A DNA stretch of 64,000 bases from Henckelia pumila (lineage: Eukaryota > Streptophyta > Magnoliopsida > Lamiales > Gesneriaceae): the NCBI RefSeq assembly GCF_033568475.1, contig NW_027331842.1, forward strand, positions 434,001 through 498,000, given 5' to 3'. Numbering within the stretch: the first letter of the stretch is position 1; every line of letters begins with the position of its first letter. Both the position numbers and the translations under genes were made by a program. Shown here piece after piece: positions 1-64,000 of the stretch. The notes under the pieces were generated by a model that had not been told where the DNA came from, did no database searches, and saw only the letters and a list, made by a program, of their open reading frames with translations.

Positions 1-751
1 AATCAATATTGTTTTTTTTTCCCTCTTCCTTCCCCCCTTCCTGTTTGGCAATTGAGAATTTTTTGTTAATTTTGTAATGGACCATTTATCACATTTTCAA
101 TAAAAATTACAAATTTTACCATCAAAATATATATACATATATTACGAACTTTTTTTCGTGTCATGCTCGAACAAAAATCATGTTGTTCAATATTCTAAAA
201 CAGTTTTAATATTTTTTTAATATTAGTATAATATTATCTATAATTATATCAAAAACTTTCCAAATGTTTATTTTCAAGTTATAGAACATTTTCGATTTTT
301 TATCATTCGAACCAAACTCAAACCCGAGTATTAATCCGAACCAAGCCTAAAGAGAAAATAATTTAAATTTCAAACTTCCAACGAGCTCGAGCTAAAATAT
401 GACTATTTTAAGCCGGTTTTGAACCTCAGATTTTTTTTGTATTTCGATCAATTCGTTTACAAACTTGCTCATCATCCAAGATACAAATACAATTAGTTAT
501 AGAACCAACATCTATAAGACAATTCAAATATTCATAATTGCGTAAATTTTTGTTTAATAAAGAATGGGAATAGGAAATTCTCATTGTTTAAGAAATAATG
601 TATAAGAATGATCTTTTTTTTTTCTTTACGGTCAAATAAGCTCATAGAACCAACATCACTTTCATCATTCTTGATCAACACAACATGCCAGCCAGCTACG
701 GTTTAAAAATTTATTCAGGCCTCTACATATAATAGATGGTCAAAACTACGC
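1..751. other. AT-rich intergenic DNA, no gene seen
   Basis: I see no coding exon, RNA gene or clear mobile-element end here. The last ~100 bases before 752 are probably the 3' untranslated region of the minus-strand Rossmann gene. The rest is AT-rich with short homopolymer runs. Confidence 0.5.
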
Positions 752-3700
752 CTATCTCTGCTGACTATACCGTAATATTCCATAGACATCGACTACGCCT
801 GGTGGGAAAACTGGATCCGTTGCCGCCCTAACAGCAACCTTGGCAACTGCAGTGACATTGACTGGAGGAGTGAAAAGGGGTCCAACAAAGGGGACCTGAC
901 TCAGTGGTTTAGCATGCTGCAGCACCTGCAAAATTTTAGAAATGTCAATAACACGGTGTTCGAAACGGCCAAGGCATTTTCTTCTCTGTCTGGATGGTTC
1001 AACATGCATTAAGGGAAAATTGAGAATAGTAAACAAACAAGAATCATACCATCTCCATTGGAGAACCAATCACACCAAGAGGTACCTTCATGCTCCCAAT
1101 ACGGCGTGTTCCATAAATAAATCCAGGCCTCAGAATTACTCCTAAAACCCAAATCCGATTGCAAAAATTTTCATTAGAGCCACAAATCTGTTTTCTATAT
1201 GCTAAAATTAAGCTTGGCAAAACTACCAAGGAACCTAAGTCACACGAATCTTTCAAAGAAAATAAGCGAAACAGGCCTAAGCATTGAATAAGCATGCTGC
1301 AAACATCCCCATTAAGATCAAGTGAGTATTACATGAGATGGTGATATGATTTTTTTCCCCGGTTCGATATGCAATATTTTCAGCAGGATATAGATAGCTC
1401 ACCTCCGTATGGATATCTCACATGTAATTCTGTCTCAGCTGCTCTCTGCATCACATTGAATGCACAAAAATATTAGGGAGGACATGAAATATAGCTATAA
1501 GGGCATACGGCAAATTCTAGCAAACTTCAAATGCATCTTCCCTTCTACTTTTAAGGGCACACGAGCTTTCTAGTTGCTTTGAATTTATCTCTCCTGTTTT
1601 CACTAAAGCCACATGACAGTTAGTCTTGCCTACTGGCTACTCATCTAATGATGGGAACTGGGAAGCTGGGGGTGAACCGACAAAACTACCTCGTGGTGAA
1701 ACTGTTGGTTTCTAGTATTTAGATAGAAAATGGGTGTTGGGAACCATACTGAGCACATCTTCGGTAGAATGATTGATTAAAATAACACAGGAAAGCAAAA
1801 AATATCCCTGTAGCAACAATAACTTCACAAATGGTACAGCAGAAAGGAGGAATTTTGGCAATACCTTCCCTTCATAATATCCTCGAAGCACGTAATTCAC
1901 CACCCCAAAGTCGGCAGCCGAAATATACACAAATCTCTTTACTCCTATGAAAATGAAGAAAGAATATTTATTATTTTAAACTGATTTCTTTCACCAGGAG
2001 TCCCAGTTCCGTATTTGCGGAGAAGCATCATGTTTTGTCAAAAATTTTCAGAATCCAAAAGCAAAAGATTTGGAATTTTCATAAAGCATGTGGATTTCTT
2101 CAAATGATGGAGCCCAAAATTTAGTCAATACTGAATCCAAACATACTATTAAACAATAAAAATAATGCATGCCTAATTGCACTAGTTCACATCAGATAGT
2201 TGACGTCATATAAAACTTCGCACATCAATAGAATAGTATGACTATTCTCACCAAAAAGTTAAAAGGCCCATTTTACCAAGCGGCAACATAGAGGAATTTT
2301 CGAGCCACTTTAACTGACTATACAGAATTCTCTTTTATGTTCACAAGTGATATTTCCCTCTAAAAAATGATAAACAAAGTGAGAAAACACGTTTCAACCT
2401 CCCAAATTTCCAATGAGCTGGAAGTAGATACAAATAGCACACAGACATAGATGTATATAATAGTCAGGGTGCTAAGCAAAATTTAAAAAAATGCAAAAAC
2501 ATAAAAAAAAATTGTGAGAAGGTTAAAATAGAATTTCATAATTTGTGTGAGGCACTCCATTAAATTCTCATTAACTAAAGAGTGTGAGAACAAGTGGACA
2601 ATCGAGAAGAAAAGGTTCGGCGGCAATACCTTCTTCTGAGGCAGCTCTTATAGCATTAATATTTGCAGTTCCATTGATTTTGTACATTTCCGCATTAGAA
2701 CCAAAACCACCAACGCAAGAAATCTGCAGAAGCGGAACGTTTAGCTATGGAGAAAAGGAAACTCGAAAAAAGAGCTGGCAAACTTATCAGCCCCCGGCAA
2801 TGCGACACCAGTGGGCCAGAAGGAAAAATAGATAACAAAAGAATAAGCAAATAAACCATGGAAACAGTTCCGAGATATGTTGGAATCAAGAAGGAAATAA
2901 ACCCACCACCCACAGCCTCTCGCAACTCAAACAAGGACGTTTTGACCAGAGTATAACTCTGAAGTTTCAAGTCCAAAGTCACCCAAACATTATTTATTAT
3001 ATAATGTTTAATTATATATTACAATAAGCGACAATGTACAACTGAAGTAACTCCCTTCAATACGTCCTCTAAATTCAAATGAGACCATGTTGAGCAGAGT
3101 ATACCTCTGAAATTTCAAGGTCCAAAGTCGCTCAACATGCTACATATGTTTAATTATATATTTCAAATAATGAATACATACAACTGAAGTTACTCCCTTC
3201 AAGACATCCTTCCATGAATCCATCGAGAAAAGGTTACCTTCAAGCAAGTCAAAAAGGAACTAAAATGACTGAAGGCTCTTCACTAAATGAAAACAGGAAA
3301 AAATGGTGAAACTTAACAACGAGAAGTAAACCTTGATGCCAAATCATACTGTTAGCCCAGGGTTCTCCAATCGAGGATCCACCGGATCTGCAAATAGCAT
3401 AAATTGGTTTGTTAGGATCAGAAGAATCAAAACCACATAGAAAGTTCAGAAAAATGATGCAAGATGATCAATGGGAAGGTCATTAAAATGATTTCAGAAG
3501 TCATTCCTTCAGTAAGTTACGCAACCTTCTGCTTAAAATAGTACACTCAATTCTGCATTCCATTCAGTACAATATATCACAACAAAAAGTGTCAGTAACC
3601 AAGTGCCTATAAGATGGATTATTCACTCAAATTTATGAAGATGCATTAAGATGCATGGACACAACTAAATTTAGATCCTAGGTAGTCAAAGAACCATTCC

Positions 3701-5083
3701 GTTACGTTAACTTGGTATGTGGCTGGTGCACACCTTTGAAAAAATTCTCCAGCTCATGAACTCAACTGTTGAAGCCGTTACAATCATCACAAGAACAAAT
3801 TGCTAGGCATGTCCTTGGAATTTTGGAGAGAAGTAAAAGAGACAGACGAGAGTGGAACCCCCCGAGAGTCATCTCACTCTCTATTATGAACTTTCTTTCA
3901 AGTGGTCATCCTCAAATATACTTAGCAATCAGACAAATCAAGGAGACAATCTTAAGTGGATTATAATACCTGCTGAGGCTAGAAACGGTCAAACCACGGC
4001 CCAAAGCTTCCTTGCAGATATGAGAACCAACAAATCCGTTTCCGCCAAGCACAAGCAACTGAATTATAAAACCGCAAAGATCCAGAATGATCACATCCGC
4101 ATCTAATACAATATGTTCTGGCAGGGTAACATTATTCTATGCCACTGGAATACAAAGACATACCTTCTCTGTTGGAGGTGGAGGAGCATGTATCGTCTCT
4201 GCTTCATCAACTGTATCAGTTTCAGGAGGAATATTCTTGTCAAAAGGCTTATCAGAAACAGTGGACAGAAACCGCCCCTTTCTTGACGCTGCAATTCTGA
4301 GGTTGATAAGATGTTATTTGAAATTATATGAATAACCAGAAAAGAAAAAATAACAGATCCAAACAAAAAAGGGCAATAGGATGATAAAAGAGACAAATAA
4401 AATGCAATATCATCACCAAATGAACATTGAAGGAGATGCACAAATCACCCAACTCAACTGCTTATATATGAAAAATTCGTAGTTGTAAGGACTAGGCCTT
4501 TGGTTCTATGCGTAATGCGTTGGCTTCATGATCACTTCTAAAATTGCTAAAGCCGCGCTATTACTTTTTACCCACTTCCTTTATTCAAAACCCAACTGAA
4601 ACATGGAACTACTAGTTCAAGCTCACCTTACAAAAATAAATGAAAGAAAGGGACCAGATGAGAAAGTTTAGAGCATTAACTTGAACTCCACCATCCCATT
4701 CAACCAATGCCGATGAATCCAGACTCAACTTCTAGTTATATGAAACACTGAGACGAATCTAAGATTTAGTAAAGTAAAATGAAGATAAAACTCCACATTT
4801 ATCAAATCACAAAACAAATAGGGCAACACCTACAACCGACATATTGGTCAGAACCTATTAACACACAGCAAATAAGCACCCCCAAATCAATACGGGAAAA
4901 AACAAGAATTGTTTTCCACAGTATACCCACTTTCCCATACAAAATATACGAGGGAAAAAAAAAACAAAACAAACAACGGGGAATCAAGAAAATCCAGACT
5001 GTTGCAAAAAAGAAAAAAAGAAAACGGTAAGCTTACGAGGATACGATGGAGGAGAGCTTTGAACGACGAATCAATCGAGACAT
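752..5083 (-). CDS. NAD(P)-binding Rossmann-fold protein, atypical SDR (COQ11/NDUFA9-like)
   Basis: Ten exons join in phase: 5083-5037, 4296-4164, 4058-3970, 3387-3332, 3237-3182, 2723-2630, 1944-1865, 1445-1403, 1141-1050 and 925-752, giving about 287 residues. The N-terminus (MSRLIRRSKLSS) is basic and serine-rich, as in an organelle presequence. The nucleotide-binding loop follows at about residues 61-70 (LLVLGGNGFVGSHIC). SCVGGFGSN, FVYISAADFG and the end of the fold (LRPGFIYGTR) are typical of the atypical SDR group near Arabidopsis At5g15910 and At1g32220. Those relatives are mitochondrial or plastid proteins of poorly known function; a link to quinone or complex I biology is by family only. 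All introns checked are GT-AG. The intron after exon 5 holds a decayed copy of that exon (see findings). The substrate cannot be read from sequence. Confidence 0.88.
2938..3237 (-). repeat. tandem duplication covering exon 5 of the Rossmann gene
   Basis: Two adjacent diverged copies of ~140 bases lie at about 2938-3078 and 3085-3237. Both carry the text around AACTGAAGT-ACTCCCTTCAA and the preceding intron text GTTTAATTATATAT. The right copy holds the real exon 5. The left copy still encodes EDVLKGVTSV on the minus strand followed by a GT. Confidence 0.75.
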
Positions 5084-6467
5084 TGTTATTATTATGATGA
5101 CTCCCAAAAAAAAAAAGATTAAATCTTTTCGCAGGGTTCGTGTCTATGCTTATGGGCGACTGCTCCCCCTTGTGTATTAACAAGTAAATGGTGCAAAATT
5201 AGGCAAGCATACTGGAGTTTAAGCCAGGCACGTGGCGAGTGCATACGTCGCCACGTAGGACATTAATGCGGCTGCCAGAACTTTCCATCGGGTCCGAATT
5301 CGGGGATATGCCATTCGATACCCGGCCCGATTATTATAGCTCAATAAAGGTTTTTCCAAATAAATAATGTAAATAATTTTCCAAAAAACAAAAATTTAAA
5401 AAACCAATAAGTTTTAACTGACAATGAAGGCCCCGTTTGGTTTCAAAAGTCAGGCTAAAAAAGCATTTTTTTTAAGTGCTTTTCAGTTAATAAGGTGTTT
5501 GGTTGACCACAAAAGTGCTTAAATAAGCACTTTTTAAAGTCAAAATTAGAGTTTTTTTAAAAGCCAAAAATTGTAGCTTTTAAAAGCACTTATTTTAAAA
5601 AATCTTTACAAAGGCCCCGTTTGGTTTCAAAAGCTAGGCCAAAAAAGCACTTTTTTAAGTGCTTTTCAGTTAATAAGGTGTTTGGTTGACCAAAAAAGTG
5701 CTTAAATAAGCACTTTTTTAAGTCAAAATTAGAGCTTTTTTAAAAGCAAAAAATTGTAGCTTTTAAAAGCACTTATTTTAAAAAATCTCTACAAAATCCA
5801 AACGGACTCAAAATCCAAACGAGCTCGAAATGGGAAAAAAATATCTAACACCACATCTTGATGGTTTCAAAAAATTGTACTTTTCCATATATTATTTCAT
5901 AATAATTCATTAATTTGTATAGTGTATTACTCGGTTCTAAATTTTCAAAATTTTCATCATATTCTCTATAATTTATTCATTTTATTTTTATGTAAAAATA
6001 TTAGAATAGAAATATATAAAAGTAATTGGGAATAAATCTTTAACCAAATTGGGACAAAATGATAAACTACATGTTAAAAATAGAACTTATTCCAATATTC
6101 TCAACCATTAGATGAGAAAGAACTCAGACCAGTTTCCAATGCTAAAATGGATTTAAAACTGTGAACATCGAGGGAATAATCAAGTGACTAAACTACCCAT
6201 CAGATTCGAATTGAAACGATCAAATTTGATTTAAAACATATGAGTTGATACAATCCAAAACAATTGGAAGAGAAATCATTTTAAAAAAAAGAACAATTGA
6301 TAGGAAACATATAATTGCAATGCTGTTGGGGAAAAAGAAAATGAACTTTTTTCCAGACGTTTTTCGAGATGTGTATAAAGCATCTACCAACTCTATCGGC
6401 TCTTCCGGTTGGTCGCATTCCGCGCAAAAGTTATGTTAGTCTAATTTTTATCAAAAATTGCAGATGA
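5084..6467. other. intergenic region between two minus-strand genes
   Basis: The first ~150 bases are the likely leader and promoter of the Rossmann gene. A MITE-like duplicate at 5429-5829 is listed separately. The rest is AT-rich, and the last part before 6468 is the expected 3' region of UBA5. No further gene is seen. Confidence 0.5.
5429..5829. mobile_element. MITE-like element, two tandem units of ~184 bp
   Basis: Two near-identical units start with GGCCCCGTTTGGTTTC at 5429 and 5613. Each contains the self-complementary stretch AAGTGCTTAAATAAGCACTT. The right end (CCAAACGGACTC, then CCAAACGAGCTC) is the imperfect inverse of the start. Terminal CCGTTTGG repeats are common in hAT-type MITEs of plants. 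No clear target duplication was found, so the family is uncertain. Confidence 0.55.
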
Positions 6468-9400
6468 TCAAGGGCCTGCATTAAGGGCTTCAAGCTGCTT
6501 CCTCAGATCGTCGAGGTCGGTAACAGCATCCTCTGTGGTTTCTTGAGAAGCAGGCTGTGGTGTCTGAAACTCATCGGCACTCGGAAGCTCGTGAACAAGA
6601 CCCTCTGGCAGAGTAGCTGAATGAGAAAAGAAAGAAAAGGTCAAATGACGAGGTGCAATCTGGAGATGGAGAGAATTGACAGCTTAAGAGCAGGAAAATA
6701 TAACCTGAATTGGAAGCTGAGCCTTGTACATCACTGTCATCAACAACACTATTTACAACAAAGATCAGTAGGTTAGTCAACCGGATCTAGCAAAACTACT
6801 TTGATGAAATTTTGAATTATGGTCTTACAAGGTTGACATCCGAAACTAATATCAGGTCCAAGATTACCTTATATTCCATTCATTATCTTCATGGAGACAC
6901 TCGGGTTCCAATAATTCTTCGGCCTCCATCTTGGCTCTAGCCGCAGCATCCCTGGCTGGCTTTGCACGAATGTAGTCTTTCTGCATGATAAATGTTTATT
7001 CAATATATGAAAATTTTGAATAATTTGACAGACATCTATACAAATAATGTAAAATGGAATATACTAACATGGATTTTGGTTTTACAACAATTTATGAAAA
7101 AGTATCCTCTGCGTTGGCTTACCTGTCTCTCCAAACATGCGGCATTAGAACATTGAGGGTTGGGCTTCATTTCCATCGTTGGAAAGAAGTCTTTGAGAGC
7201 ATTGTAACCCTATAGTTGAGAAAGTAAAATCGATCTCAGGAAAGAACACGTGAACAAAATGGCAACATATTCCACAGAGAGGACAATCCGGCACTTTTTC
7301 TTATTTATAGAGTAGGATACAAGCAGCAGATGTGCTAATAATAGAGAATGTGAAACAGAAAATCAAGAGTGTGAATGTGTGATATTAGTTACCAGATAAG
7401 GGGTGACATTCCCAAAGTTCAGCAAGTATTTAAGTGTATTCTGTACAAGCAGCCCAGCGACAATTCCCTTCAAGTAAAATTATGTCGTTAGGAATGGAAA
7501 AAATGGCAAAGGAAAGAGAGAGAGCATCAAGACTGAGTATGAACTCATAGAGAAGACAGCAATTGGGCCCTATCCCACTGAAAGAAGAGGACAAAAAGAA
7601 TCCCGCTGAACAATTTAAAACTAGCAAGAATGCACCAAACCATTTTCTAAAGAATATTGTGAGAAATATTGGCAAATACAAAATCCATTTCTGCATGAAA
7701 GCCTACAGGAAATAAAAATCCAATAACTATATATGAAAACACAACTTTCATATCAATCTTTTTATCCACATGATATGTAAACAACTCCATAAACCTTATG
7801 CAGATTTTTAGAATTCGCTAGCTTGACTCTCAGCAGTAAACCAACTATCACTCAGAAAAACACACCAAAAAGGCAACAATGCAGAGAGAGCGAAAAACTG
7901 TTTACCATTGTAGTAGGTAAAGATGCAGCGCAAACCCCTTCACGTTTTAAGGTTCTTTCATCAACCCCTGATGCTACAACCTAAAATAATTTCATCAATG
8001 AATAATTCATTTCTGCTTCGAATTCAAATTTTCAGAAGGAAAGTAAACCTACCAAGGGAGGTGCGCATGCAAAACAAGCAGTTTCACCAGGAACCAACAA
8101 CTGTATGTGACCAGAAACAGCATTCTCGGACACACCTGTAAAAATCTCTCTCAAATAAATTCATGCACATTATCCATTTTATGTAGGTCCACCGTGTAAA
8201 AATTTATTATTAGTGTGATCAATGAGGGGAAAAAACTAAACTAGATCGCATTCAGAAGATGCTCGAGTTCCAAAGTCCTCAGGGGGTCGTCACAAAATCA
8301 ATGACTGAAAACAGTTCACACTTTTTATACAAGAAGCTGGATCAAATGATCAATACGTTTTTTTTTTTTAGAATCTTGTGGAGACAAGTAATGCCTCCTA
8401 ATTACTTTCAAAAATGGTTTTCTGCAGAAACATAGAGCGGAGTCAGTAGACCATAAATAATCTACAAGGATCGTACTTGGCAACAAAACAACAAATGATT
8501 CAAATTTCCAAGTTCATCTTCCACAGCTAGAGCAAGGACTCATTCAAGAAAATGACTCACTAATCTCACTAAAATATCCAACATAGTACAAGGACAAAGA
8601 AATTGAATTTTTCAGTGAAAAAAAAACTATTCTACTGATATATTAACTGAAAGCAGCAATTTATTATTTACCAGACTCCATCCATGTCTGATTCAACTCG
8701 TTGCAAGCCTGCATATACAACCACGCGTTTCAAGTGAGGCAAAATGGAAGCAGCAAAGTAAATCTCCTCAATTCAGTAGAATAATTCTTACCTACATCTG
8801 GTACACAAAATGACAAGGAACTGAATTCAAACTATCTGCATGCAAAAAGAAAATTTTCGATCGCAGGTAATAGCGCTCACCTGATTTACCACCATCCTTG
8901 CTTCATAATTATCCACACAGCTGACAACGAGATCAACTCCACTACCTTCTTTGTCAGGACAAAATGATTTATCTTTTAAGCTTGACATAAATGTTTCAAA
9001 ACCTTGCACAGTTGTGATGTTCAATGTATAGCTCTGAGAAAAGATATAAACCAATCAACATCACAGAAGCATATATATAAAATAACAGTTAAAATCATTT
9101 TGTATATTTGTTGATTTTTGAGTTGGGGAGGGAGTGTGGAAGAGCAAAAATCATCATGTATACTTCACCTCAAGCACAACATCAGGGTTTATGTCTGAAA
9201 GAGTCTGAACGGCCGCATCTGTTTTAGTCATACCAGCCTATAAATGGGAAAAATTTGACCTCATATAGTGCTTGTCACAAGAAAAATATAGCCTAGGTAC
9301 AGAAGAAGCTATTCACCAAATGCCAAAGTGGTAAGATTGAAAGAGGTAATGTAATGCGCCTTAACCAAAAATGAATGAATGAATGAAGATTGATAGGAGG

Positions 9401-11127
9401 TTTCAACATAACATCACATTAATAAAGCTTGGAGAAGAAGATAAAATATTGAAAATATCTTTCTCGAGGTTTGTTTTCTGTTTCTTGTCAGACCGGAGAA
9501 GGATTATTAACTTTCAAAATTCCCAAAAGCAGTAACTTGAAAAACTCGATAGCTTTTGAAAGGTCTTAGATCAGCAGCATAAACCAAGCTCACTTCGAGA
9601 AATTAAAAGAAGAATAGTTTCATAATCCCAACCACATGGTATAATAAGTGATAATATTCTCTAAAAGCACCTGATCTGGACGGAAAAAAAGTCTATTCAT
9701 GTTAGCTAACTCCACTTTATCATAATCGTACAACAAAAGGCGACCGATACCACACCTTGTTAGCATTTCAGCAGCAACACTGCCAACACCACCTATACCC
9801 TGCAAAGCATAAACAGTGATATGAGGACAATTGCAGACTCTATACTGTTACACGGCACTTAAACTTACATAGGTTGAGCAAGGATTTAACCAACAGCTAG
9901 ACAATATCCCCTTAAGTAGTTTAGAAGAAATTACAAGAAATGTAGGAGAAAAAAAAAAACCACCACCGTTCAGGAACTGAAATGACACAATTTGTTTGTA
10001 ACAAATAAATCTTAATATTCTGATTCAAACAGAATTACGGGGCATAATTCTTAAATAAGAATTTTTGCTAGCATTAGTAAGCATGCGTATTATATAATTA
10101 TGCACCATAAAAAGTCACAAAACTTAAAAGAGCATTTATTTAAAGACAGGCATATCTTAAGAGAAAAGTTAAATACGGACAACTATGGCGACTGAAAATT
10201 TCCGTATTCTTTCATAGTTTTCCACGATACCCATCCTTTGAAGTGCCATAAGCCTGCTATAAGGGTTGCTATCAACCACCTCTGCGCTCATATCCTACAT
10301 TGTATTACAAAATATGCACATATGATTAAGATATCGTGCAAAGTAACATATTCAGGGCATCAACATATGCAACAAAAGTGTACCTTGATTTTGGAACGCT
10401 GCACAACCCCGACCTTTTCCATTGTAGAAATTCGCTCAACACGTGCATGCATCTAAGCACGAAAGGTATCAGAACAACATATATATAAACACTCAATGCA
10501 GGTCCATAAAAATTAAGAATTAACAACATAGCATCTCGTGTGGAGAAAATTTTCAAATATGATTCAAAATCATTCCTTTATTCAATCAGACTCTTCCCTA
10601 CGTCTAAAACTTAGCTAAAGATAACAATTTTGTCCAAATTCTTTACATCTATTCACAATGATGGCAAAGTACTAAATTTAGAAAGAAAAAAAATTAAATC
10701 ACTACTTTTATAACTGAAGCTGATATAAAGCCATCATTCCTGCAATGAGACTAAAAAACCTCATACCCTCTAAATTCCAAATAATTTATACTCCTTTACT
10801 TCCATTTTGAGAGACTAAATAGTAAACTCTGCATGGTCCCTAAACTCAATCGACAAAACAATGCGTAACAATCCCACAACGGAGAGCGAATAAACAGGAA
10901 TACTAGCATCATTGAAAATTGAGATAATAGGGCTCCACTCATATGCCAAGGCAGAAGCATCAGCGAAGAGAAAACACAAATTCTCCGCAGAACAAATTAA
11001 AAAAAAAATCCCAGAAATGCAAGAAAGCGAGAATCACCTTATCAACTGAAGCTTGATGGAGTGGATCAGGTAAAGAATCTCTCAGCGCATGGAGATCACC
11101 TAACAAATCTTTCAGTTCAGACTCCAT
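6468..11127 (-). CDS. UBA5: UBA5, E1 enzyme activating UFM1
   Basis: Fourteen exons join in phase to about 428 residues: 11127-11038, 10452-10384, 10294-10181, 9799-9671, 9237-9169, 9033-8881, 8708-8672, 8135-8053, 7980-7906, 7467-7393, 7209-7123, 6980-6868, 6748-6705 and 6616-6468. The protein adenylates UFM1 with ATP and holds it as a thioester before passing it to UFC1. The nucleotide loop [12 protein letters not shown] begins near residue 92, [15 protein letters not shown] follows, and the expected catalytic cysteine lies in [10 protein letters not shown] near residue 265. Zinc-ligand pairs are CFAC (241/244) and C-x4-C (318/323). The tail NEWNIS then [11 protein letters not shown] matches the UFM1- and UFC1-binding end of the family. 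Length agrees with Arabidopsis UBA5 (~430). All key residues are present, so the gene looks functional. Confidence 0.95.
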
Positions 11128-11805
11128 TAAGCTCAGGACTAAAACACACCTCGTCAATTCCTGTCGGAATTCAGCTCGATTATTGATTGAATCCCGGCTC
11201 CAACTACAAATTGGGTGATCAAATTCAGCGTTGATTGTGCAAAAAAAAATGAGCAAATTTTTAATTCAATAACGATTGGTTTCACTTCAAAAAGTTCATA
11301 AAATTGTTTGAGCCGGTCAGTGGCATAGCTCGAATGGCAGTAGAAACCGGTTTGGTATGGTGAACCGGTAATTGACGTGTTTTGCGAGGTATACACCAAT
11401 GAAGAGCCGCCACGCGTATCTCGGCTTTCTTTCCATCTTTTGCTGGAATTTTTGAGGAAAAAAAAAAATCCAATATTTTAAATATTATATTTTGCAAACG
11501 TAATTCTGGATATATTGTTTTTGTAAAATAAAAATAATTTTTATCCTTCAAACTGTAATTTCACCCTTTTATCTAATTTTGAATTTATTCGACATTTCTC
11601 TTTTAAATTATTATATTTAATCATGTTTCCATCCAAAAAAATTGTCATACATTTATAGCTAGTTTTAAGTATTGTTTACAACAACAACAAAGAAAGTATT
11701 GTTTGCAATCGATTTATCAGTTTTTTAAATAATATATATAAGACTAACTATCCTTATTATTATATTTTTTTAGCGTTTTCAACAAAATTTTATTACTTAG
11801 CTGTT
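11128..11805. other. UBA5 promoter side and start of a gene desert
   Basis: The first few hundred bases should hold the UBA5 promoter and leader. No TATA box or known motif can be assigned with confidence. The rest is AT-rich without coding signs. Confidence 0.4.
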
Positions 11806-11806
11806 C

Positions 11807-12027
11807 CTAGGGGTGGTTTTTCGGTATATCGTATCAAAAATATTAGTATGAAAAAAATTTATACCGATACCGAAATTTTGAAATATTGATACGGAAAAAA
11901 TCCATATTGATACCGTATAGATACCAAAAAAAAATCGATATATCGAAAAAAAATATCTGTATATCGAAAAAATTTCGGTACGATATACTGAAAATTTGGT
12001 ATTTTGGTTCGATATGTCAACCCTAGT
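11807..12027. mobile_element. MITE-like repeat rich in 'cggtatatcg' palindromes
   Basis: This block repeats short self-complementary words such as TCGGTATATCGTA, ATACCGATACCG and TATCGAAAAA. It is bounded by CTAGGGGTGG at the left and TCAACCCTAG at the right, an imperfect inverted pair. Similar blocks are common in dicot intergenic DNA and are usually treated as non-autonomous DNA elements. The call rests on pattern only. Confidence 0.4.
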
Positions 12028-12542
12028 TATTCCTCCATATATACTAACTTCTCTTTCATTTTTTTATTTAAAAAAACAGACTTCTTTTTGTTTGTGAATT
12101 GAATACTAGAGAGGGAAAAAATTAAAAAAAAAACAAAAAAAAACAAGACATTCTGTTATTTTTTATTACCACCACCGACATATTATTATATTATAAATAG
12201 GTATGTATCGAGTTTTTTTTTTTCCTTGATGTGAACATATGCATAAAAACGAGTGTGTCAGCATATATCACATATTTAGAAAAACACTTGGATTCTATGT
12301 CATGCCCTAAAAAACTATATATAACCAGTGTATCGAAGCATATATTGCATGTGGTGTAATGTCACGGATAACTAAATTGTGATGACTATGCGACAGAAAA
12401 ACAATGTATATAATCATCCACGTCTACTTTAAAATATTTAGATCTGTGTCGGACTTACATAATTATGAAAGATTGTGATTGTCCCCTGAAATTTTTTAAA
12501 ACATAAGTAATACATACACAATCTATCTTTTAAATATAAATT

Positions 12543-13151
12543 GAGGGTGTTTAGCAGAGCTTAAAAGCTCTTTCAAACAGTTTATAATTTGTTTTAGAGC
12601 TTTTAAGCTCTGAAAATGTGTTTGGTAAAAAATTTTAAATATAGCTTATAAACTGTCAAAATAAGCTGTTTGACAGCTTATAAGCTGTTTTTAAAAAAGT
12701 AGGGGAAGTACTTTTTTCAAAAAAATATTATTTTAATATTTTATCTCTCTAAAATATTCTTGATTATTTTAATAAATCTTAATCTTATCCTCCACTCATT
12801 AAATGTTAAATATTATTTTTAAAAAAATTACAAATCACATAAATTTTTCTAAAATTAAAATATTAAAATAATTTTATTTTTTAATATAGATTTATTCTAA
12901 AACTATTTTCGTATATTTATAACTCAAAACATTATTTTCATAGAATTATACTTTTTTTGGTAATTTTGACAATAAAAAAATCTTATAATACCAAACATAT
13001 CAACATCTTTAAGTTGTTTAAAATAAGTTTACCCAAACACTTTAACAACTTATTTTTAAAATAAGTTCTAACATATTATAAGCTCGTAAAATAGTTTATA
13101 AGCTCTGGTATATTATAAGTTCTTTTTAATAAGACTAGTCAAACACCCTCT
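12543..13151. mobile_element. MITE-like DNA element with GAGGGTGTTT terminal repeats
   Basis: The element opens with GAGGGTGTTTAGC and closes with GTCAAACACCCTC, an inverted terminal pair. Subterminal words (AAAAGCTC, GCTTATAA, TTATAAGC) recur on both sides. Length is ~609 bp with no coding capacity. Flanking AATT-containing sequence is similar on the two sides, but an exact 8-bp target duplication is not clear. A hAT origin is likely from the ends. Confidence 0.6.
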
Positions 13152-13384
13152 TAATTGTGAAGCCGCCTCCTTGAAATTTTATTAAGAATAACTTCGTACT
13201 ATGTATATAATATATCTATAAAATATTATTTTAATTATACATTGATTAAGATTATATTTGATGAATAAGATAAGAATATTTATTTTGGGATATAATAAAT
13301 TTGGCATTATGCTTTGTATTCTTATATTTTTTTTAAAAAAATAAAACGAAAAATATTTTGGCTTGAATGTTATAAACGATAACT

Positions 13385-13754
13385 AATTCAGTTTGTTCAG
13401 TTTTATCCATCTGATCTTAATACATCTTAGAACTGATTTTGATAACTTTTGTTGACATGTGAAATTGCAATTAATTTTTTAAAGTTGCTGGTATTAGCAA
13501 GCTTACTTATAAAAGAATGATCTAATCAAATAAATAACAATTATATCATTTGATATATATATAGATTTAATTTTAAATCTAGCATTATTAATATCCGTCA
13601 TAACTGAGAGAGTGTTTTCAGCAATGACAATAAAAAAAATCGTGATAGGTTGGGAGATGGTATATTGTTAGATGATTGTTTGATATCATGTATTGAGCGA
13701 GATGTGTTTGAGACTGTTGATAATGAACTAGTATTCAGCATTTTTAAATTATGA
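13385..13754 (+). pseudogene. hAT transposase C-terminal (dimerisation) remnant
   Basis: Read across frames, this region gives FVQFYPSD, then LALLISV-T-ERVFSAM, then KNRDRLGDGILLDDCLISC and IERDVFETVDNEL, ending at a stop at 13752-13754. This order matches the hAT C-terminal dimerisation region of plant zinc-finger MYM-type and Ac-like transposases (pattern VATASVERAFSAMK-I-K-LRN). The copy is dead. One frame change falls in the A-run just after SAM, and several stops interrupt the upstream part. The rest of the transposase is missing. It may belong to the same family as the neighbouring 12543-13151 element. Confidence 0.7.
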
Positions 13755-13792
13755 AATTTCGATATGTGTTAGTAAAAAAACATATGAAATTA

Positions 13793-13822
13793 ATTAATAT
13801 ATATATATATATATATATATAT
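13793..13822. repeat. (AT)n microsatellite
   Basis: About fifteen AT dinucleotides in a row follow the hAT remnant. Confidence 0.9.
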
Positions 13823-14257
13823 GTGACATTTATTATATGTTGCATTGTATTAATTTTTTAAATTTGTTGAATTCGCCTCCCCAAATTAAAAATCTTAGGA
13901 CGTCAATAGATATAAGATTAATTTATTTGAGTTGTATCCGAAACCACGCATTTACAAAAAAAGCATATCCTCAAAAGCTGAGAAATCCCAATCCCGATCC
14001 AACAATTTATATTATTGATATAACAAGAAAATTAATGATAATAAGATTACAATCTAAGCGAAGCCTCGTATGTGAAGCAAATGATTGTTTAATGTTAGTG
14101 GCAAAGGTAATTGGTGCTTCCTTATCCATAAAGAGAATAATAATGGCTGACTTAAAATATGCTAAATGTCACTTATTCACCCTCCATGGGAACACCAAGT
14201 GCTCCAATATGATTAAACGTCACCATTGTATACTCATTCCAACTTTTATATTATATT

Positions 14258-14565
14258 AGCATTAGCATAATCGTATACACGCGTTATATGTGTATAAAAT
14301 CATATAATATATTTACTATTAAATGTTATGTATAAATATTATTTTTTCCAAAATATTTAAAATTAATATATTGTTCATTTCTAAAATAATATAAAAATAA
14401 ATTTAAAATTTATTTATGAAATTATCATATTTATAATGGTTAATTGAAAAAAATATGGAAATATATATAAATAAAATCTTTACTTATTTGTATAGTACTG
14501 TAAAGGATAATTTTGGGAAAAAAAAAATTTGGTGTCCACTCTAAGGTGCTCAACTATTATATACA
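14258..14565 (-). mobile_element. Helitron-like non-autonomous copy, degenerate
   Basis: This block starts with AGCATAATCGTATACACGCG and continues with TATAAATATTATTTTT and AAAATAATATAAAAATAAATTT, the same order as the cleaner copy at 27786. On the minus strand it would end in a weak hairpin and a CTA-rich terminus. It lies head to tail with the next copy. The hairpin is decayed here. Confidence 0.45.
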
Positions 14566-14567
14566 AT

Positions 14568-14890
14568 AGTATAATCGTACACATATATTGCATGTGTATA
14601 AAATCATATAATATATTTAATATTGTATGTTATGTATAAATATTATTTTTCGATAATATTTAAATTTATTTTTTTATTTATAAAATAATATAAAAATAAA
14701 TTTGAAATTTATTTATCAATTTATCTTATTTATAATGTTTAGTTGAGAAAAATATGAAAATTTGAAATATCAAAATTTCAAAATAAAAATAAAAATAAAA
14801 GTATAATATTTATATCAAATAAGGGCTATTTCGGCAAATGAAAAAGATGATGTATATGGGGAAGATTCTTTATATATATGGAAATTGATA
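14568..14890 (-). mobile_element. Helitron-like non-autonomous copy
   Basis: This second copy has the same orientation and internal text as the preceding one. It begins with AGTATAATCGTACACATAT and ends near GAAGATTCTTTATATATATGG, which matches the GAGATTCTTTATATATAGG end of the copies at 27.8-28.3 kb. It also contains the shared internal phrase GGGCTATTTCGGCAA. It has no coding capacity. Confidence 0.5.
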
Positions 14891-16400
14891 TATATATTAG
14901 AAAAAACTTTTTTTAAAAAAAATCCATTTTAATTTTTTTAATAATTGTTTTTTAAAAATCAATATAATTGTTATAATATAACGTAAAAATTTATTAAAAG
15001 TATACTTGATGAACGGTGGTAGATGGTAAAAAAAATGAAGAAAATGATAATAAATATAAACAATATACTATATATTTGAGATGTATGAAAAATAAAAAGT
15101 AGTAGTCTTTTTATTTGGTAAAAACAAAGCAGAATAATATATTATATTTAGTTAAAACCACGTTAAATAAAACGACTTTATACATGTATAATTTGATTTG
15201 ATGGCCTTCAATTCATTGACACTTGAGTTTTGCATAACCCAAGTGCTCTTCCCACTATAAGAATATAATTTGTAGTCTCTTTCATTAGATACGATCTTAT
15301 TATTAATTTATAATATAATTTAAAGGTGGAGTCATAAATTTCAATTACATAGTGCCACTTAATTTAATTATAATCATCTTAATTGGTGATCTGATTGCGC
15401 CAAACCATACGACCCAGTATGAATTAATCTAAAAAATGTTATTAATTTAATTACAACCATCTTAATTTTTTTGTAAAAAATAAAATCTAAAAAATTAATC
15501 CCACCAAAACCATGGGCGCTCGCTCGTTCATTTCCTCGTTATAAAATGTGTACACAACCTTAAATTTATTATATTTATATATCATTGGGGTTGATATTAT
15601 TAAATCTCCTAAAAACTAAATATGTTTTTTCTTACATTTTGATTAAACTCACGGACACTTATAATAATTATAACAACTGAATTGGGCATCTAATGAGGTG
15701 TTTGAATTGGTTAAATAGGTGAACGTTTGCCGATTATCATGAATTCGATTCTCTATCAATATTTACTCGGACGAATCTAACACACAAAGTTTATTCAACA
15801 CAAATTATCTAGTTAATATAATTTATAAGACTATACTTTAATCAAAAAAACTCAATTCACATCGAAAACTAACAATTACGAATTTCGTTCTTAGAACAAA
15901 TTATTGAATTGGACACTAAGCCACATTTCACGCTTGTTTGGAAATATTTGGAGACAGTGGAAGGTGACGAAGTAAATGGGCCCAATAAAAAAATGTGTGT
16001 ATGGAACACTAAATCTGGATATGGTTCGAGGGATCCAATTTAATAAAACCAAATCCAAGAGAGTGGCAAGTCCTTTCACCTGACGCATGTACTGCCATTA
16101 ACGATTTGTGTGCTTTTATTTGGCGTAAACTCAAAGCTGATGATAATGCAATACCATTTATTTTTAATTAGCTCGACGTACCCCAGTCCCATATATCTTT
16201 GTTCGTGAAATACGTGGATTAACTTTACTTATATCTATAATAAAAATCAATATATTTTACGTAAAAAATTAAAAAATTTTAAAAATGACTCAAATAAGAT
16301 ATATGTCTCACAAAATTGATATGTGCAACTGTTGCACATGATTTTTTGTGTTTATATTTACATGTTATATGTTTTTCTATAGATATTTTGTGGATCTCTT
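14891..16400. other. gene-poor AT-rich region
   Basis: I see no gene. Around 15690-15770 there is a stretch with a TTCGATTC box that faintly recalls a tRNA-derived SINE, but no A box or tail supports it. Confidence 0.4.
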
Positions 16401-16401
16401 A

Positions 16402-16852
16402 CACTGTGTTTGGTGGACTGGATTTGAAGGGGATTTGGTGAGATTTGGATTTGCAAATACTGTTTTAGTGTTTGACAAAATGAAATTTTAAAACGGGATT
16501 GGTATTTGAAGGAATTTCATGAGATTTCATTTAAATAAGTGAAATCTTTACAAAATTGATCGAGTTTCATGAGATTCATGAGATTTAGGTTTATAAAAAC
16601 AATAAAATTATTTCTAATAATAAATTTATAAACTTTAGTTATAAATTTAAGTTGTCCTAACTTTTTTTTTTTTTTTTTACAAAATATCACTTTCCTAAAA
16701 TTTATAATGCTAGTAAATTCGAATATGTATTTTAACTTTTTTCCAAACACCAAAATGAAATTTGAATTCCATAAATTTAAAATCCAAATCCAATTTCATT
16801 TCCAAATCCAATTGCAAATTCCATTTTTTAGATAGACATCCAAACATACCGT
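16402..16852. mobile_element. MITE-like element with ACTGTGTTTGG ends
   Basis: The left end CACTGTGTTTGGTGGA and the right end ATCCAAACATACCGT are imperfect inverted repeats. Inside, words such as GGATTTGGTGAGATTTGG on the left and CCAAATCCAATTTC on the right are also inverted relative to each other. The whole block of ~450 bp can therefore fold back. No clear target duplication is visible. Confidence 0.5.
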
Positions 16853-17416
16853 AAATATTTTTATATAAAAATTATTCAAAAATCTGATTTAGTAAATATA
16901 CAAACAAAAAATAGTAGTTGACATTCGAGTGTAATTACCAAAAAAATCCAAAAAACAAAGAGCGTTAGGTTTGCAGGAATATGGGCAGGGTTGAAAAACG
17001 TGGGAATACAAATTGCAAATAGCTTCGGGAAGCAGGCATTTGATTCCGAATGCTGACTTTTTTTATCAGAGGGAATTCTCATCCAAATACATTTTACGTT
17101 TCAAGATTCACCTTCGCATGCACAACACCTGATGAGCTATCACATTATAGTTATTCTTTTCATATATACTATCAGATACATGCAAAACCTCTTTAACTAT
17201 ATATTACTTCTAGATAAAAATCGTATTGTATTTTTTTTTATTTAATTTTTATTTTGTCGATGTAAGGATAACACATAAATATTTTTTTTTACCACTATTA
17301 TCGTGAAAATTCAGTCAAAAAATAAGAATGATATAAAGATGTTCAATCTCATCATATACACCAAACGATAAATGATCATAAAGTAAATGATGACATGCAT
17401 GATCCAAATACCCCCT

Positions 17417-17476
17417 AACTTTATTCACGATTGTTTCTTTTCTTTTCTTTTTTTTTTTCTTTCTTTTTTTTTTCAT
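17417..17476 (+). repeat. pyrimidine-rich tract (TTTCTTTTC)n
   Basis: About 60 bases of almost pure T/C with TTTTC repeats. Such tracts can form triplex DNA, but nothing here shows a role. Confidence 0.7.
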
Positions 17477-18079
17477 TCCCTTTGATTATGATTGCAGTCC
17501 CTTTTCATGATGCGCAACAAAAAAATAAATCACACTAGGAAAATTATCGAGTGCATTGTCCCTGTGATGGGACTAAATATTCATTGTTTCACTTTAAAGC
17601 ATTTTGTTGTGCAAGTCGAGAATAAGAATCGACACTGTAGAGGAATTTTAATGTTATTTAGTTAATGGGTAATGTTTACTTTCGTAATCACATTCATATT
17701 GATTCCTTTTAGAGGGAGAAACTATGACAAATGACATCATTTTTCGATTACGGGATAATCGTTATCTGGTCGTATGTTTGTCTCTTCACGATTTAAGTGT
17801 TTTTATTTAATTTATAGTTATATTTTTAGTTTAGTGCCACAATTTTATTTTGTTTTATTTTTTTGGCAAATTTTGTTTTGTTATAGTGACTACATGATAC
17901 CAGACAGTACTCGATATTCGATAATGTGTCTGGCGTAACGTCGAGAGAAAAAGAACAAAAACCACAAAAAAATGCAATAAAACTAAAACGTGACCAACTA
18001 AATGATTTTTAAAAATTCATCTGATAATCGATCCACAGACCACACAAGTTATTTTATTTTCTATTTTGAGATTAATTGC

Positions 18080-18111
<32 letters not shown>

Positions 18112-18189
18112 TTTAAAAAAGTGAGAGTCTACATGGTTGGCAAGATTAGTAGGCAGTGGAACCCTATGCGAGAATCAAAAAAAAAATAA

Positions 18190-18191
<2 letters not shown>

Positions 18192-18243
<52 letters not shown>
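18192..18243. repeat. (AT)n microsatellite, about 26 units
   Basis: An uninterrupted TA/AT run of about 50 bases follows a poly-A stretch. It is expected to vary in length between individuals. Confidence 0.95.
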
Positions 18244-18247
<4 letters not shown>

Positions 18248-19662
18248 AATGTAAAAGAAGCAAATGTAATCCAATTAAGGTTCCATTTTGCTTCGGTTGG
18301 TGGAGAATTCGGTTTTTTAGTTGGGTACAATTTAATGCATATATAGATGCCTCCATTAATTAAATTGACATTGCTAGTACACCTAATTCTTCTTCTTTTT
18401 AGTTCATCAATTAAAGCCATCGAACTAAATTTGGTGAAGATAATTCTAATCAAATTTGATGCCCACAAAACAGCTTATCTTTATCTTCCAAAAAAACATA
18501 TATTTTTACTTTATAATTGATTGATGTTATTTTAATACCTTAAACTTGCATTACGTGTGAAGTGATCACAGGAGTTGGCGGAGCCTATAAAGTGTCCGAA
18601 TAGAGATCTAACGGCTCAGATTTTTTTTTGTACACAAGATGTTTACACGAACATGTCGCGTGCAAAAAAAAAAAAGAAGAAAAAGAAGATCCATCAGATT
18701 TAGTACATGAGCTAACATCGACTGAACCACCTATAGGCTATAAGATCCGTTCCACACCACATGTTTCATCTAAGTTTCAAAAATAGAGAAAGTTCTTAAG
18801 TAATAAAATTAAAAATAAAATAAGAATGAAATAAAAAAACTTTAATTTGTGATAATTCAATACAAATAGTTTTATTTGTATAAAAATATTTGTAGTTGAA
18901 CAAGCAAAGCCTTAATTCAGGCATATAAATGAAAATATATCTGAATCCATGATAACTAACATTTTTTTTACAGTCGTGCAAATATTTTTTCAAATTTACG
19001 TGTTTTCCGGTTTGAAACTTTCTACCTTTTTAATATGAGACAATTATAAATAAATGTTTAAATTTAAGCTTGCGGCGCAAGCATAATCAGTATGTATATT
19101 TGTAAATTGTAATTTTATTCAAGTACATCGTATTCTATTAAATTTGAAATGCTCAAAATGTAAATGGATAATTTCAATTGAATTTGCAAGCATATATTAA
19201 TTAGTTATATTATATACATACAAAACCTCAAATATCATATCTCGGATCGTAAACCTTATAAATGGAACATTTGCATTCACTCCTGCATTTATTTGACATC
19301 TATCAACTTCATCGAGCACACAAATTATTACATGTGACTATGTGAGAGAGACTAATAATCATAACACCATAAATTAAAAATTTTATTATTAAAAAAAGCA
19401 CTTTTAAACTTTCTAAGTGTAATCTATCATGTTTTCACACTTCAAATAAAATAGTTTAATATATATATAATTCATCTTGTGTATAAATACACTAATCTAT
19501 TCTATCTATTCTATTTTATAAAAAATGAGCATACTATACTAATTACTTTAGAAGATACCAAAATACAATATTCCATAATTATTTCTTCTTATCCACAATC
19601 TCACTAAACCTTTCATTCATTACATGTTTAAGTCATAAAGAGACTAAATATACACGCAACAC

Positions 19663-19843
19663 GTGCACACGATACGAAACGCCAGTGAAAATAAGATGGC
19701 TCGAACACCTCATGATCCACCCCCGGGGAATTTGTCCATAAATACACGTCCACTCCACTCCTCCATTTCTCAAAAAATTAACCATCCCCCACCATTGCCA
19801 TTTCTTCTCCTCCTCTCCAAATTTCAAGAATCAAAAACAAAAA
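19663..19843 (+). promoter_or_regulatory. GDU gene promoter and leader
   Basis: An ACACGTGCAC core (G-box, CACGTG) lies near 19660-19669. A TATA-like CCATAAATA lies at about 19737-19745, roughly 100 bases before the ATG. That spacing fits a short CT-rich leader ending in CAAAAACAAAAA just before the start codon. Assignment is by sequence pattern only. Confidence 0.45.
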
Positions 19844-20383
19844 ATGAGAACAGGCGGCGCGTTATTCCACACCACCCACCTCTCAGAAAACACGGCGGCG
19901 GAGGCCACCAACACCGCCAAGGCGACCTTCTCTCCGCCGGCCGCCATCCAACGCTCTCCCTGGCACTCTCCCGTACCTTACCTCTTCGGCGGCCTGGCGG
20001 CGATGCTTGGACTCATAGCCTTCGCTCTCTTGATACTCGCCTGCTCTTACTGGAGATTCTCCAGCCAAGCGAACAATGGCGAAGGCGACGGCGCCGCCGC
20101 CGCCGAGAAAGGAGAGAGCAGCTCCGAGGACAAGGCCTCGCACGTGTACGAGGAGAAGTATTTGGTGATCATGGCCGGTGAAGTGAATCCGACTTTCTTG
20201 GCCACTCCCATGTCCAGCCGGGCCTCTTCTTTCAACGATGATCATCAGAAAATCGACGGCAAAGAAACCGAGAAGACCAAGAATCCCATTAATGAAAATA
20301 ATCAATTAACTCCATCAGCAGAAGAAAACACAGAAGAAAGTACCCAAGGATCATCCCCAACGAGCCAAGAACAAATCCATTGA
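19844..20383 (+). CDS. GDU: GLUTAMINE DUMPER family protein
   Basis: This single-exon gene encodes 179 residues. One membrane segment lies at about residues 45-68 (PYLFGGLAAMLGLIAFALLI). The family-defining VIMAG motif follows at about 108-112 (EKYLVIMAGEVNPTFLATP). The short N-terminus is Ser/Thr/Pro-rich and the C-terminal tail is acidic and polar. GDU proteins are plant-only membrane proteins that alter amino-acid export, and the VIMAG motif binds a RING E3 ligase (LOG2) in Arabidopsis. The GC-rich first half contrasts with the AT-rich surroundings, as is normal for exons. The antisense open frames over this gene are shadows. The nearby PP2C and peroxidase suggest orthology to GDU1. Confidence 0.93.
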   Translation: MRTGGALFHTTHLSENTAAEATNTAKATFSPPAAIQRSPWHSPVPYLFGGLAAMLGLIAFALLILACSYWRFSSQANNGEGDGAAAAEKGESSSEDKASHVYEEKYLVIMAGEVNPTFLATPMSSRASSFNDDHQKIDGKETEKTKNPINENNQLTPSAEENTEESTQGSSPTSQEQIH

Positions 20384-23300
20384 TGATAATCTTGCGTTGT
20401 TGTTTCTTTCGTTCAATTTTGAGATCCGTGTAAAAAAAAGAAAAAGAAAAAAACTTAAAATTTTGTTGGAAGATGAGATGATTTAGCAGTATTAGTCGTG
20501 AAATGCGGGAGAGATGATCGTTTTCGGGAATTAATTTATTATTGTTCTCACAGCTCAAATCGCTCTTAATTTGTTTCATTACTGTTTACAGCTGCACTAA
20601 CTAGCTCATGCTTATCTAATACCAACATAATTAACAGAGCAACAATTTTTTAAATACCAGCATAATTTTATTTCCAAATGTCGCAAAATGAATTTAACAC
20701 TTAGATTGACATGGGATTTACTTACCCTAGTGAAATGACTTGTGATTATATAAATTATATATATCCATATGTAGATATATGAAACATCACATATATGATT
20801 TAAGTATTACGAATTTACGATATTATTAACCGGATTAATAATCATTCCAAAGAGTATCGCTTATTTTTTTTAATTTTTTTTGATGAAAAATAGTTTCGCT
20901 TAATTAATGCTACATGTATTGAACGTTATATTTCGATTCCCAAAAGTGAAAAGCATAAAGACATAAACATTGAGCTTAGCCATATATAACATGGAATTTT
21001 TTTTGAATTTTTGTAATTAATTTGAAAAGAATGATGGATCGAACTAAAGTTATCATCAACCACTAAGCTTTTTCTCTGTTTAAGAGAATAAAGTAATTAA
21101 AGTCGATGAGGAAAAAAAAAAGTTGGTTCTCGAAAAAAAAATAGTAACCAGCTTAAGAGAAAGATAAATGCTTGCACCACAAACACCACCAAATTACACA
21201 CACACATACACGAATTTAATCAAGAGGCAATGGAAGATTAGATAGAGTGTTTTATTTTTTTAAAAAAAATTAAAATATATAATCTGTTTTTTTTCTTCCA
21301 GAAAATGAAGTATAATTATATTCTTCCCCTGATTTCAAGAACTCAAAAGTTAAAAAGTCGTCACTCCTTAATTTTGTGAGAATGATCTATAATCCGATTC
21401 GATTCATGAAAACTATTATTTATTTATGTTAAAAAATAAATTGTCACTACATGTTTAGATTAGATCGACCTATAGTATAAAAAACACATCCTTTGTTGAA
21501 CTTAAATATGTTTCCGTCAAATTTATCGTGTTAAAGACACCTTTTGATTTTTATTGATGTGCACATGTATTTCGAGCTATTCTCAACGGAGTCCATGCTT
21601 TTAAAGATGCATCCATCTACTATTGTCACAAGAAATTTGTGCTATACCATATATATCTACACACTTTTTTCATTCTACAATTCGAAATTTCCTATTTTTA
21701 TTCATCTCTATCCGCCTCACGACACTCGAGTCTCGATATACAATTAAAATAACAAAAATATACTTGGAAGCGTGTGTATATGTATATCCTAGGTACTAAA
21801 ATTAGGGAAAAATTAAAGAAATTATCTTAAAAGTAGTAATGGAGAAAGCTACGTGTGAGCCAGATATGAGTGGCGTGTAGGGTTGGGTATACCCCGTGCA
21901 CTCGGCGACCCGGAACCGTAAAATCCTTAAATAGAAGTTGTTGCAATGTTTTGGCCTCATCTCCTCGTATTATTAATTGTTAACTAACTTTAAAATTTGG
22001 TGCTTTATTGCTATATTTTTATAGGAGATTGTTGCAATACAAGTGGATTCTATTTTTTTTTTGGCTATTTCATGTATAAGGCCTACAGAAAGCCCAAGTG
22101 AAATTTATTTAAATTTTTGTGGCCCAATCAAAGATGAATCCCAACCCGATCCCAAGTTTGTAAGTTGAAGAATTCTTCTCAACTAGTCCCCAACCCAAAC
22201 ATCCATATCTACCCTTTCTTCTTCAAACCATAAAGGACGACGCACAAGCAGCCACGGTTCTTTAAAATAATGTTTGCAAATGCTTAAAAAAAAGTGATTA
22301 AAAACTTTTATTTTTACAAAACTTTCAACTTTAGTTGTGGGGATCTTGTTAAATTTTGGGTTCATTGTGGCAATAAATGTGTTCATATTTTTATTATAAC
22401 GTATTATAAAACACTAAACATGTAGAAAATATGAATTTTAAGATTTGTGTGCGTGTGTTAATGATGATAAGTGTGAAAACAGGATCGGGAGGCTGAGTTT
22501 TACTAAGTATATAAATATATATACGTACGTGACAAAACCATCTCTATTGTTTGAGCATCATTTCAACACGACTCGTGGCAAATTGTGAAAACGAGGGCAA
22601 GCCATTAAGCCAAACCGAATTGGGCCAAGTATTCGAGTTTCGAGCTGATCAACATTGAGTCAGCATCAACATCAAACACATGTATTCATTATTATACGCA
22701 AGGGTGACCTTATCCCTTTTAATTTTTTCCCCAAAATACTACGTAGCCTTGCACATATTATAATGTTTTAATTTAAAAGTTTGTAAAGATAATACATATA
22801 TTTATGCATATATTAGTAGTCATGTACAAATGGTGTATGTATAAATTAAATGTCATTCATATATACAATAAGAATATGAGAAATTTGATATGTGATATGT
22901 CAATTAGCCAGTCCTTTTGGTTATAAGTTTTAGATCCGATTAACACGAGTAGATATGTAAATTTAGTTCGATGTCATTAAGTCGTGTATAAATTATAATT
23001 AGAAGGAAGTGAAGCGCATACATCTATATGAACGAATAATGTATACACATAAACGTACGATATGGTAACACAACAAACTACAAATCTCTAAATTTAGCCT
23101 ACCCCTTATCCTGAAAGTCACGTGTAAACTTTGGGCATGAACTACCAATTTACCAGCTTTTTATCTTTTCCAGCTATGCATACATGTAAGTGTACAAGTT
23201 GCCCAAACTCTCAAATCATATGGGACCCCCGCTTGATTATGAATCCCCTTGTTTGCGCAAAAAGCCAAACACCCCTCCTTCTATTAAACGACAATTTCCA

Positions 23301-23599
23301 GTATCTCTGTGGCTAATATTACGCCACGTTGCATCTTCTTATTGGCCGTTCCGTGATCTCCCCTACCCATGCAGCTTTCTTCTAGTACCCCTTGAGAGCT
23401 AGTGGTAATGAAGTCAAATTAAAGAACATTTAAATAAATCAAACTTAAAATAAAATCATTACAAACAAAAATTAAATTTTAATGACTTTTTGATGGTATT
23501 GGTCCCTAGTGTATTAAAACCAAGAGGAAAAAAAAATCATTTTCTTTCATACAATTCTTGAGAGACGAAAGTACGTACACAAGAAGCAATTAAGCAAAA
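20384..23599. other. long intergenic region, promoter side of the COL gene
   Basis: No gene is supported in this 3.2 kb. A G-box (CACGTG) lies at 23119-23124 and a reverse CCAAT core (ATTGG) near 23340, both plausible for the downstream COL promoter. The remainder is AT-rich with short open frames that have no codon-use or homology signal. Confidence 0.45.
23119..23124 (+). promoter_or_regulatory. G-box upstream of the COL gene
   Basis: CACGTG lies about 475 bases before the COL start codon. G-boxes are bound by bZIP and bHLH factors such as HY5 and PIFs and are common in light-regulated genes. Occupancy is inferred. Confidence 0.4.
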
Positions 23600-24760
23600 A
23601 TGGTGGGTGAAACTTGGAGCTCAAATTCGAAGATATGCGACGCATGCAAGACCGCCCGGGCGGCGGTGTTCTGCCGGCCGGACTCCGCTTTCCTCTGCAC
23701 AACATGCGACGCAAACATCCACGCCGCCAACAAGCTGGCTTCGCGCCACGCGCGTGTCTTCCTCTGCGACGTGTGCGAGCAGGCCCCAGCCTCCGTCACC
23801 TGCAAAGCGGACGCGGCGGCGCTCTGCGCCGCGTGCGACCGCGATATCCACTCCGTGAACCCCCTCGCCCGCCGCCACGACCGCCTACCGGTTGTTCCCT
23901 TCTTCAACGCCGATTCGGCCATGAGATCATCTCCTTCCACCGCCATGATAGGGGATGAATTCTCGGAGGAGGAGGCGGAGGCCGCTTCATGGCTCATCCA
24001 CGACCCGAATACTAATAAAGTGGACGATGAATCCGAGTCGCCCGAATATGAATCCGCGGAGTATTTGTTCGGCGATCTGGATCCCGCGTGTTTGGATCTT
24101 GATTTGATATCCAAGAATGGAGGGATGAAGGAGAAAGAAGAGTACTACCATAGTTGTGATGGAGTGGTGCCGGTTCATGAGTGCAAGATGGAATTCGAAC
24201 CGGGTCCGGTAGTTGACGGGTTTCCTACTTGTGAAGTGGGCTATCCAGGATCCAAGTCTTTCACGTACAACTTCACCTCACAATCCATCTCCCGAACTGT
24301 ATGTTCTTCCTATATCCTTCTTCACTTTCCAGCTAGCTTATTAGTTGAATTCGATTTTGAAATGATTATTAAACTACTATTCGAAACAGTACTGTTAGAA
24401 GTTAGAAATGAGACTTGGACCTGATTCATTATGAAACTGCAGGTATCTGCATCTTCGTCCTTAGATGTGGGATTGGTACCCGACCACAATCGGCCGATGG
24501 CAAACGCAGCGGCGGCGAACACATTTGCAACGTCGACCAACGAAACATCAATCCCTGCCAACCCGGTTTCCGGGCTCGACAGGGAAGCGAGGGTGTTGCG
24601 TTACAGGGAGAAAAGAAAGAACAGGAGGTTCGAAAAAACCATACGATACGCGTCGAGAAAGGCCTACGCGGAGACGAGGCCCAGAATCAAAGGCAGGTTT
24701 GCCAAGCGTTCAGACCTCCAACTAATTGATTCTTCCTACTGTCTCGTCCCAACTTTCTAA
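23600..24760 (+). CDS. COL: CONSTANS-like zinc-finger transcription factor (two B-boxes plus CCT)
   Basis: Two exons, 23600-24298 and 24443-24760, join in phase to 338 residues. B-box 1 lies at about residues 13-50 ([13 protein letters not shown], then [15 protein letters not shown]). B-box 2 lies at about 56-93 ([13 protein letters not shown], then [15 protein letters not shown]). The CCT domain sits in exon 2 ([19 protein letters not shown] through KGRFAKR). The protein ends in a Val-Pro motif, SSYCLVPTF, like the COP1-binding VP pair of group I CO/COL proteins. The intron falls in the middle region, as in COL3/4/5. Such factors act in the nucleus in light and photoperiod responses and bind DNA with NF-Y partners through CCT. 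Exon 1 is strongly GC-rich, which creates several spurious open frames on both strands. Confidence 0.94.
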
Positions 24761-25351
24761 TTAACTTAATTGCATGCGCGAATTCATGTGGAATTAATTA
24801 TTAATGTTTTGCATTTCCTGTTTGGTATAATATTATAAATATATATTATTGTATATATGCAATATGCATTTATTATAATGTAGCTGGATATGATGACTTT
24901 TGACGATGTTTTTATTTATTTTTTTAGCTTTGATATATGTAACCTTATCTGTGTAATGTGATATATGATCATCGAAGTTTTGTTTAATTTGGTTATTTTT
25001 TTTCAGATGATCGATGTGTAATTAACATAGATCAATAAGATGATCAACATATATAAATTAATATATATTTGTTAATTATTACATTTTAAAAATAATCAAA
25101 ATACGTTGATTGTAGTCTGATACTAATTTACACTATGTCCACATTTTCAAATATATGCTATTTATTTTAATTTCCCTCCTATTAATTCACATTAATATCC
25201 ACACTAATATTAATAATTACCCCAAATTTATTATTGAAGCATGCGTACTAGAAAAAAAGAGTTAAAGCTAGCTGCAATTAATATTACGAAAATTATTTTT
25301 CCTCCTTAATTAATTGTTGCTGGAGAAATAAATTGCAAAAATCATAACTTT
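24761..25351. other. space between convergent COL and FKBP13 genes
   Basis: Both genes end facing this 590-base AT-rich gap, so it should hold two 3' untranslated regions and terminators. No other feature is seen. Confidence 0.5.
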
Positions 25352-26368
25352 CTATGCTTTCCCTATAAATTCCACATCGAATAAAAGAACGGAATCTGGG
25401 GGAATAATGCATGAGCCTCCTCTACATCCAGCTCCTCTTATCCCATATCCAAGTGCAGGAGGAATTCTCAGCTTACGTTTTCCTCCTACAAATTTATACT
25501 ATATATATTAATCAATATAATATGAATTAATTATTTATATATATATAGCTTAAGATTAAGGGAGTCCCTATATATATACGTGCATGCATGTTAAAAAATG
25601 GCACAAAAACGAAAGGAATTAATTAACACGGCGCACTAGCTAATTAAGCCAGTGTTTACCTGCAGACATGGCTGGAATCCCATCACCACCAAGAATTCCT
25701 TCATCCCATCCCTTGATCACCTTCATTATAATTATAGATTTTACTAATTAATATTATATATACTGAAATAATACTCGTGCATTTTCGAGAAAACTAACAT
25801 TAGTCAGCTGCAAATTACCACAAGATATCAAACAACATAAATTATAATATGCATGTGTCTTACCTCACCAACTCCGACACGAAAAGTAAGAGGCTTCCCC
25901 CTATCGTAGCTGCTGTCAAATACCTTGCCATTCTCCAGTTTTCCCACATAATGTGCCTGTCAAAAACATGTACCGGAACTTCTCAAATCTCCATCCAATA
26001 TTAATTCTTGTCTGAATTGAATACATGCATGCATGTACCTTGATAAGCTGTCCTTTGACGGGCTCGGGCCCAGTCCCGATCACTTTGTCGCAATACTCGA
26101 GGCCCGAAGAAGCCGAGGTGAACTCGCACGGCGGCGGAGATCTGGTAGCTTCATTGGCCGCCGCCGAATCCTGCTGGGGAAGAATAAAAGTACTACTGAA
26201 GCAAAAGCCAAGCCCAACTGCTGCTAATTCTCTTCTGCTTATAGTCGAAGCTGAAGTAGTAGTCTGTAATTTCACAGCTGAGGATCTGCAATAGTATGGT
26301 TTCTTTGTGGCAGTAGTAGTAATAGTTCTGGGATTGTATGCCCCTATGGAAAATGGGAGCGCGTTCAT
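25352..26368 (-). CDS. FKBP13: FKBP13, thylakoid-lumen FKBP-type prolyl isomerase
   Basis: Four exons (26368-26039, 25956-25864, 25720-25660, 25485-25352) give about 205 residues, close to the 208 of Arabidopsis FKBP13. A start 19 codons upstream at 26425 is also open; MNALPFSIG is preferred because it aligns with the known N-terminus. A plastid transit region is followed by a twin-arginine lumen signal ([12 protein letters not shown]) and an alanine-rich cleavage zone. The FKBP domain has [30 protein letters not shown], and RIPPALGYG. Both lumen-specific disulphide pairs are visible: C-x11-C in [13 protein letters not shown] and CRGGSC near the end. FKBP13 folds proteins, interacts with the Rieske subunit of cytochrome b6f in Arabidopsis, and is redox-controlled through these cysteines. 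Confidence 0.95.
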
Positions 26369-26425
26369 CTCCAGTTTAGTTTCTAGCCACACACAAGGAG
26401 ATAAGCTTGGATTTGAATGAAGCAT

Positions 26426-27785
26426 CTCAAATAAGGGTTGAAAGAACCGGGCGGGTTACCTGGACGAACCGGGTTTTCTGTAAAGCAAAGAAAAGAAAAA
26501 TAATAATAAATACATACATATTGAGTATCGACTATCGAGTCTATCGACAATTATTATGTACACAAATTCAAACTTTAGCATAATTTATTGAGTTATTAAT
26601 TAAAAATATTAAAACCATGGATCTAGCGTAGCGTTTCTTGAGTACGTGCGTATACATAATCTTTTAATACATGACATTTTTTTATACTAATTATTTTCAG
26701 AAAATATGATTAATTAAAATTTAGATTAAAATAAAAGAATATTATGTAATATAAGATATGATTGAATTCAAAACTATAGACAGAGATAATATAGGGTATT
26801 CAAGAAAATATAATATTATGATTTGAGTGATATATTTTTCGATTTAAAATTTTTTAGAATATAAAAAAATATATGATTTAATTTTTAAATTGTTTTTATT
26901 ATCATACTTAAAATTGTTTTTGTTTATTTAACTTTATGTACTTTATATATATATTAATTTTTGTTAATATAAAAAACATTTTATACTAATTGTACATAGT
27001 TTAATATAACTCATCTTATCAAAGTATTATTTATCTATATTTTATTATATTTATTTTTATAGATTATTTTTTTCTATTTTGCTATTTCAACTTTAAAAAT
27101 TTTAAAATTTATTTTAAACTTTAAAAAATTTCTATTTTGTTTTTGTATAGAATACAAATATTGCATGCATCAAATTTATAATTATTAAATAAATAAATCC
27201 CAGAGGATCTGAAATCCGTTGTGATGACCTTAATTGTAGTGTAATAAATATCAAGATAAATTTTATTTTATTTTTTAATGTTATCTAAACAATGAAGATA
27301 CATTTATCTCCGTAGATTTCAAATCATTTAATCCAATTCAATCTTAATTTATTTGTATTTTAGTTATTTATTCAAACACTCATATTTACTAACTTTGCCA
27401 ATAATTACATAAAAATAATACACTTTGTGGAATACTAGTTTAGATTAAAATAAAAGAATATTATGTGATTTTAAAATTTTAAAACCAGATAAATATGATA
27501 ATTATAGATAAACTGTAAATAATTTTCATTTAGGTTTTCTCCAAATGTTCTTTACTCTAATTAGATAGAATTAATATAAACTACTCTCCTTTTGCACGCA
27601 CACATGCACATTTGTATTTTTATTATAACATCATAATTTCTGTTTTTTTTTTTTTGTCAAATTAATAATTTTTAAAATATTTTTTATAAGAAATAATGAA
27701 CTATTTAAAATTTTGCAATATAGATAAATACATTTTTAAATTTAAAAATATAGATAAAGATACAAGTGAACATTTTTAAGTTAAA
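26426..27785. other. AT-rich intergenic region upstream of FKBP13
   Basis: Beyond the likely FKBP13 leader and promoter this stretch is extremely AT-rich. I see no gene and no clear element end. Confidence 0.5.
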
Positions 27786-28092
27786 CTAGCATAATCGCAC
27801 ACGCGTTGCGTGTGTATAAAATAATGTAATATATTTAATATTGTATGTTATATATAAATATTATTTTTTAAATATTATTTAAATTTATTTTTAACATTTA
27901 TAAAATAATATAAAAATAAATTTAAATTTTTTTTATCAATTTATCTTATCTACAATGTTTAATTGAGAAAAATATGGAAATTTGAAATAAAAAAAAACAA
28001 ATAAAAATAAAATTATAATATTTATATTACATAAGGGCAATTTCGACAATTTAAAATATGGTGTCTAAGGGGGAGATTCTTTATATATAGGG
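27786..28092 (-). mobile_element. Helitron-like non-autonomous element with 3' hairpin and CTAG end
   Basis: On the minus strand the element ends with a hairpin CACACGC-AAC-GCGTGTG, then CGATTATG, then CTAG followed by T. This is the Helitron 3' signature: a short GC-rich hairpin about ten bases before CTRR, with insertion before T. The other end on the minus strand is TCCCTATATATAAAG. There are no terminal inverted repeats and no coding capacity. Related copies lie at 14.26-14.89 kb and just downstream. Confidence 0.65.
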
Positions 28093-28342
28093 AGTATAAA
28101 TATTATTTTTTAAATATTATTTAAATTTGTTTTTAACATTTATAAAATAATATAAAAATAAATTTAAATTTTTTTTATCAATTTATCTTATCTACAATGT
28201 TTAGTTGAGAAAAATATGGAACTTTGAAATATAAAAAAAACAAATAAAAATAAAATTATAATATTTATATTACATAAGGGCAATTTCGGCAATTTAAAAG
28301 ATAGTGTCTAAGGGGGAGATTTTTTATATATAGGGAGAGATA
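28093..28342 (-). mobile_element. second, hairpin-less copy of the Helitron-like element
   Basis: This follows the previous copy directly and repeats its text from TATAAATATTATTTTTTAAA to GGGGGAGATT-TTTATATATAGGG, about 93-95% alike by eye. It lacks the first ~64 bases, which hold the hairpin terminus. It looks like a tandem partial duplication and not an independent insertion. Confidence 0.65.
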
Positions 28343-28491
28343 AATAATAAACGTAATATAGATAAATAACTTTTTACAATCATAATGCGTTTTCAAAAAA
28401 AAAATATTATTGTAAAGATTATTTAAAAAAAAATTGTAAAAGAGTATTTTGGACAAACTCATTTTAGAAATAACCGGCCCGGCCCATATGA

Positions 28492-30067
<1,576 letters not shown>

Positions 30068-31217
30068 ACTGCAACTGGGATTCCATAGATTTGCGATGAA
30101 CTACTTAAATTTGATGTACTCACCAGAAACTGGTCATTCTGGCTTGAGATAGACCAGTTCATTGAAATATTCATGAATTTGTGATTGTGTCTTCCCTTGT
30201 GCATGTGTAAACCACAATTATGAATATTTTTTTTTCTTGTGAAATCCTCTCATCGGCGGTTGAATCATATTGAATCACGGGCTTGATTGATTGAGAAGTA
30301 ATTCATCACTTTTTAGGAGTCCAGAAAATTGTTTCTATTTGATCTTATATCAGTTTGTGTTACGATTACAAAGTGGTGTTCCATGAACCATTGTGGATAG
30401 AATGATGAGTGAGCTGGGAAGTGGGAATGCATGCTCTCCGGACTCCGATTAAAAATCCTTATTTTAAATTCGTCATGGTGAAAATTATGCGATTGGGAAA
30501 GTCGAGAAAATTAACCCTTGTCGAACCTTTTTTTTTTAAAAAATTAATAATAAACTAACCCTCTCTGGTATAGGTGTAGACGGTAGACTCTTGTAATGCG
30601 TACGATGCTTAACAATTAAACAAATGATTATGCGATCTCCCATAGGTTTATGATCTTTTCTAATCACACTGATGTCGTGGGTTTGATTTTATTTATTTAC
30701 TTAACCAATAAGTATTATATCAACTCGAGAGATTAATATGTTTTGCTAACGAGGAGCTCTACTCTTTGTTTTCTCCAAGGATGAAACATGCCAATGACGT
30801 ATGACTCATCTAACACCAAGTCTCGAGTTCGGGACGAATTCTATACCCGAACTCGGTCGAGACCCAATTGTTACGACACCTCCCCAACTTTTAAAAGTAA
30901 AAAAATAAAGGAAAAAAGTTGGGCACATGGATATTACAAGCAGCATCAGACAAATTCCAAGGAAATAACATCACAAATCACATGAAAGACAGCCATTGCT
31001 TCGGGTATCTGAAGTTACAAACTCTTTAGTTCTGGAGTAAAAGTTTTAAGTAGAGCAAATTTTGGCAAGATAGGTTTCTGTGTCGTTTCTATACTTCAAT
31101 GGAGTACAACTCTCTCTCTTTCTATTCTTGTTCGTTTTGTATTCCCCGCTTCTCCGATCTCGGCTATATAGAGAAACGTAAATGCTATTGAACAGCCATA
31201 TAAAAGCATTTTACGCC
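30068..31217. other. intergenic region between RUB and PP2C
   Basis: This is the 3' side of both neighbouring genes. It contains a strong inverted repeat at 30820-30863. The 30540-30770 part has the faint look of a degraded short repeat but no defined ends. No gene is seen. Confidence 0.45.
30820..30863. repeat. inverted repeat able to form a hairpin
   Basis: Left arm GTCTCGAGTTCGGG pairs with right arm CCCGAACTCGGTCGAGAC across a 12-base loop. The arms pair perfectly except for a two-base bulge. It lies between convergent gene ends. It has no T-run that would mark a terminator. Confidence 0.6.
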
Positions 31218-34200
31218 TCAAATTGAGTTGCTATTCGAGGGTTCTTCTTGGTTAGTCAGAAAACGGACTACGACAATGGTGATGTTATCAGCACTTCCTC
31301 TCTGATATGCTTCCTGCATTAGCCTCTTTGCTGCTTCTTCGGGCTCTTGGATCGGTTTAGTCATGGAAACGGCTTCCTGCAGATAAGGTTTATATACAAA
31401 CATAGAATATAGATGATGGTTCATCCTCGGATATAATAAAGGGCATCAAGAATCTAGATGACAACCACGAAACTGAACCCAGAATAGCAGCACCTCATTC
31501 GTAACAACGTCCCAAAGTCCATCACTTGCAAGGATGAGGAACTCCAAGGTGTCGTCAACCTTTTGCTCCTGTGGAAAAACAACATATGAAAACATTGGAT
31601 AGATCAATGGTTTTGCCCCTTGTCCGCGAGAACATTTAAGACCCCATTGAAGGATTTCTTGAACATTTTTTTTTGCATGGAAGGATCCATAAAGCTTTAA
31701 AATATAATATCATGAAATGGCAAAAATTTGGGGTCACATAGACAGCACTATCAGATGTTTCAAACAAAAAAAATCCAATTTCATGATAACACACAATCGT
31801 CCATATCATCTTCCCTCCTTCAAAATAATATGATAGTTTCATGATATTAATTTATCCACATACATCATTATAAGAGGGGTATTTAGAGCACACCTGAATT
31901 TCTGGATCCGCGACAACATACTGCTTCAACAGCCTATCACCAAATGCACGAGATACTGCCAGCACACCTCCAACTCTCCAAGTACCTATAGAGAATATCA
32001 AATCACAAAAAGCCAGAAACCATTCACACCGCAAGAACGATACCATCTAATGATCAAGGATGAAAAGGCTATGGTGACTAAATCTACCTGCCCACATCAC
32101 AAAACCTCCAGCATCTTCAATTCTCTGTCTCTCATCTGTCTGGTCAGGTTTGTGATCTCGAGACGCCGCAATGGCTGAAAGATACAACCAAACCATTTAA
32201 TCCCATGGAATCACAAAGAGCAATAAGCTAGCGTTTCCCAAAAAGTTCAAGTTCTAATGCTAACTGATAATCTTGACTGTCCAATGGTATCATATTATGG
32301 GTTCTAATTTCAGATTGTAGACATTGTGAAATATCTGTTGTTGTAACAAAGCCATTATCCATTAACAGTTCAACTCAGATATGTAGTCCATATGGCAGCC
32401 TAACAGTTACATTTCCATTCTTGTATAGTGAAAGCAGTCATACAAGACTGCTGGCCATCACCGATACCCAAAAAATGTACTCGGTCTTAATTGGCAGGAT
32501 TTCATTTTCCATCTAAAGATAAAACCGATCTATGTAAATTTCAGTTTGAGTAAATTGTAATAGAGATGCTTAAAAGAACAACGCGTGCCAATCTTACCAT
32601 TACCAGCCCGGCAAATGACAGCTCTGGAATCACCAACATTTGCCACCAATAAACGGTCACCAACAAGGATAGCTGTAGAAGCAGTTGACCCTGCATCCCT
32701 GTTCTGATTATTTTCAGATTTCAAGAACTCTGAGTCTGTATGACTGTATGCATCAGCTGGAAATGAATCAAGACAGCAAACCAAAGCGATAAGTAAGAGA
32801 AGCTTATAAATATGATGCAATGATTTTGATGAAACATGAAAAACATACCTATAGCCGATTTGGTGTCTGAAATAAATTTTGGGTGTCTGATGAGGTTATT
32901 GAAAAGGTTTTTTTTAACGTATTCCGCAGCCCGAGCCCCACCATGACCTAAAGTGGCAAATACAGATATGCAAGTGAAAAATGGCTCCAAAAACATAGAA
33001 ATTGGTAAAACTACCACATGTTATTCAACGGTAAATTCGAGATCTAGGAAAAGTAACATGAAATAAATTGCATGAAACTATAGGGATGTTGATCAAAGAA
33101 AATCAAGAGAAGAGTAAAGTGTACAAATATTAAGCCATATTACTTGTTAGTATGAAAGTGATGGCTGACTTTTGAATGAGACGAGTTCACAATAATTTGC
33201 ATATCCATAAACAAGGTAGATGTGAATGATTCATGAGTTCTTGACCTGCCACATCTGTCATTTACGCCCCCTCTCTCATTTATATCCATAAATTTATCAA
33301 GAATAAGAAAGTGAGGTTAAATTTAGCAAATGGAAAATTTCCTTTTTCCATATATTAATTATGGGGGCTAGAACGTAGATCTTAACTCTTTAAAAGGAGA
33401 AACAGTGAATGTAATCAAGCTCCATCGCAAGAAAACAATAAAATTTAAGGACCATGGCAAGTCCAGGAGAAAACCCTAAATTTCTTTACATGAACTGCGA
33501 TTCAATGTATTTTGGAAGAGCAAAATGTGCATTCAGAAAAGAAGGCATAAAATTCAAAATCTGCATATCGCCTCCCGCTAGATCCATCCCTGATCGTAAC
33601 GCAGTATCTTAACCTTCTAAAAGTAGATTATTGGTTTCTTTCAAAATTTGCTTCTCGCCTCCCACTAGATGCATCCCTGATCGTAACGTATCTTAAGCTT
33701 CTAAAAGTAGATTGTTGGTTTCTTCCATAAAAATTTTGAAGATAGACTTGGGTAAATTCCAATGGTCCCTTGAATGCTTGGAGAGAAATCGAGCGAGGGA
33801 GGGATAGACCTACCATCAAAGACACCAAACAGGCCGACTACCTGTCCATCTACACCATCAATTCTTGTCTCATAGAAATCCTCCATCGAGGACCTTTTAC
33901 CTGGAGCACTTGCATATCCGTAGCTGAACTTCCCATTCTGACTGCAACAAGGTGAGATTAGGGGCACTAAGGGTTAGACAATATATCACAAAACATTTTC
34001 TTCACTGTGAGATTAACAAGTACAATTTCAAGAAATTTAAACCTAATTGCTGCTATTCATACCATGCTTGAAAGCCTAAAAACGAATAGAATATCTTGAC
34101 ATGAAAAAGTTGGCTGCTTATTCAAGTTAACCAGTTTCCAAAGCCACAGATAGTGTCAATCATACTAAAAAACTCTTTTTTCCAGGGAAAACAAGCAAGT

Positions 34201-34945
34201 CCAACTTCTTTGTCATACATAATAAGTTATATCCCATAGATGAAAGAAATATCTTTTTTACAGAAAAAGTAAAGGCAATAGCAGCAGTGAATATGAAAAA
34301 AATCATTTTTTCTGAAGCTACTCATCAAAATGAAACGGTAATCTGAAAAATATCTATACATAACGACAAATGTAGTCGAACACACGCGTTGTTATAATCT
34401 AACCAAAAAAAATTAGCCGAAATTAATGCACAGTCAACCCGACAAAATGCGACAAAGTTTATTTTTTTAGACAATAATGCGACAAAGGTTTTACAACTAA
34501 CTAATCAGAGTAACTACATGTGACTCAGATCTTATAATCAAGTCACTAACTACCAATAGCTGGTTAGCAGAAATCGAGATTGACGCAAAAGATAATGAAT
34601 CGAAGGCAATGGAAATATTTTTGACTGCACATTGTGCATTATCACATACAAAGAACAATGAGTCACATTTAAGAACTCAAGTGGTCGATAAAAAACAGAA
34701 GAATTCAACTCAGAATGATAAGAACATATTTTCTTGTTAAATATGAAAAGAATCTTGATTTGGTCAGCAAATTAGAAACCTGAAATAGCGTCACATAGTC
34801 AAATAAAATAAACAACATAATCAATCATTCAAAATTTACATGAAACATGGACAGACGATCACCTGAGCCCTCCGCCGCTGACTGGGGCGTCATCAACTTT
34901 GTTCTGGCTGGTAGATTGAGATAAAACCGAATTGAGATAACCCAT
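31218..34945 (-). CDS. WIN2: protein phosphatase 2C, WIN2/PP2C59-like
   Basis: Eight exons (34945-34863, 33941-33814, 32947-32849, 32756-32598, 32174-32088, 31985-31894, 31568-31494, 31376-31218) join in phase to 293 residues. The short N-terminus [16 protein letters not shown] precedes the catalytic domain. All PP2C motifs are present: [63 protein letters not shown] and [13 protein letters not shown]. The metal-binding aspartates are in place, so it should be an active Mn/Mg-dependent Ser/Thr phosphatase. Sequence and short length match Arabidopsis At4g31750 (WIN2), a protein reported to bind the bacterial effector HopW1. A separate CT-rich 5' leader exon probably lies near 35602-35700. The intron between exons 2 and 3 holds a tandem duplication. 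Confidence 0.92.
33563..33725. repeat. tandem duplication of ~85 bp in a PP2C intron
   Basis: Two copies, about 33563-33640 and 33652-33725, share TCGCCTCCC-CTAGAT, CATCCCTGATCGTAACG, GTATCTTAA and TTCTAAAAGTAGATT. They differ at a few positions. The duplication lies beside exon 2. Confidence 0.75.
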
Positions 34946-36183
34946 ATAACCAATTTCAACCTTATATTCTTTATACTAAGAGTCCCTTTTTTGCTTCAAG
35001 TTTTTGACCCTTCCAAATCAAATGCAAAAAGATCAAGTTTTTTTTCTCTCCTGGCAAGAATGTGAAACAAATCTAGATAACCCAAAACAGGAAAATGTTT
35101 ACAGCGAAACAACTAGATCACACCATTACAGCATCTGAAGTATTTTCAATCCCAAGAATGGATTTTACAATCTGACCTGCCAACAAAAAACCAAATAAAA
35201 AAGCAAAAGCCCATCAAACTTAAAATTCAATAACAGATCTAGTAATACGCAAGGGTATGAACATTATGAACCACAAAGGAGAAGCGAAAAAATCCATCGT
35301 CCTCAATTTCTTGAACCCGTTACCAGATTACAAAATCGAAATACATCAATACCCGTCATAAAATTTTAAAACTTTTCGTTTTCTCGGCTTCAAAAATGAA
35401 ATCTTTTATGCCACCAAAAAAAAAACGAAATCTTTTATAACAACATGAAAGAGGAACCTCTTCGACGGTGACTCTTAGCCTTCCGCTCTACCAAAGAACA
35501 AAAAACGAGATAAACGGAAAAAAAACACAAAAAAGGTAAAAAGTGCAGAAATTGAATTTCATATCTTCAACATACAGAAACATGCGTAGACAGAGATAGA
35601 CCTGAAGGATGGATTGAAGGAGAGAGCCATGAAAGTGAGAGAGAGAAGAAGGAGAAAACGAAGAAGACGAAGAAGAAAAGATCGGCTTATCTTGTAACAA
35701 CACGATAAATTATTGCAACAGTTTCAATCAAGAAATGGATCAATGATTAGTCAAGATTAAGATAATCGAACAGCAAGCATAATACCGTACAAATCCTCCT
35801 ATATTTCCTAATTTTTCTGGGGTTTTCCCATTTAATTTCCAAGAAAAGAGAGAGAGAAAGAGAGTTGTTCTTTGAATGCGAGGATTTGTATTCACTTGTT
35901 ATGGGTGGTTTTGTCATGCTGTTTTGGGGTCCTACTCATAGCCGCAAATTGAGGAGATGGCGAGACTTGGTCAAATACACTATTTGACGTGTAACTTCGA
36001 TTCCGCTTGCCGGACGATTCACTTCGTTCAAGCAACTAATATTAACGTTAATGTGCTTGCTCGAACGTGTCCGAGTTGGTGGTGTCATAAATTCGAATTT
36101 TTCATCAACATTTTTTTAATTTATATTGTCGTACACGAATTGCACAGTATCGTTTGTTGGTTAGCTTGATTTATAGACTATTG
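34946..36183. other. PP2C leader intron, leader exon and promoter
   Basis: On the minus strand 35700-35602 is strongly CT-rich (TTCTTCTTCGTCTTC) and ends in TTCAG followed by GTCTATC, a good donor. This is the likely first, non-coding exon of the PP2C gene, so the gap to 34945 would be a leader intron. No other gene is seen. Confidence 0.45.
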
Positions 36184-36510
36184 CATTAGTCTTCGAGTTC
36201 ATGATCCAATACGTATTAAAATATAGCAATCGCGAGTTCTATCATCCTCATAAATTTATTAAAGTTAATATTGATAATGTGACTAAATATAAATAATTAG
36301 ATTAAAGGTTATGATAGTAGAGTAGGTCTTCCATGAGATAATCACATTAGTCTTCGAGTTCATGATCCAATACGTATTGAAATGTAGCAACCGTGAGTTC
36401 TATCGTCATCATAAAATTATTAAAGTTAACATTGATAATGTGATTAAATATAAATGATTAGATTTAAGGTTATGATAGTAGAGTAAGTCTTCCGTGAGAT
36501 AATCACATAT
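36184..36510. repeat. tandem duplication, unit ~161 bp
   Basis: The text beginning CATTAGTCTTCGAGTTCATG at 36184 recurs at 36345 and continues to about 36505, ending GAGATAATCACAT. The copies are roughly 90% alike. The 3' part resembles a dispersed 'agtaggtct...gtgagat' repeat common in asterid intergenic DNA. Confidence 0.7.
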
Positions 36511-36790
36511 TCACATACCCGATCTATATATGCGATGAAATATAATATTTTTCAATGAGTTAAGTCGAGTCAAAGATACACATCTTTTACAAAATCAACA
36601 CGTGAGAACACCTCAAAATAATCTTTTATGTTTCTTTTAACTTTTAAAGTATGGTATGGGCCAAAATCCACTAATTTTCACCAAATGCCCTACGTGCACA
36701 AAAATATTATATTTAATGATCATAAGAAATGTAATCATACTAGCGCACTTCGATTTTAATTTACGTATATACTCTGATTAACTCAATAGT
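36511..36790. other. AT-rich intergenic stretch
   Basis: Nothing recognisable beyond an AT-rich spacer leading into the higher-GC block at 36795. Confidence 0.4.
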
Positions 36791-36794
36791 GTAT

Positions 36795-37254
36795 GGAATG
36801 GAGGCGGAGTTAGAAGAAGCCAATGGGCAACTTCTGTTCGGGAATATGGGTTTTGCAGCTAGACCGGCTAAAAACCCCGGATTTTAGCCACTAAAAGACC
36901 ATTTCCGACTAGGGAGTCGGGATGAAGAAGTAGGGGACGAGATTAATAGAAACAACGATAAGAATAGGACGAGCTGAGGCTTCCACGACTCCAACGAACG
37001 CCGGGTCCAGGTCTCTTACCGTAGTAAGTCTGTAATTCCGAGGTGCCACAAGCAGGTGTACATCCGAGGACAGCTCAAATTCAGAGTCTTATTGAGTCGC
37101 AACGACAATTGAGGGAACCTTCTAGCCTCATTCTATAGAGTTTGGGATAGTAATGGTTTAGATGTTAGCCTATTCTTGCTTTTGCTAAGGTAGCCCAATC
37201 TAAGGTAAGGTTAGGTAGCGGAAATCCCTCTATAGACAGTTCATAGAAAGAATT
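36795..37254. other. possible organelle-derived insert (NUMT)
   Basis: About 460 bases have nearly balanced base composition, in contrast to the AT-rich DNA on both sides. Phrases such as GGTAGCGGAAATCCCTC, CCGGGTCCAGGTCTCTTACC and GAGGGAACCTTCTAGCC have the look of plant mitochondrial intergenic DNA. There is no open frame. I cannot name a source gene, so this is an impression. The copia element inserted at its right edge. Confidence 0.4.
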
Positions 37255-37259
37255 AACAT
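37255..37259. repeat. target-site duplication, left copy (AACAT)
   Basis: AACAT directly precedes the left LTR and recurs directly after the right LTR at 46309-46313. A perfect 5-bp duplication is expected for an integrase-mediated LTR-element insertion. Confidence 0.9.
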
Positions 37260-38206
37260 TGACAGAAATCGTATTGTAATTGTAGGTTAAAATAAAGAGT
37301 CAGTGTTGTCCGCGGTGTCACAACATCAACGACAACACAGTGCAGCGAAAAATAAATAAAAATAAATAACACAAGAAATTAATTTTGCACGAGTATAAAA
37401 ACTCGTGCGGGTGTCTTAGGGCTAAATATCACTAGTAAACGTAAGAATAGTCTTACAAAGTAATCCTAGTGATTTTACGAAAAGTCATTAAATCCTAAAT
37501 TTCTCAACAAGTTGAGAAATCAAACTTGCATCATAAATAAATCAGAGTAAAAACAATAGATGCAACTCTCGTAGCCTAAATTTGAAGAGACAGTAAAGAT
37601 CTTCAACAACACAGTTCCCACATTGTTGTCTCTGATGTCTTCAACACGAACGGCAGCACGGGGACAAGCAACAACGATGGTTGCAAAACTTCTTCAGAAT
37701 CTTCGAATTCTTCAATGTAATTTTCTTTGAAAGCTCTTCTGAATTCTCCTCTGAAGTGTGTTCTTGTTTGTGCGCAGAATCCCCTCTTTATAGATTAGCT
37801 TTCACGTATAAAAGGGATTTCCTTGTAGAGTCCTACACAATAAGGAAATAAATCTTTGTTAGGAATAAGACTCTTTTAAATATAATTGATAATATCTTGA
37901 TAATATATACACAATATTTCCTTATCAAGATAATACTCAATCTAGGTAAATATTTTATCTCAATATTTTCGATAATTGCACATAAATATTTACCCTATCA
38001 TATCAATTCATATCTTGATAATATTTCATAAATCCTTTCAATTCGATATCAAGATATAATTAAGTTAAATATCTATCCTAAATATATTATCAAGATCATA
38101 GAATATTTAACCATATCATATCAAATCTTTTGTCTAGAAGGCAAAATTCAATATTCTAATTAGCACGCTTAAGGAAAAGATTTTCAAGAAATTAATATTC
38201 CTTTCA
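37260..38206 (-). repeat. 3' LTR of the copia element
   Basis: This 947-base LTR begins TGACAGAAATCG and ends CCTTTCA in plus-strand reading. It is about 98% identical to the other LTR. It carries two of the double palindromes, near 37301 and 37622. Confidence 0.92.
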
Positions 38207-41200
38207 ATCTCCCCCTTTTTGCCTTTTTGGACAAAACCAGCACAAACAATTTTAAACATAAACTCCCCTTGAGTTTAAAACACTTCTCCCTCTGAATTGT
38301 AAGTCTCCCCCTGAAGGTGTTGTCCCTCGTGTTGGCAACACCAAGGATAACACGAACCTTGACGCTTAGAGATTCTATAATTCATATATCAGAGCATAAG
38401 AGAGGTAGAAATAGTTATTCTAGTTAAAGTATATCAGAGCAATTAAGGCACATAACTAGATCAAAACAAAAAGAGATAAAAAAATCAGAAAATTAAGGTT
38501 AAGATGAGATAAGGAAAAAATATGGGGTGACACCAATCAATCTAAAATTGATCAGTATCGGTGACACCAATCAATCTAAAATTGATCAGTATCAGATCCC
38601 TCCTGATCTTCAGTGTCCTCATCCTCATCGTCCTTAGTCCCAGATGGACCAGCCTCATCTTGTGCATTCTCTCCCCCTTTTTGGCCAGAAATGCCAAATC
38701 TTGTACGACAGTCACCTAACAAGGCTCCATAATGATCCAAGTCCTCCTGGGCTTGGGAAACTTCTTTTCAGCATGAGCCATGAGAGCCTGAATGATAGAA
38801 ACATAAAATTCCCGAGAAGAGGGTGTGTGCACAATTTCATCAGTTTCTTCAGTGTTTTCTCCCGTGTTGGCAACACCGGGAACAACATCAGCACCAGTAA
38901 CAGCAGCAGTAGATTCAGACCAAGGAAGGTAAAGGTTTCTCTTCTCTCTTATTAAATCAGCTGCAACCTGCAGATCTTCAGATAGTTCAGAGATACATTC
39001 ACCAAAATCACAAAGCAAACCTTGAAACTCCAAAATTCCATAGATGAAAGATGGAAAAGGCACTTGATGGATTTTAAGCTTCCATCTGCAAACTAGAGTA
39101 TAGTCTTGAATACGAGAAAGTGCTCTCATTCCCTATAACAAATGACACAAACGCTTGTGGTCGAGTCACCACGTTGAAGCTTGTAGAAAGCATCCAATAG
39201 CATAAGATAGAGTAGAAGGATGTGAACTGTGCAACAGATAGTTGTCTAGGAAACTTTTGAGCAAACCACCGATGAGTAAGCAGTAGCTTCATGAATATTA
39301 GGGTGGTTCCTTTCTTCAACATCCGATGTGTCATAAAGAGTATTGATTGTGGCAGGGTTGAACTCAAAAAGCTTTTCTCTCAAAAAAAATTCCAGCACTG
39401 ATTTCCTGCTGTAGAGCACCACTGCAATAAAATAGCTTTTGATCCTTCAAAAATTCAACCAAATTGATCCTTTCATAGGCATCCACATCGATATTCTTCT
39501 CATCAATCAGCATCGATTCACATACAAGAGCCACAGAACAGTATCTTCTCCATAGTAGAACTTGTGGTAAAAGACAGTAGTCAAATAAAATTCAGCAGCA
39601 GCCGTGTTGTCTGTGATCTTGGCAACACTATCAACAACACCAGCATCAGCATCATCTTCCTCGAAAAACTTGATTCCTCACTAGCTTAAGCATCAACCTA
39701 ATCTTAGATGTGGAGGAATTATAAGATACATTGGGCTTGATTGCAGCAAATTATTCCAGCATCTCTTTATCAAGCTCATCATCGAAAGGTTGAGCAAAAA
39801 CAACCACAGAATATCAGCCTTCCCTTGCTTCAGAATGTCCAGAACTTGAGTCAAGGAAGCTTCAACATCATCATAAAAGACAATTTTCTCAATAGCAATA
39901 GGAGGAACAAAAACATCAAATTCAATCATCAATCGATACTCGGCCAATAAGGCTTCATAGTATACACTGTCTTCCTTCTCCTCTCTTATTTTCTTTACTA
40001 CATGATCCATCAAAGATTGTACAAGAGCATGAGTGATCTGCAGAAAATCAGCTGTGGAAGCACTGTTGCGCGCAGTGTTGGCAACACGAGGCACAACATC
40101 AAATTCAGACCAAGTAGGTCTATTTTCCTTTTTCAGCAAAATATGAGCAACCTTCAATTCTTAACCAACCAGAGACAAAGACACATCAATGTATCGGATA
40201 AAGCCATATTATTCCAGAATCCTAAAGATGAGGGATGGAAAAGACAAATTTGTGAACTTTATCAACCTCCATCAGCAAATTGAAATATGAACTTGAATAT
40301 CAACTTCACCAAACTTGAAAGGAAATCAAGTTCCAATTGCAAAAATTATCACTCCTTGTACTTGGTTACCACAATAAAGTTGGTTGAAGGAGTCTCGTTC
40401 TTCACAATACTAATTGATTTTCAGCAGAACTCTTTTCTTTTCAACATCAAAAGTGCGATATAGAGCAGTGATAACAACAGAATCAAACATCTATTCGCTC
40501 ATGCACAGACACTCTGTCAAAATTGGTAGATTGCTCAGCATCTACACCAGCAGCGAGGTTTGTAAAGATTTTCAAAACAGGCTTTCGACTGTGATGAACA
40601 AAAGCAAAGACAGTAGCAAAAATACCTCGAGTCTTGAACAAATTTAACCAAATTCTGCCTCTTGCAAGCATCCAGATCAATCTTCTTCTCTTCAATGAAC
40701 TCATGGTTGACATACAGATGTCAATCAACAGTAGAAGCTTCTGAATATAAATTGTGAGATAAGAAAAGTGACATGTCACACTCTGCATAAATAGTGTTGC
40801 CTCCAGTGTTAGCAACACCATTCACAACATCATCACCAGTAGAATCTTTAGTATTCGCTTCCTCAAATTCGTCATCCTCAGAGATGAAAGATGAACTACC
40901 ATAAATATTTGGCCTGTTATCTGCAAGTTTCTGTTGCATATCTGCATCAGGTTCTTCCTCAATGATAGCATAATTAGGCACATGTTTGGAAAAACCAAAA
41001 ACAAAAAGACAATCTGATTAGCCCAAAAATCGGATAAGCTTAAATATAATCAAAGAGAGAGAATGTAGGAAGACAATTTTATGACTGCAAAGACCAATTA
41101 AGCATAAGAATGATCAAATCAATGAGTAATATATGCTTAAAAGAAATTTATTGGTCAGTAAAAAGAAATTCAAACATTCAAACAGTCACCTTCTGAAAAA

Positions 41201-42080
41201 CTCATCCAGAAACACTTACCAACGAAAATTATTATGGGTAAAACTTTTCAAATCGAGGAAATAAAATCCAACCCAATTATGAAAATAATTCGAGATTGAA
41301 AGCAATCAAAATTCCCATAAATAACTCCACATCGGCTCAACTCCACTACATCATTGTTAATCACAAAATTCATTTTTCAGTAGATAGAGTATTTCACCAA
41401 ATTTGTTCGTTTAGAATGTCAAACCCTGAACATAAAATATTCACAATTCTGAATGCATATGCATGTCTTATTTTATGCTTAAAACAGAATGTAACATAAA
41501 AATAAAATGCAACCACATGCATATGATATGTTCACAAGTGTAGTGTTGCCCCTCGTGTTGACAACATCATCAACAACACCATAGTTTTTCAAAAAGTATT
41601 TGAAACTTACACACTTGATTACCCTTGATTTCAGAAAATTTTCAAAAGTGGTAGCCTGCACACTAAAAGAACAGTCTTCATTGGACTCAATTAGGTAGCT
41701 TTTTCCATTTTCTTCCGATTATTTATAAAGTTTGTACATATGACATTGGTCATCAAACTTATTAAAAAGTTGAACACTGAATTTGCAAAACCACCTTTCA
41801 CATGGGACAAGAACATGGAATACACGTACATCCCTCAACTACTTAGTGGTTTAGTCAGAGTTCCATAAACAAGGGTCAGTGTGTTTAATAAAAATTTTGC
41901 TGAAAAACTTGGCATCAGTCAAATCACTGTAACAGAGATTAAAATACTACACATCACAAAGTGAATGCAAAATGCCTAAAATCCTAAACATGCATGAAAA
42001 AGAAAAACAACAGTGTTGTCTATGGTGTTGTAACACCGGCGACAACACCAGCAAAGGATTATAATGCACACATGCTGAGA
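38207..42080 (-). other. extra 3' region of the copia element, with internal duplication
   Basis: This ~3.9 kb between RNase H and the 3' LTR has only fragmentary open frames. Two diverged units, about 38.72-39.66 kb and 39.92-40.83 kb, align with an offset of ~1.19-1.21 kb; their fragments resemble each other (for example IIQALMAHAEKKF and ALVQSLMDHVVKK). Sire-type copia elements carry a poorly conserved extra or env-like region here. No membrane or envelope feature can be claimed. Confidence 0.6.
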
Positions 42081-42085
42081 GACCT

Positions 42086-45000
42086 TCAAAGAGTATAGAA
42101 GCTCTCGAAAACAAAAATTTTTGTGAATATAACTGCCATTTGGTTATTAGTTCCAACAAAATTCATTCGGATCACACTTTTTTCTACCAAATCTTGAATA
42201 AAGTGACGCCAAATGTCAATGGGTTTTGTGCGAGAGTGTTGAACTGGGTTTTTTGAAATGTCAATCGCACTCAAATTATCACAATAAAAAATGGGAGGTT
42301 GACTTTTAAATCCACAATCCTCTAACATTTGGTTCATCAAAAAAGGTTGTGTACAAAAAGTTCTATCTCCAAGACAACAACACCCTCTCATAGTGCTTTT
42401 ACTATCATTAAAATCCCCAGCACAATCAACACAACCAAAACCAACAAGATTGGTATCCCTAGTATACCACAATCCCAAATCCAATGTACCCGAAACATAT
42501 TTCAAAATTCTCATAACAACTTTTACATGGGTTACCTTTGGATCAGATTGGTACCTAGCACATAAACACACACTAAACATGATATCAATATGAATTGCAG
42601 TTAAGTAAAAAAAACTTCCAATCATGATGTGGTACATGGTGTTGGCAACACCGGCCGCAACACCATTCTTACCTAACTTTTCACTAGATCCCATTGGTGT
42701 TTTCATGCTTTTAGTATTCTCATAACAGAACTTTTTCACCAAAATTTCAACATACTTGCTTTGGGACAGAAAAATACCATCATGCATTTTCTTAACATCA
42801 AAACCAAGAGAATAACTCAACTCAACTACCATGCTCAATTCAAAGATGGAAGACATGTATTCAACAAAATCATCAACATGTTTTTGATCAGAAGAAGCAC
42901 AAAAAATGATGTCATCCACAAAAACTTGGCAAACAGGTATTTCACCTTTGTACTTATGAATAAAAAAGGTTTTATCAACCTTACCTCGTTTGAAGCCAAT
43001 TTCAAGATGATATTCAATCAACCTTACCTCATTTGTGGACATGAAACTCGAGCATACTAACCCAATCACCTTGAGGTAGTCCACTTGTCCTTCATTCGAG
43101 TTTGCATTGTTCCAGAAGCATCTTCAATAATCTGTGATGATGGATGGTTCTTTTGTATTTTGCTTGAAATGTCCTTACCATCATTTATCAAAACAACAAC
43201 ATCATCGCTTGGTTGATTATTCTCAGGTTCAGTCACTGTTGAACCCAGTGTTGTGCTTGATGTTGCAACATCAAAGGCAACACCTGAATCTTTCAATGGA
43301 CTGAAAATTTCCAGCAGATCATCCTTAGTAGTTTTTCCTTTGATATCCGCAAAATCATCAAAATCTACATTAATAGATTTCATAACTGCTCCAGTTCTCA
43401 TATTAAACATTCTACATACATGATTATTCAAAGCATATCCAAGAAACAAGCATTTTTCACTTTTGGAATCAAATTTGGCTAGGTGATCTCTTTCATTCAA
43501 AATAAAATAAATACAGCCAAAAACATGAAAGAATTTAAGGTTTGGCCTCTTTCCCATGAGAATCTCATAGGAAGTCATAGTAGAACCACTCCTTAAGTAT
43601 ACTCGATTCAATGCACGACAAGCTGTATCCACGACTTCTGCCCAAAATCTTTTTGAGATATTCTTTGAGCTCAGCATCACCCTAGCCATCTCCTGCAACG
43701 TTCTATTCTTTCTTTTGACCATGCCATTGTGTTGAGGAGTTTTTGGGGCAAAAAACTCATGTGATATGCCATTCTTATCACAAAAATATAAAGATTTTTC
43801 AAAAATCTTACCATGATCGGTCCTGATCCTTCCAACCTTCAAGTTATGTAAGTTAGTAATCTTTGTGAGTAAATTATTAAAAATATCAAACATATCCAAC
43901 TTCTCTTTGAAGAATCTTACTCGTGTAAAACGTGAGAAGTCATCAACACAAAAAAAAAAAAAAAACTTCTTACCTCCATAGCTTTCCAGTTCCATAGGAT
44001 CCATTGACTCCAAATGCAAAAGTTCAATGCACCGTGTTGTCCCAAAGTGTTGTAACACGGGGTGCAACACGAGAGTTTTCTTACCTATTTGGCATGCACC
44101 ACAAACATATGGAACTCCAGAATTCAAAATAAACATACCTTGGACAGCTTCATACTTACACATATTTTTCAATGCCTCCAAATTTACATGACACAACTTT
44201 TGGTGCCATAAATCAAGATCATTCACTTTCATGTAGTTGCAGACACGTTCCTCTCCAAATTGGTAGTAATCTACTGATCTTGTACCTATCAAAACACATA
44301 TGTTAGTATAATCAAAAACTTCACAAGTATTTTTATCAAATTTGACATGAAAATCATCATCACACAATTTACTAAAAGATATCAAATTTGAGTTTAGTCC
44401 CTTGACATGTAGCACATTGTGAAACTTTGAAAATCCTTCCACGTTCGGTGTTCCTTTGCCACCAATCCTTCCTTTTGCACCACCTCCGTAAGTCACTTTA
44501 CCACATCCTTGTTCAATATGATCCATGAGATGTTCTTTCAAACCTGTAATGTGGCGTGAGCTTCCACTATGAAAGTACCAGTGACCTAGAATCACTTCAA
44601 GCTTGGCCATGGCAGACTTCAAATCAGAATTTTCTTTAGAGAGAGTTGTGTTCAAATTGTTCTGTTTGATCCGATCAGCATACAACTCCTCATAAAGTTT
44701 CTGTACACACTCTAGAGTTATATCATCATTGACAACTTCCTGATCACCAAAATTACCAAGAGTAGATGTATTCAAGCAAACTGATTTTTCACTGGTGTTG
44801 CGACTTGGTGTTGCAACACCGGAGGCAACACCCAGTGGGTTGACTTGAAAACACCTCTTTTCTTTCAACAATGCAGCCAGAGAGGTATGACCTTCTTCAT
44901 CATTCTGTTCTTGATCTCTGTCAGAGTCATCATCACTCAAGAACATAGTCATACCTTTGTGGAATCGATTTGCATATTCAATTGCATAGTGTCCATATCC

Positions 45001-45297
45001 ATTGCATTTCCTGCATTGCACATAATCAAAATTCTTGGTATTAGATTCATAATTAACAACATACCTTGGTCGAGATGGTTCTCGAGTAGGTGACACCCTC
45101 AACAGATTCTCAGGAGCAGGAAAACTAGGGTGCTTAAATTGTTGTCCAATTTTTTGTTTGTCTTTTCTCTTCAAATAATCTTCAAACTTCTGTGAGATCA
45201 AGGAAATTGAATCATCACATAAATCTGACTTATTGACTTTCGGTGGTCGGAATCTGACGTCAACAACCGACACGTCCATGATAAACCTACAAAACAA
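42086..45297 (-). other. gag-pol remains of the copia element
   Basis: From 45297 downward come a CCHC knuckle region, a protease-like segment, integrase with its HHCC-type and catalytic regions, then reverse transcriptase (QVFVDDIIFCAS) and RNase H. The order, integrase before reverse transcriptase, is that of Ty1/copia. The coding part is incomplete and broken, so the copy should not be able to move by itself. Confidence 0.88.
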
Positions 45298-45348
45298 AAA
45301 TAACCAGAATCTCTCTTAGTAAGGTCAAGAGTTGGCTTTGATACCACT

Positions 45349-46308
45349 TGACAGAAATCGTATTGTAATTGTAGGTTAAAATAAAGAGTCAGTGTTGTCC
45401 GCGGTGTCACAATATCAACGACAACACAGTGCAGCGGTAAATAAATAAAAATAAATAACACAAAAAATTAATTTTGCACGAGTATAAAAACTCGTGCGGG
45501 TGCCTTAGGGCTAAATATCACTAGTAAACGTAAGAATAGTCTTACAAAGTAATCCTAGTGATTTTACGAAAAGTCATTAAATCCTAAATTTCTCAACAAG
45601 TTGAGAAATCAAACTTGCATCATAAATAAATAAGAGTAAAAACAATAGATGCAACTCCCGTAGCCTAAATTTGAAGAGACAGTAAAGATCTTCAACAACA
45701 CAGTTCCCACAGTGTTGTCTCTGATGTCTTCAACACGAACGGCAGCACGGGGACAAGCAACAACGATGGTTGCAAAACTTCTTCAGAATCTTCGAATTCT
45801 TCTATGTGATTTTCTTTGAAAGCTCTTTTGAATTCTCCTCTGAAGTGTGTTCTTGTTTGTGCGCAGAATCCCCTCTTTATAGATTAGCTTTCACGTATAA
45901 AAGGGATTTCCTTGTAGAGTCCTACACAATAAGGAAATAAATCTTTGTTAGGAATAAGACTCTTTTAAATATAATTGATAATATCTTGATAATATATGAT
46001 AATCAATAATACACAATATTTCCTTATCAAGATAATACTCAATCTAGGTAAATATTTTATCTCAATATTTTTGATAATAGCACATAAATATTTACCCTAT
46101 CATATCAATTCATATCTTGATAATATTTCATAAATCCTTTCAATTCGATATCAAGATATAATTAAGTTAAATATCTATCCTAAATATATTATCGAGATCA
46201 TAGAATATTTAATCATATCATATCAAATCTTTTGTCTAGAAGGCAAAATTCAATATTTTAATTAGCACGCTTAAGGAAAAAATTTTCAAAAAATTAATAT
46301 TCCTTTCA
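45349..46308 (-). repeat. 5' LTR of the copia element
   Basis: This 960-base LTR matches the one at 37260-38206. It is longer mainly through one small insertion in an AT-rich part. Palindrome copies lie near 45390 and 45711. Confidence 0.92.
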
Positions 46309-46313
46309 AACAT
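46309..46313. repeat. target-site duplication, right copy (AACAT)
   Basis: Identical to the five bases just left of the element. Confidence 0.9.
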
Positions 46314-48446
46314 TAAGACATGGCACAAGTCGACTTTGTTAAATAAATTGGTTGCATATAACAAAATCCTTCCACCCAAAAATAAAGGTGACATTACATT
46401 TACAAACTTAAAATTGAATGAGTTTAAAATTTGTCTTTGAACATGAAGCATCATGTAGCTAGTTAACTTGTAAGGTAAAATAAATACATTGCTTGTTGCG
46501 AGGGGGGAGTGGGCTTCAATATTGGTGAAAAATGGAGGCTTGTAAATAACGTTGCATTTTTAAATAAATCATACTTCCAAGTTTGAAGAGTTCTGAAACG
46601 ATGATCAAGTGAACAACGTATATAACTGTATCGGATTCTTAAAGTTAAATTAAAAACTGGATTGCTTTGGTTCATAATAATTGAAATAAACATGCATGCT
46701 TACATTGAATGCATATTTGAATGTTAATCATAACATAGATAATTGGAGTGCTTTTCATCCAAAATAAATTAAAAATATATAGCGAAAAAAATGTTTCGGA
46801 TAAATTTTAGAAACACATGAAATCTATTATGATTCAAAACAATACCTATAAGTTTATGCTGAAAATTTTTTCGTGCATATTTTTTAGTGATATCGGAATT
46901 CACGTCCGCTATCATTTGATGTGTAATAGAAAAATTTATAAACTAATACAATAACTTACAAAATACGTTAATCATATAACTATGTGCGATGATCTCGTCC
47001 GAAAATTTATTGTGAGGGAATCAATTTTCATTCTCATTGCTTGTTAATTATTTTTAAATAAGGACTTTAAAATATATTTCCTAATTTCCCTTGAGGAGAA
47101 AAGCGAATTAATTAAATGCGATTAATTTCAATGAACTCAAGTCTCTTGATCACGTGTCACATGTGACATATATTCGATTAGTGAAGCAAAACAAAATATA
47201 TCGAGCATGGAAATCATGGTGGCGTGTTCATAATCACTATTCCCTAAAACAAGATAAACATTAATGAAAAATATAATTATAGTAAAAAATAAAAAATTGG
47301 TGGAGAAAAATTAAATCATTGTAATACATATCATCCGTGGAATTATCAATAAGTGAATCATAGATTAACCAACAAAATAATGTTTCTAATAAATTTAATG
47401 CCCTCTCTATAATTTCACGCGAATCTTTATTAATAATGGATTCATTTGTACGATAGATTATAACTCCAAATCTAAACAGATTAAGAAATAAAATTTCTTA
47501 TAGCTAATAATTATGGGTATATTGACTCACTACTTGGTATAACAAAAAATGCTGGCAATGCTGGTCTTGTTTCTCATCTTATGGGGGAAAAAAAAAAGAG
47601 AGATAGTTTAAATTTTAAAAAAATTAAATGATAATAGTTAAGGAAGATCTTTTAAATTTTAAAAATTAAATGATAATACAGTTTTTCAAAAACTGAATTA
47701 AATATCGGAATGTATTAAAATTAATTATTAAGAATAAATATATCAAAACATTATCTGCGCTTACTATGATATGATATTATAGAATACAACTAAGAACACA
47801 ACTACAAAATTTTAAAAATTACTTTATTTCCATTTATCAAAAAAATCATAGAAAATTAATTTAATAAATAATATTATCTATAACTATCACATCTCAATAA
47901 TTTTTTTGAATCTTTATCTAGACTTTAAAAAATAATTTAGTAAGATCAATATATTTAGTTAATTTCTCATTAAAAAATAATTTATGCAAAAATACAATGT
48001 TTTTGGCTTTTTATTTATTAAAAATAAACATTATTTATATTGAATTTTTTTTTGAATCCATATTGAAAAAACTTTTAAAATATAATATAATAATACTGTA
48101 TTAAGTACAGATCATATATAATATTTGTATATTATATTACATAACTATTTAATAAATTTGGGACTAGTAAAAAACAAGTTTTAATAACATATGAAAAACA
48201 AGCTTCAGAAATAAAAAAAAAAAGTGTAGATATTTCCAAATCCTACACCGCATCAATTAGTTGTCGAGAATCTAAAAGGATGGCAATTTCGTAATTTCGG
48301 AGAAGTGGAGTATATATATACATATGTATTTCTTCTTTCCCATTGTTTCCCCAACCCAGATAATCCAATCCCCCCCGCCTATTCTACATTTATAGCGGCG
48401 GAGCTTTCGACGGCGTTGCAGTGAGATTTATTCCGCCGCCCTGATT
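46314..48446. other. AT-rich intergenic region and promoter of the DUF1336 gene
   Basis: No gene is seen over ~2.1 kb. The last ~150 bases include a (TA) cluster around 48312 and a leader rich in CCGCC just before the ATG at 48447. Confidence 0.45.
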
Positions 48447-49349
48447 ATGTGCCCTGTAAAGCTGAAGCATAAACACCACCACCAACACCACCGCTCTTCC
48501 ACGTCTTCCGCTGCTTCCACTATTAGTAACCTAGATGATTGGAGGGAAGAAGCTATCAACGGCGGATCTTTGAAGCACGTGGACCTCCATACTGGGTCCA
48601 ACGGCTGGGCATCACCGCCGGGGGATGGATTTTCCGTCCGCGGGCCTAATTATTTCATCAAGAAAGCGAAAGTCCCTGCCGGAGAGTGGCTATTGAATCC
48701 AGCTGGGGTTGACTGGCTCCGATCCAACTCGAAGCTCGATCATGTCCTGGCCCGGCCCGACAACCGCGTAATGAACGCATTGCGCAGCTCAGAGAATTAT
48801 GAAAAATCGAAAACATTCGTTGTCGCGATAAATCTTCAAGTGCCCGGCCGCGACCATTACTCCGCCGTTTTTTACTTTGCGACGAAATTGGATGAGTCGA
48901 TTAATTCGAATCCGCTGCTCTATCAGTTCATCAATGGAACAGACGCGTTTCGTAGCAGCCGGTTCAAGATCGTGAATAAAATCGTCAAAGGTCCGTGGAT
49001 TGTGAAAACCGCCGTGGGAAATCACTCGGCTTGTTTATTAGGCAAGGCGCTGAATTGTAGCTATCATAGAGGACCAAATTACCTGGAGATTGGAGTGGAT
49101 ATCGGTAGTTCAGCTATTGCTACGGCCATTTTACGGCTTGCCCTGGGATGTGTTACGGCGGTGACAATAGATATGGGCTTCTTGGTGGAGGCACAAACGG
49201 ATCCGGAGTTGCCGGAGAGGTTGTTTGGTGCGGTGAGGATATGCCAAATGGAGATGGGTTCCGCGACTTTTGTTGATGTTGCCACTCCGACGAGTAAGGT
49301 TTTGCCCATGAGCAGCGGCGGTGAAAGCGAAATTGACGACGATGAGTAG
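48447..49349 (+). CDS. EDR2 C-terminal domain (DUF1336) protein
   Basis: A single exon encodes 300 residues. A short His/Ser-rich start (KLKHKHHHQHHRSS) is followed by one DUF1336/EDR2_C domain from about residue 28 to 285. Typical blocks are GWASPPGDGFSVRGPNYF, KVPAGEWLLNPAGVDWLRS, FVVAINLQVPG and RGPNYLEIGVDIGSS. The tail is acidic (GGESEIDDDE). Family members such as EDR2 carry PH and START domains before this domain. This protein, like several short plant paralogues, has the C-terminal domain alone. EDR2 limits cell death and powdery-mildew resistance in Arabidopsis, but the role of the stand-alone form is not known to me. The domain is thought to bind lipids or membranes. Confidence 0.9.
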   Translation: MCPVKLKHKHHHQHHRSSTSSAASTISNLDDWREEAINGGSLKHVDLHTGSNGWASPPGDGFSVRGPNYFIKKAKVPAGEWLLNPAGVDWLRSNSKLDHVLARPDNRVMNALRSSENYEKSKTFVVAINLQVPGRDHYSAVFYFATKLDESINSNPLLYQFINGTDAFRSSRFKIVNKIVKGPWIVKTAVGNHSACLLGKALNCSYHRGPNYLEIGVDIGSSAIATAILRLALGCVTAVTIDMGFLVEAQTDPELPERLFGAVRICQMEMGSATFVDVATPTSKVLPMSSGGESEIDDDE

Positions 49350-50686
49350 GAAGATTGGATTTTTCCATATTTAATCAAGGTAAAGTACTGGAATCTTATG
49401 TTGACTATTGTGAAAAATGGAATCCCTTTGAAATGGATTCTTGTAGATGATATTAAACAGCTGGGCTGATAATATTAACTTGCATTCGTTACAGTATTTC
49501 TTACTTTGGTATGCTGCATCAACTATAGTTTATGGCTGAACGATATATCTTTGCCACTGTTTTCTTGATTTTGTTTGTAAAAAGCCCAGGAGTATTCTTA
49601 GGCATTCTGCGACCCTTTGCACCCACGGTAAGACAACCATAGTAGTTCAGCAGAATGACCGGTTTTATTTGTAGATTCCCGACATTGTGTTAGATACAAA
49701 ATGGGGAATTTGGGTGCATGTTGGCAAGTTTGGTAGTATTTGTTCTCCTACAAGAGTTGATGATAGAGTCGGTGATAGGGATTAGGGGGGTCAACTATGT
49801 ATTGCTTTTATGTTTATGCAGCACTTGTAAAGTGGTAACTCTAACTTTAGATCGTTATGTATAATTAAAGTGGTTTGTTTCTTGATCTTACGAGATACAT
49901 GTATACGAATTCCCATTCGAGCCTCTGAATACTCATCAATCATTAAAATCTTTACAATGATTAGGAAACTGAGTTCCTATGCATATGTTTTTACTTTTTA
50001 TCATAGTAAATTAGAGTGTGTTAAAGGATAAATCTTGGTATGCATACTGTGATGAATCGAGGAAGAAAAGGGTCGTGTCTCCTTCCTGCTCTTGTGATGT
50101 GAAACCAAATCTCACCTTGTTTTTTCTTGTGATTGTTTGGTCGTAAGTGGGGATAGAGGAAAAAAGAGTTTCGAACTATTTCTCTGTGTTCTACGTTCTT
50201 GTGTGGAAATATAAGTGGTGGGGGTTATTACAGAATTGTTTGTAAATGGTTTGGATTTAAATTGTGGGGTGATTCCGTATTTGGATTGCTCTTTTCGACA
50301 TGATGATAGAAAAGTGGTGGCTCCGATAATATCTCATAAAGCTGTTGACTGTTCAAAGATGTACTTTTTAATGTCTTGTTTTTGAGGTCCATGTCAATTT
50401 GTTGTGGTGCAAGGTGCGATTTTGGCCAAGGTACGGTACGAACAAGAGTATTTCCATATCAAATTAAAATCAAATGTTTTAGATTCAGAAGCTTATGGTT
50501 TTCAAGCCTATAACTGCAACATCACCTGCAAACTTCTTGATAAACGGTTCTACATTTCTTGAAACCTTTTTTACGTGACCACTCTAATTTTATTGTCACA
50601 TACCATAATCTTTTTCTCTGTAAAAGTAAAGTAAACATATGCGTCAATGATAGATTGCTTAAAACCTCAGAGTTGAAATTTGCAAC
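49350..50686. other. intergenic gap between convergent DUF1336 and protease genes
   Basis: This 1.3 kb faces the 3' ends of both genes. It has somewhat higher GC than the deserts but no open frame or element that I can support. Confidence 0.45.
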
Positions 50687-52964
50687 TTAGCTGCATCCGT
50701 TGGGGCTGAATCCTAGCTTGCCTCCAGCAACATCATACACCACCTCCATTGTCTTTTGCTGAGTGTTCCCGAATATTGCAACATCCTCAGCAGCTTTATT
50801 TCCGGCAAAAGCAAGACATGCGCTTGAAGAACTAACGGCTATCAGTATCCCTGAGGGTGCGAGGTCGACTCTCACATTGCCACCGAAGGTAAAAGCTATG
50901 GTAGGAATAGTCACAGTCGTCAAGTTCCCAAATTCATAGCAAGTGTCCAGTAACGAAACAGCTGGTGCTCTCTGGTACTTTGTCATTCCCTGCCGGAAAG
51001 CAGAACTCATAACGCTGTAGGCCCCCGGTGGTAGACGAGTTATAACCGTGCCCGAGTCGATGACGCTTCCTCCAGCCTTAAAAACCGAGCCGTTTATTGG
51101 CAGCTGATGACCCCCTATACTTATAGCGATTATGTTGACATAGTAGAATGATGCTATCCTAGAGCTAGCGAAAGGCGTGAATTTAGCACTGTTTGCGGCT
51201 CCACTTTTGCCAAATGTTAAGTGCCCTACTGAACTTGAAGTAGATGGAAGGCAGTAGGAGAAGAGTTTGCCATATTTACTTGAAGTTTGGGATACGAGTG
51301 ATAATGGATCCCTTCCTAATCCTATTATTCCAGCAGTATTGCCAAACAGCCCCTGGTTGTTTTGGCCACAGCCGAATAAAAAACTCGGGAACACGTCAGT
51401 TGGGGATATGGTTAGCTTGTCTTTGCTCAAGATTCCCACGGTGAAGGATTGGTCACCGTATATGAGTGAATAGATACATGTTGTGCCAGAGACGCATCCG
51501 GGGCTGTTCCCCGTGGCGGAGAAGAGCTGAGAGCATTGAGCTGAATTGCAAGATACATTGGAGTATGAGCTTGAGGATGATGGGTTGAAAATGGGATCTT
51601 CTTGTTGATGGCATGATCTCGCACACGGTTGGCATTGAGTCCACGTTAGGTCGCTAGCAGTGTCGAATACGAGGGAGAGGGTTTTCGCTGGCGTCCCTAG
51701 GCCCACCGTGGCTATGTAGTTCCCGGATCCAAGTGACCGGCCAGATTTAGCCGGGAGGCTCACTTGTTTCTCAGTAATTTGATGTTTGTTTGGATTGGAA
51801 TTGAGTCGAGCTTGGATCGAGTCGACCCTCGATTGGTCCAGGTCAAGGACTTGGTTTAAAGACGGTGTCGTGGTGGAGGCCGCATTCTTGTCCTGACCTA
51901 GACGAGAACATGGTCCATGCCGGTGAAATACTCTCATCCTTGATCGTGACTTGTCGGAGTCTAATCATAGAGTTCGATAAAGTCGTTAATACATCATAAA
52001 AAATATATTGGAGAGGACAATTTTTTTTAAAAAAATAAAAATATACATGATTTGGTTAATTTTTAAGTTAAATTTATTACTTGTGTTAAATGTAAACATT
52101 TAATAGCCGTTAAAAAAATAAAAATATACATTTAATACATGAGCCTAAAAATTATTGAAATCCTTCATGATTTAATAATGGACATTCCTATTTGAAAAAC
52201 GAAGCACGGAGAGTGGGAGACAAAACGCTAGCGTAGCAATCCACTTGTTTTATGTTGGTGATTGCAATGAAACACGAGTTATTGTCGTGAAACTATAAGT
52301 CCAAATTCGTAACAGCTGTGATCCATCCAATACATATAAAATCCAATCCAACCAATTAAAAACATTAAATTAGCAATATGTTTCTTCGTGGGATAACTGT
52401 TACATATATTAAACAAAAATTAAGTATTTTCTAAAATTTGATAAGAGTATTTTTGCTACTTAAAAAACGTGATACCAACATATCAAAAATAGTTTACATA
52501 AAGTTCTCGTACTTTATAGTATACCATATTATAGTATAGATATATATGTATTCGATATGTTAAACATAAATCACCCTCACACGATTAATTCAATCAGATT
52601 TTGCCATAACTGCACATCAATGATCGGATATATTATTTTATTTAATGTTTTTTATGCTATGATGATGGAATTTTCTTTTAACAGACGTACCTAACTATAA
52701 AAACAAATCCAAGAAACACATGCATCTAATTGAATTAATTAATTAACACAAATATTATATGCAATTACAAGAAATTACAATATATATAAAGAAAATAGAA
52801 AGATAACCTTTGGTGATGGATGGAGGAGTGGTGGTGGTGCAGGTGGAAGCTGGCAAAAGAGAGGCTAATTGAAAGGCGGCGTAACGACTGTGGCCGTGAA
52901 TAATGGAAGCTTTTGCGATGAGAATGAACAAAAGAGAGACCAATAATTTCATGAGAGTGGCCAT
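50687..52964 (-). CDS. nepenthesin-type aspartic protease family protein
   Basis: Two exons (52964-52808 and 51960-50687) join in phase to about 476 residues. The start is MATLMKLL at 52964; an open frame extends further up but lacks an ATG. The signal peptide (LLVSLLFILIAKASIIHG) suggests secretion. A propeptide with RVFHRHGPCSRL follows, then the mature enzyme from SGNYIATVGLG. The first catalytic motif reads FDTASDLTWTQCQPC, with Ala where DTG is usual. The second is VIDSGTVITRLPP. The plant-specific cysteine-rich insert is present (CNSAQCSQLF, then CIYSLIYGDQSFTVG), and the C-terminus IFGNTQQKTMEVVYD is typical of At5g10770-like members. The 847-base intron is large for this family. The 5' part of this gene was copied to 59.6 kb. 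Confidence 0.92.
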
Positions 52965-53322
52965 CTTATATTTGTTACTCACCACTACTCTGAATTATTG
53001 TTGCTGTTTTATCTTCATATTCATATATAAGCTCAATTTCAAGAATCCTAGCTACCTTGTCACCCACTATCGTAGGTTTACTTGTCCTTTTCCACTTTTT
53101 TTTTTTTTATATATATAAAATATAAAAATATGTAAAAATGTATTACTAATATCAATGTTGATCTATTACTAAACATTATTAATTATTAGGCTCATAACTT
53201 TTCAGCCCATTAAAAATTAAAGGTTCTTTGTTAAATTTATACAACTAATACAGATTAGTAAAAAATATATATTTGGTATGTTTTTTTTTATCCCTCACAG
53301 ATGCTAGTTGATTAAGGATAAA
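52884..53322 (-). repeat. source copy of a 439-bp block duplicated at 59644-60081
   Basis: This block covers the first ~27 codons of the protease, its leader and ~350 bases of promoter. An almost identical direct copy lies 6.8 kb away next to the PTC52 5' end. Confidence 0.9.
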
Positions 53323-53942
53323 GAAAATTTCACCACGTGTGAGATTTGGTAAGAGTTACGTTGATGGAATATATGTGTAATGGTGAGAGATAAATAAATT
53401 CTCACCACGTGGTAATCGAGCTTTGAATAATAGGCTCTTTAAATTGTAATTAATGGCCTCGATTCTTTTGCTAATTTGTGGGGAGGTTGGATTGCCATTT
53501 GACTCGGAAGTACCAAGCTAAATGATACTCCCTCCGTCTCATATATATTGTTCTTTTTGGATTATTAAGAAAAATGTATTGGAAAAACAAATTTTATATA
53601 AACTTTCTATTTTATTTTTATTAAATTTTTTAAAATGATTGCACAATTTTTAAGGTGTAGTTAATTGAGGTATATTAGTAAAGAAGTATAAAAAAATATT
53701 ACTAAATATGGTATATGACTATATATTTTGGACAAACAAAAAAGAAAACTTGAACAATATAATTGAAACGAAGAGAATATTATTTAGGCCAGTGGTTTTT
53801 GAAAAGACACACTGCATATCATTGTTTAATTGCAAATCCCTTGCAAATTAATTAATGTACAAATGAGCAAAGCGTTATGCATCAAACAATATCATAAAAA
53901 CCATTTAAGCAAATCTTTGTGATTCAAAATAACTTGAGCACT
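53323..53942. other. spacer between protease promoter and peroxidase 3' end
   Basis: This holds a Stowaway-like MITE (53526-53779) and AT-rich spacer. The last part should be the peroxidase 3' untranslated region. Confidence 0.5.
53526..53779. mobile_element. Stowaway-like MITE (Tc1/mariner)
   Basis: The left end TACTCCCTCCGTCTCATA and the right end AAACGAAGAGAATA form inverted repeats of ~28 bases that end in TATTGTTC / GAACAATA. The CTCCCTCCGT terminus and TA at both edges are the Stowaway signature. Length is ~254 bp, with no coding capacity. The right repeat is more decayed. Confidence 0.75.
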
Positions 53943-55554
<1,612 letters not shown>

Positions 55555-56385
55555 GTTTCTTAATTCGAAAGTACGAATGCACAGATGTTTCTATTTATTC
55601 GTATGAGCATTTATTTCACATGTGGCCGTGGTAGGCTGGCAATGTCTCTGTTATAGATAGTAATCACTCCCCCTATTCGTTGAGAATATGCACATAGCGA
55701 TCAAGTTATTATAGTACGATTTAAGATATTATCGCCATATGATATCGTCTAATACATATTCATATGCAAATTTGCAAACATAATTGAAAGATATTGTGGT
55801 AGTAATGCTGAGTGAGAAACAGTCACAGAGAGGGGAATCCTTTGTTTTAATACTTTCTTGACCAATGCATTAATATCGATCGCTTCCTAGACAGGAGTAA
55901 ACAGAGTTTGAATTATTAAAGGTTGGTGGGAGTTGGGTAGATTAGCCTAAACATAGTTAATACACTGTCAGAATCTCAGAATCCTACGGTAATTCATCAG
56001 GTCCATAATAAGAGAGGTTGGCGGTTGATTATTTCTCTGGTGAACCTCTCATATGATATGGGGTTTGTCCACCACGGTTTACCATACTAACGTGATTTGC
56101 AGGTTACGGTGTTAGTTCGGATTTACCCATCGAAAGGTAGCATGCAGGTAGTCGTGTTAAAAGAAAATTTTCAAATATCAACACCTACTACATTCAGAGC
56201 AGAGTTGTATATTCTCAGGTATCAATCAAGATATAGCACATATATTATGGCAATTGGAAGCTTATATCTTTCAACCTTATTACACAGAGTAAAGAACTTA
56301 CAAATTCAATACGTTCAACCGAGATATGAGATCATTTACTAACTAGCTCTCCAAGAACTTGTTATTTACAACTTGCCATGCAGGA
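55555..56385. other. peroxidase promoter and PTC52 3' region
   Basis: No gene is seen. A 60-codon open frame near 56100-56340 has no homology signal and probably overlaps the PTC52 3' untranslated region. Confidence 0.4.
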
Positions 56386-58591
56386 TTATAACCTTCTGTG
56401 CGTCCTTATGAAGTTTGTCGTGTTAATCGTGATTCCAGTCGAACAAAGATGAATCCCGACCAAGCACAAAGAAGTAGAAAACAATAGTGCGGCCTTCCAT
56501 TGCCTTCCAGATATAAGAATCGCTAATGCAGTTGATATAAGAGCAGCTATAGAGAATATGTTTTTCCATGTTCGAAATCCTTTGACAGTAGCCATGCAAT
56601 CTTTGCAATGAATAACATGCCGGAAATATCTGTTGGCAGGATTTGGTGCATGCATAGTTCCGATCCCTCCTTTTGCCGGTTGAGATGCCGAGAGATTTGC
56701 GACCAAGCCAGCAGGTGCATGCTCAATTACAGCAGGGTATTCAGGTAGAGATATTGTGCTGTGTCCAAAATAATAAGGCATTCCATGCCCGACTTTGTCC
56801 ATCCATTTTCGATATTCGGCCACCCATGTGTCCGATGATCTCAAGTTTATATACAGTTCTTTAGTGGGAACCTTTTCTTTCATAAGAATCTCATTCTGGG
56901 ACGAAAGGAATCCCATATCTTGCTCGAAAACTTTACCGGCATTCTGATGGATATACCACTGTGGGAATAGTCTCAAGAGCATTGGTGGTTTTCTCGTGTT
57001 CCCGAATCTAACTATGAGCATTGATTTTCCCTGTCCAGAGGGACGACAAAGGAACAGTCCTGAAAAGTAGTGTTTCTCACCATTCTTGTCGACGATTTCC
57101 CGGTTGTTCTGTAGAACGCAAGGGGCCTCAAAACGTAAGAAGTTTGGTATGTAATCTGGTGTTGACCGGTCTTTTTCTCTGCTCCACCAGCCCGCAAAGC
57201 CTCGGTCTGTCCTCTCGGTGACCTCAAAAAACAACGAGGTTGCATCTTCCCTTTTTGCCGTAAAATCTGTTCTATCATGTGAAATAGGCACGTGGGCAGG
57301 ATCCATGAGGTTTTCCAAGAGGATGGAATGATCATATGGAAGCTCGTGGATTGTTGAAATGTCTCGAAATCCAGGCCTATCAAAGTTCTCAAACCAGGGT
57401 ATTTTCTTGAAATTTGGCGGTGTTTTGTGAGACATCCAAATCCATACAACACCTTGGGACTCCTTAATTTCGTATGGTTTCAAACAAGCAGATTGTGGAA
57501 TTTTTGCACCTGAGGATAGCTGTGAAACAAATTAGAAAGGACAAACCCATTAAAGATGGACTATGCAAACATATATGTTGACTAAAAAAACTCGTATGGA
57601 ATCCCAACCTGTGGTATTTTCACACATTTGCCATTCCCATCAAATTGCCAGCCATGGTATAAACATTCCAGTCGACCATCAAACAACTGACCTTCCGAGA
57701 GTTTTGCTAGCCTAAACGAAAATAAAAATTTCAAGGATATGAAAGTTCATTCAGCTAAAAATCACCCACACCCACACGAGACTAAAATTTTCTAATATTT
57801 TAATGCTCGATTGATGCGAAGTACAAATTATTTCTTTCATGCTAAATCATCAGCTATGTGAAACAAAACAAGTCAAGCTTGGAATATAATTTCACAAAAA
57901 GGCAACCACAATTTCTGATAAAGCATAGAGAATAACTCATAGATTTCTATCAATTTCAAGATTCAACTACGACCCACGTATTCTTGGATCCAATCATCCA
58001 ATTTTGATTTACTCAAGAAAGAAACCGTGATCCCCACACACCAAACTCCAAAACCTTTTCTTAACTTACACAAAAATATGAATTCAGAACACACATTTAC
58101 TGAAGAATCAAGAAAGTACTAAACTTCACCAAAAAAAGAAAAAAAAGTCTGAAAAAATACCTGTGTGGGCATCGATCTTCATAACACCTAAGCTCTCCAG
58201 TACCGTCTCTGTACAACACAACCTGCTTGTCATATACAGTTAGGCCTAAAGGAGCATCATCTGGCACATTCTTGGATAGATAAAGCGGGTACCATTCTTC
58301 AGTCCAATCATAGCTAACCACATCTCTCTGTTCAATCACTTCTTCTTGATTCGATGCTCCGGAGATGACACTTCGGTCACCACCATCCTGCAAATCGACA
58401 CCAACTTCCTTTGCAACCGCGTTCAACTTCTGCCCACTTCTCTTGATTTTTTCATGTTGATAGGAAGGGTGGTTTTGGGATGGATGGGCAAATAGAATGG
58501 CTTTGCGTTTGGTGAGTTTGTTGTGAACTGGGCGAAGATGTGAGAAAGTTGTGATCTTGGGGAACAAGGGTTGCAGCTGTAACACCGCCAT
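56386..58591 (-). CDS. PTC52: PTC52-like Rieske oxygenase of the chloroplast
   Basis: Three exons (58591-58161, 57711-57609, 57519-56386) join in phase to 555 residues. The first ~60 residues are a plastid transit peptide. The Rieske 2Fe-2S site is CPHR with CLYHGW. The mononuclear iron site follows in [16 protein letters not shown]. Near the C-terminus come the redox motif CKDC, marking the PAO/TIC55/PTC52 group, and two membrane segments ([16 protein letters not shown] and [16 protein letters not shown]). PTC52 is described in barley and Arabidopsis as an inner-envelope oxygenase tied to protochlorophyllide a and to import of PORA. Length (Arabidopsis ~560) and sequence fit PTC52 better than PAO (ACD1) or TIC55. 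All metal ligands are present. Confidence 0.93.
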
Positions 58592-58877
58592 GCTTCTTTC
58601 TTGGAATCAGTGATCGGGGAAGAACAAATTTGCCTTGGATGGGAAGAGAAATAAGAGTAAATTTGCGGAATTCGAACTGGGTAATTACTTGTGGAACTGG
58701 TGCATTAATTCCAGCCACACAATCAATTAAGTGATGCATCAAAGATTGGACTAGTAAACGTCTAGGGACATCCTTTGCCAAAAATGAGCAGCAAAAGTCA
58801 GGAACTTGGGCAATGGAATCTTTAGCATCTGTATTTGTTTTCAGATTTGCACACCGTCGTTTAATCAAGATCCAAGA
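58592..58877 (-). promoter_or_regulatory. PTC52 leader and promoter with a long overlapping open frame
   Basis: Upstream of the PTC52 ATG, an open frame without stops runs on the minus strand from 58868 and overlaps the start of PTC52, ending at 58452 in another frame. Its first ATG is at 58739 (MHHLIDCVAGINAPVPQV), giving a 95-codon upstream ORF if the leader reaches that far. No homology is recognised. Confidence 0.3.
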
Positions 58878-59019
58878 TTAAAGATAATCGAATCAAGGTT
58901 TCTCTTTAGATTAATTATTAATCATTTATTGGATTACTTATTAATTCATGAGGGACAAATAACGGTTTCGGTGGGAAACGGGCCAAACTGGACCAGACGG
59001 ATAGAAAATATGTTATACG
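58878..59019. repeat. source copy of a ~140-bp block duplicated at 60088-60224
   Basis: The text from AAAGATAATCGAATCAAGG to AGAAAATATGTT occurs here and again 1.2 kb downstream in the same orientation, nearly identical. It adjoins the copied protease block at the second place. Confidence 0.9.
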
Positions 59020-59160
59020 ATATGTTGATCATAAGAAATTTCGAATTTGGGAATTCGATTTTATTTTGTTAATTTCATTTCTTTCGTTCCTTTTGTATTC
59101 AAATTGTAGGTTTTTATTTCAGATTAGAAGTGGATTAGTTTGATTTTGTAATTTGTTCCT

Positions 59161-59451
59161 GTTCACTTGAATGCGTAGTAATTTAATGTGTTTTGTGTTT
59201 TCTTGAAAGTTTTCATGAATTTGAATGATTTTGATTTTGCGTACTAATTTGATAAATGTTCATTTGAATGCGTAGTAATTTAATGTGTTCTGTGTTTTCT
59301 TGAAAGTTTTCATGAATCTGAATGATTTTGATTTTGCCCAGTAATTTGATAAATGTTCACTTGAATGCGTAGTAATTTAATGTGTTCTGTGTTTTCTTGA
59401 AAGTTTTCATGAATCTGAATGATTTTGATTTTGCCTAGTAATTTGATAAAT
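59161..59451. repeat. minisatellite, three 97-bp units
   Basis: Three units starting GTTCA-TTGAATGCGTAG at 59161, 59258 and 59355 are about 95% alike. Each contains TGTGTTTTCTTGAAAG and ATGATTTTGATTTTGC. A decayed fourth fragment follows to about 59600. Confidence 0.9.
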
Positions 59452-59643
59452 CTGTTGCAGATTTGAAGTAGACAAATATGATTTTGTAATGTGTTCCTGC
59501 GTAGTAATTTAGTGTGTTCGAGTTTTCTTGAATGGGTATGATTTTGTAAATTAATTGTGTTAATGTTTCTTGAATCTGTTGGATTTTGATTGTTTAGTTC
59601 ATTCAAATTTTCGTGTTCTGTTTTTTCAAGTTGGAAATGTTAT

Positions 59644-60081
59644 ACGACGGTGGCCGTGAATAATGGAAGCTTTTGCGATGAGAATGAACAAAAGAGAGAC
59701 CAATAATTTCATGAGAGTGGCCATCTTATATTTGTTACTCACCACTACTCTGAATTATTGTTGCTGTTTTATCTTCATATTCATATATAAGCTCAATTTC
59801 AAGAATCCTAGCTACCTTGTCACCCACTATCGTAGGTTTACTTGTCCTTTTCCACTTTTTTTTTTTATATATATATAAAATATAAAAATATGTAAAATGT
59901 ATTACTAATATCAATGTTGATCTATTACTAAACATTATTAATTATTAGGCTCATAACTTTTCAGCCCATTAAAAATTAAAGGTTCTTTGTTAAATTTATA
60001 TAACTAATACAGATTAGTAAAAAATATATATTTGATATGTTTTTTTTTATCCCTCACAGATGCTAGTTGATTAAGGATAAA
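59644..60081 (-). pseudogene. duplicated 5' fragment of the aspartic protease gene
   Basis: This is a direct copy of 52884-53322 with only a handful of differences, including two small length changes. It contains the protease start codon, part of its signal peptide coding (minus strand), leader and promoter, but no further exon. It joins the PTC52-side copy at 60082-60088 through a few extra bases. It is recent judging by identity. It could still act as a promoter fragment pointing toward PTC52. Confidence 0.88.
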
Positions 60082-60087
60082 AAGCTA

Positions 60088-60224
60088 TTAAAGATAATCG
60101 AATCAAGGTTTCACTTTAGATTAATTATTAATCATTTATTGGATTACTTATTAATTCATGAGGGACAAATAACGGTTTCGGTGGGAAACGGGCCAAACTG
60201 GACCAGACGGATAGAAAATATGTT
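60088..60224. repeat. second copy of the 58878-59019 block
   Basis: Matches 58878-59019 with about two or three changes. After ATATGTTGTATGAGG the two places diverge. Confidence 0.88.
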
Positions 60225-60934
60225 GTATGAGGCCGGCCCACCTATTCATATGGGCCTTAGTGGGCTAAGAATAGGGACCACGACAGTTACAGGAGAAGTT
60301 AAGATTTCAAGTAGCAGGAAAAAAAATATATATCAAGGATTTAAAATGAGTTTACAATGGATTATAATGAATTTATACGACAAATTTGTTCGTAAAACAA
60401 AGACGGAGATGAAATAGTTGTTATCGAGACCCATTGTATACACTCGCGCTTGTCTGGACCTGGGCCCCGAGCATTAGAACTTTTCCATGAAGTTCTGACC
60501 GATTGTTCAAGTTCATATGTACAATTGGGCTTTACCTAAAAATGAGACTCCACTCACTTCAATTCGACTAAAAAATAAAAACAAAAATCAATGTACACAC
60601 TCTGTCGGAACTCGGAAGCCCAAACAATACTGGAGTTGAAAATATATTTCTCACATCTCATTGCTCCTACTATGGTCCAAAAATGTAAAATACACTTTAA
60701 ATGGAAAAAAACCTAGGAAGAACAGCACTTGCATAGGCCGTGGTAACTCAGTGCACAAGGCCAAGACAATAATTGTTTTGCTCAAATCAAAGAATTTATC
60801 AAACCATATGATTTACAATTTCCAACGTATAATAATAAAAGGCAGATTATGGTTGTTTGGAGACTGCCAAATTAATCATCCACCGGAGAAACTCAATAGT
60901 TCTGTTAGGTGCAACGACCAGAAATGGGATGCTC
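60225..60934. other. intergenic region downstream of the DnaJ-type gene
   Basis: No gene is seen. A GGCCCACCTATTCATATGGGCC inverted pair lies near 60236-60257 (arms GGCCCA and TGGGCC); TGGGCC is the core of Site II promoter elements, but no gene start is visible beside it. Confidence 0.4.
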
Positions 60935-62423
60935 CTACTTTGAAACAGGAGGTTCTCCTAGCCATTTAGCACGGTAACCAGTTCCTTTACAATCAGAACA
61001 GCATGCAGAACCCTTCAAACACAGCAGTATATTTATGTCAGGCGTCACCGATCAAGTCACCACAAGAAATTAGATATTTGGTTCACTATAACGATGTATG
61101 ACGAGCAACAATTCACCCCTCTAGTCTTACATAGTTGCTTATGCAGCACAACAATCCAAAAAAAATCGAAACACGATACTAGTGTCCAATTTAAAGTATT
61201 TGAGTTGAACTACCAATGGCATCAAAAGTACTGCCTGCTATACAGATTCAAATATTTGAACGGCGACATCACTCTCTTGCTTAAGATTTTCGATCCAACA
61301 TAATGGTTACATGCAGAATGAAGGGTAATGTCTACTTCGATCACCATTTACCTTTCCGGAGCATATAACACATGTCGTATTTCTGGAAGGGACTTGACAC
61401 AACATGTTATCACCTATAATGAAGAAACCAGTCCCACTGCACCATTTGCATTCAACATGTCCTTTAGAGTCGCATGATGAACACACAACTGGCCTTGGTT
61501 GCTGCATTCACAATAGAGGTTGATCAAACAAAGAAAAGTAGCCCTCTATGCGGTTGTCTAAAAAAGCAGCAAATAATTGAGGCAAACAAACTGAAATGGA
61601 ATCAAGCTCGTAGGAAGATTTAAGATATCGCAATCAAAGCACCAAACAAGCAACAATCAACTAACGATACCGTTTGGAAAGAGGCGTTCAAACATCTAAC
61701 GTAGGTTGCCCAACACATATGTCGAAAATAAGGATACCATAAAATATCAAAGAGCAAACAGTCTAAAACAAAATCCTTAGAGATAATCAATCCTATCAGA
61801 AATATTTAAACCATGCCCCAAGAAGCTACAGTTGGGGAAACTCCACGCCTAATCGAAGGATGAATAGCCTCAGCTCATTTAACATCATATGCCCAAATTT
61901 TCTTATTTTTCTTTCATACATCGCTTCCTTCAGATTCTACCAAAATCTTTTTTTTCCCCTTCACTAATCACTTGAGGAACACCATGTTAAACATTCCAGG
62001 TGTGGCTCATCGAAATCTCACATAATAAGTTTTAAAAAAAAACAACTAATTTCGTTTTGCCAATCATTTCCTAAGATGGAAATTGAGGAACCCTGCAATT
62101 TCTTTTTTCAAGAATTCAAGCCGGTATACAGAAAAATCACACAACATATATTTATCTTCCAAAAATTCACCAAAAACCCAGCAAGATAATCGAATTAAAC
62201 GTAAATTCGACAGCAGAAAAACAACAAAAACCTGAGAAATCAACCAAGCACGCTCCATACGTTCAGCAAAATTAGGACTCCCGAAAGATTCTAACTTTGA
62301 AGCTCTTACTCGCCCCGCTCCAACGCCGACCTTCCTTGTTGCCATCAATTCAACTTTCCCCCGTGATATGCCAAAATTTACTGGGCTCAAATTAACGGGT
62401 TCGCAGCCAAAACAACACGGCAT
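60935..62423 (-). CDS. small DnaJ-type cysteine-rich zinc-finger protein, probably plastid
   Basis: Three exons (62423-62232, 61501-61352, 61012-60935) join in phase to about 139 residues. The ATG at 62423 (MPCCFGC) is chosen because the longer open frame starts without an ATG. The first ~55 residues look like a transit peptide (ATRKVGVGAGRVRAS). Four CxxCxGxG-type motifs follow: CSSCDSKG, CKWCSGTG, CVICSGKG and CSDCKGTG. This is the DnaJ zinc-finger fold without a J domain, as in BSD2 and the Arabidopsis At3g47650 group. BSD2 helps Rubisco large-subunit assembly; the At3g47650 type is less studied, so only a plastid chaperone-like role is suggested. The protein ends RAKWLGEPPVSK. Confidence 0.88.
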
Positions 62424-62768
62424 ATTTGGCAAGATTTTCAGTTTCCCAACAACCTGAATTATGATTTTTTACAGTTCCACGAGAGAGATCGAGATCACCA
62501 GTAGGCTTGATATGAAAATTTTTCCAGGAAAATTCGCTCTACAAAATGCAATAATCAATATTTTATTTTGGCGCATAGTGTTGGACGAAGTATTCCATCG
62601 GTTCAGCTCCGAACCGGACCCACTTGGTATTGTATCTCTACGCTTTTGTCAATTTTGAGCCATTTGGTGTTCAAATATCTGTCATCCGATATTTTCCATT
62701 TCCTTCCACGAGTGCACACTTGATTTGTTTTTTTGTTTTTTTTTTTTAGCCAAGCCAAACTAGGATAT
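62424..62768. other. promoter side of the DnaJ-type gene
   Basis: This 345-base stretch should contain the leader and promoter. It ends in a T-run next to the copia LTR at 62769. No defined motif is claimed. Confidence 0.4.
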
Positions 62769-63232
62769 TGTTAAAATTATAAAGAATATGAGGTTGATAT
62801 AATGAATAGGAATACTTTATTCATTATTGAAGGCCTTTATTTATAGTGTGTATTTACAGATTTGAATAGTAGATAACATGATAAACCTAATCTCAATTAT
62901 CATCTACAACAAATTATCTATAACACTTCCCCTTAGATGATTATTGAATTAACAAATCGCTACAAAGAAATATGGGGTCTTGAGTGTTGCCTCATTAAAA
63001 CCTTGTCAGAAAAACCCAATGGAAAAAACCTGAACGAAGGAAAAAGAGTACAACATTAGATGCCCCCCCTGATCTCAATCATCTAAGATCCTTTAACTGA
63101 TGCATCCTTATTTTGTGCATCAATTTTTCGAAAGTTGATGTCGGCAGTGCCTTTGTAAATAGGTCAGCTACATTATCACATGAACAAATCTGATGGACAT
63201 CAATATCACCTTTTTCTTGAAGCTCGTGTGTA
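62769..63232 (-). mobile_element. Ty1/copia fragment: 3' LTR plus end of RNase H
   Basis: A short LTR of ~287 bases (62769-63055, TGTTAAAATT to TACAACA in plus reading) is followed by a G-rich polypurine tract on the minus strand and by the RNase H tail (ELQEKGDIDVHQICS, then ADLFTKALPTSTFEKL). This is a different copia family from the 37-46 kb element, since the LTR is much shorter. The rest of the element is not in the window because a Gypsy-type LTR starts here. The state of the missing part cannot be judged. Confidence 0.8.
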
Positions 63233-64000
63233 GTAGCCCGTGTCCTAATTGAGTAATTAAAGGATTAATGCTAATTAATTGAATTAGGTATCGGACGGAT
63301 CGGAAGCTCCGAAGGCACGATCGGAAGCTCCGAACAGGATCGGAAGCTCCGATGAGCGATCGGAGGCACCGATGTTATTACGTCAGGCATGACGTGTGGT
63401 TGGATCGGAAGCTCCGATCAGGACCGGAAGCTCCGATCACCCCTATCCGGAGTCAACTAGTGATATTCTGACACGTGGCAGATCAGGATCTTCGGAAGCT
63501 CCGATGACAGGATCGGACGTTCCGATCGAGGTTCGGACGTTCCGATCAAGGATCGGAAGTTCCGATCGTTGTCTATAAATAGAAGGCCGAGACTTCACTT
63601 TCGTTTGCCAATTCCGAGTTCTCCTTTCCTTTCTAGTCCTTTTGGAGCTGTTCTAGTCTTCTTAGGCTTGGTCCGGAGGTCGGAGAGGCGTTCGGTAGTC
63701 GTAGCGGAGTCGTGCCCAAGTTCTGGAGGCATCGACATCAAAGGGCTAACGACGGACGAAGGTATAGCTTTGCTCCCTATAAATATTTAGGAGTATGCAA
63801 TAGCTTAGTTAAGGCTTTTAGAACACTTTAATGATAGTAGTATCATTTGGCAGTGTAGAGCAGACTATAGGCGTGGACCTAGAGTTGGTAGAGCTTTCAC
63901 TGTTTTGAGGTACGAAAGTACTGTTCGAGATATTCTGACTGAGTATGCATGTATTATATGACTGCATGATTTATATGTCATGATATTATGCTGCATTCAT
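63233..64000 (+). mobile_element. probable Gypsy-type LTR, cut off by the window end
   Basis: The sequence starts about TGTAGTAGCCCGTGTCC, contains a palindrome array, a TATA box (TATAAATA, 63574-63581) and a GC-balanced leader-like part, then runs to ATGATTTATATGTCATGA at the end. This order is typical of long plant Gypsy LTRs: upstream control region, TATA, then R-U5. No coding part is visible. It adjoins the copia fragment with no gap, which suggests a nested insertion. Confidence 0.6.
63296..63567. repeat. array of about ten GATCGGAAGCTCCGATC palindromes
   Basis: Copies with cores CGGAAGCTCCG, CGGACGTTCCG, CGGAAGTTCCG and CGGAGGCACCG occur at irregular spacing over 270 bases, just upstream of the LTR TATA box. 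Each is a 13-17 base near-palindrome. The last copy ends about 10 bases before the TATA box. Confidence 0.85.

What the first reader, a model, noticed from the sequence alone, without database searches (positions are those of the whole stretch)
37301..45749. Dispersed ~39-bp double palindrome peppered through one copia element
The same motif, GTGTTG-n(6-8)-GTGTTG-n(1-2)-CAACAC-n(6-7)-CAACAC, occurs at about 37301, 37622, 38316, 38851, 39603, 40061, 40792, 41541, 42011, 42625, 43248, 44033 and 44793, and again in the other LTR at 45390 and 45711. Outer and inner arms pair with each other, so each copy could fold into a hairpin. The flanks are unrelated, so these look like insertions of one small unit. 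I found none outside this element. Spacing is 320-790 bases with no clusters. This resembles the palindromic elements of Rickettsia that sit inside genes. Whether it is a tiny parasite of the retroelement, a binding site, or a product of template switching is open.
Basis: partly seen in the sequence, partly recalled or inferred. Interest (0 to 1): 0.88.

Follow-up and report, generated by a model that had tools for sequence, protein, structure and literature searches.

The report
Repeated four-part palindrome built into retrotransposon
A group of jumping genes in an African-violet-family plant carries the same precisely built 37-letter palindrome about every 600 letters, even inside protein-coding parts, where selection seems to act on the DNA letters: probably landing sites for a protein that must cover the whole element.

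Summary
The element at 37260-46308 (Ty1-copia, Sirevirus type, minus strand) has 15 copies of GTGTTG-N6/7-GTGTTG-N0/1-CAACAC-N6/7-CAACAC. The rest of the window has one weak match. The host genome (Henckelia pumila, inferred) holds 3,335 exact three-half-site strand matches, control 0. 20 of 20 further hits that I picked lie in the same element group.

The insertion reading fails. Where relatives align, 95 of 95 sites fall on the window's sites (52 of 150 could not be aligned). No empty site was seen in 141 aligned instances. Two pol sites have the same protein length with and without the motif.

It is not ordinary sequence either. Half-site fourfold codon positions agree in 92.5% against 52.7% outside, at equal protein identity. 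20 of 20 elements chosen without the motif carry both tested sites. One site exists in different registers that keep the DNA motif but change the peptide.

Best reading: an array of double-stranded DNA sites for a multimeric protein. Its role is inferred, possibly VANC-like anti-silencing. Erythranthe and Salvia proteins hint at related motifs with another first base.

The parts
37260..46308 (-). Host element: Ty1-copia retrotransposon of Sirevirus type, target-site duplication AACAT on both sides
   Evidence: LTRs 37260-38206 and 45349-46308, 18 differences in 947 aligned bases, PBS region TGGTATCAAAGCC, three AGGGGGAG tracts, AGGGGGAG-AT-TG junction; gag_pre-integrs, Pol_BBD, SH3_retrovirus and RVT_2 above cut-off; rve below its cut-off
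37303..37338 (.). Motif site, 3' LTR, 3 mismatches, gaps 6/0/6
37623..37659 (.). Motif site, 3' LTR, 5 mismatches, gaps 6/1/6
38317..38353 (.). Motif site, between 3' LTR and ORF3 region, 1 mismatch
   Evidence: 8 aligned relatives, 7 at 4 or fewer mismatches and 1 at 5
38852..38888 (.). Motif site in ORF3 region, 2 mismatches
   Evidence: 6 of 6 aligned relatives
39604..39640 (.). Motif site in ORF3 region, 2 mismatches
   Evidence: positional matches (L009, L013, L026, L028)
40063..40099 (.). Motif site in ORF3 region, 2 mismatches
   Evidence: 1 aligned relative
40794..40830 (.). Motif site in ORF3 region, 2 mismatches
   Evidence: no relative aligned here
41543..41579 (.). Motif site between ORF3 region and pol, 1 mismatch
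   Evidence: 17 of 17 aligned relatives
42013..42048 (.). Motif site just 3' of the pol frame, 1 mismatch
   Evidence: 16 aligned relatives, 15 at 4 or fewer mismatches
42629..42663 (.). Motif site inside the RT/RNase H frame (peptide GVAAGVANT); in relatives the fourth half-site is weak or displaced where the protein keeps YRSMIG
   Evidence: 17 aligned relatives, 14 at 4 or fewer mismatches
43248..43283 (.). Motif site inside pol, between integrase and RT, 2 mismatches
   Evidence: 20 of 20; 19 of 20 aligned relatives at 4 or fewer mismatches
44034..44070 (.). Motif site inside the integrase frame (VLHPVLQHFGTT), more than one DNA register among relatives
   Evidence: 20 of 20; 28 of 30 aligned relatives at 4 or fewer mismatches
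44795..44831 (.). Perfect motif site in the gag-pol frame (GVASGVATPSRNT)
   Evidence: 6 of 6 aligned relatives
45392..45427 (.). Motif site, 5' LTR, 4 mismatches
45712..45748 (.). Motif site, 5' LTR, 4 mismatches, downstream of a putative TATA box (seen by eye)
38716..41017 (-). Degraded extra (envelope-position) reading frame; longer frames of relatives match PF20167
   Evidence: window fragments: no Pfam match; 5 relatives: L009, L010, L015, L016, L026
45982..46158 (.). Separate LTR palindromes TATCWWGATA (4 per LTR; the other LTR has them at 37893-38056), upstream of the putative TATA box, the place of known Sirevirus RM boxes
   Evidence: 8 of the 9 exact matches in the window lie in the element

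Best explanation
The motif is a cis-acting recognition site for a protein that binds double-stranded DNA as a multimer. Four half-sites RTGTTR are arranged as two direct repeats 12-13 bp apart, mirrored across a 0-1 bp centre, and the site recurs about every 600 bp through a Sirevirus-type clade. Shown: a precise architecture, shared positions in relatives, no sign of insertion, and conservation of the nucleotides themselves inside coding sequence. The role I think likeliest is a chromatin or anti-silencing role: a trans factor coats the element and keeps it open, as VANC does for VANDAL transposons. Who encodes the factor is unknown.
For: Half-site distances peak at 12/13 and 6/7 bp with few divergent pairs. 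Fourfold third-base identity is 136/147 in half-sites, 35/71 in spacers and 1008/1911 outside, while amino-acid identity is equal (0.563 and 0.562). In the set chosen by integrase core, its diverged members give 58/67 in half-sites against 336/619 elsewhere, and 20 of 20 carry both tested sites. At the integrase site 12 of 20 copies have gaps 6/0/7, 3 have 8/0/7 and 5 have 6/1/6; the peptide changes (VLQHFGTT, VLPTSVTT) while the DNA motif stays (similar peptides in Primulina). Half-site degeneracy is similar on both sides of the dyad, and bases next to the centre, which a hairpin with a 0-1 base loop cannot pair, are about as conserved as their outer equivalents. Spacing is even, with a longer gap over the RT core (1121 and 1116 bp in L010 and L028). 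Genome hits 3335 against 0 control; 20 of 20 picked hits in the same group; 3 of 3 stretches of other copia elements have none.
Against: No binding protein was identified; the structure model of the extra ORF was useless (mean pLDDT 39.7). VANC sites lie in non-coding tandem arrays, unlike these. LTR sites in this copy lie downstream of a putative TATA box, so an RNA role is not excluded; with gap 0 the apical UUGCAA could act as a self-complementary loop. Spacers show slight complementarity (0.40 against 0.35 shuffled, 3 of 2000 shuffles as high). In the integrase-chosen set as a whole, spacers (58/63) are nearly as conserved as half-sites (175/184), outside 1681/2022. Relatives are not independent, the loci were chosen by motif hits, and 52 of 150 sites in them could not be aligned. 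Two genome controls (C-variant, wrong spacing) did not complete.
Confidence: 0.6

Rival explanations
1. RNA-level signal: each site forms a hairpin or kissing loop in the genomic RNA and serves dispersed packaging, dimerisation or export.
For: LTR sites in the window copy lie downstream of a putative TATA box, so the sites could be in the RNA. The motif is self-complementary. Even spacing would suit packaging. Slight spacer complementarity. 14 double changes keep Watson-Crick pairing, 12 of them in the inner pair.
Against: On the sense strand, single 5'-side changes leave a mismatch in 128 cells; 3'-side changes leave G.U in 63 and a mismatch in 47. A 0-1 base centre leaves no room for a normal loop, yet those bases are conserved. 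U3 is only about 430 bp, so the lack of a site there means little. Coding bias could add to the asymmetry.
Confidence: 0.22
2. A tiny mobile or copied unit (RPE-like, or template switching) repeatedly inserted into the element.
For: Same unit at many places with unrelated flanks.
Against: 0 empty sites in 141 aligned instances (an empty site that breaks a local alignment would be missed). Same positions where alignable. Same protein length with and without the motif at the RT and integrase sites. Half-sites conserved while spacers are not.
Confidence: 0.04
3. Ordinary transcription-factor sites used as enhancers, of the kind of the Sirevirus RM boxes, that happen to lie in coding sequence too.
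For: Sireviruses are known for repeated palindromic boxes (PMC2829016, section 9 read). CAACA is recalled as the RAV AP2-domain site.
Against: The element has separate palindromes TATCWWGATA in U3, where RM boxes belong. Enhancer use does not easily explain sites spread at even distance through gag, pol and ORF3 regions at a cost to codon choice.
Confidence: 0.12
4. Protein-level repeat peptide (GVAxGVATxxxNT) under selection, with the DNA palindrome a by-product.
For: Two of the three gag-pol sites examined and the RT site read in one frame and give similar peptides.
Against: Synonymous positions are conserved in half-sites and not in spacers. The integrase site uses another frame and the peptide changes with the register. 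LTR and linker sites are not in the pol frame.
Confidence: 0.02

Closest known systems
Sirevirus repeated-motif (RM) boxes, Bousios et al. 2010, PMC2829016 (abstract, passages, section 9 seen)
   Same: Same retrotransposon group; short palindromes repeated many times in one element; sequence differs between families
   Different: [quoted passage not shown] This motif has four half-sites over 36-37 bp, lies in the lower LTR, linker and coding regions, and is evenly spread. U3 of this element has its own, separate palindromes.
VANC anti-silencing motifs of VANDAL transposons, Hosaka et al. 2017, PMC5735166 (passages seen)
   Same: Element-specific short DNA motif in many copies per element; motif differs between related families
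   Different: VANC motifs are 8-9 bp, same-orientation, dense tandem arrays in non-coding DNA of a DNA transposon, with a known element-encoded binder. Here: dyad-symmetric four-part sites, dispersed, also in coding DNA of a retrotransposon, binder unknown.
Rickettsia palindromic elements (RPE), recalled, not looked up
   Same: Palindromic unit found inside reading frames
   Different: RPEs are inserted units; here no insertion was found and the host frame keeps its length at the two sites tested.
Dispersed RNA packaging signals of RNA viruses, recalled, not looked up
   Same: Many degenerate copies of one motif along the genome, overlaid on coding sequence
   Different: Those are stem-loops with a conserved loop. 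Here the pairing rules are not clearly respected and the centre has no loop.

Membership tests
Sirevirus (Ty1-copia) | AGGGGGAG-type polypurine tract joined by AT to the TG of the LTR, with extra tract copies upstream | tested here: met
   AGGGGGAGATTG junction and 3 AGGGGGAG copies. That the tract is clustered in copies and followed by AT-TG is from passages of PMC2829016; the octamer letters are recalled
Sirevirus (Ty1-copia) | copia domains and initiator-Met-type PBS (PBS type recalled) | tested here: met
Sirevirus (Ty1-copia) | extra envelope-position ORF (in part of the genus) | tested here: met
   PF20167 in 5 relatives; the window copy is degraded
Sirevirus (Ty1-copia) | position in an RT tree among named Sireviruses | not tested
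   no named reference RT set was run
Sirevirus RM boxes | palindrome with CGG-CCG core | tested here: not met
   motif core is TGTT/AACA. Tnd-1, in the paper's own table, also lacks CGG-CCG
Sirevirus RM boxes | clustered in the upper LTR before the TATA box and upstream of ENV | tested here: not met
   LTR sites of the window copy lie after the putative TATA box; other sites lie through the gag, pol and ORF3 regions
VANC-type anti-silencing system | multi-copy motif specific to one element group | tested here: met
   20 of 20; 0 of 3 other copia stretches; small samples
VANC-type anti-silencing system | dense same-orientation tandem arrays in non-coding DNA | tested here: not met
VANC-type anti-silencing system | element-encoded protein that binds the motif and removes methylation | not testable with these tools
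   needs EMSA, ChIP and bisulfite data
VANC-type anti-silencing system | motif changes together at many sites between lineages | tested here: inconclusive
   protein-level hints in Erythranthe (C) and Salvia (A); no DNA from those species
Rickettsia-type palindromic element | inserted unit with empty sites in relatives | tested here: not met

The most novel reading that the evidence does not exclude
A retrotransposon clade of Lamiales carries a whole-element array of four-part DNA recognition sites written into its coding sequence. The sites keep their places between plant families while the first half-site letter changes in step at several sites per lineage (G in Gesneriaceae, C in Erythranthe, A in Salvia), following a co-evolving trans factor. 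This would be a retrotransposon counterpart of VANC anti-silencing, coded under the genes themselves.
Probability: 0.3. Interest if true: 0.93.

Novelty: new variant of a known kind. Interest (0 to 1): 0.8.

Why it matters
The recognition motifs of plant transposons that I read about sit in LTRs, introns and other non-coding parts. Here, by the codon evidence, recognition sites recur through the coding sequence of a retrotransposon and constrain synonymous positions. If they recruit a factor, they would explain how an element of about 9 kb can be marked end to end, and a 37-bp probe gives a direct handle on whether retrotransposons, like VANDAL DNA transposons, carry sequence-specific anti-silencing. 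The lineage differences, if confirmed on DNA, would make the arms race testable.

Tried and rejected
Rejected: inserted mini-element; chance; protein repeat. Weakened: RNA hairpin.

Led nowhere: structure of the PF20167 ORF (pLDDT 39.7, no fold search run); PDB sequence search (one hit at E 0.96); viral contigs pattern scan (17 contigs, one match each; 11 of 17 reach one site at 4 or fewer mismatches and none more than one) and relatives there (32 stretches matched, none a relative); paper searches (no report of the motif in the rows listed, which were only part of the papers found).

All-hexamer protein screen: no clear result in Paulownia, Humulus, Cannabis, Trifolium/Lotus, Rhodiola, Erythranthe_B, mixed eudicots and Acer. 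Unnamed contigs reached 3 sites for one hexamer from low-complexity peptides and Rosaceae reached 3 for TCCGAT (peptides not removed as duplicates), so 3 alone is not strong. Six further Primulina proteins, a positive control, gave only 2 for GTGTTG, tied with other hexamers.

Rows dropped: L020 and L024 from the sense-strand counts (orientation unclear); L001-L008 were not used beyond.
Full report
WHAT IS THERE. The element spans 37260-46308 on the minus strand, with LTRs 37260-38206 and 45349-46308, 5-bp target duplication AACAT, 18 differences in 947 aligned LTR bases, three AGGGGGAG tracts and the junction AGGGGGAG-AT-TG. Its domains are those of Ty1-copia. With the multiple tracts and the extra ORF (PF20167 in five relatives) it is a Sirevirus by the features I could test; the description is that of PMC2829016 (passages including the abstract; section 9 read). 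No RT tree was made. The genome is 885 Mb in 133 contigs.

THE MOTIF. Fifteen element sites fit GTGTTG-N-GTGTTG-N-CAACAC-N-CAACAC at 5 or fewer mismatches of 24. One lies elsewhere in the 64 kb at 5, none at 4 or fewer. In 20 further 10-kb loci chosen by motif clusters there are 134 sites at 4 or fewer mismatches, 110 of them with gaps 6-7/0-1/6-7 although 4-9/0-4/4-9 were allowed. Plain half-site distances give the same picture without the scanner: direct 12 bp 160, 13 bp 49; convergent 6 bp 31, 7 bp 79, then 18-20 and 30-33; divergent pairs are few. On 132 sense-oriented sites (18 loci and the window; L020 and L024 left out) the half-site is RTGTTR with a nearly fixed TGTT core.

GENOME. The three-half-site pattern (inner gap 1-2) matches 1657 + 1678 times, the reversed control 0 + 0. 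Some sites match on both strands, so sites are fewer. An A-variant with inner gap 0-1 matches 149 + 148 times (control 0), in keeping with R at the first base. I picked 20 further hits from the 100 listed places, all on contig C1 and outside the fetched loci: all 20 lie in this element group, 19 by blastn across the motif and one by its PF20167 frame. Three 5-kb stretches around other RVT_2 matches have no site at 5 or fewer mismatches; this is a small control and their lineage was not determined.

SAME SITES, NO INSERTION. Of 150 sites at 5 or fewer mismatches in the 20 loci, 95 map directly onto the element and all 95 fall within 3 bases of a window site; 52 have no alignment nearby, so for those the position is unknown. 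Over the fetched relatives, 141 aligned site instances give 131 at 4 or fewer mismatches, 10 at 5-6, none worse, and none with a gap of 15 or more; 278 of 278 other 49-bp windows of the element score above 6. A local alignment could miss an empty site that breaks it. Two coding sites were checked against motif-free relatives. In integrase, proteins of Erythranthe, Acer, Prunus, Pyrus, Malus, Cannabis, Trifolium and Cucumis lack the peptide, nearly all at the same length; a few rows (Aristolochia, one Acer) have gaps. In RT, 17 of 18 segments from PM to YL are 32 residues with and without the motif; the other (P0063) starts at an earlier proline. There the motif was built in place by substitution. 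In the RT site of L010 and others the fourth half-site is weak and displaced (gap 9) where the protein keeps YRSMIG.

SELECTION ON LETTERS. Comparing window pol with the motif-chosen loci at identical amino acids, fourfold third bases agree in 136/147 half-site positions, 35/71 spacer positions and 1008/1911 outside; amino-acid identity is 298/529 in motif codons and 6232/11087 outside. To avoid choosing by the motif I took 20 elements from the 150 integrase-core matches listed (of 26,911 candidates), spread from 97 to 68% identity. All 20 have both nearby sites at 4 or fewer mismatches. In those with low third-base identity, half-sites agree in 58/67 against 336/619 elsewhere. Over all 20 the contrast is smaller and spacers are almost as conserved (175/184, 58/63, outside 1681/2022), as many are close relatives. 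Sequences are related, so p-values are only a guide. At the integrase site 12 copies have gaps 6/0/7, 3 have 8/0/7 and 5 have 6/1/6; the first kind encode VLQHFGTT or close, the last VLPTSVTT or close (peptide printed for 17 of 20): the third half-site moves by one base and the peptide changes. Primulina proteins show both kinds of peptide.

EVEN SPACING. Intervals in the window are 320-786 bp, CV 0.26, never reached in 20,000 random placements. Eight other loci have CV 0.26-0.66 (several are incomplete). The gap over the conserved RT core is long in relatives (1121 and 1116 bp in L010 and L028). The window copy lacks roughly 450-500 bp there and roughly 520 bp near 44.6 kb, where relatives carry one more site.

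OTHER PLANTS. Back-translation of proteins finds 23 sites at 0 and 31 at 1 mismatch in 30 Gesneriaceae proteins (shuffled 0 and 0), and 1 and 0 in 34 others or unnamed (shuffled 0 and 0), the one being P0122 from an unnamed contig. Asking all 4096 hexamers in this architecture, four Gesneriaceae proteins give GTGTTG first with 9. In one search Erythranthe gives CTGTCG 3 and CTGTTG 2 (tied with other CNGTNG), Salvia ATGTTG 3; one-shuffle maxima are 1 and 2. Other groups reach 1-2, but unnamed contigs 3 (low complexity) and Rosaceae 3, and a further Primulina set only 2. Two Erythranthe sites align with Gesneriaceae sites and one with a Salvia site. A protein fixes only part of each half-site, so this is a lead and not proof.

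HOW IT WORKS. Shown: a fixed dyad-symmetric architecture, shared positions, nucleotide-level conservation, dispersal over the element. Inferred: a multimeric dsDNA-binding protein. On RNA pairing: single 5'-side changes leave a mismatch in 128 cells, 3'-side changes leave G.U in 63 and a mismatch in 47, and 14 double changes keep pairing; G to A on the 5' side is 105 against 63 C to T on the 3' side. Bases at the loop-less centre are conserved. Coding bias could add to this asymmetry. Function is a guess guided by VANC, where the motif is element-specific and hypomethylation spreads over the element (PMC5735166, passages), and by the need to cover the whole length. The PF20167 ORF is an unproven candidate; PMC11728184 (passages) links this domain to Athila ORF1.

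LITERATURE. I saw no report of this motif. Searches: in an open-licence library only, with lists capped in several. The RM boxes of PMC2829016 are the nearest kin, and this element also has LTR palindromes TATCWWGATA upstream of the putative TATA box, 4 per LTR.

Noticed in passing
37893-38056 and 45982-46158: Four TATCWWGATA palindromes per LTR upstream of the putative TATA box, a likely AT-rich version of the Sirevirus RM boxes, separate from the GTGTTG motif.
   Followed up: partly
39315-39507 and 40440-40696: The ORF3 region looks duplicated (76-77% identity of two stretches); each half carries two motif sites 752 and 731 bp apart.
   Followed up: no
43024-43044 and 44587-44618: The window copy lacks roughly 450-500 bp of the RT core and roughly 520 bp of gag-pol present in relatives, the latter with one more motif site.
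   Followed up: partly
38526-38593: Perfect 34-bp tandem duplication inside the element.
   Followed up: no
36175-36496: A 161-bp unit in two tandem copies (89%) just outside the element.
   Followed up: no
G000 C1:60030243-60030521: Three ATGTTG-variant sites within about 300 bp, a possible local expansion of the motif in one family.
   Followed up: no
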